Positions 1 through 40,715 of a DNA stretch of 40,715 nt are shown in pieces (the first letter of the stretch is position 1; each line of letters begins with the position of its first letter). This stretch comes from Floccifex porci (lineage in GTDB: Bacteria > Bacillota_I > Bacilli_A > Erysipelotrichales > Erysipelotrichaceae). The position numbers were made by a program, and so were the translations under genes. The stretch spans positions 1-40,715 of the forward strand of contig NZ_VUMM01000016.1 in assembly GCF_009696175.1 (NCBI RefSeq). Direction: 5' to 3'. Below the pieces are notes generated by a model. That model had not been told where the DNA came from. It was given only the letters and a program-made list of their open reading frames with translations, and did no database searches.

Positions 1-29
1 TTTCTTATCACAATATCACACTATATTTT

Positions 30-122
30 AAAGCTCATCCACACAATTATTTAAAGCTATCAACACAATTTGTTAAAGCCTACCCACAAATCGTTTAGAG
101 CTCATCCACAGGATTATTTAAA
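30..122. repeat. Four tandem degenerate 22-23-nt repeats at the window edge
   Basis: Four units begin with AAAGCT, AAAGCT, AAAGCC or AGAGCT at about 30, 53, 75 and 97. Each contains a DnaA-box-like nonamer: TCATCCACA at 35-43, CTATCAACA at 57-65, CTACCCACA at 80-88 and TCATCCACA at 102-110. The steps between nonamers are 22, 23 and 22 nt. This could be the repeat-rich end of an insertion sequence lying outside the window, or a DnaA-binding cluster. The sequence alone does not decide. Confidence 0.6.
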
Positions 123-129
123 ATCCCTT

Positions 130-1371
130 TTAATATTGTTTAATTTTATATATAAAATTTGTTTCTTCCATCAACTTTAAAAAAGGAATGGGATCAAAAG
201 CTTCCAGTGAATTCACTCCAGGTTTTCGATAAATTCCTTTTGCGTACAATTCAATTGCTAACGCTGCTGAAAATCCAGTTTGTGCCACAACCGCCTGCAA
301 ACCAAACTGATTCATGGCTTCTTCATTTGAAAAACATTGATACATCATGCATTGTTTTTCTTTTCCATTCTTTATTCCTTTTGCCAGAACACCAACACAC
401 ATGCTTCCTTCCATTTCATCTTTAATGGTATCTGGCTGACAGGCACAGGAAGCAATCACATCTCTTGGTATCACTTGGACTCCTTTTACTTGAACAGGCT
501 GAATCTTATTTAAATGAAGTTTATCCAATACTTGTAATGCATTGATCAAATCTTCATCTAAAGAAATTTTAAAAGAACATTTTTTTAATCCATATTCAGA
601 TAAATATTTGACCATAGTTACCACTTCTTCATGTTCCACTTTTACCAGTGTATTCATTCCAATTTCAGGCATATCAAAAGTTTCTTTTCCTGAAAATGGT
701 TTATCTACAATAAATCCACCTTTACTTTTATCATATTCAACATTTGGATTCATCACTTCATCCAATACAGTCCAAACATTAAATCCAAATATAAGTTCAT
801 CTTCATGTCCCTTAATTTTTAAATTGTTTCCATCTTTTACATGAAGCTCTTCAACTGTATCAAATTCATATTCACATAAATATTTAGCAAAAACATTAAC
901 CGTTCCTGGATCGATTCCTAAACAAATCAAAGCACAGTTCCCTTGTTGTTTCCATTTTTCATCTGCATCAAAATTATATTTAGTCATAACAAGTTCATAA
1001 CTGTTTTCAATGCCCATTCCATATTCCGGTTTTTCTTTTGGGATAGAGAAAGTTCCCATATTTGCATAATCACAATGACATTCATACGCCGCATCAAAAA
1101 TCACATTGGCACAGAATGGACTGGAAGCATCCATCACAAAATCAATATGATGTTTCTGTATTTCTTCTTTTACCATTTCTTTCTGTGTGGCATCTACATA
1201 TCCAAACTGTAACCGAGCATCATTAATTGTTTTCCATACATCTTTTGCATGATTTACATTTACATCACTTAATAAACAATACGTAAACCATTCTTTTTCC
1301 GGATCTCTTTTTAACAACAATTCAACAATGCACTGACCAACCGCTCCAGTACCTACTAACATCATTCTCAT
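130..1371 (-). CDS. Saccharopine dehydrogenase-like NAD(P)-dependent oxidoreductase
   Basis: A 413-residue protein of the saccharopine dehydrogenase / carboxynorspermidine dehydrogenase superfamily. The N-terminus (MRMMLVGTGAVGQ) is a Rossmann dinucleotide-binding loop GxGxxG. A second recognisable part is GIDPGTVNVFAKY near residue 155, typical of these enzymes. I place the start at ATG 1371, not 24 nt upstream, because AGGAGG lies 8 nt before this ATG. Members make or split secondary amines formed between amino acids and oxo-acids; the exact substrate cannot be read here. The gene is the only one behind a tandem glycine riboswitch and its terminator, so its expression probably follows glycine. 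No terminator is evident after the stop, where the repeat array of the window edge begins. Confidence 0.85.
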   Translation of the reverse strand: MRMMLVGTGAVGQCIVELLLKRDPEKEWFTYCLLSDVNVNHAKDVWKTINDARLQFGYVDATQKEMVKEEIQKHHIDFVMDASSPFCANVIFDAAYECHCDYANMGTFSIPKEKPEYGMGIENSYELVMTKYNFDADEKWKQQGNCALICLGIDPGTVNVFAKYLCEYEFDTVEELHVKDGNNLKIKGHEDELIFGFNVWTVLDEVMNPNVEYDKSKGGFIVDKPFSGKETFDMPEIGMNTLVKVEHEEVVTMVKYLSEYGLKKCSFKISLDEDLINALQVLDKLHLNKIQPVQVKGVQVIPRDVIASCACQPDTIKDEMEGSMCVGVLAKGIKNGKEKQCMMYQCFSNEEAMNQFGLQAVVAQTGFSAALAIELYAKGIYRKPGVNSLEAFDPIPFLKLMEETNFIYKIKQY

Positions 1372-1397
1372 TTTCTTTACCTCCTGAACATCCAAAT

Positions 1398-1438
1398 AAA
1401 AAAGAGAAAAAAGAGGAAAAAATCCATCTTTCTTCTCT
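1398..1438 (-). terminator. Riboswitch-controlled intrinsic terminator
   Basis: On the minus strand AGAGAAGAAAGA (1438-1427) pairs with TCTTTTTTCTCT (1414-1403) around a 12-nt loop, followed by a run of U. The first bases of the stem (AGAG) are also the 3' strand of the closing helix of aptamer II. Aptamer folding and terminator formation are therefore mutually exclusive. Ligand binding should allow read-through, making this an ON switch. Confidence 0.75.
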
Positions 1439-1602
1439 GTTCCTTTGCCAGTTGGTTATATCCACGTAGGCGCCTCGCTTAAGAGATCTCTCCAAAGAGT
1501 TGTCTGCTGATCTTCCTTTTGCCTGCTAGTTTCACAAGTTTTGGGGATGTATCCAAAAAAGTTTGCCGCTTCGGCCTCTAAAAAGATGTCTAGAATCAGC
1601 TT
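1433..1602 (-). promoter_or_regulatory. Tandem glycine riboswitch (two aptamers)
   Basis: Two glycine-aptamer signatures follow each other on the minus strand. Aptamer I (about 1600-1504) has a closing helix GCTGAT/ATCAGC, then GAGGCCGAAGCGGCAAAC and the hallmark CAGGCAAAAGGAAGA. Aptamer II (about 1499-1433) has the hallmark CTCTTTGGAGAGAT at its 5' side and CTGGCAAAGGAACAGAG at its 3' side. The short linker is typical of cooperative tandem glycine riboswitches. The 3' side overlaps a terminator stem. The downstream gene is a saccharopine-dehydrogenase-like enzyme, which is not a usual target such as gcvT or a glycine transporter. Confidence 0.85.
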
Positions 1603-1627
1603 CATCCAATTCACTTTTTCTATAAAA

Positions 1628-1656
1628 ATTAAAACAGATTCTTTACCAGAATACAA
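1628..1656 (-). promoter_or_regulatory. Promoter of the glycine riboswitch transcript
   Basis: Minus-strand TTGTAT (1656-1651) and TTTAAT (1633-1628) are separated by exactly 17 nt. They lie just downstream of the carbonic anhydrase stop and about 30 nt before aptamer I. This would give the riboswitch its own transcript. Confidence 0.5.
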
Positions 1657-1663
1657 TCAAAAA

Positions 1664-2227
1664 TCACAAAAATTCAACCATTCCCGTTTCAATATCATAT
1701 AAAGCCGGTATAACTTTCAATCCCTGATCACATTCATAATGTTGGATTTCTAAACTTTGTTCAATTTCTTTTACACAATAAATCACATTTTTAATACAAG
1801 CCTTCTTTTCATCGGATTCATTCCCAATGGCTTTTTTAATTTCATCGGTAATAAATTTTATATATCCATCTGGATTCCCATTCATAGCTGCATCTACTGC
1901 TCCACAATGAGTATGTCCTAATACAACAATCAGATGACAATCCAAATGTCCTGCTGCATATTCAATGCTTCCTAACTGATGATCGTCAATTACATTTCCC
2001 GCTAAACGTATCACAAATAAATCCCCTATTCCGGCATTAAAAATGCTTTCTGGAATCACTCGAGAATCCGAACAAGTCACAATAATCGCATAAGGATGCT
2101 GTCCTTTTATATAGGTCTGAACTCTTTTTTGAATGGATGTATCTCCTATGGTACACATTTGATTTATATATTTCTGATTTCCTTCTTTTAATTTTTCAAT
2201 TACCTGATCTGCACTTAAATAATTCAT
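1664..2227 (-). CDS. Beta-class carbonic anhydrase
   Basis: A 187-residue enzyme interconverting CO2 and bicarbonate in the cytoplasm. Zinc ligands of the beta class are visible: C52 with D54 and R56 in TCSDSRV, and H105 and C108 in GHTHCGAVDA. A longer frame exists, but ATG 2227 is preferred: AAAGGAG lies 7 nt upstream, and the extra 30 residues would overlap the divergent gene. The length fits compact bacterial beta enzymes. It is divergently transcribed from the GNAT gene, with which it shares an AT-rich promoter region of about 35 nt. Confidence 0.93.
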   Translation of the reverse strand: MNYLSADQVIEKLKEGNQKYINQMCTIGDTSIQKRVQTYIKGQHPYAIIVTCSDSRVIPESIFNAGIGDLFVIRLAGNVIDDHQLGSIEYAAGHLDCHLIVVLGHTHCGAVDAAMNGNPDGYIKFITDEIKKAIGNESDEKKACIKNVIYCVKEIEQSLEIQHYECDQGLKVIPALYDIETGMVEFL

Positions 2228-2244
2228 ACCATAACTCCTTTTTT

Positions 2245-2261
2245 TATAATATAATACTTTT
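2245..2261 (+). promoter_or_regulatory. Overlapping -10 elements directly before the ATG (leaderless-type promoter)
   Basis: Two overlapping TATAAT hexamers lie at 2245-2250 and 2250-2255, and the ATG of the acetyltransferase follows at 2262. A start site 7 nt after the second hexamer falls on the A of the ATG. No Shine-Dalgarno sequence precedes it on this strand, so a leaderless mRNA is likely. No clear -35 box is seen. Confidence 0.45.
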
Positions 2262-2921
2262 ATGAAATCAAATCCCACTTTATATGCAGGAATTTTAGAA
2301 ATAATAGATAGAAACACTTTTAAAATTATTGAAAACGATTTAAAAGGACTTCTAATTCAGGATACAGTCAGTACCATTTATTTTGGTATTCATGAAAATG
2401 AAGATATATTAAAGAATTGGATCCATTCTCATAAAGAAATAAAACTTTTAGTTCTTTATAAGCCACTTCTTTTGAAGGGATATACTTGTTTTCTGGAATG
2501 TTATCCAATTGCTTATCTAAAAAAAGAACCTTTTAATTATAAATCTGAATTAAATATCCGTATTGCCTGCATTAAGGATCTTTCTTTTATTTTAAATCAT
2601 TATACTCTTTTAGAAGAATGGGAGATACGAAAAATTATATCTATGAATCATCTTTTTATAGGCTATAAAGACAATATTCCTGTAGGCTTTATTGGCCTGC
2701 ATTTAGAAGGAAGTATGGGTTTATTGTACATATTAAAAGAATATAGAGGAAATGGATATGGAATTGAATTAGAAATGTTTCTTGTCAATCGTCTTCTATT
2801 TGAAAATAAAATCCCTTTTGGACAAGTGGAAACAACAAATACTATTTCTATCTCTCTTCAAAAAAAATTAGGTTTTACTTTTACAGATAAAAAACAGTAT
2901 TGGTATGAATCCGATTTATAG
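2262..2921 (+). CDS. GNAT-family acetyltransferase-like protein
   Basis: A 219-residue protein. The C-terminal half looks like a GNAT fold: the beta strands IRIACIKDLSFIL and LFIGYKDNIPVGFIGLHLEG, then the acetyl-CoA-binding region LYILKEYRGNGYGIELEMFL with the R/Q-x-x-G-x-G/A loop, and a late SLQKKLGFTFTDKKQYW motif typical of these enzymes. The N-terminal 90 residues are not recognised and may bind substrate, which is unknown. A decayed second copy lies at 12905-13552, so the gene was duplicated in this genome. Translation is probably leaderless. Confidence 0.75.
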   Translation: MKSNPTLYAGILEIIDRNTFKIIENDLKGLLIQDTVSTIYFGIHENEDILKNWIHSHKEIKLLVLYKPLLLKGYTCFLECYPIAYLKKEPFNYKSELNIRIACIKDLSFILNHYTLLEEWEIRKIISMNHLFIGYKDNIPVGFIGLHLEGSMGLLYILKEYRGNGYGIELEMFLVNRLLFENKIPFGQVETTNTISISLQKKLGFTFTDKKQYWYESDL

Positions 2922-2960
2922 TATATTATAGATGTGGAGATGAAGTAGAAAGTAGGATAA

Positions 2961-3152
2961 ATGAAAAAAGATAATCTTTTATCGAAAGCTTGTTTGCTTG
3001 TTTTTACCTTTTTTATTGCCTTTGCCTTACTCTATGTTTCTTTTTCATTCTGGATGAGTGGAAAGAAAGGATGGGCCATTGGCTTAATTCTTGTTACTAT
3101 TTTACTTCTAATTGGTTCCTATCTTCAATTGTCGATTCGAACGGATGAATAA
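2961..3152 (+). CDS. Small two-helix membrane protein
   Basis: 63 residues with a short basic N-terminus (MKKDNLLSK), a hydrophobic helix at about residues 9-31, a loop with KKGW, and a second helix at about 37-56. AGGA lies 5 nt before the ATG. The gene ends in a good bidirectional hairpin. It follows the acetyltransferase by 39 nt and may be cotranscribed with it. No family is recognised and no function can be assigned. Confidence 0.65.
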   Translation: MKKDNLLSKACLLVFTFFIAFALLYVSFSFWMSGKKGWAIGLILVTILLLIGSYLQLSIRTDE

Positions 3153-3180
3153 AAGGGGGTTTAAAATACCCTCCTTTTAT
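3149..3180. terminator. Bidirectional terminator between converging genes
   Basis: ATAAAAGGGGGT (3149-3160) pairs with ACCCTCCTTTTAT (3168-3180) with one bulge around a 7-nt loop. A/T tracts on both sides let it serve both the small membrane gene and the converging MATE gene, overlapping both ends. Confidence 0.75.
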
Positions 3181-4517
3181 ATTTCCACCGTTAAATTTTT
3201 GATCCATGTTCCTTTTTTATAGAAAAAGGTTGAAACAAAAATCTTTAAAACACAAATTCCTTCTGTTATCGTAAATACATATAGCAGATCCAGGGGAATC
3301 AGTCTTGAAAAAATGGTCGACATCAATAATGGACCACAAGTCATAAAGAAACCATCAATGAAGAATACAGATTTGGTATCTCCACCTGCTCTTAAAATAT
3401 AATATATCGTTTCTGAATAGCCTTGTGTCCACATAACGGCACATTTTATCAATATTAATTGCGTTGCAAGTGTTGTAGACTCTTTGGTTAAAAAATAAGC
3501 TTTCGGTATTACATGGCTGAATAAGGATACCAGAACCGCCATAATAATATTGATCATCAATCCGATTTTTATCATTAATTTTGCCAGTTTCTTTGCTTCT
3601 TCCAGTTGATTGGATCCAAGTGTATTTCCAATTACAACTCCAACTGCAGAAGAAAATCCTGCAAATACAACATACGATAAAGAACCTACCTGATCTACAA
3701 CGGTTAAAGATGGTACATATTGTTCCGATACATAACAATAATTCATGAATATCAGACTTAAGCTCAAAGACCAGATGGTTTCATTAAATATTAATGGAAT
3801 GGTCTTACTTAATATTTCTTTACGATTTTCTTTTGAAAGCGTTCCGTATCTATTAAAGAAACAATAATAGTCTTCCTTTTTAAAAGATGCCAATAATAAA
3901 ATAGCCATTTCAATGAATCTTGATAATGAAGTTGCTAAAGCAGCTCCCTGAATTCCTAACTCTGGGCATCCTAGTTTTCCAAAAATTAATATATAATTCA
4001 AGAAAATATTCGAAACAAATGAAACAAATCCTGTATACAAGGGAAACAATGTATTTCCTTTTGAGCGATTGGCAATTCCCATCATTTGAGCGATTCCATA
4101 TGGTAAATAAGAAAAACGAACAATATTATTATATTGAAGTGCCAATTGAATAATGTCTTCATCTTTTACAAAAATTTCGATCACAAAATTTGGAAATAGA
4201 ATTAAAATTCCTGTTCCAATTATAGATAATCCAATCACACATAACAATCCAAAACGAAGTGTTTTATTGCAGTTTTCTTTATCGCATGCTCCAAAAAACT
4301 GACTGATGAATAAACCAATTCCATTGGTCAATCCAAAAATTGCCAGATTATAAATCAAAAAGAATTTATTGGCAACCGTAGTGGCACTAATTGCATTTTC
4401 AGATATAGCTCCAACCATAATTGTGTCGGTTATTGCTAATAAGTTTACAAGTAATTGTTGTATAACAACGGGTATGGCTAACCCAATAAAATATTTTATA
4501 AATGTTTTGTCCTTCAT
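3177..4517 (-). CDS. MATE-family multidrug/cation efflux transporter
   Basis: A 446-residue polytopic membrane protein of the length and pattern of MATE exporters, about 12 transmembrane helices in two bundles of six. Typical family stretches are visible: the start KYFIGLAIPVVIQQLLVNLLAITDT, the AISENAISATTVANK segment, and a second-bundle AGFSSAVGVVIGNTLGS. Such proteins export cationic drugs or metabolites in exchange for Na+ or H+. GGGAGG lies 5 nt before the ATG. The gene follows the terminator of the upstream HAD gene by about 20 nt, so it either has a weak own promoter or depends on read-through. Its substrate is unknown. Confidence 0.9.
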   Translation of the reverse strand: MKDKTFIKYFIGLAIPVVIQQLLVNLLAITDTIMVGAISENAISATTVANKFFLIYNLAIFGLTNGIGLFISQFFGACDKENCNKTLRFGLLCVIGLSIIGTGILILFPNFVIEIFVKDEDIIQLALQYNNIVRFSYLPYGIAQMMGIANRSKGNTLFPLYTGFVSFVSNIFLNYILIFGKLGCPELGIQGAALATSLSRFIEMAILLLASFKKEDYYCFFNRYGTLSKENRKEILSKTIPLIFNETIWSLSLSLIFMNYCYVSEQYVPSLTVVDQVGSLSYVVFAGFSSAVGVVIGNTLGSNQLEEAKKLAKLMIKIGLMINIIMAVLVSLFSHVIPKAYFLTKESTTLATQLILIKCAVMWTQGYSETIYYILRAGGDTKSVFFIDGFFMTCGPLLMSTIFSRLIPLDLLYVFTITEGICVLKIFVSTFFYKKGTWIKNLTVEI

Positions 4518-4531
4518 AATCCTCCCTTTTA

Positions 4532-4562
4532 TATAGAAAAAGTCCCAATTTATTGGGACTTT
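4532..4562 (-). terminator. Terminator of the PTS operon
   Basis: AAAGTCCC (minus strand, 4562-4555) pairs perfectly with GGGACTTT (4546-4539), followed by T residues. The stem begins inside the last codons of the HAD gene. Confidence 0.85.
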
Positions 4563-5218
4563 ACTTTATTTATGATTTTATTTGCCTGAAATAAATCTTT
4601 TACCAGATAATGTGCTTTGGACTGATCAAAGCCAAATCGTGTATCTTCTAAAGCGATGCATGTACATCCACTTTGCAGGGCTGCTTCAATTCCATATGTA
4701 GAATCTTCTATCGCAATCACTTCATCTGGTTTCAGACCTAATTTTTTAATCGTATGATCATATATTTCTGGATTGGGTTTACTTTCTTTAAAATCTTCTC
4801 CACTGGTCATATATTCAAAATAATCCTGAATTTCACATTCTTTTACAACCTGCATAATATTGTCATATGGAGATGAAGAAGCAATCGCAAGTTTCAAATT
4901 TTGTGATTTTAAATCTTTTAATACATTGATCAGATGTGGTTTTAATATCGTTTTATAATTTAAAGTAAACGTTCTCCATTCTTTCTGACTTTTTTCATGA
5001 ACTTCTTCCCATGTATACTCATCGGATAGAAATTCGGAAACAATTTCAAATAATTTATGATCACTTTTTCCAACAGCTGTACAAATCGTTTTATCAAATT
5101 TTTCCTGGTCGTAATCCTGCTTTAAATATTTTTTTAAAAACTGAATGGCCAGATCTAAATAGATTGGCTCAGAATCTATAATCACACCATCCATATCAAA
5201 TATTACAGCTTTGATCAT
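4550..5218 (-). CDS. HAD-superfamily hydrolase, beta-phosphoglucomutase-like
   Basis: A 222-residue subfamily IA HAD enzyme. Motif I is FDMDGVIIDSEP with the nucleophile D8 and acid D10. Motif II is in IASSSPYDN, the motif III lysine is in ESKPNPEIY, and motif IV is IEDSTYGIEAA. The cap domain is alpha-helical (about residues 18-90). Such enzymes are sugar phosphatases or phosphoglucomutases. The start codon overlaps the EIID stop (TAATG), so it is the last gene of the PTS operon and probably acts on a phosphosugar released by the pathway. A terminator hairpin begins in its last codons. Confidence 0.88.
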   Translation of the reverse strand: MIKAVIFDMDGVIIDSEPIYLDLAIQFLKKYLKQDYDQEKFDKTICTAVGKSDHKLFEIVSEFLSDEYTWEEVHEKSQKEWRTFTLNYKTILKPHLINVLKDLKSQNLKLAIASSSPYDNIMQVVKECEIQDYFEYMTSGEDFKESKPNPEIYDHTIKKLGLKPDEVIAIEDSTYGIEAALQSGCTCIALEDTRFGFDQSKAHYLVKDLFQANKIINKVKSQ

Positions 5219-6048
5219 TATGCCAGAACTCCGAAGAAGGCTCCAGCGATTCCTACCGCCATTAAAATAAACATGATTGCGATTGGTGAAATTTTCTTTT
5301 TAAGCATCCACCAAGTAATTCCAAATACACACAACGGTAGAATACCTGGAACAATACCATCGAATATAGATTGAATAGAAGTTTCCATTCCTTCTGCACC
5401 AAAGGATAATGGAATGGTTACGAATACATTTCCAGCTGTCATAGCGCCCGCTACCATAAGTCCGACAACGGCAGCAGCATTGGTAAATTTATCCATCATA
5501 CCTGATTCATTGGCTTTTACAATGACATCCGATCCTAATTTATAACCTAAGAAAGTCAACTGATAACGAATGATCAATCCTGGTACGTTATAAATCAGCC
5601 AGTATAGAATTGGTCCCAAAGGATTTCCTGTCAATGCAAGAGAAGTTCCAATACCTGTTGCGATAATACGCAATGTTCCCCAGAAAATGGAATCTCCTAT
5701 ACCAGCTAAAGGACCCATCATCGCAACTTTAACGTTTGTAATACTTGTTTCATCAAAGTTATCGATGTCTTTTGCTCTTTGTTCTTCCATAGCGGTTGTA
5801 ATACCTAATGGAAGGGTAATGATATAAGGTGTTGTATTATAGAATTCCAGATGTCTTTGTAAGACTTTTGTTCTTTCTTCTTTATCTGGATAGATTTTTC
5901 TTAATACAGGAAGCAATGACCAGGCATAAGCCATATTCATCTGACGTTCGTAGTTCCAGGACAATTCCGTTGGAATGGATCTTACAAATATTCTTTGAAG
6001 ATCTTTTTTCGTTACGATACCATTGTATCCATCATTTTTAGAACTCAT
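5218..6048 (-). CDS. PTS system mannose/fructose/sorbose-family IID component
   Basis: A 276-residue membrane subunit. The soluble N-terminus starts with TKKDLQRIFVRSIPTELSWNYERQMNMAYAW, as in ManZ-type proteins, and the invariant MGPLAGIGDSIFWGTLRII loop is present. Hydrophobic helices fill the C-terminal half. With IIC it forms the sugar channel. The gene overlaps the IIC end by 11 nt and has GGAGGG inside the IIC 3' end, indicating coupled translation. Confidence 0.95.
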   Translation of the reverse strand: MSSKNDGYNGIVTKKDLQRIFVRSIPTELSWNYERQMNMAYAWSLLPVLRKIYPDKEERTKVLQRHLEFYNTTPYIITLPLGITTAMEEQRAKDIDNFDETSITNVKVAMMGPLAGIGDSIFWGTLRIIATGIGTSLALTGNPLGPILYWLIYNVPGLIIRYQLTFLGYKLGSDVIVKANESGMMDKFTNAAAVVGLMVAGAMTAGNVFVTIPLSFGAEGMETSIQSIFDGIVPGILPLCVFGITWWMLKKKISPIAIMFILMAVGIAGAFFGVLA

Positions 6049-6835
6049 CTAGAATCCCTCCATCTTCTGCATCATTATCCACTGGTTTTTCAACAGCCAC
6101 TGGTTTATCGGATTTAAACATTTGAATGGCTGCAATTAAACAAGCCAGTAAAGCAACCGCTGTTGTTCCAATTCCATATTCTCCTAAGTAAGCCACCATA
6201 AAGTATCCAATAAAGAAATATGGAGCTACTTTTTTATTCATGATCATTTGCGCTAACATCGCAAACCCTAGTGCAGGAATCATACCACAGGCAATATTCA
6301 TACCTGTCTGAATAAATTCAGGTAATCCTCCCAATACAGCAGTTACAGCATCGCTTCCTAAGTAGAATGCTAATGGAATGATTGGTAAAGTCACCATAGC
6401 AGCAATCAATCCACCACCAATAACATCAAAGGAGAACATTTTTTCATTTCCTTGTGCTACATGTTTATCTGCCAAATGTGTAAAGAATAACATGACAGGG
6501 GATCCAATAATTGTATTTAATGCCAGCATAATCGTTGCAATTGGCATTCCTAATGTTAAAGCTGCTTCAGCTCCCATTCCGGCTTTAATCGCAAAAGCAA
6601 CTCCTAAGATCGTTCCAGATAACATATCAGGAGGTATATAAGCACCGATGCTGACAGCTCCAACAAACGCAAGTTCTAATGTAGCTCCCATGATAACACC
6701 AGCCTGTAAATCTCCCATTACAAGTCCTGTTAAAGCACCCATAATAATAGGTCTTTGAATCAGGGATGTTCCTAATAAAAATTCACATTTACCTAAAATG
6801 GCGACTAATGTGATTAAAATGGTTTGTAATACCAT
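6038..6835 (-). CDS. PTS system mannose/fructose/sorbose-family IIC component
   Basis: A 265-residue integral membrane permease subunit, very hydrophobic, with the family motifs RPIIMGALTGLVMGDLQAGV and GAYIPPDMLSGTILG. The C-terminal tail is acidic (DNDAEDGGILDEF). It forms the translocation complex with IID, receiving phosphate from IIA and IIB. It lies 15 nt downstream of IIB. Confidence 0.95.
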   Translation of the reverse strand: MVLQTILITLVAILGKCEFLLGTSLIQRPIIMGALTGLVMGDLQAGVIMGATLELAFVGAVSIGAYIPPDMLSGTILGVAFAIKAGMGAEAALTLGMPIATIMLALNTIIGSPVMLFFTHLADKHVAQGNEKMFSFDVIGGGLIAAMVTLPIIPLAFYLGSDAVTAVLGGLPEFIQTGMNIACGMIPALGFAMLAQMIMNKKVAPYFFIGYFMVAYLGEYGIGTTAVALLACLIAAIQMFKSDKPVAVEKPVDNDAEDGGILDEF

Positions 6836-6850
6836 AGACTGTTTTCCTTT

Positions 6851-7321
6851 CTATTTAATTAATGTTTTAATATCTTCTGCAGAATTAGCAGGTACTTGTT
6901 GACAGAACACATGAATTCCTTCATTTACCAGTTCTTTTAATAAAGCTACATCTGCATCATTGACAAATACAGATTTTGAAATTTCTGTTTTATCTTTAGT
7001 AGGATACGTTCCTCCTAAATTAATGGCTTTGATTTTTAACTCTCTAGCTACTTTCGCTGCACTTTGAATATCTTCACAAATGATAAACAATTTATATTTA
7101 TCTGTCTGTCCCGATTTTATAGCTTTCAAGCTTCCTTCTACACTTTTTGCGACCACCTTAATTCCTGAAGGTTTAGCCAGTTTTATTGTCTGAAGGCGTA
7201 ATGTATCATTAACTAAGCTATCACTGCATAATAAGATACAATCAGCTCCAATTGCCTGTGTCCAGGAGAATGCAACCTGACCATGTAATAATCGATGATC
7301 CACTCTTAATGCTTTAATCAT
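6851..7321 (-). CDS. PTS system mannose/fructose/sorbose-family IIB component
   Basis: A 156-residue cytoplasmic phosphotransfer protein. The N-terminal RVDHRLLHGQV is the family signature and H13 is the expected phosphorylated histidine. The C-terminal PANSAEDIKTLI matches the family end. It accepts phosphate from IIA and passes it to the incoming sugar. GGAGAG lies 6 nt before the ATG, and it sits 15 nt after IIA. Confidence 0.95.
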   Translation of the reverse strand: MIKALRVDHRLLHGQVAFSWTQAIGADCILLCSDSLVNDTLRLQTIKLAKPSGIKVVAKSVEGSLKAIKSGQTDKYKLFIICEDIQSAAKVARELKIKAINLGGTYPTKDKTEISKSVFVNDADVALLKELVNEGIHVFCQQVPANSAEDIKTLIK

Positions 7322-7336
7322 GTTTTTCTCTCCAAT

Positions 7337-7762
7337 CTAAAATTCATCCAGCTCAACTTCTGCATCTTCATTCAATGCATCATTACAATAAACGATTCCT
7401 TCTTTTGCCTGTTCAATATTGAATCGAATCACATCTTCAATTGGACTTTCCAGATCCGATAAAACCATGCTCATCAGAAGTATTAAATTGGTTCCAGCAA
7501 TTAAATGAATATTTTTTCTTTCATGAATCAATTTTGTTATTTCATTGTTTACGCTTCCACCAAATAAATCCGTAAAAATCACAATTTCATCTTCAGGATC
7601 ATAAGAATCTAATTCTTTTAACAATTCAATCTGATACGGTTTGTTTTCTTCCACATATGCACAAAAGTATTTTAAGTTTTCTTGAGGTCCCATAATCAAT
7701 TCAAGACTGCTTACAATTCCTTTGGACATATATGCATGAGTTGCAACAATAAATCTTCTCAT
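7337..7762 (-). CDS. PTS system mannose-type IIA component
   Basis: A 141-residue EIIA-Man domain protein. FIVATHAYMSKGI places the phosphorylated histidine at H9, and IFTDLFGGSVNNEI is the conserved active-site loop. It takes phosphate from HPr. It is first in the PTS operon, just downstream of the operator-like module at 7781-7820. The ribosome site AGAGG is modest. Confidence 0.92.
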   Translation of the reverse strand: MRRFIVATHAYMSKGIVSSLELIMGPQENLKYFCAYVEENKPYQIELLKELDSYDPEDEIVIFTDLFGGSVNNEITKLIHERKNIHLIAGTNLILLMSMVLSDLESPIEDVIRFNIEQAKEGIVYCNDALNEDAEVELDEF

Positions 7763-7780
7763 TCCCCATATCCTCTCTAG

Positions 7781-7820
7781 TGGTTTATATTATATTCCAT
7801 ATTTCTATTTTAATATACCA
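7781..7820 (-). promoter_or_regulatory. GntR-type operator module before the PTS operon
   Basis: The minus strand carries TGGTATATTA (7820-7811), then the imperfect palindrome TGGAATATAATATAAACCA (7799-7781). A TATAAT -10-like sequence lies inside the palindrome. The two TGG edges are 21 nt apart, as in the three sister sites upstream. Confidence 0.65.
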
Positions 7821-7855
7821 CATTATAATTTTTATGCAAGCCCTTTCATAATTTT

Positions 7856-7890
7856 TTTAAAAAAAGAAGGTCCTTAATTCAGGACCTCTT
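7856..7890 (-). terminator. Terminator after SIS1
   Basis: AAGAGGTCCT pairs with AGGACCTTCTT around a 6-nt loop (7890-7864, minus strand), followed by a T run. Confidence 0.85.
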
Positions 7891-7892
7891 GA

Positions 7893-8924
7893 TTAATAAT
7901 CAAACTGATGATAGTAACGACGATAAGCTAAATTATGTCTTGTATACAATTCATAATGAGCTGCCAATCTCTCTGTTAGTAAAGCTGTAACGATCCAAGG
8001 GACAACAAATGGTCTGAACTTATCATCCACATCCAAAGCATATTCCTTTGTATCCAGAACAACATATTCTGCATTGATTTTCTTACAGAAGTCTTCAACA
8101 CGATTATCCTGTTTACGATATTCATCTTCTCCTTTAACGATAAATACAGGAACATCTTTTTCAACCAGTTCCAATGTTCCATGGAAGAATTGTGAACTTG
8201 TAACAGGACGTGTACGTACCCATTGCATTTCTTCTAAGATACACATTGAGAACAGTAAAGTTTCACCCCATAATGCACCAGATCCAGTAAAGATTGTATA
8301 TGGTTTATTGTACAACTGTTTTGCGATTTCATCCGCTTTTGGTTCAAATACTTTACGAATGTCCACTAAATTCTTGAAAATATTCTTAATCTGATCTGCA
8401 AAACGTTCATATTCAGGGAATTCATTGCGTTTATTCAGGATACTGTATAGTAAATAAGACTGTAAAACATAAGCATATTCACATTGACCTGTTGTAACTT
8501 TTGCTTCAATCACAATTGAGCATAATTTTCCAACTGGACAATCTTTTTTAGTGAATCCAACAACAGTTGCCCCAATTTCTTTGATCCAAGTTAACGCTTC
8601 TACAATTTCAACTGTTGTACCAGAAGCACTGGAAGTAATAACCAACGAATCTTTTGTCAATTTAGTTGGATGTACTGTATTGGCATCGGCTGCATTGATT
8701 GCATATACTTCCAATGTTGAATATTTATTTAACAAATAATCAAATTGCGCAAATTCAAATTCTGTTCCACCAATTCCTAATAAGAAAACATTTGTAAATC
8801 CTTTTTCAAATACCTGATCTGCAATTTCCTCAACTTCTTTTCTTTGTGCAATAATTGCATCTCCTTCTTTTAAATATTTCTCTTCATCAAATTTGTATAA
8901 TTCTACCTTTTCTGTTACAGACAT
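7893..8924 (-). CDS. SIS-domain sugar-amine phosphate deglycase, FrlB-like
   Basis: 343 residues with two SIS (sugar isomerase) domains. The first has GIGGTEFEFAQ and SSASGTTVEIVEAL. The second ends with FFHGTLELVEKDVPVFIV, which closely resembles the FrlB stretch EFRHGPLEIVE. The tail YELYTRHNLAYRRYYHQFDY matches the FrlB tail (HNPDERRYYGG). FrlB splits fructoselysine 6-phosphate to glucose 6-phosphate and lysine. The resemblance was judged by eye, so the amine partner is open. The gene stands alone, between its own operator module and a terminator, with AAGGAGG before the ATG. Together with the FrlD-like kinase and the PTS it implies Amadori-compound catabolism. Confidence 0.82.
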   Translation of the reverse strand: MSVTEKVELYKFDEEKYLKEGDAIIAQRKEVEEIADQVFEKGFTNVFLLGIGGTEFEFAQFDYLLNKYSTLEVYAINAADANTVHPTKLTKDSLVITSSASGTTVEIVEALTWIKEIGATVVGFTKKDCPVGKLCSIVIEAKVTTGQCEYAYVLQSYLLYSILNKRNEFPEYERFADQIKNIFKNLVDIRKVFEPKADEIAKQLYNKPYTIFTGSGALWGETLLFSMCILEEMQWVRTRPVTSSQFFHGTLELVEKDVPVFIVKGEDEYRKQDNRVEDFCKKINAEYVVLDTKEYALDVDDKFRPFVVPWIVTALLTERLAAHYELYTRHNLAYRRYYHQFDY

Positions 8925-8974
8925 CTTATGCCCTCCTTTTTCTTTTTTGAAATGTGAAATATGGATATAATATG

Positions 8975-9014
8975 TGGTTTATCCTCTGTACCACTTTATG
9001 TATTTAATATACCA
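8975..9014 (-). promoter_or_regulatory. GntR-type operator module before SIS1
   Basis: Minus strand: TGGTATATTAAATA (9014-9001), then TGGTACAGAGGATAAACCA (8993-8975). The spacing between the two TGG edges is again 21 nt. Confidence 0.65.
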
Positions 9015-9039
9015 CATTAATTTATAAATGCAAGCAAAA

Positions 9040-9072
9040 TAAAAAAAAGATTAGCAAATTTTATTGCTAATC
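9040..9072 (-). terminator. Terminator of the SIS2-kinase unit
   Basis: GATTAGCAA (9072-9064) pairs with TTGCTAATC (9057-9049), followed by eight T. The stem contains the stop codon of the kinase gene. Confidence 0.9.
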
Positions 9073-9918
9073 ATATTTCTTCCCCATTCCAAAGGAACCA
9101 CTTCGCATGCAGTTTTCTGCACTAAAATCACGTGCTTTTTCTAAAGCCTGTACAATCTGTGCTTCTTTTAATATATCACCTTTCTTAAATCCACTTTCTA
9201 AAATCGAAATCAGAAATGCACTGATAAAACTATCTCCAGCCCCGCAGGTATCTATCGCATTCACTTGTTTACAGCTTCCATAATAATAACTTCCATTATA
9301 AAAAATCTGTCCTTTTGTTGATCGAGTGGCTAAAACATTTTTACAGCCACATTGAAACATAGACTCCATAATTCTTTTGGTTGTTTCTTCATCATAATCA
9401 CTGGAAAAAGAAGCAAAATCTAAATACGGACATATATTTTCATAAAATGTCTTTTCTAAATTTTCCGTTTCATTACTGAAATCATAACTGATCAGTGTAT
9501 CTTTAAACTGAAACATTGGAATATCTTTTTCCACTTTACAGTAACAACCCATATGGATAAGATCAAAGGAAGACATATATTCTTTTAAAGAAATTTCATA
9601 CTGAATAAAAGGAACCTGATTGTTTACTTTTTTATCTTCACAGAAAATACGATCGTTTCCATTCAGTAATATTCTGCAGATTTGTGTGGAATGATTGGAT
9701 ACCAGATTGCATTTTGAAATATCAATGTTCATCTGTTTACAGACAGAAATGATATAAGCGCCTAATTCATCATAGGCAATATTTCCCAAATATGCACTAT
9801 TTGCTCCCAGTTCATGTGTATACACACTGAAATTTAATGCATTCCCTCCAGGATACATAACCTTCTGCTGAAAATAATCATCAAAGACATTGTCTCCATA
9901 TCCAAGTACTTTAATCAT
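9067..9918 (-). CDS. PfkB-family sugar kinase, fructoselysine 6-kinase-like
   Basis: A 283-residue ribokinase/PfkB kinase. The N-terminus MIKVLGYGDNVFDDYFQQKVMYPGG with GGNALNFSVYTHELG parallels FrlD (GDNCVDIYP...SGGNAVNVAVY). The anion-hole and catalytic motif is DTCGAGDSF with D229 as the base. FrlD phosphorylates fructoselysine at O6. Start at ATG 9918 is supported by AAGGAAGG 5 nt upstream and by an 8-nt overlap with the SIS2 end. A kinase seems redundant with PTS uptake, which already phosphorylates, so it may serve a second substrate or import route. The length is about 20 residues above the E. coli enzyme. Confidence 0.85.
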   Translation of the reverse strand: MIKVLGYGDNVFDDYFQQKVMYPGGNALNFSVYTHELGANSAYLGNIAYDELGAYIISVCKQMNIDISKCNLVSNHSTQICRILLNGNDRIFCEDKKVNNQVPFIQYEISLKEYMSSFDLIHMGCYCKVEKDIPMFQFKDTLISYDFSNETENLEKTFYENICPYLDFASFSSDYDEETTKRIMESMFQCGCKNVLATRSTKGQIFYNGSYYYGSCKQVNAIDTCGAGDSFISAFLISILESGFKKGDILKEAQIVQALEKARDFSAENCMRSGSFGMGKKYD

Positions 9919-10999
9919 CTGAGCCTTCCTTATATTTTTCGGATTTAATTTTAATGGCTTCTTCAATATCTTTTGTTAATGGATGATATTGCCATTTATT
10001 TAAATCTGTTGTCACCTGATAAGCAATATATTCAAACAATACAACATTATATAAAGTAGAAACAGAAGCATCTATATCTATATTCATAGATAAAACTTTG
10101 TCTGTATTTACACGTTTTGAATCGGTAATGATAAAACAGCGATCACTTACTGTAGCATATGCATTGTATATATCTACAATATGATCTGAACACGCATCAT
10201 TATTATCAATAAAGAACAAAGTATAATTTGGTGTAATCTGAAAATTAGGACCATGTAAAAATTCTTCCAGTTCATAGGCTACAGAAACAATCTGAATGGT
10301 TTCTCCAAATTTTAAAGCCCCTTCTAATGCTGTTCCAAAGTTAGGTCCCATACCAACCATATAACAATTGTTCATAGATAAAAGATATTTTCGGTTCTTC
10401 TGATAAAAATCCACAGCTTTTTTCTGCATACATTCATGCGCATCCGCAACTTTATTTAATTCTTTTATATAATAAGAATAAACATCATCTTCCAGTTTAG
10501 CTGCATTTAAACTGAATAACATGAAAAATAAAGTTAATCCTACCATTCCCATTGTCACATATCCAACGGTTTCAATTCCTATTCCATAATCTATCACAAC
10601 ATCACAGATTCCATCTCCAAAATCACTGTTCACATTGGAAGTGATTCCTATAGCTCTATGCCCATCTTCTTTTAATTTCTGTAAAGCACGAATGGAATTT
10701 GTGGAACATCCACTTTGTGATACAACAACAACAAATGGATTTCCAAAAAATTGATTTTCATAATTTTCATATGTATAAGGAGCCAATACTTTTACATTTT
10801 TCTTTAGTATTTTCTCCATAAAAGGTCGTGCACTCATACATGAATTGTAGCTTGATCCACAAGCAATCAATACAATTGAATCAAAATCTTCTTTTAGATA
10901 TTCTTCAACCAGTGTTCTTGTCAATTCTTTATTGTTCTGAACATTTTTACGAATCATTTCGGGTGTTTTTTGAATATAATCCAACATTGTTTCTTTCAT
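9911..10999 (-). CDS. SIS-domain protein, GlmS/GfrE-like sugar-amine phosphate deglycase
   Basis: 362 residues with two SIS domains. The first has VLIACGSSYNSCMSARPFME and VVVSQSGCSTNSIRALQKLK. The second has GMGPNFGTALEGALKFGE and AYELEEFLHGPNFQITPNYTLFFI, the E-E-F-x-H-G-P signature shared with the isomerase half of GlmS. No glutaminase domain is present. In glucoselysine or fructosamine pathways such proteins cleave the 6-phosphate of the sugar-amine. It is cotranscribed with the FrlD-like kinase, whose start overlaps its stop, and it has an operator module just upstream. It differs clearly from SIS1, so two related substrates are likely. Confidence 0.82.
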   Translation of the reverse strand: MKETMLDYIQKTPEMIRKNVQNNKELTRTLVEEYLKEDFDSIVLIACGSSYNSCMSARPFMEKILKKNVKVLAPYTYENYENQFFGNPFVVVVSQSGCSTNSIRALQKLKEDGHRAIGITSNVNSDFGDGICDVVIDYGIGIETVGYVTMGMVGLTLFFMLFSLNAAKLEDDVYSYYIKELNKVADAHECMQKKAVDFYQKNRKYLLSMNNCYMVGMGPNFGTALEGALKFGETIQIVSVAYELEEFLHGPNFQITPNYTLFFIDNNDACSDHIVDIYNAYATVSDRCFIITDSKRVNTDKVLSMNIDIDASVSTLYNVVLFEYIAYQVTTDLNKWQYHPLTKDIEEAIKIKSEKYKEGSDD

Positions 11000-11013
11000 T
11001 TCATTTCTCCTTT

Positions 11014-11051
11014 TGGTTTAATATATTCCACATTTCATATTAAATATACCA
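11014..11051 (-). promoter_or_regulatory. GntR-type operator module before SIS2
   Basis: Minus strand: TGGTATATTTAATA (11051-11038), then TGGAATATATTAAACCA (11030-11014). The TGG edges are 21 nt apart. The ribosome site AAAGGAG starts directly after. Confidence 0.65.
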
Positions 11052-11071
11052 ATTAAAGCAAAAGAAAACAA

Positions 11072-11099
11072 TAAAAAATGACGCATATAATACGTCACT
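11072..11099 (-). terminator. Terminator after GntR1
   Basis: TGACG (11097-11093) pairs with CGTCA (11083-11079), with further A-T pairs, followed by six T. The stop codon TGA is part of the stem. Confidence 0.75.
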
Positions 11100-11838
11100 T
11101 TGATTCAATTAAAAATTGATAAATAGAATAATCACATTTTAAATACGATTGTGTATATTCCACAATATTTCCTTGTGCATCTTTTCCTATAAATTCAAGT
11201 GCATATACATAATCGTCTTCTTTTAATCCCATCGGTTTCATAAAAGGTCTTCTCGCTTTTTCCACAATCATTTTCTGTTCAAATACAATTGGCAGATGAT
11301 TCTGTTTTTCCATATAAGCATATAAACTTGCTTTTTCGAAATTATGATCATCTATATCAGGGAAAAACTTTGCAGGAACATAACAGTATTCTAATGAAAT
11401 AGTTTCACGATTTACTTTTCTTAATCTGTGAAGGGCATACGCCGATTCTCCCTCGTCTAACCCCAATTTATATTCAACATATTTCCGGTTGTTGACCATT
11501 CCTTTTTCAAGAACTTCACTTTCTATAGATTGCCCACTTAATTGAATTTTTGCACTAAAGCTGGATTCTACTTCTCCTTCTTTTTCTTTATTTCGGAATG
11601 TGTAAAGCCGATTAGCTTTCTTCTTACAGACAAAAACCCCAACATTTTTTTCTTTATATAAGATTCCATCTTCTACTAGTGAATTCACTGCATTTTTTAC
11701 AGTCATACGATTGATTTTATAAGTAGCAGCCATTTCTCTTTCACTGGGAATCTTCTCCCCTGGCAAATATTCTCCATCGGCAATACGTTCTAATATCAAT
11801 TGTTTTAATTGAATGTATAAAGGAATTTTATACTCCAT
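11095..11838 (-). CDS. GntR/HutC-family transcriptional regulator (regulator 1)
   Basis: 247 residues. The winged helix-turn-helix covers about residues 5-72 (PLYIQLKQLILERI...PSEREMAATYKINRMTVKNAVNSLVEDG). The UTRA ligand domain covers about 95-240, with typical YALHRLRKVNRETISLEYCYVPAKFFP and EYTQSYLKCDYSIYQF. Such regulators sense phosphosugars and usually repress. It follows GntR2 by 9 nt in the same operon and is likely a local regulator of the sugar-amine locus. Confidence 0.93.
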   Translation of the reverse strand: MEYKIPLYIQLKQLILERIADGEYLPGEKIPSEREMAATYKINRMTVKNAVNSLVEDGILYKEKNVGVFVCKKKANRLYTFRNKEKEGEVESSFSAKIQLSGQSIESEVLEKGMVNNRKYVEYKLGLDEGESAYALHRLRKVNRETISLEYCYVPAKFFPDIDDHNFEKASLYAYMEKQNHLPIVFEQKMIVEKARRPFMKPMGLKEDDYVYALEFIGKDAQGNIVEYTQSYLKCDYSIYQFLIESK

Positions 11839-11847
11839 ATTTCTCTC

Positions 11848-12558
11848 CTATTTACTCTTTGTCACATATTCAAAATATCCAACTTTAGAATATGTTTCTG
11901 AAAATTCAACCAATTGTCCATTCTGGTCATAGACAATACCACTTTGTAATACAACATAATCTTGTGGTGTTAAATTCAAGTCGTAACAATAATTTTCTTC
12001 TGCCTTAATCACAACAATATTCTGTTCACTTCGTTTTAAATGAACATTATATTCTCTTTCTAATACCGCATATAACGATTCATTTTCAAAATTAAATTTC
12101 TCAAGTCCCGGGGTTACGTATTTAGGAATAAAAGAATAATCCATACTAATAGGTTCTCCATTTAAAATACGCAGTCGTTTTAATTCATATAGTCTTGTTC
12201 CTAAAGGAAGTTTCATTTCCGTATAAAGATATTTATCAATTTCTTTTTCTGTAAACTTAATAATCTTTGTCTCAAATTCATTATTTGTTGATTGAATTTC
12301 AGAAGTCGTTGATACTATATCATCCGCAATTTTTTTTATAGGTGGATTGGCCACGTAATATCCACTACGAGGTTTTGAATAAATAACGCCAGCGTCTTCT
12401 AGAATCTGTAAACCAGAACGTACCGTTAATCTTTGAACATTGTATTTCTCAGACAAATCTCTTTCACTCGGTATTTTATCTCCTGGTTTTAACAGTCCAG
12501 ATTCTATCATGTATTTCACTTCTTCACTTACAATCAGATCAAGTGTCATCAATTTCAT
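11848..12558 (-). CDS. GntR/HutC-family transcriptional regulator (regulator 2)
   Basis: 236 residues. The helix-turn-helix is at about 8-68 (PSERDLSEKYNVQRLTVRSGLQILEDAGV) and the UTRA domain at about 90-232 (LYELKRLRILNGEPISMDYSFIPKY). It is first gene of the two-regulator operon and lies behind its own copy of the operator module, so autoregulation is likely. Two paralogous GntR proteins might form heterodimers or answer two related phosphosugars. AGAGGAA precedes the ATG. Confidence 0.93.
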   Translation of the reverse strand: MKLMTLDLIVSEEVKYMIESGLLKPGDKIPSERDLSEKYNVQRLTVRSGLQILEDAGVIYSKPRSGYYVANPPIKKIADDIVSTTSEIQSTNNEFETKIIKFTEKEIDKYLYTEMKLPLGTRLYELKRLRILNGEPISMDYSFIPKYVTPGLEKFNFENESLYAVLEREYNVHLKRSEQNIVVIKAEENYCYDLNLTPQDYVVLQSGIVYDQNGQLVEFSETYSKVGYFEYVTKSK

Positions 12559-12561
12559 ATA

Positions 12562-12601
12562 GTTCCTCTTATATATTCCATTTATTATGTCTATTATACC
12601 A
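12562..12601 (-). promoter_or_regulatory. GntR-type operator module before the regulator operon
   Basis: Minus strand: TGGTATAATAGACA (12601-12588), then TGGAATATATAAGAGGAAC (12580-12562). The 21-nt spacing is kept, but the right CCA half is lost here. TATAAT lies inside the first half-site. Confidence 0.6.
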
Positions 12602-12904
12602 ATTTTTTAATTTTTTGTGATAAAAATTACAATGAATCTTTCATAAAATGCATTTATTCATAAATATTGTTCGAATTATGAGGAAGGGATAATGTCCAAT
12701 ATTAATACCTCAGTAAAGTTTTAATTTAAATCCTTTTAATTTTACTTAAATTTCGGCTAATATTAAGAAAACTCAATCATTATCACACTAAAACTGTATG
12801 AATAAATTTGATTTATATATGTCTAATACTCCTATTTCATTTTTTATATTGACTGAATTGCATTAAAATTATTCATACCCTGACTTTTATACTACAATAT
12901 TTTT
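12602..12904. other. AT-rich intergenic region
   Basis: Between the regulator operon and the GNAT pseudogene I see no gene or convincing structure. The right end (about 12885-12904) resembles the -10 region of the intact GNAT gene: TACAAT, then TTTTATG. Confidence 0.5.
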
Positions 12905-13552
12905 ATGATTCGATTATCAAATCCCACTTTATATGCAAACATTATAGAAACACTTATAAAATTATTGAACAGGATTTCAAAGGACTTCTAATTCAAGATA
13001 CAGTCAGCTCCATTTTTTGGTATTCATGAGAATAAAAATATTTTAAAGAATTGGATCCAAGCTCATAAAGAAATAAGGCTTTTAGCTCTTTATACTCCAC
13101 TTAATTTAAAGAACTATACTTGTTTTCTGTAATGTTATTCGATTGCCTATCTAAAAAAGAACCCTTTGAATATCAATCTGAATTAAATATTCGTATTGCC
13201 AGCATAAAGGATCTTTCTTTTATTCTGTATCATTATAATCTTTTAGAAGAGTCAGAAATTCAAAAAATAATATCTATGAATCATCTATATATAGGCTATA
13301 AAAAGAATATCCTTGTTGGCCTTATTGGCCTACATTTAGAAGGAAGTATAGGTTTATTGTATATATTAGAAGAATATAAAGGAAATGGATATGGAACCGA
13401 ATTAGAAATGTTTCTTGTCAATCACCTTCTATTTAAAAATAAAATTCCTTTTGGACAATTGGAAACGGAGAATAATCATTCTATCTTCCTTCAAAAAAAT
13501 TAGGTTTTACTTTTTTTACAGAAAAACAATTTGGTTTGAATCCGATTTATAA
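12905..13552 (+). pseudogene. Decayed second copy of the GNAT acetyltransferase
   Basis: The sequence follows the gene at 2262-2921 almost base for base from AAATCCCAC and the ribosome-site-free ATG to the end GAATCCGATTTATAA. Near 12945 about 30 bases are missing, single-base deletions shift the frame near 13017, and a TAA at about 13130 replaces a GGA codon. Around 13500 a further frameshift spoils the C-terminus. The longest open piece (13120-13503) keeps the acetyl-CoA-binding region LEEYKGNGYGTELEM but has no plausible start. The AT-rich promoter just before the ATG was duplicated with it. Confidence 0.85.
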
Positions 13553-13581
13553 TGAATTTAGATTCATAATCTCATGAATGA

Positions 13582-14079
13582 TTATATTTGAATCTGATTT
13601 ATATATTTCTCTATTTCTTTTTTTCTATCACTTGAACAATTCTTTAAATATTGAATCATTTCCTTTTGCCAATCAATGGTTGTATCTAAATATTCATATA
13701 TATCTTCTAATGTGATTTTTATATGAAAAGAACTATCAGGTGTATGCAATGTTTTTAAAGCATTAAAATAACATAAATATTCATCTTCATAGAATATATT
13801 ATGATCCAGTAAATCCAGTATATCGTATACATTGATTGTTTCTTTTTTTAAATATTGAATTTTCTGATTTATATTCATAGATTGTATGTCTTTTAATAAT
13901 TTTTTAAATTCTTTTTGATTTATCTGGTCTGGAAAAGAAAGAAAAGATTGACCAATTTGTTTTAATGTTTCTTTGATTACTTTATTTATAATTTTTTTCT
14001 TAAACAAAACCTTTATCGTTTCCATAAATTTATTCACTACTTCAGGAAGATTTTCCAGTTCATTCAAGAATTTTAACAT
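13582..14079 (-). CDS. Hypothetical protein, alpha-helical, 165 residues
   Basis: A charged protein rich in K, E and I, apparently all helical, with no signal peptide or membrane segment. No family is recognised. It is divergent from the Abi gene, with 17 nt between the starts, and shares its base composition. No Shine-Dalgarno sequence is seen before the ATG: the purine-rich stretch in the gap serves the other strand. It could be part of the defence module or a host gene fragment. Confidence 0.5.
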   Translation of the reverse strand: MLKFLNELENLPEVVNKFMETIKVLFKKKIINKVIKETLKQIGQSFLSFPDQINQKEFKKLLKDIQSMNINQKIQYLKKETINVYDILDLLDHNIFYEDEYLCYFNALKTLHTPDSSFHIKITLEDIYEYLDTTIDWQKEMIQYLKNCSSDRKKEIEKYINQIQI

Positions 14080-14096
14080 AGAGAGGATGAAATATC

Positions 14097-14912
14097 ATGC
14101 ATACATATAAACCTTCAAAAACAGTTAAAGAACAAGTTGAATACTTAGAATCGAATAAACGTGTAGTATTTAACGAAATATCTAAGAAAGAAGCAGAAGA
14201 AATACTATTTAAGTATGGATACATAAATGTTATCACCCCTTATAAGCATAGATTTGCAAAAAAAGATAAAGGTAAAGTTGTAAAAGATGAAACAGGAAGA
14301 CACATTTATGAACGTGATGTTGATTTCAAAGAATATTATGACTTATATGTCAACGAAAGAAAAAAGTATCCTACAATTTCTGCTAATGTTATTTATTTTG
14401 AAACAAGATTTAGATCAATATTGTCTTATGCAATTTTAAATAGTACAGACATTAATTGTGATTCTGATCTTATGAATTTTTTGGAGTCGATACGTCTTAG
14501 AATTTCTCAATCTAATAATTATTCTGAAAAAAGATTAGAACACATGAATGAAAGTATTTCGAAATTAGAAAACAATATAGAAAAATATCATGATGTTTAC
14601 TGTTTCTTTGATAATTTGTCGTTAGGAGAATCGCTTACGTTATTTAATGGATTAGACTATAAGACACAAGATAAAATATTCGATAGTTGTAAATCGATAA
14701 ATATTCATTTTAATGTTGATAAAACACCTGATTTTGCTTCAAAAGTTTTTACGTTGGTGTCTGTAAGAAACTGTGTAATGCATTGCAATAGCTTGGAAGT
14801 ATTAAAAAGATTTTTCAATCCAAAGTATAAAACTTTAAGAGACAGAAAAAGTACAAGAACATTTGAATCGATGATAAATTACCTTTCAAACGAAAAAGCT
14901 CACACCGAATGA
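14097..14912 (+). CDS. Abi-family (Abi_2, AbiD/AbiF-like) abortive infection protein
   Basis: A 271-residue protein with the layout of Abi_2 proteins. An N-terminal part begins YKPSKTVKEQVEYLESNKRVVF, followed by ISKKEAEEILFKYGYINVITPYK. Then comes the IYFETRFRSILSYAIL helix (about 99-113), like the family F-E-x-x-L/F-R motif. Near the end VSVRNCVMHC gives R-N-x-x-x-H (R224, N225, H229), the HEPN ribonuclease signature. Such proteins are thought to cut RNA and abort phage infection. GAGAGG lies 8 nt before the ATG, and a terminator starts in the last codons. A structured RNA candidate follows at 15079-15134, as expected for Abi proteins paired with an RNA partner. Confidence 0.82.
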   Translation: MHTYKPSKTVKEQVEYLESNKRVVFNEISKKEAEEILFKYGYINVITPYKHRFAKKDKGKVVKDETGRHIYERDVDFKEYYDLYVNERKKYPTISANVIYFETRFRSILSYAILNSTDINCDSDLMNFLESIRLRISQSNNYSEKRLEHMNESISKLENNIEKYHDVYCFFDNLSLGESLTLFNGLDYKTQDKIFDSCKSINIHFNVDKTPDFASKVFTLVSVRNCVMHCNSLEVLKRFFNPKYKTLRDRKSTRTFESMINYLSNEKAHTE

Positions 14913-14924
14913 TGCGAGCTTTCT
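14894..14924 (+). terminator. Terminator of the Abi gene
   Basis: AAAAGCTC (14894-14901) pairs with GAGCTTT (14916-14922) around a 14-nt loop, followed by a short T-rich stretch. The stem starts in the gene's last codons. Confidence 0.6.
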
Positions 14925-15078
14925 TCCGACCTAGGGTCAATTTATGATTCTATATTACATTAAAATTGAACATTTTTAAACAAAAATTAAATTTTTTTAT
15001 AATTTTATTTAACTTTATTTAAAAAACGCACTTTTTAATCATATATAATCAATCGACAGAATATAGTTTTAAACATAT

Positions 15079-15134
15079 AACCTGACTTTAGAAGTAAAAA
15101 AATGGTGCTAACTTCTAAAGACGGGTTGCCACCC
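15079..15134 (+). ncRNA. Candidate pseudoknot RNA downstream of the Abi gene
   Basis: A perfect 10-bp stem CTTTAGAAGT (15086-15095) / ACTTCTAAAG (15111-15120) has a 15-nt loop. It is extended outward by AACC (15079-15082) / GGTT (15124-15127) across a 3x3 internal loop. The hairpin loop contains GGTG (15104-15107), complementary to CACC (15130-15133) just 3' of the stem, giving an H-type pseudoknot. A TATAAT at 15044-15049 could be the -10 of its promoter on the plus strand; no good -35 is seen. A weaker hairpin, AACAAGT/ACTTGT, lies at about 15145-15160. Strand is not proven; the stem would fold on either. Confidence 0.5.
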
Positions 15135-15171
15135 TCCTATATAAACAAGTTAATACTTGTATATACTACAT

Positions 15172-15247
15172 TGGGGTGCGTAATGGGATTCAAACCCATG
15201 ATAACGGAGCCACAATCCGTTCCCTTGACCACTTGGGTATACACACC
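15172..15247 (-). tRNA. tRNA-His (anticodon GTG)
   Basis: The minus strand folds as a full tRNA. The acceptor is GTGTGTA/TACGCAC with an encoded G-1 (15247) facing C73, the hallmark of tRNA-His. CCA is encoded at 15174-15172. The anticodon arm ACGGA-TTGTGGC-TCCGT has anticodon GTG. The T arm is ATGGG-TTTGAAT-CCCAT. It lies just downstream of a YjcQ gene and its terminator. Its 5' part is copied at 17530-17556. Confidence 0.95.
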
Positions 15248-15251
15248 ATAC

Positions 15252-15275
15252 AAAAAAACCATTCTAAACGAATGG
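15252..15275 (-). terminator. Terminator of YjcQ-1
   Basis: CCATTC (15275-15270) pairs with GAATGG (15264-15259), followed by seven T (15258-15252). The loop contains the YjcQ stop codon. Confidence 0.75.
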
Positions 15276-15605
15276 TGTTATATCTTTAATTTCTTTTAAA
15301 AAGCATTTTGCTTTTTCAAACAAGGAATTATTACATAAATAATCAATTCCTTTTGGTGTAATCTGACAGTTTTCTATATCCGAAATAATAACTTCATTAC
15401 CAAATACTTTAGTAACGTTTACTCCTTCAATATATCTATCTTTTAACAGATGAACGATTATATAATTCCAGTATCTTTCATTTATCTTGAACAGAAAACC
15501 ATCATTTTTTATAAAATCAGGATTTATATTTTCTCCATTTTTTAATTGCATATAAAGATAAGCCAATATTTTATATACAATTACATAATAATCATCTTTT
15601 GCCAT
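15264..15605 (-). CDS. YjcQ family protein (copy 1)
   Basis: A 113-residue protein with the YjcQ-type start MAKDDYYVIVYKILAYLYMQLK. It reads as a small winged-helix-like fold: ...KINERYWNYIIVHLLKDRYIEG and ...CQITPKGIDYLCNNSLF. The family is common in phages and near phage genes; its role is unknown to me. A second copy at 18439-18780 has the same length and about five substitutions. In both cassettes it follows the immunity candidate, which makes it the constant 3' flank of the toxin module. A terminator overlaps its end. Confidence 0.82.
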   Translation of the reverse strand: MAKDDYYVIVYKILAYLYMQLKNGENINPDFIKNDGFLFKINERYWNYIIVHLLKDRYIEGVNVTKVFGNEVIISDIENCQITPKGIDYLCNNSLFEKAKCFLKEIKDITPFV

Positions 15606-15612
15606 TATTACT

Positions 15613-15921
15613 CTATTTATTGTCTAATACATTTTTTATAAAATTATCATCTAATCTTAAATTATATTTTTCAAATAAATAAATATACAAATTATACCAT
15701 CCATATTCTCCTTCTTCATATTTACATGTGTAAGGATAAATTATTTTTTTCGTGAAAGGATCTTTAACCGGTTTAGAACACATAGGACCTTTTTCTGTCT
15801 GTTTTAAATGTTCTAGTATCTTTTCTTTATTTTCTATTGGATTGATCGTAATATACTTATCCGTATTTTCTCTGAATTCTTCTTCACTGATCCATTTGTT
15901 ACAGTATAATATTGATTTCAT
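15613..15921 (-). CDS. Putative immunity protein of toxin cassette A
   Basis: A 102-residue acidic, aromatic-rich protein beginning MKSILYCNKWISEEEFRENT. I choose ATG 15921 because GAGGTGA lies 6 nt upstream; a longer frame to 15954 lacks a site. The start overlaps the end of the toxin gene by 23 nt, and the YjcQ gene follows 7 nt later. Position and coupling suggest that it neutralises the C-terminal toxin domain of the upstream gene. There is no counterpart in cassette B, where a different small gene takes this place. I do not recognise the family. Confidence 0.6.
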   Translation of the reverse strand: MKSILYCNKWISEEEFRENTDKYITINPIENKEKILEHLKQTEKGPMCSKPVKDPFTKKIIYPYTCKYEEGEYGWYNLYIYLFEKYNLRLDDNFIKNVLDNK

Positions 15922-17137
15922 ATAAATCACCTCTTTGGAATAAACAATTTCCATTCACCATATGTTTTATTTCCTTTTCGCATATTCCTTTATCATCTTC
16001 TTGCTTTATCCACAAATCTTTTGTTGGCGCCAGAACATTTTTACCTGTTAAGTTTGCTATTCCCTGTGCAGCTGCTCCACTATTAGCACCAGTTCTGCAT
16101 GAGCATAATCTTATGCTATCATTTTCAAATTTACCATATTTATTTAAAATTTCTGCAATCTCTCTTATTGTATAACTGATTTGTTTTCCATTTGCATCAA
16201 TTACAGCAAAGCCAAATTCATCTCCATGTATGAAAACATCATCATATCCATCTAAAGGAACTACTTTTTTTGCCATATCATATATTCCAGATGGATCATG
16301 ACTGTTAAACAAATTGTTTGTAGATAACTTAATATCTTTTTCTAATTTTATTTTATCATTTGTTAATTCATTTTCATACAATTTATCAATGTTTATTCTT
16401 TTTAATTTTTTATTATAATCATCTACTGTTTTACCTTTACTTATAATTACAGTAATTCGTTCTTTTTTCTCATATTCATTCTCTTCTAACCATGAATTAT
16501 TGCTTTCCCAAATATTTTGTCTACCTTTTTCACAAAAATATTCAACAGTGCAATCACAATTATCATGTCTCTGATATACTTCATGCGGTTCTTGTCCATA
16601 AATATATACACCAGCTAATGATCTGCACCATTCACATGTTTCTGAATGTATTTTCCTTACAATCTTGGCAGCAATTCTAACAGATGCTCTATTAGCTGCA
16701 TTCTGTTTGATATATTCATCAAAAATACTTCTTGTTGAATTTTCTATGGAACGTTTCATTACTTCATCGACTTGATTCCATAATTCATCCCTGTTTATTT
16801 TCATAACCTCATCTTGAAGCACCATTAATTTATTAATGATTGATTCAATCCTTTCCTGATTGAATTTTGTTCTTATGGGGCTTATTCCAATATTTTGTTT
16901 ATAGTCTTGAATTAATTGAACAGTAATGACCAAATCATTGATTAGTTTATGGGCTTCCTTCACGATTGGAATAACTGTTCTTGATAAAACGTTCCAATAT
17001 AGTTTTCCATCTGGCATCGTTTCTTTATTGATGTACTTTAACAAGCATTTCTCTGCATATCTTCCAATTCTTCCCAAAAGAAAAGAGACATCTTCAAATG
17101 ATGACTCTGTGTTCTTTCCTTTTAATATTTCTTGCAA
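15899..17137 (-). CDS. Phage-head-derived (MuF/VG15-like) polymorphic toxin, cassette A
   Basis: 412 residues from the TTG at 17137. Residues 1-215 look like a phage minor-head domain: YWNVLSRTVIP, helices, then CEWCRSLAGVYIY...VYQRHDNCDCTVEY. C168, C171, H191, C194 and C196 may bind metal. After a charged linker (about 215-285), the C-terminus carries VFIHGDEFGFAV (H304-G305) and IRLCSCRTGANSGAAAQGIANLTGKNVLAPT (C345 or C347). This recalls toxin tails with a clan-CD cysteine-peptidase-like His/Cys pair. The N-terminus is probably truncated: TTG follows GAGGG without spacing and a terminator lies 30 nt upstream. Expression is therefore uncertain. The N-terminal part is nearly identical in cassette B. 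Confidence 0.7.
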   Translation of the reverse strand: MQEILKGKNTESSFEDVSFLLGRIGRYAEKCLLKYINKETMPDGKLYWNVLSRTVIPIVKEAHKLINDLVITVQLIQDYKQNIGISPIRTKFNQERIESIINKLMVLQDEVMKINRDELWNQVDEVMKRSIENSTRSIFDEYIKQNAANRASVRIAAKIVRKIHSETCEWCRSLAGVYIYGQEPHEVYQRHDNCDCTVEYFCEKGRQNIWESNNSWLEENEYEKKERITVIISKGKTVDDYNKKLKRINIDKLYENELTNDKIKLEKDIKLSTNNLFNSHDPSGIYDMAKKVVPLDGYDDVFIHGDEFGFAVIDANGKQISYTIREIAEILNKYGKFENDSIRLCSCRTGANSGAAAQGIANLTGKNVLAPTKDLWIKQEDDKGICEKEIKHMVNGNCLFQRGDLYEINIIL

Positions 17138-17165
17138 CCCTCAAAAAAATTCACAATTTAAACAT

Positions 17166-17192
17166 AAAAAAATTGGCTAATATTGGCCAATT
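17166..17192 (-). terminator. Displaced ssrA-type terminator, cassette A border
   Basis: AATTGGC pairs with GCCAATT (17192-17171, minus strand), followed by a T run. The same hairpin stands beside the ssrA-end copy at 20189-20215. Confidence 0.8.
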
Positions 17193-17200
17193 ATATACTA

Positions 17201-17216
17201 TTGGTGGAGGTGAGGA
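17201..17216 (-). repeat. Copy of the ssrA 3' end (attachment-site-like), A
   Basis: TTGGTGGAGGTGAGGA is identical to the 3' terminus of tmRNA (plus strand at 23360-23375), including the CCA end. The flank then diverges. This is what an integrase leaves when an element enters the 3' end of ssrA. Confidence 0.75.
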
Positions 17217-17355
17217 AAGCAGGCATAAAACCATTTAATGAATTCTTTCCACTTATTTTCATCTATTTATGCCACTTTTTAACCTTTTTTTATACACTTA
17301 TCATGAATTACCACTATATACGTTTGTCAAAAATTCGTCAGTTTAAGTATTGTTT

Positions 17356-17529
17356 TTAAATTAAAGTATATTTCGTTACTCGCCCGCTACCTATTTTCTG
17401 TAAATGTCCATTATCTACCAATTTATTCAATATTTCTAAAGACTTTGTTTTTCCAAATCCTGTTGCAATAGCTACACTTGAAGTAGACATGGGTGCATTC
17501 CTTAACAAATCCAAAATAATCCATTCATC
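17356..17529 (-). pseudogene. 3' fragment of a winged-helix gene
   Basis: The minus strand encodes about 57 residues, EWIILDLLRNAPMSTSSVAI...KSLEILNKLVDNGHLQKI...KYTLI, with a winged helix-turn-helix pattern. There is no start codon of its own: upstream it runs into the duplicated 5' part of tRNA-His at 17530. An apparent ATG at 17571 lies inside that duplicated DNA and is not credible. It is the truncated tail of a regulator or ATPase-type gene. The region between 17217 and 17355 holds nothing recognisable. Confidence 0.6.
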
Positions 17530-17611
17530 TCCCTTGACCACTTGGGTATACACACCATACAAAAAAACCATTCTAAACGAATGGTGTTATATCTTTAATT
17601 TCTTTTAAAAA
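17530..17611 (-). repeat. 82-bp duplicate holding the 5' part of tRNA-His and the YjcQ end
   Basis: Identical over 82 bp to 15221-15302: the first 27 nt of tRNA-His, the T-run terminator and the last codons of a YjcQ gene. The tRNA part breaks at the D arm/anticodon boundary, so it cannot be functional. It shows that a third YjcQ-tRNA-His junction existed here. Confidence 0.9.
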
Positions 17612-17631
17612 TAAAGTATCATAATACTTCA

Positions 17632-17808
17632 TTAATATTCAAATATCATTTTTTTTAAATATTGTTTTTTATAATAATTATACATGTCAATAATTTCCTT
17701 AGGTGTATCCTTCTTTAAATATGGTTTTCCATCTTGTTTATCAAAGTAAATCCATTCTATTAAAATATCTGACATTTCTACTTCTTCTCTGCTAACGATA
17801 TTCATCAT
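17632..17808 (-). CDS. Small acidic ORF, 58 residues (immunity-like)
   Basis: MMNIVSREEVEMSDILIEW followed by IYFDKQDGKPYLKKDTPKEI and an aromatic, basic end. GAGGT lies 8 nt before the first ATG. It overlaps the end of a short upstream frame (MIKIHNNQLNDEKLVKLI...) by a few codons. The position, in a series of small ORFs after the toxin remnant at 18121-18377, suggests a relic immunity gene. No family is recognised. Confidence 0.45.
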   Translation of the reverse strand: MMNIVSREEVEMSDILIEWIYFDKQDGKPYLKKDTPKEIIDMYNYYKKQYLKKMIFEY

Positions 17809-17874
17809 ATTTTAATACCTCAATAATTAATTTAACTAATTTTTCATCATTTAATTGATTGTTATGTATCTTAA

Positions 17875-17901
17875 TCATACCATATAATCATCTTTTTGCA
17901 T
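17875..17901 (-). pseudogene. Possible remnant of a YjcQ start
   Basis: ATG-started MQKDDYMV followed by a stop resembles the first eight residues of the YjcQ copies (MAKDDYYV). It lies in the expected place after small ORFs of a toxin cassette. It is too short to be certain. Confidence 0.3.
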
Positions 17902-17909
17902 TATTCATT

Positions 17910-18050
17910 CTAAATATCAGGATCTTCCCAACATGTTAATTTTTTTGATTCTTCATCTGCTTTTTTTATTTCTTTTTCAATTTTCTCTAAATCCCATTCA
18001 GGATGAGTGATAGGAATATCGATATAAAATCTTATTCTATTAATTCGCAT
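17910..18050 (-). CDS. Small ORF, 46 residues (immunity-like)
   Basis: MRINRIRFYIDIPITHPEWD then LEKIEKEIKKADEESKKLT and CWEDPDI. AAAGGGG lies about 11 nt before the ATG. It starts 70 nt after the stop of the JAMM-like toxin remnant, where an immunity gene would be expected. No family is recognised. The upstream toxin is broken, so it may be an orphan. Confidence 0.45.
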   Translation of the reverse strand: MRINRIRFYIDIPITHPEWDLEKIEKEIKKADEESKKLTCWEDPDI

Positions 18051-18120
18051 TTTATTTCATACCCCTTTCTTTGCATTTCTTTATATGACAAAAAAATAAG
18101 AATCATCGTAATTATATCCA

Positions 18121-18377
18121 TTATTTATATTCTTCAACGTATAAATCTAATTGATATGATTTAAAAAGTATTTTCCCAGATGAATACTTATATATTTTAC
18201 CGTCATGTGTAATTATAATTCCAAAACTATAATTTCTTGCACCACAAGCAACAAAATCTGCTCATGATGGTGGCAAATTTGTTGGATGATTATGGATTCC
18301 AAATTTAATTTTTGATTTCTTTATAATATTTAATTCTTTTTCTGAAAATGAAGCAGATAATTTATTTTTTTCCTATT
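18121..18377 (-). pseudogene. Toxin C-terminal remnant with a JAMM-like motif (cassette C)
   Basis: The minus strand encodes KNKLSASFSEKELNIIKKSK, then KFGIHNHPTNLPPS, an in-frame TGA (18264-18262), then ADFVACGARNYSFGIIITHDG and a tail ending VEEYK. H-x-H-P...S-x-x-D is the JAMM/MPN+ metalloprotease pattern seen in several polymorphic toxins. The 5' part is missing (an upstream TAG at about 18378) and the TGA breaks the motif between S and A. I read it as the dead tail of a third cassette, its immunity candidates being the two small ORFs that follow. Confidence 0.55.
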
Positions 18378-18438
18378 TTTTTATTAAATTTATTTTTTTG
18401 TTAAATACTATTGACATTGTCAACAGTCTGAAACCATT

Positions 18439-18780
18439 CTAAACGAATGGTGTTATATCTTTAGTTTCTTTTAAAAAGCATTTTGTTTTTTCAAACAAAG
18501 AATTATTACATAAATAATCAATTCCTTTTGGTGTAATCTGACAGTTTTCTATATCTGAAATAATAACTTCATTACCAAATGCTTTAGTAACGTTTACTCC
18601 TTCTATATATCCATCTTTTAACAGATGAACGATTATATAATTCCAGTATCTTTCATTTATCTTGAACAGAAAACCATCATTTTTTATAAAATCAGGATTT
18701 GTATTTTCTCCATTTTTTAATTGCATATAAAGATAAGCCAATATTTTATATATAATTACATAATAATCATCTTTTGCCAT
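18439..18780 (-). CDS. YjcQ family protein (copy 2)
   Basis: 113 residues, differing from copy 1 by about five substitutions (for example I26T, R57G, V66A). It directly follows the 64-residue immunity candidate of cassette B. The terminator hairpin at its end is retained but the following T run is lost, because the DNA below 18433 differs. The strong identity to copy 1 points to recent duplication or gene conversion. Confidence 0.8.
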   Translation of the reverse strand: MAKDDYYVIIYKILAYLYMQLKNGENTNPDFIKNDGFLFKINERYWNYIIVHLLKDGYIEGVNVTKAFGNEVIISDIENCQITPKGIDYLCNNSLFEKTKCFLKETKDITPFV

Positions 18781-18786
18781 TATGTA

Positions 18787-18981
18787 TTACTTATTAGCTT
18801 TTCTTATCATTTCTAAATCAGATGACTTACAATCATACAAAGGATAAGGTATTAATTCATTTTCATGATAATAACTACAGTCTTCAACTATCAAATTATC
18901 AGATTCTTCATCAACATCAATAACAGTGCCAATAACATTTAGCTTTTTTATCAATACTTTATCACACAATTCAAACTTCAT
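18787..18981 (-). CDS. Putative immunity protein of toxin cassette B (DUF4926-like)
   Basis: A 64-residue acidic protein: MKFELCDKVLIKKLNVIGTV then IDVDEESDNLIVEDCSYY. The pattern 'D-K-V-x-L ... G-T-V-x-x-V' resembles the SH3-like DUF4926 proteins that often follow DUF6883-type toxins. This is from memory and not checked. AGGAG lies 10 nt before the ATG. It takes the position held in cassette A by an unrelated 102-residue gene, which supports an immunity role. Confidence 0.6.
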   Translation of the reverse strand: MKFELCDKVLIKKLNVIGTVIDVDEESDNLIVEDCSYYHENELIPYPLYDCKSSDLEMIRKANK

Positions 18982-19026
18982 AATTTAATCACTCCTATCT
19001 ATTTTTAATATAAGCCGTAACAAACA

Positions 19027-20142
19027 TCAATATTCCATTTGAATCTTTTTTCCATATAGTGCAAAAATCTCCTTTTTCGTAACTCCTAATTCCATAGTAA
19101 TTATAATTTTATATACTCCTGAATCTTTAGATTTGTTTATATCAAATCCCATGGCAATATCGTTAAACAAAGAAGAATAATCATTTGGTTTGTATCCTAC
19201 TCTTACGAAATCACGAAAATGATCAGAACTAGGTTTCAATAAATAATTTACTATTTTATTTGGATTTATTACAAAATTACTACTTTCTTTAATAATTTTG
19301 ATATCTCTATTTGGAAATGAATCAAAATTTTTATCAATCTGTTGAATTAATTTGTTTCTTTGATTTTTGTTATTTAGATTATACTTTCCTTCAAAAAAAT
19401 TATCATTAATTCTTTTATAATAAACTTTTTTGTCTATTCCTTCTGCCATTATAAAAGCTATTCTTTCTTTTTTCTTGTACTCATTCTCTTCTATGCAAAC
19501 AGTATCACTTTCCCAAACATTTTGTCTACCTTTTTCACAATAATATTCAACAGTACAATCACAGTTATCATGTCTCTGATATACTTCATGCGGTTCTTGT
19601 CCATAAATATATACACCAGCTAATGATCTGCACCATTCACATGTTTCTGAATGTATTTTCCTAACAATCTTGGCAGTAATTCCAACAGATGCTCTATTAG
19701 CTGCATTCTGTTTGATATATTCATCAAAAATACTTCTTGTTGAATTTTCTATGGAACGTTTCATTACTTCATCGACTTGATCCCAAAATTCATCCCTGTT
19801 CATTTTCTATAACCTCATCTTGAAGCACCATTAATTTATTAATGATTGATTCAATCCTTTCCTGATTGAATTTTGTTCTTATGGGACTGATTCCAATATT
19901 TTGTTTATTATCTTGAATTAATTGAACAGTAATGGCCAAATCATTGATTAGTTTTGGGCTTCCTTCACGATTGGAATAACTGTTCTTGATAAAACGTTCC
20001 AATATAGTTTTCCATCTGGCATCGTTTCTTTATTGATGTACTTTAACAAGCATTTCTCTGCATATCTTCCAATTTTTCCTGAAAGAAAAGAGACATCTTC
20101 AAATGATGACTCTGTGTTCTTTCCTTTTAATATTTCTTGCAA
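19027..20142 (-). pseudogene. Frameshifted MuF/VG15-like polymorphic toxin, cassette B
   Basis: Same N-terminal part as cassette A: MQEILKGKNTESSF at 20142, then CEWCRSLAGVYIYGQEPHEV and RHDNCDCTVEYYC. Two single-base changes break the frame. One is near 19950 (EAHKLIND becomes EAQN-stop). The other is near 19805, where an extra base turns EVMKINRDE into EVIENEQG-stop. The last piece (258 residues from ATG 19803, with GAGG upstream) could still be made alone. Its C-terminal tail (IVNYLLKPSSDHFRDFVRVGY...KIIITMELGVTKKE) is unrelated to cassette A and recalls DUF6883-type toxins, unverified. The start is TTG after GAGGA, again without proper spacing. Confidence 0.75.
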
Positions 20143-20188
20143 TCCTCAAAAAAATTCGCAATTTTTTCTGAATTTCTCATTTAAACAT

Positions 20189-20215
20189 AAAAAAATTGGC
20201 TAATATTAGCCAATT
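20189..20215 (-). terminator. Displaced ssrA-type terminator, cassette B border
   Basis: AATTGGC (minus, 20215-20209) pairs with GCCAATT (20200-20194), followed by T residues. One base of the loop region differs from the copy at 17166-17192. Confidence 0.8.
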
Positions 20216-20223
20216 ATTTTCAC

Positions 20224-20241
20224 TTGGTGGAGGTGAGGAGA
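20224..20241 (-). repeat. Copy of the ssrA 3' end (attachment-site-like), B
   Basis: TTGGTGGAGGTGAGGAGA is identical to 23360-23377, the 3' end of tmRNA. The rest of the tmRNA is absent. It borders the DNA between 20242 and ssrA. Confidence 0.78.
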
Positions 20242-20434
20242 GCGCGATTAAAGCACATAACTCTCGTAATTCCCTCTATTTTAAAGGATATTGACACCAC
20301 CAACAGTGCCTAAAAAGTACTACATACGATTGAAACGGTATGGAGAATTAATCAAATGTTAGTCAAAAAAATTAAACTGAAACAAGCCTATAATAACCTG
20401 AACTCTTATGATAAAAATCATAATACTTTATTCT

Positions 20435-20782
20435 TTATATTTTTGTAGAAATGATATTTCCAGCCCATTTTATACATCCTATCACAATTCCAATTATCCA
20501 TATGAATGATAAAACATACACCACTTTAAATTGTTGTGAAAACAATTCAAAATTTAAAAAATCCATTATTGGATTCATAATGACTGGTAAAGGAATTGTT
20601 TTTGTGAATGGAAATTCAACTGGAAAAATCATTCTTAAACAGATCACAATTGCCAGTATGAATAACAGATCGGCTCGAAATAAACGATAACTTTTCTTGT
20701 GTGTTAATATCATACTGAAAAATAGAATAAATAATAAAGAAACACACAAAGTAATAAATAAAGAAGAAATACTTATATTCAT
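20435..20782 (-). pseudogene. Truncated BlaR1-like membrane sensor (N-terminal part)
   Basis: 115 residues with about three transmembrane helices. MNISISSLFITLCVSLLFIL corresponds to the start of the complete BlaR1 at 35702 (MIFSVSSLFITLIVSTVLIL), and RADLLFILAIVICLRMIFPVEFPFT parallels the same helix there. The M56 protease region is missing. The ATG overlaps the BlaI stop (ATGA). Truncation lies about 195 nt from the ssrA-end copy, so integration or deletion probably removed the rest. The 20242-20434 gap holds only a short tract that could encode YIRLKRYGELIKC before a stop. Confidence 0.8.
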
Positions 20783-21153
20783 ACTTTCTGATTCAATTCC
20801 TTTTTCTTTTGTTCAATTAATTTTTCCAGTTTTATAATAGATTCTAAGTCATCGTTATTTTGAATAAAATGAAGTGTTAGTTCTTCAAATGTTTCTTTCT
20901 TAATAAAAGAAGATATGTATTCAGATTCAGAAATACATGGACTGTATAAACGAGCAATTGATTTTTTATTTTTCCCAATTCCTGATACTTTAACATATCC
21001 AATGGATAATAAATGCTGAAGAACCTGTGAAACTGTATAAATACTTAATCCTTCTGTAGTTTGTGCTATTTCATTTGCTGACATCTCATGATTTTCTTTC
21101 CATAAAATATCCATAACCTGATTTTCTCTTTTTGTTAACTGTATATATTCCAT
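20779..21153 (-). CDS. BlaI/MecI-family transcriptional repressor (copy 1)
   Basis: A 124-residue penicillinase-repressor family protein. The winged helix is at about residues 5-75: LTKRENQVMDILWKENHEMSA then IYTVSQVLQHLLSIGYV. The C-terminal dimerisation and cleavage region carries YISSFIKKETFEELTLHFIQ. AAGGAG lies 9 nt before the ATG. Its own promoter overlaps an inverted repeat. The partner BlaR1 is truncated, so this repressor may be locked in the bound state or be controlled by the intact BlaR1 at 34581-35702. Confidence 0.9.
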   Translation of the reverse strand: MEYIQLTKRENQVMDILWKENHEMSANEIAQTTEGLSIYTVSQVLQHLLSIGYVKVSGIGKNKKSIARLYSPCISESEYISSFIKKETFEELTLHFIQNNDDLESIIKLEKLIEQKKKELNQKV

Positions 21154-21172
21154 TGTATTTTTCTCCTTAAAA

Positions 21173-21266
21173 ATTGTAACAAAGAAAATATTTCTTTACA
21201 AGGTGATTTATTAACTCTTGTGATTTTTTACAATTGATATATAATGAAATTAAAGATAGCGTTATC
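21173..21266. promoter_or_regulatory. Divergent promoters with BlaI-type inverted repeats
   Basis: For blaI (minus): TTGTAA (21201-21196), 17 nt, TACAAT (21178-21173), embedded in an inverted repeat with TTGTAA...TTACAA edges and AAAGAAA/TTTCTTT arms. For the plus-strand gene: TTGTGA (21218-21223), 16 nt, TATAAT (21240-21245). Its -35 lies in the 16-nt repeat TTGTGATTTTTTACAA (21218-21233). Nine nt after the -10 follows the near-palindrome GATAGCGTTATC (21255-21266). Confidence 0.6.
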
Positions 21267-21285
21267 TAAATTTAAGAAAGGAAAT

Positions 21286-21620
21286 ATGAGCAATAAAGAT
21301 TTGAAACATATTATGATTGATAATAATAATTTCATGATATAAGAAGGAACAAAAGGAGTTTATCCTATCTCTGATATTGTGAAGATGCTCGTTATAAAGG
21401 AAAAACCGATCCTTTTAAACATCTGGTATTGGATGGTAAAGTTCAAATGGGCTGGTTAGATCTTCCAAAATTTTATTTTGGAATTCAATTTGAAATGAAA
21501 GATGGTTCTCATTTAGCTTTGTATATATCCGATCATCCGGTTCAGTTTGAACGTGGTTCTTATTTTGAAGAAAAACAGGAAGCACAACAAATTATAGACA
21601 CAATAAAAAGAAGCATGTAA
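21286..21620 (+). pseudogene. Broken paralog of the 126-residue protein at 22077-22457
   Basis: ATG 21286 follows AAAGGAAAT and a good promoter. The frame stops at a TAA after 18 codons, and a later frameshift restores HLVLDGKVQMGWLDLPKFYF then GIQFEMKDGSHLALYISDHP. This C-terminal part parallels PQFYVGLKFELKDGS of the intact paralog. The open 63-residue piece from 21429 has no ribosome site. Function unknown; it looks like a small cytoplasmic beta-rich domain, possibly PH-like. Confidence 0.7.
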
Positions 21621-21819
21621 TCTGGCTAAATAAGTTGAATATTTAAATAATATGCTAACTTATTGAAAAAAACGGCGTATGTGCATCATTTATTTGCTTA
21701 ACATAGACAAATAATTATTTTGGTTGGAATTTCAGTTTTTTATCTATCCTCCACAGATTATGATATATACTAAATTCTTTACATCCATCATTTTCAGCCT
21801 TTATACTTATATATTTTGC

Positions 21820-21940
21820 TTATTCTTCATATTCACTCTTTTTTGCTTGGTATCCTCTTAGTTTCCGTGCCTTCTTTACCAGTCTGTCGATTTCTCAGAT
21901 TTTTTCTATCAAGCTCTGCATCGTGTATCGGTACTCGATA
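21820..21940 (-). pseudogene. Remnant of an unidentified gene 3' end
   Basis: On the minus strand IEYRYTMQSLIEKI, a TGA, then EIDRLVKKARKLRGYQAKKS and a stop (21822-21820). The base composition is more GC-rich than the surroundings. It may be the tail of a transposase or plasmid gene. The rest of 21621-22076 shows nothing recognisable apart from a weak AT-rich promoter region before 22077. Confidence 0.3.
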
Positions 21941-22076
21941 TTATTAAAAAAACTGTTTAGTTTCTAAGTAATTCAGCTAATTACGGATAATGTATTATGT
22001 TAAAATAATATTGAATACTGCATTTGAAACTCCATTTCTAATCTATATTAAAATTAATATTTAGGAGGTATATAAT

Positions 22077-22457
22077 ATGACTAAAAACAAATTTAAATGT
22101 GTAGAATTTGATGATAATAATAAGAAAATATCTATTTTAATTGGAAATCAATGTTCTATAGATTATGCTGACATAAAAAAAGTGTCTATACTAAATCAAC
22201 AAGCTACTTTCAAAAATGAGAAAAAACCTTTTACACATCAAATTATGTATGGTACTGCTGTTCTATGTGCAATAATGGAGCCTCAATTTTATGTTGGTCT
22301 TAAATTTGAATTAAAAGACGGATCTGTAAAAGCTGCATTTATTTCAGATAGAAAAACTATTTTTAACACAGATATATATCGTGAAGATAATAAAGAAGCA
22401 AATAAGATTAAAAAAATGATTGACAAAAGGATAAATGAGGCTGTAACGAATAGCTGA
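22077..22457 (+). CDS. Hypothetical 126-residue protein, possibly PH-like
   Basis: AGGAGGT lies 7 nt before the ATG. The sequence shows short beta strands: FKCVEFDDNNKKISILIGNQ, then IDYADIKKVSIL, then FYVGLKFELKDGSVKAAFIS, and a C-terminal helix rich in K and E. The order resembles a bacterial PH-like domain. No signal peptide or membrane segment. A broken paralog lies at 21286-21620 on the same strand. No family is assigned with confidence. Confidence 0.65.
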   Translation: MTKNKFKCVEFDDNNKKISILIGNQCSIDYADIKKVSILNQQATFKNEKKPFTHQIMYGTAVLCAIMEPQFYVGLKFELKDGSVKAAFISDRKTIFNTDIYREDNKEANKIKKMIDKRINEAVTNS

Positions 22458-22779
22458 TTTTTGATTATCCTAGACCTTGTTAAACAAATTGTTTAAGTGA
22501 TTTTTTAAATTTCTTAACAGCTTAAAACTATCTTAGAAAATATTCTAGGGGATTGACCGGGCCAAGTCTATCTCCTTTTCTTAAGGTCAGAATTTCTGTA
22601 AGTGTCAAAGAACTGTACACAAAAACAAAATGATGAAGATCTAAAATCACATACTCTTCATCATTTTTAATTCGTCAATACACGTTATTTGACGCTCACA
22701 TACATATTCAATACGACAATTATATTACTATGATTGGCATATTTTTATTATTTTAGGATTATTTTCTTATTACAGTCCA
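22458..22779. other. Non-coding stretch with a perfect 13-bp hairpin
   Basis: No gene is visible. The main structure is AAAATGATGAAGA (22627-22639) / TCTTCATCATTTT (22655-22667), flanked by A/T runs on both sides, so it could terminate transcription both ways. Near 22545-22620 are GC-richer pieces ending in GTGTCAAAGAACTGTACAC that look like an insertion-sequence end; this is a guess. Confidence 0.5.
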
Positions 22780-22833
22780 TTATTCTAAATTCTGAATATT
22801 GTATGGTTCTCCTTCAATAACTTCAACTATAAT
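22780..22833 (-). pseudogene. C-terminal remnant of a homolog of the secreted protein at 30497-31006
   Basis: The minus strand encodes IIVEVIEGEPYNIQNLE and a stop (22782-22780). This matches the end of the 169-residue secreted protein (VDVEEGEPYNIQILE). Only 17 codons remain, joined to unrelated DNA at about 22834. Confidence 0.75.
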
Positions 22834-23158
22834 TTACAAGGAAAAGATTGTAGATTTGTTGCAACTTAGCTACTTAGCAGTTTCAATGCATCATATGAAT
22901 AGTTCTTTGGAATACATAAAACAAGCCATTGAAATATATCAAAATGATTTATATCCAGATTTACTAGATGTTTCATATAAAAATGAAATTATAAATGAAT
23001 TGTTGGGTATAAACGATGACTTGTTTGCATTTGCTGTTAAACCATTATTAGATATGTTAAATGGTGAGATGGATTCATTTGTTTTTGATTTAAATAAATA
23101 TAAAGAAAAAATAGAGGAACAATTAAATTTCGCACGTAGTAATTTAGGAATTAATTAG
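22834..23158 (+). pseudogene. 5'-truncated hypothetical gene, about 108 residues left
   Basis: An open stretch begins IYKEKIVDLLQLSYLAVSMH, followed by LEYIKQAIEIYQNDLYPDLL and a helical acidic C-terminus. The only upstream start (TTG 22799) lies in the fused secreted-protein remnant read on the wrong strand, so the gene has lost its beginning. It resembles small helical immunity or regulatory proteins, but no family is recognised. Confidence 0.5.
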
Positions 23159-23303
23159 AACCCATTTAATTTAATCAGTTGAAACCTCTCCTACGATAAA
23201 TACTATTTTCAGGAATTATATTAAAAAGAATCCCTCCGGAAAACTCCTGATTCTTTGTGGTTTTAGAAGTCAAAAATGTTAGTCAAACAATAATTTATAA
23301 ACC

Positions 23304-23347
23304 AAAAAAAGTGTCAATTTTCTTTAATATTAAGGAAAAACTGACAC
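23304..23347 (-). terminator. Terminator of ssrA
   Basis: The minus strand GTGTCAGTTTTTCCTTAATA folds on its complement (23347-23311) with a few mismatches, followed by seven T (23310-23304). Confidence 0.85.
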
Positions 23348-23360
23348 ATTTATTTTTTAT

Positions 23361-23742
23361 TGGTGGAGGTGAGGAGAATCGAACTCCTGTCTAAACAAAG
23401 TCCCACGAAACAACGTTTACAGCTTATTTCATCTTATAATTTGAATGCCTGGATGAACAGAAGGGAATCATTCAAATCAACCTGAATATTTCAGACTTCC
23501 TTGCGGTCAAAAGGTTATCCTAGCTTCTTTGCCATAACACACATTTAAGAATAAGAAAGCGAAATTCTTAAAAGGGGCTGCAAGTCTGTTTCGACGAATT
23601 AAGCAGCGAAAGCCATGTTTTGGTTAAATCCAAATACATTAGCTAATTTAGTTTTTGCGTTTAATTTAAGTTGGTTTTTACGTGTTCCTTCACGGCTGTA
23701 GTTGGATCCAAACATTTATCTATCGAATGCCTGAACACCCCC
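23361..23742 (-). ncRNA. ssrA: tmRNA (transfer-messenger RNA)
   Basis: The 5' end GGGGGTG (23742-23736) pairs with CACCTCC before the encoded CCA (23363-23361). The T arm GGAGTTCGATTCTCC is present near the 3' end. The tag frame runs 23658-23599 from a GCA resume codon and encodes AKTKLANVFGFNQNMAFAA, then TAA. tmRNA rescues stalled ribosomes and tags the peptides for proteolysis. smpB lies just upstream on the same strand. The 3' end is copied at 17201 and 20224, so it serves as an attachment site for mobile DNA. Confidence 0.97.
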
Positions 23743-23763
23743 AGGATGCTCTATATTAACATA

Positions 23764-24219
23764 CTAATATCGATTTTTCAATGCTTTTTGAATTTCTCTT
23801 TGTGCATCCTTAGTTTTCTGAGCTTCTCGCTTATCATGTAGATTTTTACCTTTAGCTAATGCAATTTCCATTTTAGCCAATCCATGATTTAAATACAATC
23901 GTACAGGGACAACTGTATATCCTTTAATACGAGTTGACTGATACAATTTACGAATTTCATTTTTATGAAGCAACAATTTACGATCTCTTACTTCATCATG
24001 ATTAAAACGATTTCCAAATTCATAAGGAGAAATATGCATTCCTTTTATATAAGCTTCCCCATTTGAAAAACTGACAAAACTATCTTTTAATTGCACTTTT
24101 CCCTTACGAATGCTTTTTATTTCTGTACCCTTTAATTCTAAACCCGCTTCAAAGCAATCAAAAAGCTCATATTCATGTCTTGCTTTCTTATTCTCTGCAA
24201 CGGTTTTCTGATTTGTCAT
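23764..24219 (-). CDS. smpB: SsrA-binding protein SmpB
   Basis: 151 residues, the usual length. It begins TVAENKKARHEYELFDCFEAGLELKGTEIKS, as SmpB does, with KGMHISPYEFGNRFNHDEVRDRKLLLH in the middle and a basic C-terminal tail (KNLHDKREAQKTKDAQREIQK) that enters the ribosomal mRNA channel. It binds the tRNA-like part of tmRNA during trans-translation. ssrA follows 21 nt downstream. Its ATG overlaps the stop of the CapA-like gene (ATGA). Confidence 0.97.
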   Translation of the reverse strand: MTNQKTVAENKKARHEYELFDCFEAGLELKGTEIKSIRKGKVQLKDSFVSFSNGEAYIKGMHISPYEFGNRFNHDEVRDRKLLLHKNEIRKLYQSTRIKGYTVVPVRLYLNHGLAKMEIALAKGKNLHDKREAQKTKDAQREIQKALKNRY

Positions 24220-25433
24220 TCCAACACTACCTCAATTCCTTCTGGATTTCCTACAACTTCCTGTACGTATTCTGCAACTGCTTCTTTTGTTGTTCCAACT
24301 GTCCCATGACTGGATCCCATTTCATCTGTATATTCATGAATGGTCGTTGTTTTAATATCTGTGAACTTGGCATTAAAATAAGTTACCGTTGGAATAAATT
24401 TCACATCTTTAAATGACACTTCTTTTGTATCAAAATCATAATTTAATGTGAAACTAGCCATTCCACCTATCATTCCAGCTACTGTATCCTGTGCACTTAA
24501 AAAGTTACCCAAAGAATAATAAATTAAAGTATCCTGTTTTTCTCCATGATAAATTTCACATGGTTCAATAACATGTGGATGTGTTCCAATAATGACATCC
24601 ACTCCACATTCATTTAATACTTTTGCATAATAAGCCTGTTCGTCAGTTACCGATGTTACATATTCTGTTCCCCAATGCATCGCAACAATTTGAACATCAC
24701 TGATTTTGTTTAATTTTTCCATATCGGATCGTATTAAATCTTCATCAATGACATCAATCAACCATGGCATATCTTCTGGAATGGAATATCCATTTAATCC
24801 ATAGGTATAACCTAATAATCCTACTTTAATTCCATTTAAATCAATAACTTTATAGTTGTCTCGATCTTCCTGACTTGTATGCGTTCCTGTATAAACCATC
24901 TCTGGATAGGTTTTATCCAGGTAATTCATTTCTTCCAGTAAACCAGTGGCTCCAGTATCCATCGAATGATTGGAACTAGTAGATAACCAGTCATAACCTG
25001 AATGTGCAACCGCATCTAATATTTCTCTAGGTGCATTAAATACAGGATAGGAGGACAATCCATATTCTTCCCCATTACATATAACTTCCTGATTCAAATA
25101 AGCAAAGTCAGCCTGTTGTACATATGGATTCGTCAATTCATAAATATCGTCAAAATTATAGCCATTCTGTTCCAGCATTTGCCAATAGTATATTGCTCCA
25201 TGAATCAGATTATCGCCCATTCCTACAAAAGAAAAAGATGAACTTCCTTTCGTTTCTTTTTCTTTCTTTTCCACTTTCTGCAGTACTTTCGGCTGTTCTT
25301 TTTCCGTAATATCTTTATTCATGACTCGAATGCCAATTAAAGACAAACAACAAACCAAAACGATTGTTAATAAACAACATGTACTAATCAGAACCACATG
25401 AAATCCATTTACTTTTCTTCTTTTTTTCTTCAT
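24216..25433 (-). CDS. CapA-family (PGA_cap) metallophosphatase-like membrane protein
   Basis: 405 residues. The short basic N-terminus MKKKRRKVNG is followed by one transmembrane helix (about residues 12-36), so the bulk is outside the cell. Family motifs: FVGMGDNLIHGAIY, FAYLNQEV, STSSNHSMDTG, VAMHWGTEY, GTHPHVIEPCE and YYSLGNFLSAQ. The fold is calcineurin-like and is found in poly-gamma-glutamate synthesis proteins, though no other capsule gene is nearby. It sits in front of smpB with overlapping ends, so translation is coupled. The substrate is unknown. Confidence 0.9.
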   Translation of the reverse strand: MKKKRRKVNGFHVVLISTCCLLTIVLVCCLSLIGIRVMNKDITEKEQPKVLQKVEKKEKETKGSSSFSFVGMGDNLIHGAIYYWQMLEQNGYNFDDIYELTNPYVQQADFAYLNQEVICNGEEYGLSSYPVFNAPREILDAVAHSGYDWLSTSSNHSMDTGATGLLEEMNYLDKTYPEMVYTGTHTSQEDRDNYKVIDLNGIKVGLLGYTYGLNGYSIPEDMPWLIDVIDEDLIRSDMEKLNKISDVQIVAMHWGTEYVTSVTDEQAYYAKVLNECGVDVIIGTHPHVIEPCEIYHGEKQDTLIYYSLGNFLSAQDTVAGMIGGMASFTLNYDFDTKEVSFKDVKFIPTVTYFNAKFTDIKTTTIHEYTDEMGSSHGTVGTTKEAVAEYVQEVVGNPEGIEVVLE

Positions 25434-25460
25434 ATAAACCTCTTTGAATCTATTCTATCA

Positions 25461-25490
25461 TAAAAAAAGAAGGATGAAAAAATTCATCCT
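25461..25490 (-). terminator. Terminator of the DUF349 gene
   Basis: AGGATGAA pairs with TTCATCCT around a 4-nt loop (minus strand 25490-25471), followed by T-rich sequence. Confidence 0.85.
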
Positions 25491-25491
25491 G

Positions 25492-26646
25492 TTATTCTCC
25501 AATTTTTTTATCGATATCTGCAACTTCTGCTTCTAATTTCTGAATAAATTCTTCTTTATCCGCAATTTGCTGTTCAATAGCTCGAGTCTGTTCTTCACTA
25601 ATCAATCCTAACGTATCCTGCTGAAGACGAGCAATCTGCCGTTTCTGATTTTCAATTTGTGATTTCTTATAATCACGAGTGTCGATCATTCTCTTTTTCC
25701 AGTCCTGATGTTTCTGTTCATTAAATTTTGTTAAACCATCAAAATATTCATCATTAATAGAACGGAATTCTTTCCAGATCGTATTTTCTTTTTCTTTGCC
25801 ACAAGAACCAATCTTTTTCCATTCAGCTGACAATTCTTTCATTGTCTCTGTATTTTCTTTTGTGAATTCATTTGTTGCGACAATTTGTTTTGCCTGATTC
25901 ACTAAAGCCATTTTCTGTTCATAACTGATTTCCTGTTTTTTATGCAATTCTTCATAGAAAACGCTTCTACGATCATAGAATACCTGACGAGCTGCATTAA
26001 AGTCATTCCATAATGCATTTTCATATTCTTTACCGGCATTTCCAGCTGCTTTCCATTGATCCATTAAATCATTTAATTTCTGGCTTGTCTTTTTCCATTG
26101 TTCAGAATTTTGAAGTTCTTTTGCCTGGTTAATTAAAGTTTCTTTAATTTGACGAGCCTGTTCAAATTTTTTATTCATTTCTTCCCAGTTTTTGCGTTTA
26201 CGATCATAGAATACCTGACGAGCTTCATTGAATTGTTTCCATAACTCATCATCTTTATCTCCCGCATTACCAGCTTTTTTCCATTCATCCATTAGTTCGT
26301 TTAATTTTTGGGTTGTTTTATTCCATTCTTCGGACAAAGATAAATCTTTTGCCTGCTGAATCAGATTCGTTTTAATTTCCTGAGATTTTTTAAATACTTC
26401 ATTTCTCATTTCATAAACAACGTCCAGAGCTTTTTCAAAACGTTCTTTCAAATCTTCTTCCTGCAAAGATTCATAGAATGGAATTTTACGCCATCTTTTC
26501 TTCAATTGATTTGCTTTACGATTGGCTTCATTCCAATTCGTCTCGTCCTTAAGACTTTCAGCTTCTTCAATCAATTTTTCTTTTTCATTGATGTCTGCAC
26601 CTAAGTCTTGTTCTTCAAACATTTCGTCATTATAATCTACTGCCAT
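25492..26646 (-). CDS. DUF349-repeat protein
   Basis: 384 residues of coiled, charged helical repeats. Units of about 75 residues recur: W-x-x-A-G-N-A-G-x-x-x-x-x-x-L-W followed by F-N-x-A-R-Q-V-F-Y-D-R (for example LMDEWKKAGNAGDKDDELWK then FNEARQVFYDRKRKNWEEM), at about residues 100-170 and 175-245, with looser units before and after. The C-terminal 60 residues form a coiled coil. ATG 26646 is chosen because TTGGAGGA lies 5 nt upstream. DUF349 proteins are of unknown function. The gene is divergent from serC and has its own terminator. Confidence 0.88.
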   Translation of the reverse strand: MAVDYNDEMFEEQDLGADINEKEKLIEEAESLKDETNWNEANRKANQLKKRWRKIPFYESLQEEDLKERFEKALDVVYEMRNEVFKKSQEIKTNLIQQAKDLSLSEEWNKTTQKLNELMDEWKKAGNAGDKDDELWKQFNEARQVFYDRKRKNWEEMNKKFEQARQIKETLINQAKELQNSEQWKKTSQKLNDLMDQWKAAGNAGKEYENALWNDFNAARQVFYDRRSVFYEELHKKQEISYEQKMALVNQAKQIVATNEFTKENTETMKELSAEWKKIGSCGKEKENTIWKEFRSINDEYFDGLTKFNEQKHQDWKKRMIDTRDYKKSQIENQKRQIARLQQDTLGLISEEQTRAIEQQIADKEEFIQKLEAEVADIDKKIGE

Positions 26647-26781
26647 AATTTCCTCCAACCACAATATAGAATACAATATATAGATATATTTTAACCTTTT
26701 TTAATTTAATTGTCATTTCTTTTTTTATAAATTTATGTGCTTAATTTGTATACATTTGAATACAGATTATGAACATTACAC

Positions 26782-26809
26782 TTGATTAATCTATAAAAGG
26801 TTGTATAAT
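26782..26809 (+). promoter_or_regulatory. Promoter of the serine operon
   Basis: TTGATT (26782-26787), a 16-nt spacer and TATAAT (26804-26809) precede serC by 34 nt. The leader is short, so no riboswitch is present. Confidence 0.75.
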
Positions 26810-26843
26810 ATAAGTCACGTGAAGAAAGGATTTAGGTGAAATT

Positions 26844-27926
26844 ATGTCAAGAGTATACAACTTCAGTGCCGGACCTGCTGTACTACCAGAAAGCGTATTA
26901 AAACAAGCAGCAGATGAAATGTTAGATTATAAAGGATGTGGAATGTCGGTAATGGAGATGTCGCATCGATCCAAAATGTTTCAGGAAATTATAGATCAGG
27001 CAGAACAAGATTTAAGAGACCTGTTAAATATTCCATCCAATTATAAAGTATTGTTTTTACAGGGAGGTGCTTCTCAGCAGTTCTCAGCGGTTCCATTAAA
27101 CTTATCTAAAAATGGTGTTGCGGATTATATCATTACAGGACAATGGGCTAAAAAAGCTTATCAGGAAGCCAAACGCTATATTAAAGCCAATGTGATTGCT
27201 TCCAGTGAAGATAAAACTTTCTCTTACATTCCGGATTGTTCGGATTTAAACGTTTCAGAAGATGCTGATTATGTATATGTTTGTTACAACAATACAATTT
27301 ATGGAACAAAATTTCCGGAAATTCCAAATACAAAAGGTAAAATATTGGTAGCGGATATGTCCAGCTGTATTTTATCTGAACCAGTTAATGTTTCTGACTT
27401 TGGTGTAATTTATTTTGGAGTTCAAAAAAATGTTGGACCTGCTGGTGTGGTTGTTGCCATCATTCGTGAAGATCTGATTCGTGATGATGTTATGGAATGC
27501 ACTCCAACCATGTTAAAATGGAAAACGCAAGCTGATGCCAATTCCTTATATAATACTCCACCATGTTATGGAATTTATATTTGTGGTTTAGTCTTTAAAT
27601 GGTTAAAAGAACAAGGTGGCTTAACAGCTATGAAAGAAATCAATGAAAAGAAAGCTAAAATTCTATATGATTTCTTAGATGAATCGAAATTATTTAAAGG
27701 AACGGTAGAAAAAGAGTCTCGTTCTTTAATGAATGTACCTTTTATTACAGGGGATAAAGATTTAGATGCTCAATTTATTAAAGAAGCAAAAGAAGCAGGT
27801 TTTGAAAATCTGAAAGGACATCGTTCTGTTGGTGGTATGCGTGCCAGCATTTACAACGCGATGCCTGTTGAAGGGGTTGAAAAACTTGTTCAATTCATGA
27901 AAGAATTTGAAGAGAGGAATTTATAA
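26844..27926 (+). CDS. serC: Phosphoserine aminotransferase
   Basis: 360 residues, standard for SerC. It opens with YNFSAGPAVLPESVLKQAADEML and has MSVMEMSHRSKMFQEII and FLQGGASQQFSAVPLNL. The PLP lysine is in IYFGVQKNVGPAGVVV, and the closing VGGMRASIYNAMPVEGVEKL is typical. It converts 3-phosphohydroxypyruvate and glutamate to phosphoserine and 2-oxoglutarate. AGGTG lies 6 nt before the ATG. The stop overlaps the serA start (TAATG). Confidence 0.97.
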   Translation: MSRVYNFSAGPAVLPESVLKQAADEMLDYKGCGMSVMEMSHRSKMFQEIIDQAEQDLRDLLNIPSNYKVLFLQGGASQQFSAVPLNLSKNGVADYIITGQWAKKAYQEAKRYIKANVIASSEDKTFSYIPDCSDLNVSEDADYVYVCYNNTIYGTKFPEIPNTKGKILVADMSSCILSEPVNVSDFGVIYFGVQKNVGPAGVVVAIIREDLIRDDVMECTPTMLKWKTQADANSLYNTPPCYGIYICGLVFKWLKEQGGLTAMKEINEKKAKILYDFLDESKLFKGTVEKESRSLMNVPFITGDKDLDAQFIKEAKEAGFENLKGHRSVGGMRASIYNAMPVEGVEKLVQFMKEFEERNL

Positions 27927-29086
27927 TGTATAACATAAAATTATATAATAATATTGCTAAGGAAGGTTTAAATCAATTCAATGCGAATTATAATGTTTCT
28001 GAAGATGTACAATCTTGTGATGGAATTTTAGTTCGTAGTGCAAATTTATTTGATATTGAATACAATCCAGAATTAAAAGCCATCTGTAGAGCAGGAGCCG
28101 GTGTTAATAACATTGATATCAATACTTGTACCGAAAAAGGAATTGCTGTATTTAATACACCGGGTGCCAATAGTAATGCCGTAAAAGAATTGGTTTTTGC
28201 CGGTTTACTTTTAGCAAGTCGTGACATTTATCATGGTATGGAATGGGTAAAAAAAGAATCCGATAATCCGGATTTATCTAAACTTGTAGAAAAACAGAAA
28301 AAACGTTTTGCGGGAAATGAACTGGTTGGAAAATCATTGGGTGTCATTGGGTGTGGTGCCATTGGGGTTCAAGTTGCTAATCTGGCTTTACGTTTTGGTA
28401 TGGAAGTTCATGGATACGATCCTTATATGTCTATTGATGCTGCCTGGAACTTATCTCGTTATGTTCATCATGAAACAAGCATTGAAGATATTTACCGTAA
28501 ATGTGATTTTATTACACTACACATTCCAATGAATGATTCAACAAAAAATACCATTAATAAAGAATCCATTGCCCAGATGAAAGATGGAGTTAAAATCTTA
28601 AATTTTGCCCGTGGTGGTCTTGTCAATGACGACGATATGAAAGAAGCTTTAGATTCCAGAAAAGTTGCTTTCTATGTTACTGATTTCCCAACAAACAAAC
28701 TGGCCTCTCATCCATTTGTAGCTGCAATCCCTCATTTAGGAGCTTCTACAGAAGAAAGTGAAATCAACTGTGCAGTAAAAGCATGTCAGGAAATGAAAGA
28801 TTATCTGGAGAATGGAAATATCACAAATTCCGTGAATTTACCAAATGCATCTATGGAATTCAGTGCTCCTTATCGTATTTGTGTCATTCATAAAAATGTT
28901 CCAAAAATGATTAGCCAAATCACAAACTGTTTTGTAGACAATTCTAACATTGAAAACTTATTAAATAAATCTAAGTCTAACATTGCCTATACAATGTTAG
29001 ACTTAGATTCAGAAGTATCACAAGATACATTGGATGCGATTTCGAAAATTGATGGCGTAACTCGTGTTCTTTGTTACAAACAATGA
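27926..29086 (+). CDS. serA: D-3-phosphoglycerate dehydrogenase
   Basis: A 386-residue 2-hydroxyacid dehydrogenase with a substrate-binding part (AICRAGAGVNNIDINTCTEKG), the NAD loop GVIGCGAIGVQVANLALRFG, and catalytic residues in ARGGLVNDDDMKEAL and in PHLGASTEESE. The last 75 residues (PYRICVIHKNVPKMISQIT...) resemble an ACT domain, a usual site for serine feedback. It makes 3-phosphohydroxypyruvate. The operon partner serC lies upstream and the PHP gene overlaps its end. Confidence 0.95.
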   Translation: MYNIKLYNNIAKEGLNQFNANYNVSEDVQSCDGILVRSANLFDIEYNPELKAICRAGAGVNNIDINTCTEKGIAVFNTPGANSNAVKELVFAGLLLASRDIYHGMEWVKKESDNPDLSKLVEKQKKRFAGNELVGKSLGVIGCGAIGVQVANLALRFGMEVHGYDPYMSIDAAWNLSRYVHHETSIEDIYRKCDFITLHIPMNDSTKNTINKESIAQMKDGVKILNFARGGLVNDDDMKEALDSRKVAFYVTDFPTNKLASHPFVAAIPHLGASTEESEINCAVKACQEMKDYLENGNITNSVNLPNASMEFSAPYRICVIHKNVPKMISQITNCFVDNSNIENLLNKSKSNIAYTMLDLDSEVSQDTLDAISKIDGVTRVLCYKQ

Positions 29087-29850
29087 TAGATGGTCACACT
29101 CACTTAGAAAATGGTCCCTTAACAAAAGAATACGTCCATCAATTCATTGATGCAGCCTTTGAAAAAGGAATTGACCATCTCTGTATTCTAGATCACACAC
29201 ATCGATTCTTTGAATTTAAAGAGCTCTATGACCAAGTCTGTGCTTTCGATGTTCGTCAAAAAAAATGGGTAGAATCCAAACAAAAAAATTCAATTCACGA
29301 ATATTATTCTTTAATAAAGGAAATCAAAAAAGAAAGACTTCCAATCAAAGTATCCTTTGGATTGGAAGTCTGTTTTAGTCCAAATCACATTGACTTTCTC
29401 AAGGAAAAACTCAATGAATTTCCTTATGACTTCTTAGTTGGAGCCATTCATTCCATAGACGGCGCCATATACGATTTACATGAACTATCGAAAGAACTAT
29501 TATGGACAAAGAATGACGTAGACATGATTTATAGACAATATTTTGATTGTTTAATTCAAGCCATTGATTCTAAGTTATTTACCCAAATTGCCCATCCCGA
29601 TGTGATTAAGATGTATGAAATCTATCCTTCATATGATTTGACAAATACTTATATAGAAATCGCAAAACATGCTTCTAAAGCTAATGTTGCTTTAGAAGAT
29701 AATACTGGAGCTAGTTATCGATATCATCATCCAGAAATTGGTTTACATCCAGTTTTTCGCAATATTTTAAAAGAACACAATGTCAAAATTATTACTTGTT
29801 CCGATGCACATTATCCAAAAGATGTCGCAAAAAATTTTGATCAACTATAA
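29083..29850 (+). CDS. PHP-domain phosphatase, histidinol-phosphatase-like
   Basis: 255 residues from ATG 29083, which overlaps the serA stop (ATGA); a TTG at 29071 is less likely. PHP motifs: DGHTHLENG (metal histidines), LCILDHTHRF, SFGLEVCFS, GAIHSIDG, FTQIAHPDVIK, and CSDAHYPKDV at the end. These enzymes hydrolyse phosphomonoesters at a trinuclear metal site. No other his gene is near. In a serC-serA operon the missing step is phosphoserine dephosphorylation, so I infer it acts as a phosphoserine phosphatase. Histidinol phosphatase remains possible. Confidence 0.8.
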   Translation: MIDGHTHLENGPLTKEYVHQFIDAAFEKGIDHLCILDHTHRFFEFKELYDQVCAFDVRQKKWVESKQKNSIHEYYSLIKEIKKERLPIKVSFGLEVCFSPNHIDFLKEKLNEFPYDFLVGAIHSIDGAIYDLHELSKELLWTKNDVDMIYRQYFDCLIQAIDSKLFTQIAHPDVIKMYEIYPSYDLTNTYIEIAKHASKANVALEDNTGASYRYHHPEIGLHPVFRNILKEHNVKIITCSDAHYPKDVAKNFDQL

Positions 29851-29880
29851 AAGAAGCCTACAACGTAAGCTTCTTTTTCT
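29849..29880 (+). terminator. Terminator of the serine operon
   Basis: AAAAGAAGC pairs with GCTTCTTTT around an 11-nt loop (29849-29877), followed by T-rich sequence. It overlaps the PHP stop. Confidence 0.85.
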
Positions 29881-29889
29881 TATTATAAT

Positions 29890-30042
29890 TTAAAAAATGA
29901 AAACACCTATAATCAATAATACAATAATGATTCCACCTATAATTTGAACTTTAGATTTTTCAATCCAAGATTGGTGAATGTCATTTAATTGTTTATTATC
30001 TTTATTTAATTGTTCTACTTTTTTTCTTTGTTCCTCGTTCAT
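29890..30042 (-). CDS. Small tail-anchored membrane protein, 50 residues
   Basis: A charged N-terminal half (MNEEQRKKVEQLNKDNKQLN, then DIHQSWIEKSKV) is followed by one hydrophobic helix of about 18 residues (QIIGGIIIVLLIIGVFIF) at the very C-terminus. AAAGGA lies 9 nt before the ATG. The layout suggests a tail-anchored small protein. Converging with the serine operon, it lies just below the terminator. A decayed copy appears at about 30345-30440. Confidence 0.6.
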   Translation of the reverse strand: MNEEQRKKVEQLNKDNKQLNDIHQSWIEKSKVQIIGGIIIVLLIIGVFIF

Positions 30043-30490
30043 AATCTAAATCCTTTCTTTAAAATATCATTTTTAATCAGCTTATTTATGTCCCCATTGG
30101 TTTTCACCTCATTTATATGTCTTTCTTCAAATGTATTGTATCATAAATATTAAAACATAATATTGTTAATTAAAATATAATAACAGTTCTTCTATAAGAT
30201 AAGCTTTATATAGTACAATTTTTAACAAATCAATTAACATACAATTAAGCAAGAATTTAAAGCACAATTAGTATAATCCACTAATTGAGCTTAAAAGTAC
30301 ATACCCTTTAAACAGAATTAAATTATATCTTTATTTTTACTTATTAAAATAAAGATCCTATGAACAATAATACATTATTAATATCTGTTATGATTTGACT
30401 TTTTATATTTTAATCTATGATTGACGAATGCAATTTTTACTTTTTGATATCCCTTTGAAAAACTAATTATTTTTTATCATTCAGGATCGA
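30043..30490. other. AT-rich intergenic region with a decayed copy of the 50-residue gene
   Basis: About 30345-30440 resembles the minus-strand gene at 29890-30042 (for example ATAATACA..AT, then TTTGA..TTTTATATTTT and GATTGACGAATGCAATTT against GATTGGTGAATGTCATTT), full of base changes and without an open frame. The remainder shows no structure that I can support. Confidence 0.45.
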
Positions 30491-30496
30491 ATTCTT

Positions 30497-31006
30497 TTAT
30501 TCGAGAATTTGAATATTATATGGTTCTCCTTCTTCAACATCAACTAATACTAAAAATTCATCTTTTTCAAGTGAATATGGAGTTCCTGCATCGCTTGTTC
30601 TGTACGTAAGAGTGTAGTCCACGTTATCAACATAAACTCCCATTACATTTCGAGTTAACGTCATGACATAAGTAGCAGTTGTTCCAGAATAAGTTTTACT
30701 CTTTTGTCTTGTAGTTAAAGTACATGTTACACCACCACTAGCGACAGGATTAACAGTATAGCTATGTCCTGAAAATGATAAATCTGATATTGCTGTTATA
30801 TTATTCGAATTGTTATAAGTTAATCCTGCTGTAGCATTTACTGAATAAGTTATCGTGTAAGTAGACCAATATTGTGTACTTTTTACATTTTTTGTAATAA
30901 GTTTTCTTCCTGCAGCTGCTTGTGCTGGTACTATACTCATACACATCATAGCCAACATAGTAACCAAAACATAAAATATTTTTTTAAAATTTATTGAATA
31001 ATTCAT
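30497..31006 (-). CDS. Secreted 169-residue protein of unknown function
   Basis: A basic start (MNYSINFKK) and a hydrophobic stretch FYVLVTMLAMMCMSIV end in PAQA-AAG, a signal-peptidase I site near residue 31. The mature part is rich in T, S, Y and N, with alternating beta strands (TQYWSTYTITYSVNATAGLT, then VTCTLTTRQKSKTYSGTTATY). It looks like an all-beta, Ig-like or adhesin-type domain with the acidic end VDVEEGEPYNIQILE. AGGA precedes the ATG, directly below a perfect inverted repeat. The promoter carries the same motifs as that near blaI copy 1. A homolog's last 17 codons persist at 22780-22833. Confidence 0.75.
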   Translation of the reverse strand: MNYSINFKKIFYVLVTMLAMMCMSIVPAQAAAGRKLITKNVKSTQYWSTYTITYSVNATAGLTYNNSNNITAISDLSFSGHSYTVNPVASGGVTCTLTTRQKSKTYSGTTATYVMTLTRNVMGVYVDNVDYTLTYRTSDAGTPYSLEKDEFLVLVDVEEGEPYNIQILE

Positions 31007-31017
31007 AATATTTCCTG

Positions 31018-31059
31018 GTATATTACAAATAACCCATCTAACAATTATTTGTAATATAC
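31018..31059. repeat. Perfect 15-bp inverted repeat in the 5' leader of the secreted protein
   Basis: GTATATTACAAATAA (31018-31032) and TTATTTGTAATATAC (31045-31059) are exact reverse complements around a 12-nt loop. The hairpin sits directly above the AGGA ribosome site on the minus strand, 12 nt from the ATG. It may be a leader hairpin controlling translation or stability, or an operator. Confidence 0.75.
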
Positions 31060-31265
31060 TTTTTCCTTTCTAAAATTTTTTGATTATGCTTAATTAATAT
31101 TTCTTTTATTGTTCACATTGACATCATTCCTTTTCTTTTTGATTCATAACATTGAATTGTTGTCAGTGAAACAACTAAAATCATGTTAGAATTTATTGTT
31201 ATAGTTTTTTTCGCAATATCGGTACAAAAAAATATATTTCTCTATAACTAATCTTCCATTTAATT

Positions 31266-31315
31266 GATAACGTTATCTTTAAATTAATTATAGCAATTAT
31301 TGTTATTTTATACAA
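31266..31315 (-). promoter_or_regulatory. Promoter of the secreted protein with BlaI-type and palindromic sites
   Basis: Minus strand TTGTAT (31315-31310), 17 nt, TATAAT (31292-31287). The inverted-repeat motif TTGTATAAAATAACAA (31315-31300) overlaps the -35, as at 21218-21233. Nine nt after the -10 comes the perfect palindrome GATAACGTTATC (31277-31266), the same spacing as at 21255. The mRNA leader would be about 270 nt. Confidence 0.6.
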
Positions 31316-31383
31316 TATCAATTTTATTTAATTGATTATGAGAAACATTGTTATACAAATAACAGATATACGTTTTAAAACTT

Positions 31384-31725
31384 TTATATATAGATGAATA
31401 TTACGGATGGGCTTGCCCATCCGTTATATTCATGCTGGATATATTCATTTGTACTCAATTCTTCTATCAAGCCTCTGTTGATTTCACGGTCAGGTTTATA
31501 ATTAATATCCTGTAGATTGGCATTCGAATCATAAAAGCGTGCATTCTTGATATATCGTTCAACAGTATGATTTATACGTGAATCATATTCTTTGATGACT
31601 ATGGATTCAAACCTTTCTTCAAAAGTCATATTTTGTGTATCCGTATTTTCTGACTGATCTTTATATTCTTCAGCCATGATAGGCAATCTCATTTCTCTTA
31701 GTTTTTCATATAATTCTTGATTCAT
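31384..31725 (-). pseudogene. istB: Truncated IstB ATPase (IS21 helper)
   Basis: Only the first 113 of about 250 residues remain: MNQELYEKLREMRLPIMAEE, then MTFEERFESIVIKEYDSRIN and FYDSNANLQDINYKPDREIN. The Walker motifs that should follow are lost. From about residue 100 the reading runs through the inverted repeat. The ATG overlaps the istA stop (TAATG). Confidence 0.85.
31394..31433. repeat. Fold-back inverted repeat at the istB truncation point
   Basis: Arms of 19 nt (31394-31412 and 31415-31433, beginning ATGAATAT and containing CGGATGGGC) with a 2-nt centre and one mismatched position. It coincides with the break in istB, so it may be the scar of a palindromic deletion/inversion; it could also terminate transcription. 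Confidence 0.7.
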
Positions 31726-33266
31726 TACTTTTTACCCCCATAATATTCAGCTCCACGAGTGAATGCGTATGTAGTATCTTCTTTATTTATCATACGTTCA
31801 GTTTCGCGTTTTACTTCATCTTGACCTGATTCTAGAATCAACTTAATATTCTTATAGGTAGGATTAGATAAGCGAGAAAGCGCCAACTTACATGCATTTT
31901 CTAATCTTGCCTGCGAATATTTATCGGACAGTTTCAAAATAGACAAACATCCCTTGTAGGCTTGTTCTTCTACTTTGTAACGACTAAACATAAGAGTGAT
32001 TAGTTCAACAGTGGAAGGACCTATTGTTGCAGCCCAATTCATAAAGCGTTCTTTATTCCACTGGAACAATTGGTGGTTCTTTGGCATATGCGCCTCATTG
32101 GTAGAATACTGATTGCGATGACCATATAAGCGTTTATGTTGGCAGATCTGATTCTTTTTATAATAAACAGTGACTGTATCTTTTGTCAGTTTTACTTCCA
32201 CTCGTTTTCCAACATATTCATAAGGAATTGAATAATTCATTTTTTCTACTTGAATATGATAATTTAGCTGGACTGTTGCCATTTTCCATTCACTCAATTC
32301 AAATGGATGTTCTGGCAATGGATTCATATACTCTTTTTCTTCATTCATATAAACAGATTTTCTAGAACCTTCACGCTTTTGGAATTCTTCATTATTTAAT
32401 TTGTTCATTTCAATATAGATGACTTTATTCAATGATTCAAAAGTAAAGAATGTTCGATTACGTAAAATACCAATTATCGTTGTAGCCATACTGAATACAG
32501 ATCCTTCTGCAGCTCCTTTATCTTTTGGCATTTTAACGCGTGCAGGAATAACAGCCATTCCATAATAGTCTGCCATTTCCTGGTAAGATTTATTCAAAAC
32601 AGGATCCTCATACTTCTTGTGTTCAGTAACACCGGTTTTAAGATTATCTGGAACAAGAATGCGTGAGACACCACCAAAATATTCAAATGCGTGAATATGA
32701 CAATTAATCCAATTCTTAGAATCCATCCGAGGACAAGCCTCTACATAACAGTACATGCTGAATGGAAGCACGGCTACAAACATATAAGCAGTAACATCCT
32801 GGTTCAATGAGCGATCATGAACCTTCATTGTCTTACCATCCCAGTCAACCATTATCTTATCCCCAGGCTTATGCGTGATATGCATTGTAAGCTTGTTCTT
32901 TTTTACATAGCTTGAGTAGTTGCTGCAAAATGCACTGTACTTTAGATATACCTTATGCGTACTTTTACATTGATCCACATATTCTTTCCAAAGCATTTTC
33001 AAACTGACTCCAACCTTCAAAAGCTCCTTATGCACATATGCATAGTCAGGCTGTTCATAAGAAACATCTATTCCATTTGATGGGAAAAGAAGTTCATTAA
33101 TTTGGGATTCGCTTAAATTGTAAGCAGTGTTCCAATAGACACCTGCAGCATCTGCTGCATCAAATACATCACGAACCGTATTTCGTGACACTTTCAGCAT
33201 TCTAGCGATTTCACGCTGAGAATGATTCTCAAACCTAAGTTCAAGAATTCGTTTTAAATCTCGCAT
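31725..33266 (-). CDS. istA: IS21-family transposase IstA
   Basis: 513 residues. The N-terminal helix-turn-helix is HSQREIARMLKVSRNTVRDV. The integrase core has HKPGDKIMVDWDGKTM (first D), LVPDNLKTGV (second D), and KDKGAAEGSV with the catalytic E. The C-terminal beta domain is YSIPYEYVGKRVEVKLTKDTV. ATG 33266 is preferred over an upstream TTG, because GGAGGTG lies before it. The protein seems intact, but its helper istB is truncated. Confidence 0.93.
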   Translation of the reverse strand: MRDLKRILELRFENHSQREIARMLKVSRNTVRDVFDAADAAGVYWNTAYNLSESQINELLFPSNGIDVSYEQPDYAYVHKELLKVGVSLKMLWKEYVDQCKSTHKVYLKYSAFCSNYSSYVKKNKLTMHITHKPGDKIMVDWDGKTMKVHDRSLNQDVTAYMFVAVLPFSMYCYVEACPRMDSKNWINCHIHAFEYFGGVSRILVPDNLKTGVTEHKKYEDPVLNKSYQEMADYYGMAVIPARVKMPKDKGAAEGSVFSMATTIIGILRNRTFFTFESLNKVIYIEMNKLNNEEFQKREGSRKSVYMNEEKEYMNPLPEHPFELSEWKMATVQLNYHIQVEKMNYSIPYEYVGKRVEVKLTKDTVTVYYKKNQICQHKRLYGHRNQYSTNEAHMPKNHQLFQWNKERFMNWAATIGPSTVELITLMFSRYKVEEQAYKGCLSILKLSDKYSQARLENACKLALSRLSNPTYKNIKLILESGQDEVKRETERMINKEDTTYAFTRGAEYYGGKK

Positions 33267-33345
33267 AAAAAAAACACCTCCAATTCGCAAGATCTGTAGA
33301 ACTTAATATTCTACAAATACATCTTACAACTGAAGGTGTATAAAC

Positions 33346-33417
33346 GGCTCTGATTAATGGATTGGGTGGCTCTAAATAATGGAATAGGTGGCTCTCAGTG
33401 CTGGACGGTGTGGCTCT
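33346..33417 (-). repeat. Four 22-nt-periodic terminal repeats of the IS21 end
   Basis: AGAGCC (plus strand GGCTCT) occurs at 33346, 33368, 33390 and 33412, exactly 22 nt apart. The two middle units share AGAGCCACC and CCATTA. IS21-family ends carry such multiple repeats for transposase binding. Confidence 0.85.
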
Positions 33418-33853
33418 GAATGCGTGGAATACTCACATAGATATCTTCAATCGTTGATGATATGTCTCTCTGAGACATGCCTCTAGCATACATAGCTAGT
33501 ACTTTATCTTCGATTTCTGAGACATCTTTCTGTCTTTTAGGAACTACCACGGGTTCAAAAGTTCCATCTCTATCTCTGGGTACATCAATTTTAACTTCAC
33601 CCCTTGTTGTCTTTATTGTTTTGGATCCATAACCGTTTCTTCTGTTCGAATCTTTCTTTGGTCCTTTGTCATTTGAATCGTAACCAAGGTGATTATCCAT
33701 TTCACCTTTTAACATTGCTTCAAACATCGGTCCAAAAATATCCTTGAGTGCATCATTCATGTCTTCAACTGACTTAGGTTTATAAGTATCAATAATAGCC
33801 TGGGCAAGTGCCACAGCCTTAGGGTCTCTTTTTTGTCTTGCCATTTCATTCAT
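33395..33853 (-). pseudogene. IS256-family transposase N-terminal part, split by IS21
   Basis: About 140 residues match the IS256/mutator-type start: MARQKRDPKAVALAQAIIDT, then MFEAMLKGEMDNHLGYDSND, RRNGYGSKTIKTTRGEVKID and MSQRDISSTIEDIY. From about 33425 the frame runs into the IS21 end (VSIPRIQSHTVQH is IS21 sequence). The DDE catalytic part is absent. The start may be the ATG at 33853 or at 33844. Confidence 0.9.
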
Positions 33854-33919
33854 TTCCTTTTTTCTCCTATATCATAGCATAGATAATAATAAAAACCGTG
33901 AAGTTGATCCGTACGCTCT

Positions 33920-33947
33920 CAACTTACACGGTTTATATTACACTCTC
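33920..33947 (-). repeat. Left end of the IS256-family element
   Basis: The minus strand begins GAGAGTGTAATATAAACCGT and continues into GTAAGTTG, which I take as the terminal inverted repeat, about 90 nt before the transposase start. It abuts the terminator of the small secreted protein. The other end is not in the window. Confidence 0.55.
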
Positions 33948-33975
33948 AAAAAAGTCCTGATTTCAATTTCAGGAC
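33948..33975 (-). terminator. Terminator of the small secreted protein
   Basis: GTCCTGA pairs with TCAGGAC on the minus strand (33975-33954) around an AT-rich loop, followed by six T. The IS256 end begins directly after the T run. Confidence 0.75.
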
Positions 33976-34008
33976 ATACTCTTTTCTTATTTTTATTTAA
34001 AAACAAAA

Positions 34009-34227
34009 CTAATTTCCTATTTGAATCCATTCTGTTTCCCAACGTTTCTTTGTCGCATTCCAAAGTCGTTTGTATGTTTTTCCATTTTCTGTTTTATAAA
34101 TCCATTCATAAACATCTGCTCTTGGTTCAACTTCATTAACTATCGAAATATTTTCTTGAGCATAAATAGGAAATCTGTTTAACAATGTTAAAGTACATAT
34201 AAATAAAGATAAAATAATTCTTTTCAT
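34009..34227 (-). CDS. Small secreted protein, 72 residues
   Basis: A signal peptide MKRIILSLFICTLTLLNRFP then IYA-QEN (cut near residue 23), followed by a mature part of about 49 residues ending YEWIYKTENGKTYKRLWNAT then KKRWETEWIQIGN. The W-x-Y-x-x-x-x-G-K-x-Y-K-R-L-W-N pattern occurs in many small exported proteins of Firmicutes, function unknown to me. ATG 34227 is chosen because GAGAGGAGG lies 5 nt upstream. It lies downstream of blaR1 on the same strand and has its own promoter with TTGT...ACAA. Confidence 0.75.
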   Translation of the reverse strand: MKRIILSLFICTLTLLNRFPIYAQENISIVNEVEPRADVYEWIYKTENGKTYKRLWNATKKRWETEWIQIGN

Positions 34228-34330
34228 AGTTTTCCTCCTCTCCCGCATTATATGCGAGTATAAATATTTTATTAGTGTAACTACTATCCTCTTCAACTAT
34301 TTGTGATACCATTTTATTGAGAGTTGGCAT

Positions 34331-34360
34331 ACTATAGAACTTGTGTAGTAGAATAGACAA
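34331..34360 (-). promoter_or_regulatory. Promoter of the small secreted protein
   Basis: Minus strand TTGTCT (34360-34355), 18 nt, TATAGT (34336-34331). The -35 is part of a 20-nt imperfect inverted repeat with TTGT and ACAA edges (34341-34360), like the other BlaI-associated promoters. Confidence 0.45.
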
Positions 34361-34580
34361 AAATGCTTATTTAGTTGATATTATACCACTATTCTTCAAA
34401 AATAAATAAGCAGGCCCTTGAACATGGACATTTATTATTTAAACAAAAGATGACGATATTGGAATGACTGTTAATGCAATTTTTCTTTTTTAGAATAGAA
34501 CTTTTTATAACTCAAAAAAAATGTACTTCCTTAATAGCATAACTAAAATTGAAATCAGAAATAATTGACTTTCAATCTTA

Positions 34581-35702
34581 TTATTCTTCAATAATTGGAA
34601 CATCTTTAAAAGCCAGATCCTCTTTTGGGTCTATTTTACCTAACTCAAGTATTTTATCATCAATATGCATTGTATAAGTCCCATCTTTGTGATAAACAAG
34701 AAATCCTCTTTCAAAATCGGAAGCATAAAAGTAATCTTCTCCTTCAACTGGAGGTTTAAAGTATGGTTCAAATACAACCCCATAACTTAATAATGGTAAG
34801 AAAACAATCAATGCAATCAATAATACATTGGACCTTTTTCCATAATGTCGATTAAACAGATATTTAACTCTAAATAGAAGTGTATACGAATTGTCTTCAA
34901 TATAAAATTTTGATGAAATCATTAAATTATTAAATATTGAAGATTGTTGATTTGAAATTGACTTTTGTATCTTTGTCAGTGTTTTAGCATAATCTGCCAC
35001 TTCTAATTTAGACAATGTTTTTATTGCATGTTTATCTGCTCTCATTTCTAAAACCAAATGAATTTTATTACAAAGCAAATATACGGGTGGAAACCACCAG
35101 TATAGTATCAAAAGTATATTTGTTATGAGTTTTATCCAATTGTCATGGTGCTTCAAATGATTTAATTCATGGAAAAGAACAAAGTCTAATTCTTTTGATT
35201 GTAAGTTCATTTTTGGAAGTAAAATGATTTTCTTAAAACCTAAAATCATTGGACATGGAATCTCGTTATCGATCCATACTGGATAATTAATTTTTTCTTC
35301 AATTGTTAAAAAATCCGATAATTTTTTCTTTTCTGCTGTTTGTTTTAATATATTAAATATGTTGGATATTTTTTTAAATTGAATTATAAACCGGATTGTT
35401 TGAATTATACTTCCGATTATCCAAATAAAAATTAATAAATAAAGTACTGTAAAATTATTTACCAATTTATATGTATAAAAATCAAAAATCGGATTCATCA
35501 AAGTTGGAAATAAAATTGTGATTGTAAATGGCCATTCGAATGGCAGAAATAATCTTAATATAATTATTAAAGACAATACAATTAGTAAATCCACTCGAAA
35601 TAAAAAAATTAATTTGTTATTAAATAATATTAAATAAAATAATAGAATAAGCACAGTTGAAACAATAAGAGTAATAAATAAAGAAGATACGGAAAAAATC
35701 AT
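34581..35702 (-). CDS. BlaR1/MecR1-like M56 membrane metalloprotease without penicillin-binding domain
   Basis: 373 residues. Three to four transmembrane helices in the first 120 residues, then an M56 domain with DFVLFHELNHLKHHDNWIKL (H-E-x-x-H zinc site) and VLEMRADKHAIKTL (the distal glutamate). A last transmembrane helix at about residue 297 is followed by an extracellular tail of about 70 residues, FYASDFERGFLVYHKDGTYT. This is far shorter than the beta-lactam-binding domain of true BlaR1. It should therefore sense another signal, then cut BlaI. The gene starts 5 nt after blaI, with AAAGGA. Confidence 0.9.
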   Translation of the reverse strand: MIFSVSSLFITLIVSTVLILLFYLILFNNKLIFLFRVDLLIVLSLIIILRLFLPFEWPFTITILFPTLMNPIFDFYTYKLVNNFTVLYLLIFIWIIGSIIQTIRFIIQFKKISNIFNILKQTAEKKKLSDFLTIEEKINYPVWIDNEIPCPMILGFKKIILLPKMNLQSKELDFVLFHELNHLKHHDNWIKLITNILLILYWWFPPVYLLCNKIHLVLEMRADKHAIKTLSKLEVADYAKTLTKIQKSISNQQSSIFNNLMISSKFYIEDNSYTLLFRVKYLFNRHYGKRSNVLLIALIVFLPLLSYGVVFEPYFKPPVEGEDYFYASDFERGFLVYHKDGTYTMHIDDKILELGKIDPKEDLAFKDVPIIEE

Positions 35703-35707
35703 ATTTT

Positions 35708-36076
35708 CTATCCTTTTATAGAGGATATTTGTTTTTTTATTAATTCCTCTAATGCTTCCAATTCTTTTTCATTTGTACTAGTTTCAATAAAATTAGATGC
35801 CAATTCAAATGTACTTTTTTCTCCAAATAAAAACTTCATATATTCTGCTTTTGTTATATTTGGTGTATAAAAACGTGCGAGTACAGTACCAGAATAATTG
35901 ATTTGATCAATTCTGATATACTCCATTTTTAATAGTCTTTGAAGCACTTGTTGAACCGTATAAATACTTAAATCAGGATTTATTTCTGTTATTTGATGAG
36001 CGGTTAAAGCTTCTTCATTATGCCAAAGAATTGACATTATCTGATTTTCTTTTTTTGTTAATAACTTTAGTTCCAT
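35708..36076 (-). CDS. BlaI/MecI-family transcriptional repressor (copy 2)
   Basis: 122 residues: the helix-turn-helix LTKKENQIMSILWHNEEALT then IYTVQQVLQRLLKMEYIRID, and the C-terminal region MKFLFGEKSTFELASNFIET. AAAGGAAG lies before the ATG. It pairs with the complete BlaR1-like protease, which should inactivate it on signal. No beta-lactamase or penicillin-binding protein is near, so the target genes are likely the secreted proteins with TTGT...ACAA promoters. TATAAT at about 36100 is its -10. Confidence 0.9.
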   Translation of the reverse strand: MELKLLTKKENQIMSILWHNEEALTAHQITEINPDLSIYTVQQVLQRLLKMEYIRIDQINYSGTVLARFYTPNITKAEYMKFLFGEKSTFELASNFIETSTNEKELEALEELIKKQISSIKG

Positions 36077-36409
36077 AAATATTCTTCCTTTCTATTAATA
36101 TTATACCGTAAACATTTAATAACATAAACATTCTTTTTTTATTTTAATTGCTAATTTTAACACAATCAAAATTAAAGTTAAGATAGTATATTTTAAGAAA
36201 GAATCAAAAAACGAATTCATAAATATATAGTGGTCTGTAACGGTTGAAATATCAAATTAATTATACAGTCAAAAAAAGGCCGAAATTTTGAACTGAACAA
36301 ACTCCCGACCTTTTTGATATAATATTGCGAAAAAATATTTAATGAACTATAACGCATTTTAGCCATCATTTCAATTCCCTTTGAGTTTTGTCTATAAATA
36401 TTCTATCGC
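36077..36409. other. Control region and insertion-sequence-like scar
   Basis: A loose TTGC...ACAA inverted repeat lies at 36148-36165. It is followed by TTAAGATAGTATATTTTAAG, a decayed form of the promoter tract at 21240-21280; the divergent gene it served is gone. At 36271-36315 is a hairpin with AAAAAGGCCG/CGACCTTTTT edges, perhaps the 3' end of a lost insertion sequence. Confidence 0.45.
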
Positions 36410-36487
36410 TTATAGTTTTTCACTTTCCCAAAGAATCGGCATGATTTCATTTTTTTTCGTTAATAATGTTAATTCTATTTGTTTTAT
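36410..36487 (-). pseudogene. Third blaI, N-terminal remnant
   Basis: From an ATA codon in place of the start (after GGAGGAC), the minus strand encodes KQIELTLLTKKNEIMPILWE, then SEKL and a stop. This matches MELKLLTKKENQIMSILWHN of blaI copy 2. Nothing of the remaining 95 residues is left. Confidence 0.75.
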
Positions 36488-36569
36488 GTCCTCCTTTAAT
36501 AATTAAAATATTTATTTGTATAGATTTACTTTAAATTTTAAAAAAACTTATGAGTGAATCCATGAGTTT

Positions 36570-37478
36570 TTATGCCTTCTTTTCTTTATTTACTAAATAC
36601 AATGCCAATACTATAAAAAACAATGCCGATAAACTTTGAATAGATATTGCTTGTTTAAATTCTTGTAATAAAACAGCTGAAATAAATACACCAAATATTG
36701 GTGTTAAACAACCATAGATTCCAATTTTACTTACAGGATTATGAGCTAATAATAGTCCCCATAATGTATATGCGACTGCAGAAATGATTCCTAAATACAA
36801 TAAGACAAAGTATATTTTTATTCCTTCAAATTGTAAAGAAGCTCCCATACAAAGTGAAACTAAAATTAAAGCCATTCCTCCTGTTAAAAATTGATAACCA
36901 CTTAATAAAACAGAATCATGTTTTTTCGAAAACAAGTGAATAAAACAAGCAGATAATGAGTAACATATTTGAGATATTAGAACCAAACCGTCTCCACCCC
37001 ATGATATATTCACTTCATTTGAAATATTCATACAGACAATGCCTAATAATCCTATACAACATCCAATTAATTTACTCTTTGTGAGTTTTTCGTTTTTAAA
37101 TAAATATACCGAAAATAATAAAGTAATTAAAGCACCTGTTCCAGTGATAATTGCAGCATTTACACCTGTTGTTTTGGATAAACCCAGGTAATAGAACATA
37201 TATTGTCCAAAGGTTTGAAATAGAGCTAATACAATGATTGGTTTTATATCTGTTTTTTGAGGAATTAATGGTTTTCTTTTTAAAATGGATTGTATAAAGA
37301 TGACTAGAATTCCAGCTAATGTGAATCGTAATCCAGCAAATAAAATAATATTTGAAATTTGTGTGGCATCAATATTTAATAATTCATATCCAATTTTTAT
37401 AAAAGAAGGAGCACATCCCCATAAAAAGGTCGCAATAACAGCTAAAATAAATACATTTAATGGTTTTGAATAATTCAT
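36570..37478 (-). CDS. EamA/DMT-family transporter
   Basis: 302 residues, ten hydrophobic helices in two EamA repeats. Repeat one: LNVFILAVIATFLWGCAPSF then LRFTLAGILVIFIQS. Repeat two starts at about residue 155 (SWGGDGLVLISQICYSLSAC) and ends VFISAVLLQEFKQAISIQSL. Such proteins export amino acids or other metabolites. I choose ATG 37478, one base after the ABC-F stop, since GAGGG lies 5 nt upstream. It is cotranslated with the ABC-F gene. Confidence 0.88.
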   Translation of the reverse strand: MNYSKPLNVFILAVIATFLWGCAPSFIKIGYELLNIDATQISNIILFAGLRFTLAGILVIFIQSILKRKPLIPQKTDIKPIIVLALFQTFGQYMFYYLGLSKTTGVNAAIITGTGALITLLFSVYLFKNEKLTKSKLIGCCIGLLGIVCMNISNEVNISWGGDGLVLISQICYSLSACFIHLFSKKHDSVLLSGYQFLTGGMALILVSLCMGASLQFEGIKIYFVLLYLGIISAVAYTLWGLLLAHNPVSKIGIYGCLTPIFGVFISAVLLQEFKQAISIQSLSALFFIVLALYLVNKEKKA

Positions 37479-37479
37479 A

Positions 37480-39213
37480 CTATCCCTCATTTTTTTCTTC
37501 TAATTCCATCCATCGCATTGTAAATTCTTCTAATTCCTGTTCCAGTAGATCTCTTTTCAATGATAAAGAATGAATGGTTTCATAATCCGAAACAAAATTC
37601 ATTTCATTATTCAAATTCTGAATTTTCTGCTCCAGTTCTGGTATTTTTTCATTGATTTGGGCTAATTCCTTTTTTTCCATATAGGATAATCGGATTGTTT
37701 TCGTTTTCCATTCTTTTTTTTCATTTCTGGTATATCCTTTTTCTTTTTTTAATTGACTGATGGTATCACTGTATCCTCCCATATATGGATGTATAGTTTT
37801 ATTTTCATAAACAAACACTTTTTCACAGACACGATCTAAAAAATAACGATCGTGGCTTACTACAATTACGATCCCATTAAAGGTATCCAGATAATCTTCT
37901 AATATTTCTAAAGTGACAATATCCAGATCATTTGTAGGTTCATCCAGTAGTAAGACATTCACTTCTTCCATAAGTATTTTACACAAATAAAGTCTTTTTC
38001 TTTCTCCACCTGATAATCGATCTATGGTTGTATATTGCATCTTTTTATCAAATAAGAATTTTTCAAGCAACTGACTGGCAGTTATCTTATTTTTACCATC
38101 TTGTACCACTTTACTTGTATCTTCAATATAATCAATCACTCTCAAATTTGAAACATCACTTAAATCTTTCTGTTTAAAATAACCAATGGATACAGTTTCC
38201 CCATACGATATAGTACCATTTGAAGGTTTTAGTTCGCCTGCTATCAGATTCAATAATGTTGATTTTCCACAACCATTTTTACCAATGATCCCAACGCGAT
38301 CGTTTCTTAAGAAATTATAAGAAAAATCCTCAAATAGAATTTCATTGTATCCAAAAGAAACGTGATCTAATTCAATGGTTTTTTTTCCTAATCTTTTTGT
38401 ATTACCTGTAATCGATAAAGCTTTTTCCTGTGTTTTAAAACGCTGTTGACGCAATTGTTCAAACGCATTAAGTCGTGCCTGAGATTTTGTCGAACGAGCC
38501 TGGCATCCTGCGCGAACCCATGCCAGTTCTTTTCGATACAGATTTTTATGTTTTTGAATGGCTTTTGTTTCTATTTCAATACGACTTTCTTTATTTTCCA
38601 GATACGTTTCAAAATTTCCTTTATGAATATAAAAATCTCCCTGATCTAATTCAAATATTTTCGTACAAATACGATTCAGAAAATAACGATCATGAGTTAC
38701 CATCACAATGGAATTTTTCGATTTCATCAAATAATTTTCTAGCCAATCTATCATTTCATTATCTAAATGATTGGTTGGCTCATCCAAAAGAAGAAGATCA
38801 CACTCTACAATTAAAGCACATGCAATGGATAATTTTCTTTGTTGCCCACCTGACATTTCATTTATATTCTGATTGAAATCTAAAATACCCAGTTTTGTTA
38901 AGACTGATTTAATTTCAAAATCTTCTTTTGGATGTGTATTCTGCTGATTGATATAAGATATTTCAGAATAAACGGTTTCTTTTATAAAATGAGGAATTTG
39001 GGGCAGATAATAAATCTTAATTCCATTCTTCTTTATAACTTCTCCCTGATCATAAGGTTCTAAGTCACTAATCATTTTAAGAAATGTGCTTTTTCCTGTT
39101 CCATTCACTCCTACTAAAGCAATTTTTTCATTTTCTTCAATTGAAAAAGAAGCCTCTTTAACGATCCATTTTTCATTTATTTTCTTCTTTAGATGACTAA
39201 CTGAAATTAACAT
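37480..39213 (-). CDS. ABC-F family ATPase, Uup-like
   Basis: 577 residues with two ATP-binding domains and no membrane segment. Walker A: GVNGTGKST and GKNGCGKST. Signature: MSGGQQRK and LSGGERKR. Walker B: LLLLDEPTNHLD and VLLLDEPTNDLD. The interdomain linker has the WVRAGCQARSTKSQAR stretch of Uup. The C-terminal coiled coil (about residues 505-570) also fits Uup. ABC-F proteins act on the ribosome; Uup-like members help with ribosome or recombination stress. It follows rplQ after a terminator. A resistance role cannot be read from the sequence. Confidence 0.9.
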   Translation of the reverse strand: MLISVSHLKKKINEKWIVKEASFSIEENEKIALVGVNGTGKSTFLKMISDLEPYDQGEVIKKNGIKIYYLPQIPHFIKETVYSEISYINQQNTHPKEDFEIKSVLTKLGILDFNQNINEMSGGQQRKLSIACALIVECDLLLLDEPTNHLDNEMIDWLENYLMKSKNSIVMVTHDRYFLNRICTKIFELDQGDFYIHKGNFETYLENKESRIEIETKAIQKHKNLYRKELAWVRAGCQARSTKSQARLNAFEQLRQQRFKTQEKALSITGNTKRLGKKTIELDHVSFGYNEILFEDFSYNFLRNDRVGIIGKNGCGKSTLLNLIAGELKPSNGTISYGETVSIGYFKQKDLSDVSNLRVIDYIEDTSKVVQDGKNKITASQLLEKFLFDKKMQYTTIDRLSGGERKRLYLCKILMEEVNVLLLDEPTNDLDIVTLEILEDYLDTFNGIVIVVSHDRYFLDRVCEKVFVYENKTIHPYMGGYSDTISQLKKEKGYTRNEKKEWKTKTIRLSYMEKKELAQINEKIPELEQKIQNLNNEMNFVSDYETIHSLSLKRDLLEQELEEFTMRWMELEEKNEG

Positions 39214-39225
39214 ATCAAATCTCCT

Positions 39226-39257
39226 TAAAGAAAAAGTGAAGTAGATTTCTACTTCAC
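39226..39257 (-). terminator. Terminator of the rpsK-rpoA-rplQ operon
   Basis: GTGAAGTAGA pairs perfectly with TCTACTTCAC (minus strand 39257-39236), followed by T-rich sequence. The rplQ stop TAG is in the stem. Confidence 0.92.
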
Positions 39258-39611
39258 AAATTCAACGATTGCCATTGGAGCAGCATCTCCACGACGAATG
39301 CGTGTTTTTACCACTCTTGTGTATCCACCATTGCGATCTGCATAAGATGGTGCAATTTCATTAAATAATTTCTGAACAGCTGTTGTTCCTTCTTCATCTA
39401 CTTCTACATTTCTTACATAGGCAAGTACTTGTCTTCTTGCATGTAAATCATTTCTTTTTGCTAAAGTAATTAATTTATCCACAACACTGCTTAGTTCTTT
39501 TGCTTTCATTTCTGTTGTTTCAATTTGTCCGTTTTCAATCAATGATGTAGCCATATTTCTCAATAAAGCTTTTCTATGATCTGCTTTACGTCCTAATCTG
39601 CGATAGCTCAT
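39249..39611 (-). CDS. rplQ: 50S ribosomal protein L17
   Basis: 120 residues with the family start [24 protein letters not shown] and end [26 protein letters not shown]. Last gene of the alpha-operon, 14 nt after rpoA, with AGGAGG before the ATG. Confidence 0.98.
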
Positions 39612-39625
39612 ACGGTCCTCCTATT

Positions 39626-40582
39626 TTATTCATTCCCAGGTTTAAATGATAACCCAAGTGAATGTAATTTTTCTTTTACTTCATTTAATGATTTTTTACC
39701 TAAATTACGAACATGAATCATTTCTTCTTCTGTTTTCTCTGTCAATTCTTCAACAGTAGTTATACCTGCACGTTTCAGACAATTATAAGATCTTACAGAC
39801 AATTCCAATTCTTCAATCATTTTCTGAGATACAGAATTTACTGGTTCTCCAATAACTTCTTCTTCCTGATTTTCAGCCTCTTCCAAAGATTCTTCATTGA
39901 TTTCTGTTAAAATATGAATATGATCTCTTAAAATCTTACTTGCGATTGATAAAGTTTCAGAAGGAAGCAATGTACCATTTGTTTCAATTTCCATCGTTAA
40001 GATATCATAAGTATCATTTACCGCAATATGTGGTTCAACACGGTAACTAACTCTTTTTACTGGTGAATATAAGGAATCAATATAAATGATACCTAGAGGT
40101 TGTCCTTCATTCTGATAGAATGCCTTATTTGTATCGGAACGAACAAATCCTCTTCCCAGCTTTGCCAGTAATTCCATATCTAATACACCATCTTGGGCCA
40201 ATGTACAAATTTCCAATTCAGGATTTAATACATCCACTCCTGCAGGACATTCAATGTCTCCTGCTTTTACAACACAAGGACCCTGCTTATTTATACGTAA
40301 CGTATATATATCATTATCGGAAATATCAATTTTCAGAATTAACTGTTTTAACTTTAAAATAATCGCTGCTACATCTTCTGTAACTCCGTTCATTCCAGTA
40401 AATTCATGATAAACGCCGTCAATACGAATAGAATAAACCGCTCCTCCTGGAACAGATGATAAAAGTACTCTTCGTAATGCATTTCCTAATGTGGTTCCAA
40501 AACGATAATCAATGGGTTCAAATACAAATTTTCCTAATGTATTTGATTCTTCTAATGTCTTGATATTAAAATTTACGTTCAT
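39626..40582 (-). CDS. rpoA: DNA-directed RNA polymerase subunit alpha
   Basis: 318 residues. N-terminal assembly domain: FVFEPIDYRFGTTLGNALRRVLLSSVPGGAV. An acidic linker (EESLEEAENQEEEVIGE) leads to the C-terminal domain: IEELELSVRSYNCLKRAGITTVEELTEKTEEEM and LGKKSLNEVKEKLHSLGLSF. It dimerises and nucleates the polymerase; the C-terminal domain binds UP elements. GGAGGA precedes the ATG. Confidence 0.98.
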   Translation of the reverse strand: MNVNFNIKTLEESNTLGKFVFEPIDYRFGTTLGNALRRVLLSSVPGGAVYSIRIDGVYHEFTGMNGVTEDVAAIILKLKQLILKIDISDNDIYTLRINKQGPCVVKAGDIECPAGVDVLNPELEICTLAQDGVLDMELLAKLGRGFVRSDTNKAFYQNEGQPLGIIYIDSLYSPVKRVSYRVEPHIAVNDTYDILTMEIETNGTLLPSETLSIASKILRDHIHILTEINEESLEEAENQEEEVIGEPVNSVSQKMIEELELSVRSYNCLKRAGITTVEELTEKTEEEMIHVRNLGKKSLNEVKEKLHSLGLSFKPGNE

Positions 40583-40603
40583 CAGGGATCCTCCTTATCC
40601 ATT

Positions 40604-40715
40604 TTATCCACGAGGTCGTTTTGGTGGACGACATCCATTATGTGGAATTGGTGTCACATCATTGATCATTGTGATATCCAATCCTGCTACCTGTAAGGCT
40701 CTTACAGCTGCTTCT
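40604..40715 (-). CDS. rpsK: 30S ribosomal protein S11 (3' end, cut by the window edge)
   Basis: The last 36 codons are visible: [20 protein letters not shown] then [16 protein letters not shown], the invariant end of S11. The start lies beyond the window. rpoA follows 21 nt after the stop. Confidence 0.97.

Follow-up and report, generated by a model that had tools for sequence, protein, structure and literature searches.

The end of a Floccifex porci contig raises the question of which compound is sensed by a tandem-aptamer leader RNA, and which reaction is catalysed by the oxidoreductase encoded directly behind it. A sequence-only reading of this stretch of 40,715 nucleotides, analysed here at its full length and referred to as the window, had described a tandem glycine riboswitch in front of a saccharopine-dehydrogenase-like gene and had suggested a route consuming glycine or a glycine-derived secondary amine. 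Analysis with cmscan assigned the leader to RF03166 ("glycine-GGAnGA") at 1433-1609 of the minus strand (130.6 bits, cut-off 110, E-value for the window 7.7e-28), the match of 177 bases covering the full model (1-177). The tandem aptamers were recovered; the leader extends to 1609 rather than 1602 and its family is the glycine-GGAnGA variant. The features of the locus are as follows.

130 to 1371, minus strand: gene of SDH-A, a putative NAD-type carboxyspermidine-dehydrogenase-like oxidoreductase of 413 amino acids (Pfam, NCBIfam, PDB sequence and fold matches, residue counts)
1379 to 1385, minus strand: ribosome binding site AGGAGGT (sequence)
1398 to 1438, minus strand: predicted intrinsic terminator, its 5' arm sharing 1438-1435 with P1 of aptamer II (folding; layout recurring in 58 of 64 distinct loci)
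1433 to 1609, minus strand: glycine-GGAnGA variant riboswitch (RF03166) with tandem aptamers (cmscan, 130.6 bits, gathering cut-off 110)
1435 to 1497, minus strand: aptamer II, ordinary GAAGG...CUCUCA core changed to UACG...AACU (cmscan alignment; comparison with loci L025 and L026)
about 1506 to 1600, minus strand: aptamer I, near-canonical core, J1/2 changed (UAGAC for GGAGA), ACUAGCAGGC for CUCUCAGGC (cmscan alignment, set against the ordinary aptamers of L025 and L026)

Aptamer I retains CCGAAG..GCAA, and the cmscan alignment contains a leader-linker helix in which 1609-1607 pairs with 1502-1500. Aptamer II reads GCC-UACG...AACU-GGC with a short P3b, whereas an ordinary aptamer II reads GCC-GAAGG...CUCUCA-GGC. 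It combines the GGAnGA J1/2 (GGAGAGA) with the variant P3 core CCUACGUGGAUAUAACCAACUGG, as in RF03166; with this core replaced, the leader does not have a canonical core in both aptamers, as RF00504 does. It resembles ordinary tandem RF00504 riboswitches in its general architecture, its leader-linker helix, the core of aptamer I and the switching between P1 and terminator, while a score over cut-off, tandem layout and altered cores are common to the RF03166 class, from which the leader shows no essential difference. Judged by its sequence, the leader is almost certainly a glycine-GGAnGA family member and not an ordinary glycine riboswitch. It represents another member of an already known orphan class; what would be new is the regulon and ligand proposed for it.

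Read-through into the leader is possible from a carbonic anhydrase gene (1664-2227), which is likewise on the minus strand and whose end is separated from the leader by 54 bases on the upstream side. A promoter search returned only a chance-level match. Behind the SDH-A gene, at the contig end, 17-122 is occupied by direct repeats that are imperfect and about 29 bases long (TTTAAAGCTCATCCACACAATTA...). Elsewhere in the window, the gene at 31725-33290 (minus strand) encodes a transposase in which a Mu-type C-terminal domain and an integrase core domain were recognised.

Among 315 genomes of the order, RF03166 scored above its cut-off at only four loci, all directly before an SDH-A family gene. 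Some RF03166 match was found in 24 of 60 relatives, mostly weaker, and all 11 weaker loci checked as a control (ten from this search and L166 from the search of carrier genomes) proved to be ordinary RF00504. The window genome also has an ordinary glycine riboswitch, separate from the RF03166 leader and followed by a gene which we take, from its sequence, to encode an alanine/glycine symporter. We further take RF03166 to be the class described in the 2017 variant-riboswitch study, in agreement with passages in PMC9481103 and PMC6944388. According to a passage in the former, which cites Weinberg et al. 2017, glycine riboswitch variants mutated in one or both cores reject glycine; a passage in the latter places the vast majority of the variants from that 2017 study in metagenomic data. 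No ligand of the class was found reported in the literature searched, to which the 2017 source paper does not belong. An ordinary glycine riboswitch inducing a glycine-consuming enzyme, as first proposed, would agree with the tandem architecture and the still glycine-like aptamer I. However, glycine is a very improbable ligand given that aptamer II lacks the ordinary core, that RF03166 is the best family and exceeds its own cut-off, that core-mutated variants reject glycine according to the passage cited and that an ordinary glycine riboswitch is present separately in this genome.

P1 of aptamer II pairs 1497-1493 with 1439-1435, and bases 1438-1435 of its 3' strand are common to the terminator, as the sequence-only reading had noticed. 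The terminator stem (1438-1427 with 1414-1403, followed by U1403-1398) folds at -17.8 kcal/mol, with a z-score of -3.0 against dinucleotide shuffles. A generic terminator scan, whose rule allows loops of 3-8 bases, found none, the actual loop having 12. A hairpin that starts inside the 3' strand of aptamer II P1, pairs at least four of six bases of this strand and leads into a T-run was counted in 58 of the 64 distinct leaders from carriers, which agrees with the ON architecture suggested earlier; the other six (L043, L045, L053, L054, L068 and L071) have no qualifying T-run. Because a ligand-held P1 and the terminator are mutually exclusive, we infer that the leader would very probably act in cells as a transcriptional ON switch.

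No gene lies between the leader and the SDH-A gene. Together with the first-gene position of SDH-A in 44 of 64 carrier loci and in all four above-cut-off loci of the order, this upholds SDH-A as the direct target. Both saccharopine-dehydrogenase Pfam domains score above cut-off (PF03435, 39.9 bits; PF16653, 59.8 bits), and the description as saccharopine-dehydrogenase-like is correct to this extent, but the closest solved relative by sequence as well as by fold is carboxyspermidine dehydrogenase (CASDH). The SDH-A model (pLDDT 91.2) matches CASDH with a Z-score of 50.3 over 391 residues at 2.2 Å, the best fold match listed. Further matches listed are lysine dehydrogenase (37.6), homospermidine synthase (32.3) and saccharopine reductase (about 30); these VIA-align comparisons are confined to Foldseek's top chains, and absence among them carries no meaning. 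Passages in PMC10413350 describe the CASDH active site as a His-Glu-Glu triad plus Glu188, and saccharopine reductase 1E5Q as being without the His-Glu-Glu sequence. The triad (H247-E248-E249) and Glu188 are retained in 39 of 39 SDH-A proteins, which in carrying His-Glu-Glu depart from the saccharopine dehydrogenase active site. On its modelled fold and these residues, SDH-A is not a typical saccharopine dehydrogenase and is nearest to carboxyspermidine dehydrogenase. This relationship and the variant class of the leader both speak against the glycine-consuming route of the first reading.

SDH-A shares with carboxyspermidine dehydrogenase (PDB 8DEB, 8H52) the fold over 391 residues and the equivalents of Glu188 and His-Glu-Glu. 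It differs in cofactor motif, an additional arginine, the lack of a partner decarboxylase and its encoding by a riboswitch-controlled lone gene. Where four of four CASDH proteins have the Ser of a Ser-Arg-Thr, Asp36 is found in 39/39 SDH-A proteins, 8/8 actinobacterial relatives and 8/8 proteins of a second family, SDH-B, so that the NADP-type motif after β2 is absent from all SDH-A. An Asp at such a cofactor-motif position normally selects NAD, and its conservation suggests NAD as the SDH-A cofactor. Taken together, the NAD-type motif, the ON switch and the lone gene suggest that SDH-A works in the oxidative direction. Arg303, which CASDH does not share, is invariant in SDH-A and in its relatives from actinobacteria. 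It could bind a substrate carboxylate, a group that spermidine lacks, and therefore counts against a polyamine substrate.

With the best fold and sequence relatives of SDH-A being carboxyspermidine dehydrogenases, the enzyme could itself be a biosynthetic carboxy(nor)spermidine synthase. We rejected this candidate on the search for nspC (carboxynorspermidine decarboxylase, TIGR01047), which was not found in 23 of 24 carrier genomes, the window genome included; in G812, where nspC was found, its locus also contains a CASDH-like gene distinct from SDH-A. As SDH-A moreover reaches only 120.9 bits against a cut-off of 800 and carries the NAD-type motif, such a role is extremely unlikely. SDH-A was found in just one of 196 genomes sampled from one clostridial class, the genome on which this sample was centred, and the family thus appears rare. 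One SDH-A gene of the same bacterial family (L169, 1489-2730, minus strand) has no RF03166 match and is located directly after an apparent deoC.

The regulon was mapped over 64 carrier loci (L033-L096) obtained from one pattern scan of the genome collection. RF03166 matched in all 49 carrier genomes searched and exceeded its cut-off in 48, whereas viral contigs yielded no match to the carrier pattern. The first gene encodes SDH-A in 44 loci, an APC permease in nine, a CDF transporter in six, and SDH-B, another APC type, or NhaC with amidohydrolases in one each; the two remaining loci are contig ends without a first gene. In each of the nine APC-first loci, SDH-B follows the APC permease. An APC permease follows SDH-A in five further loci, so that APC permeases are found at no fewer than 15 of the 64 loci in all; some loci contain only a partial operon, which makes co-occurrence counts lower bounds. 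PotD is encoded near the leader in at least nine of 64 loci and in three arrangements. As these neighbours are partly shared synteny, the PotD neighbourhood was demoted from proof to a hint. The aptamer II subtype AAUG/GGAAAGA is present in all 11 SDH-B/APC/NhaC loci and UACG in all 53 others, 52 of which also carry GGAGAG; the core subtype thus separates SDH-A/CDF targets from SDH-B/APC/NhaC targets, with no exceptions.

The CDF transporters under this riboswitch class (L042, L044, L050, L065, L067 and L077) carry Phe at the position of YiiP Asp47 and Ala, Glu, Val or Gly at that of His155 in six of six proteins. We take Asp47 and His155 to be metal-site residues of YiiP, in which case two of the usual four are absent here. 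With both replaced, metal export looks doubtful and we did not retain a metal transporter as the assignment; the cargo may possibly be an organic cation. These targets (six of 64) are not accounted for by catabolism.

SDH-B, a remote cousin of SDH-A, is encoded in 10 of 64 loci, nine times behind an amino-acid/amine (APC) permease. Its operons contain a CoA-acylating aldehyde dehydrogenase (419 bits to PDB 8CEI; at least four of 10 SDH-B loci) and a beta-alanyl-CoA ammonia lyase (266 bits to 4MTU), the latter in five of the six SDH-B loci with more than 5 kb available; the sixth, L087, has neither enzyme. The presence of one or both in the longer SDH-B operons fits 3-aminopropanal as an intermediate. 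Five nearly identical copies of the lyase were seen in different operons of G799 (L129, L130, L203-L205; genomes G797, G799), adjoining uracil breakdown genes, putrescine aminotransferase and an RF03166 operon. One near-identical lyase of G799 is encoded beside dihydropyrimidinase (582 bits, cut-off 393), a carbamoylase-family amidase and PreA (522 bits, cut-off 335), a set that fits uracil breakdown to beta-alanine. In another G799 operon it accompanies putrescine aminotransferase (657 bits, cut-off 612), an aldehyde dehydrogenase of 70% identity and an NhaC-type transporter, which indicates that the dehydrogenase/lyase pair probably handles a diamine-derived aminoaldehyde. As judged from gene content, 3-aminopropanal would be the simplest common intermediate of the SDH-B and G799 operons.

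Any match to the lyase was found in 11 of 30 genomes searched. In carriers with an SDH-A-first locus, matches were weak (40-54% identity; G796, G819, G828, G831) or absent; the search found no lyase in the majority of SDH-A carriers, among them the window genome, or in the SDH-B carriers G789 and G800. This distribution bears on beta-alanine, the next homologue of glycine, which the riboswitch might sense as a pathway marker: it is the smallest chemical step away from glycine, and its CoA ester's lyase is encoded in SDH-B operons. Most SDH-A carriers searched, however, have no such lyase, and inducers are more usually substrates than late products. We consider beta-alanine sensing quite unlikely.

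Phylogenetically, SDH-A, SDH-B and CASDH are set apart with strong support, and the actinobacterial group with 70/96; SDH-A and SDH-B are no more than remotely related. The two families seem to have been placed under the same switch independently, so that a common class of substrate is a likelier reason than common descent. The actinobacterial relatives (about 33% identity) are encoded beside APC permeases in three of seven annotated regions viewed, and one adjoins an aminobutyraldehyde dehydrogenase (731 bits, cut-off 615). Plasmid homologues of SDH-B comprise two weak matches, and the one region viewed was uninformative.

The shared class could also be that of N-substituted amino acids, with carboxymethyl-lysine, saccharopine or another opine-like secondary amine as both ligand and substrate, cleaved oxidatively by SDH-A. 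Saccharopine dehydrogenase Pfam domains, invariant Arg303, permeases of the amino-acid/amine type and the descent of the riboswitch from a glycine aptamer are all in keeping with such compounds. The aldehyde dehydrogenase and lyase of the SDH-B operons nevertheless indicate 3-aminopropanal, and fold and triad are those of the polyamine enzyme (saccharopine reductase Z about 30 versus 50.3; triad as described in the passages of PMC10413350), making this an unlikely though not negligible explanation.

We instead favour a polyamine as the compound sensed and oxidized. A ligand bound to aptamer II would hold the closing stem and withdraw four bases from the 5' arm of the terminator; with the terminator blocked, RNA polymerase would read on into the single oxidoreductase gene. 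SDH-A would then run the CASDH chemistry oxidatively, in an NAD-dependent manner, on a polyamine with a 3-aminopropyl arm. Candidate substrates are spermidine, norspermidine and 1,3-diaminopropane, yielding 3-aminopropanal and an amine, where release of 3-aminopropanal would be the decarboxylated analogue of the known reaction of CASDH itself. The ligand would be the same polyamine, imported by APC or Pot transporters. The secondary amine guessed as substrate in the first reading is thereby retained, with a polyamine as the better fit and a glycine derivative as the poorer one. The evidence leans slightly towards a polyamine-type substrate for SDH-A, whereas a polyamine as riboswitch ligand is plausible yet short of probable. 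The reading as a whole, according to which an orphan-class ON switch responds to a polyamine-type amine by inducing NAD-dependent oxidation of that amine, is tentative, its chances being a little under even. Besides Arg303, several findings weigh against it: the lyase was not found in most SDH-A carriers searched or in two SDH-B carriers, SDH-A and SDH-B are related only remotely, catabolism does not account for the CDF targets, the PotD neighbours partly reflect shared synteny, and the SDH-A gene of L169 has no RF03166 match before it. A variant aptamer shifted to spermidine has a precedent in the spermidine riboswitch, a SAM-I variant described in a passage of PMC10853860; it is presented there as an OFF switch for biosynthesis, while the one proposed here would turn breakdown on and would be built on a glycine scaffold.

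We speculate that glycine-GGAnGA riboswitches in general are polyamine-sensing ON switches built on a tandem glycine aptamer, governing oxygen-independent polyamine breakdown in gut Clostridia and Erysipelotrichia, with the subtypes UACG (with SDH-A) and AAUG (with SDH-B) sensing two different amines; in this full form the idea is rather unlikely. The regulon map of 64 loci narrows the candidate compounds to a few and singles out two enzyme families for assays. If the proposal is right, polyamine synthesis with its known OFF switch would have a counterpart in an ON switch for polyamine breakdown, and a way for gut anaerobes to degrade spermidine-type amines in the absence of oxygen would become apparent.

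Follow-up and report, generated by a model that had tools for sequence, protein, structure and literature searches.

A minimal convergent RNA as putative antitoxin of an AbiF-like HEPN protein in Floccifex porci and its relatives

Does the Abi-type gene of Floccifex porci have an RNA partner, and if so, where is that partner encoded? We addressed this question in a 40,715-nt stretch of the genome (contig NZ_VUMM01000016.1 of assembly GCF_009696175.1; hereafter, the window), for which a preliminary description had linked an Abi/HEPN gene to a predicted pseudoknot RNA about 165 nt downstream of it. The general idea of a HEPN toxin paired with a structured RNA holds up in our analysis, which found a PbAbiF-like fold and a conserved RNA gene, but the pseudoknot named in that description is not the right RNA, nor is it on the right strand or in the right place.

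The protein encoded at 14097–14912 is an Abi_2 protein and a putative AbiF-like toxin. The gene and its motif are as follows.

14097–14912, plus strand: gene for an Abi_2/AbiF-like HEPN protein of 271 aa, putative toxin (Pfam, AlphaFold model, 8vz6 match)
14766–14783, plus strand: RNCVMH, the RNxxxH HEPN ribonuclease motif, residues 224–229 (invariant in homologues)

The preliminary description had correctly recognized an Abi/HEPN gene with an R-N-x-x-x-H motif: the ORF matches PF07751 (Abi_2) at 47.3 bits (E = 4e-12; Pfam cut-off 25.6), and R224, N225 and H229 show no variation in an 11-sequence alignment of homologues. Homologues 31–56% identical were gathered from the same order, the class and public genomes, and their hosts include Faecalibacillus intestinalis, Thomasclavelia, Holdemania, Solobacterium and one Lachnospiraceae MAG. 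The AlphaFold2 model of the product has a mean pLDDT of 90, and its top solved structure is 8vz6_A, the PbAbiF dimer with its ncRNA (Foldseek probability 1.00, E = 4e-3; VIA Z 12.4 and rmsd 4.7 over 225 residues, with Z 4.9 for the second chain). VIA matches ranked under 8vz6 (Z < 5) were left uninterpreted, and fold matches to Cas13, which were weak or absent, were counted neither for nor against. Although the fold is alike, the sequences of the two proteins are only 14% identical; a profile search of PDB sequences identified no AbiF, and fold comparison alone revealed 8vz6. Neither PADLOC nor NCBIfam models match the Abi_2 protein, and searches of phage and plasmid records with it returned no match.

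Reading the 3′ flanks of the homologues on the opposite strand revealed a recurrent unit that consists, in order, of −35 and −10 boxes, a 6–7 nt (Y)AAAUR leader, a short hairpin, a purine-rich link and an intrinsic terminator. In the window, this unit forms a candidate sRNA gene that converges on the toxin gene.

14891–14945, minus strand: convergent sRNA gene of ~55 nt, putative antitoxin RNA (63 bits with covariance model R1, as a training sequence; fold; 12/12 loci)
14928–14938, minus strand: sRNA hairpin 1, GACC-CUA-GGUC, 4 bp (compensatory changes among homologues)
14893–14920, minus strand: intrinsic terminator of the sRNA, AGCUCGCA...UGUGAGCU plus U-tract (98% of cells paired in alignment A3; fold)
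14952–14980, minus strand: predicted sRNA promoter, with −35 TTTAAA at 14980–14975, a 17-nt spacer and −10 TAATAT at 14957–14952

The sRNA gene, read from 14945 to 14891, extends 22 nt into the 3′ end of the abi CDS from the opposite strand, and the 3′ arm of its terminator and the U-tract fall within the last abi codons. Among homologues, the terminator enters the last toxin codons or stops just before them, and the predicted RNA start lies 28–56 nt beyond the stop codon, on the opposite strand, in 12/12 intact loci checked. In a distant group of these RNAs, clade 2, the RNA barely overlaps the toxin CDS.

Base pairing, strand and promoter signals all point to a gene for a structured RNA. Hairpin 1 occurs as ten distinct stems (GACC/GGUC, GCAC/GUGC, GCUC/GAGU, GCCC/GGGU, GCCU/AGGC, GGCG/CGCU, GACG/CGUU, AACC/GGUU and two 3-bp forms), in which 38/40 cells are paired versus 25.3 ± 2.5 with shuffled arms (0/20,000 shuffles), a count for which the arms were set by eye and which is to that extent biased toward pairing. 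MAFFT alignment of all 13 sRNAs (A1) misaligned the distant stems, so the clades were aligned separately. In clade 1 (A3), 98.8% of cells are paired, compared with 84.3% after shuffling and 27–50% when slid, and 5/8 terminator pairs have changed on both sides; in A7, a structure-free MAFFT alignment, 88.9% are paired, compared with 64.3% shuffled (0/500) and 30–42% slid, and both sides have changed in 3/4 hairpin pairs. Five cells among the ten distinct stems are G·U, which would become A·C if read on the other strand, and in clade 2 a closing G·U is almost invariant; since these pairs fit the minus strand only, they assign the strand of the RNA. Minimum-energy folds of 17/17 sRNAs have a free leader of 6–7 nt, one hairpin of 3–5 bp and the terminator. 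The best −10 box lies 6–7 nt ahead of the leader in 22/22 copies, and promoter scores over these copies average 9.9/12 versus 7.5 for shuffled sequence, with the promoter in the window (8/12) weak and among the weakest of the set. Furthermore, a promoter-leader-hairpin-terminator descriptor found its expected place in 12/15 homologous loci tested that have the RNA or a variant, missing L016, L106 and L107; its background is 1 match per 1.01 Mb of phage DNA and somewhat higher in these AT-rich loci. The minus-strand sRNA gene is thus well supported by sequence, and it would be transcribed from its own promoter.

Covariance searches tie this RNA to the toxin family. Model R1, trained on seven close copies including that in the window, matched three loci outside its training set, L021, L015 and L014, at the expected site (E = 9e-11, 8e-5 and 2e-4, respectively). 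Over 311 genomes of the order it gave 11 matches above 50 bits, of which 9 lie beside an abi gene or remnant. Eight are at abi homologues, some of them decayed; at L062, the RNA stands beside an abi gene of which an internal deletion has left ~20 codons at the start and ~10 at the end. At L064 and L066, no abi remnant accompanies the strong match. R1 matches below 33 bits were rejected as mostly chance terminators where Abi_2 is absent. A second model, R2, trained on clade 2, found a second tandem RNA copy in L012, an RNA beside a C-terminal toxin remnant in L124 and orphan RNAs in L120 and L122; it did not reach the sRNA copy in the window. Because R1 finds L014 and L015 and the layout is common to both groups, clades 1 and 2 probably constitute one RNA family.

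In the protein tree, RNA-bearing toxins fall in one supported clade (97/96). Eight loci carry the RNA with a dead, deleted or absent toxin gene (L011, L021, L062, L064, L066, L120, L122 and L124). Conversely, the only intact toxins without a detected RNA copy are L003 and L018, members of the clade on a long branch, and L106 and L107 have loose RNA variants only. RNA that outlasts its toxin is therefore common while the reverse is limited to two loci, as one would expect if the RNA were an antidote.

The RNA also occurs on two phage contigs, with no toxin gene nearby. In IMGVR_UViG_3300006217_000025 (L137), an uncultivated phage contig with portal and terminase genes, the sRNA lies at 8841–8892 (R1 50.4 bits, E = 1.5e-10), with 5 nt between it and a tRNA-Ile gene that is one of eight clustered tRNA genes. 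In IMGVR_UViG_3300026549_000172 (L203), an uncultivated temperate-phage contig, it lies at 3112–3170 (R1 59.6 bits), flanked by an HTH gene and an endolysin gene with an integrase close by, and its hairpin stem is the same as that in the window. Both copies keep the GG that follows the hairpin, as do L001, L002, L008 and L009, while the GG is lost in L064, L066 and the pseudogene locus L011. When the phage copy of the sRNA was used to search phage records, and the L009 sRNA to search plasmid records, no match came back. Two further candidates, L138 and L139, came from a degenerate viral pattern for clade 2 and were set aside, as neither R1 nor R2 backs them. In the case of ToxIN, antitoxin-like RNAs are known to occur in phages. 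On the basis of these two contigs, we tentatively suggest that a self-promoted, convergent class of AbiF antitoxin RNA may have been captured by phages, free of its toxin, as an RNA anti-defense factor against AbiF-like HEPN toxins, a proposal that we rate as plausible but somewhat short of probable.

The sRNA differs from the RNA partners of known AbiF systems. An Rfam scan of the window and 31 homologous loci (32 in total) found neither abiF RNA nor any other family at the sRNA. The abiF RNA motif model, RF03085, has no match at E ≤ 10 in 13900–15300 and none at E ≤ 5 or 1 in homologous loci, and as a positive control it does recover the known RCd22 motif in phage phiC2. RF03085 shares with the sRNA its association with Abi_2 genes and a CAAAU that loosely resembles the (Y)AAAU-R leader, but sequence, helix order and gene position are different. 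At L029 (27065–27100), the unpaired CAAAU of the abiF RNA motif precedes a helix strand and is similar to the leader in the window (14945–14939). This likeness possibly reflects a shared docking sequence in a permuted arrangement; it is too short to claim as one.

A close counterpart is AbiF-RCd22 of Clostridioides difficile prophages, in which an Abi_2 protein with RNxxxH is likewise encoded next to a small, structured non-coding RNA that has a promoter and a terminator of its own, and in which RCd22 neutralizes AbiF by direct binding, in cis and in trans (PMC12373285). RCd22 has two RNA motifs, and L012 here has two RNA copies. However, RCd22 is encoded upstream of its toxin in the same orientation, shares a transcript with it through read-through and has RF03085 motifs, whereas the RNA described here lies downstream on the opposite strand, has a promoter of its own and lacks an RF03085 match. 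PbAbiF, too, is neutralized by a bound ncRNA (PMC12737573); the complex (PDB 8vz6) is that of Zilberzwige-Tal et al. 2025, as cited in PMC12373285 and PMC12737573. The AbiF covariance models of these authors, AbiF5_iter3.CM and diverse_rna_xinsi.CM, are named in PMC12804078 and may already cover our sRNA. Type III systems such as ToxIN follow a similar logic, with an RNase toxin restrained by an RNA antitoxin, that would apply here as well. Their antitoxin RNA precedes the toxin gene in a shared operon, as a rule in the form of tandem repeats, and forms a pseudoknot; here, by contrast, the toxin is a HEPN protein and the RNA is convergent, downstream on the opposite strand, present in one copy (two in L012) and folded as a simple hairpin.

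We consider it likely that the locus is an AbiF-like toxin-antitoxin (abortive infection) module with a convergently encoded minimal RNA as its antitoxin. Under this model, the HEPN protein would act as a dimeric RNase toxin. From the other strand, an independent promoter just beyond the stop codon would produce the ~55-nt RNA, consisting of the single-stranded (Y)AAAUR leader of 6–7 nt, the one 4-bp hairpin and the terminator that overlaps the toxin 3′ end; this RNA would bind the HEPN dimer and block its active site, as AbiF ncRNAs do. Should host transcription fail, as when a phage takes over the cell, the short RNA would be the first to disappear, and the toxin would be released. We infer binding and blocking of the dimer because of the RCd22 and PbAbiF ncRNA precedents, the toxin-free phage copies and a level of pairing with the toxin start region that is at chance in most loci (below); transcription of the sRNA, binding between RNA and protein, toxicity and defense are all predictions of this reading. 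Several observations count against it, namely the weak promoter in the window, the intact toxins without RNA at L003 and L018 with the loose variants at L106 and L107, and an RNA that is not RF03085 in a layout unlike known AbiF and type III systems.

One alternative is that the RNA acts as an antisense RNA on the overlapping toxin mRNA. The sRNA is convergent and, where it overlaps the end of the CDS in the window, shows the complementarity to toxin mRNA that marks type I antitoxins; SR6 of the yonT type I system offers a precedent for an antisense antitoxin that overlaps the 3′ end of its toxin gene (PMC5848175). SR6 is about 100 nt long and targets the toxin mRNA, whereas the RNA here is ~55 nt long, has a covarying hairpin and occurs in toxin-free phage copies. 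Perfect cis-antisense pairing has no need of the compensatory changes that keep hairpin 1, the overlap with the CDS is minimal in clade 2, and the two copies in phages lack a toxin gene as a pairing partner and would be useless unless they acted on host copies in trans. Furthermore, pairing with the toxin translation start, a hallmark of type I systems, is not consistent (P < 0.05 at 1/10 loci; P = 0.88 in the window), and the toxin is a HEPN-fold protein of 271 aa in place of the short, usually hydrophobic peptide of that type. We therefore regard an antisense mode of action as unlikely.

Another alternative, which we consider very unlikely, is that the conserved unit simply terminates abi transcription and has no function as an RNA in its own right. 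The hairpin does sit at the expected end of the abi transcript, and simple terminators abound, as most of the low-scoring R1 matches illustrate. But a terminator leaves unexplained the fixed spacing of the −10 box, the conserved leader and the compensated hairpin 1, and it accounts neither for tandem copies nor for autonomous copies in phages.

The weakest candidate is the element that the preliminary description had proposed, a plus-strand stem at 15079–15133 read as an H-type pseudoknot RNA that regulates or neutralizes the Abi protein. Its letters are as claimed: the stem CTTTAGAAGT (15086–15095)/ACTTCTAAAG (15111–15120), its extension AACC (15079–15082)/GGTT (15124–15127), and GGTG (15104–15107) with CACC (15130–15133) are all present, and the stem is more stable than shuffled sequence (z = −3.3). 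We find, however, that it belongs to a mobile element.

15079–15127, no strand: remnant of an IS1634-family insertion sequence, reduced to its two terminal inverted repeats by loss of the interior; outside the system (recurrent ends and transposase)
15172–15246, minus strand: tRNA-His gene next to the relic; outside the system

The stem core, AAAAATGGTGCTAACTTCTAAAGACGGG, recurs at dozens of unrelated sites in the order with 90–100% identity over 25–29 nt, often in at least two copies per genome and frequently close to contig ends. Aligned core copies fall into two kinds. Left ends read ACCTGACTTTAGAAGTT...AAAAAATGGTGCTAA, right ends read ATGGTGCTAACTTCTAAAGACGGG, and the outer segments of one kind repeat those of the other in inverted orientation. 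ORFs adjoining full-length ends encode the DDE transposase domain PF01609 (one above the cut-off and one just below), and NCBIfam assigns the single adjoining ORF that was tested to the IS1634-family transposases (NF033559, E = 4e-99). In the window, whose genome has one copy of the IS1634 element, left and right ends are fused across a common ATGGTGCTAA; both terminal repeats of the family are present while the interior is absent, probably through deletion between short ATGGTGCTAA repeats. The same fused form of ~50 bp occurs in two other genomes, at L031 and L033 (about 1501–1560), possibly reflecting recurrent deletion between the ATGGTGCTAA repeats or a very small mobile derivative. At L034, an ORF (151–978) that by eye resembles the Cas9 N-terminus terminates next to the left end of an IS1634 element, an arrangement that would fit insertion of the IS within cas9 or adjacent to it.

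No link between this element and the Abi gene emerged. Among genomes that contain both an abi homologue and the core at E ≤ 1e-4, the core is never next to abi; it is on other contigs or hundreds of kb away (in G049, for example, abi is on contig 52 and the IS1634 element on contig 34). For 15055–15140, the element was not found at the homologous loci, so the covariation by which the proposal was to be judged is absent, and neither RF03085 nor any other Rfam family matches at the stem, even at E ≤ 10. The pseudoknot is also sterically implausible, as the full 16-bp stem leaves 2 nt (GC) for the loop that crosses the helix. A ToxI-like H-type pseudoknot antitoxin is thus ruled out as a conserved Abi-linked RNA; judged by its sequence, the stem is an ordinary IS1634-family relic unconnected to the Abi gene, and we give the pseudoknot reading almost no credence.

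The surroundings of the locus have features of their own. The tRNA-His gene and a tmRNA gene (23361–23742) bracket a phage-like stretch, and genes of these two kinds are usual integration sites. This stretch includes two YjcQ-family genes (15264–15605 and 18439–18780), each with a sequence behind it that weakly resembles phage protein VG15 (15899–17137 and 19027–19803); the paired genes may represent a duplicated prophage segment. Elsewhere in the window, a glycine riboswitch (RF03166, 130.6 bits) lies on the minus strand at 1433–1609.

AbiF-type toxins have been proposed as the ancestors of Cas13, and one may ask how the RNAs that accompany them have diversified. Our results suggest a new variant within AbiF RNA toxin-antitoxin systems, in which the putative antitoxin is a downstream, convergent, self-promoted RNA of ~55 nt. 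It belongs to an AbiF-fold clade of Erysipelotrichales, other Bacilli and one Lachnospiraceae MAG, and differs from abiF RNA in both layout and structure. Annotation based on RF03085 alone overlooks such Abi_2-associated RNAs, which may sit behind the gene on the opposite strand. The small size of this RNA permits its base-by-base dissection as a toxin partner, and the toxin-free phage copies predict phage RNA mimics that would turn off AbiF-like immunity.
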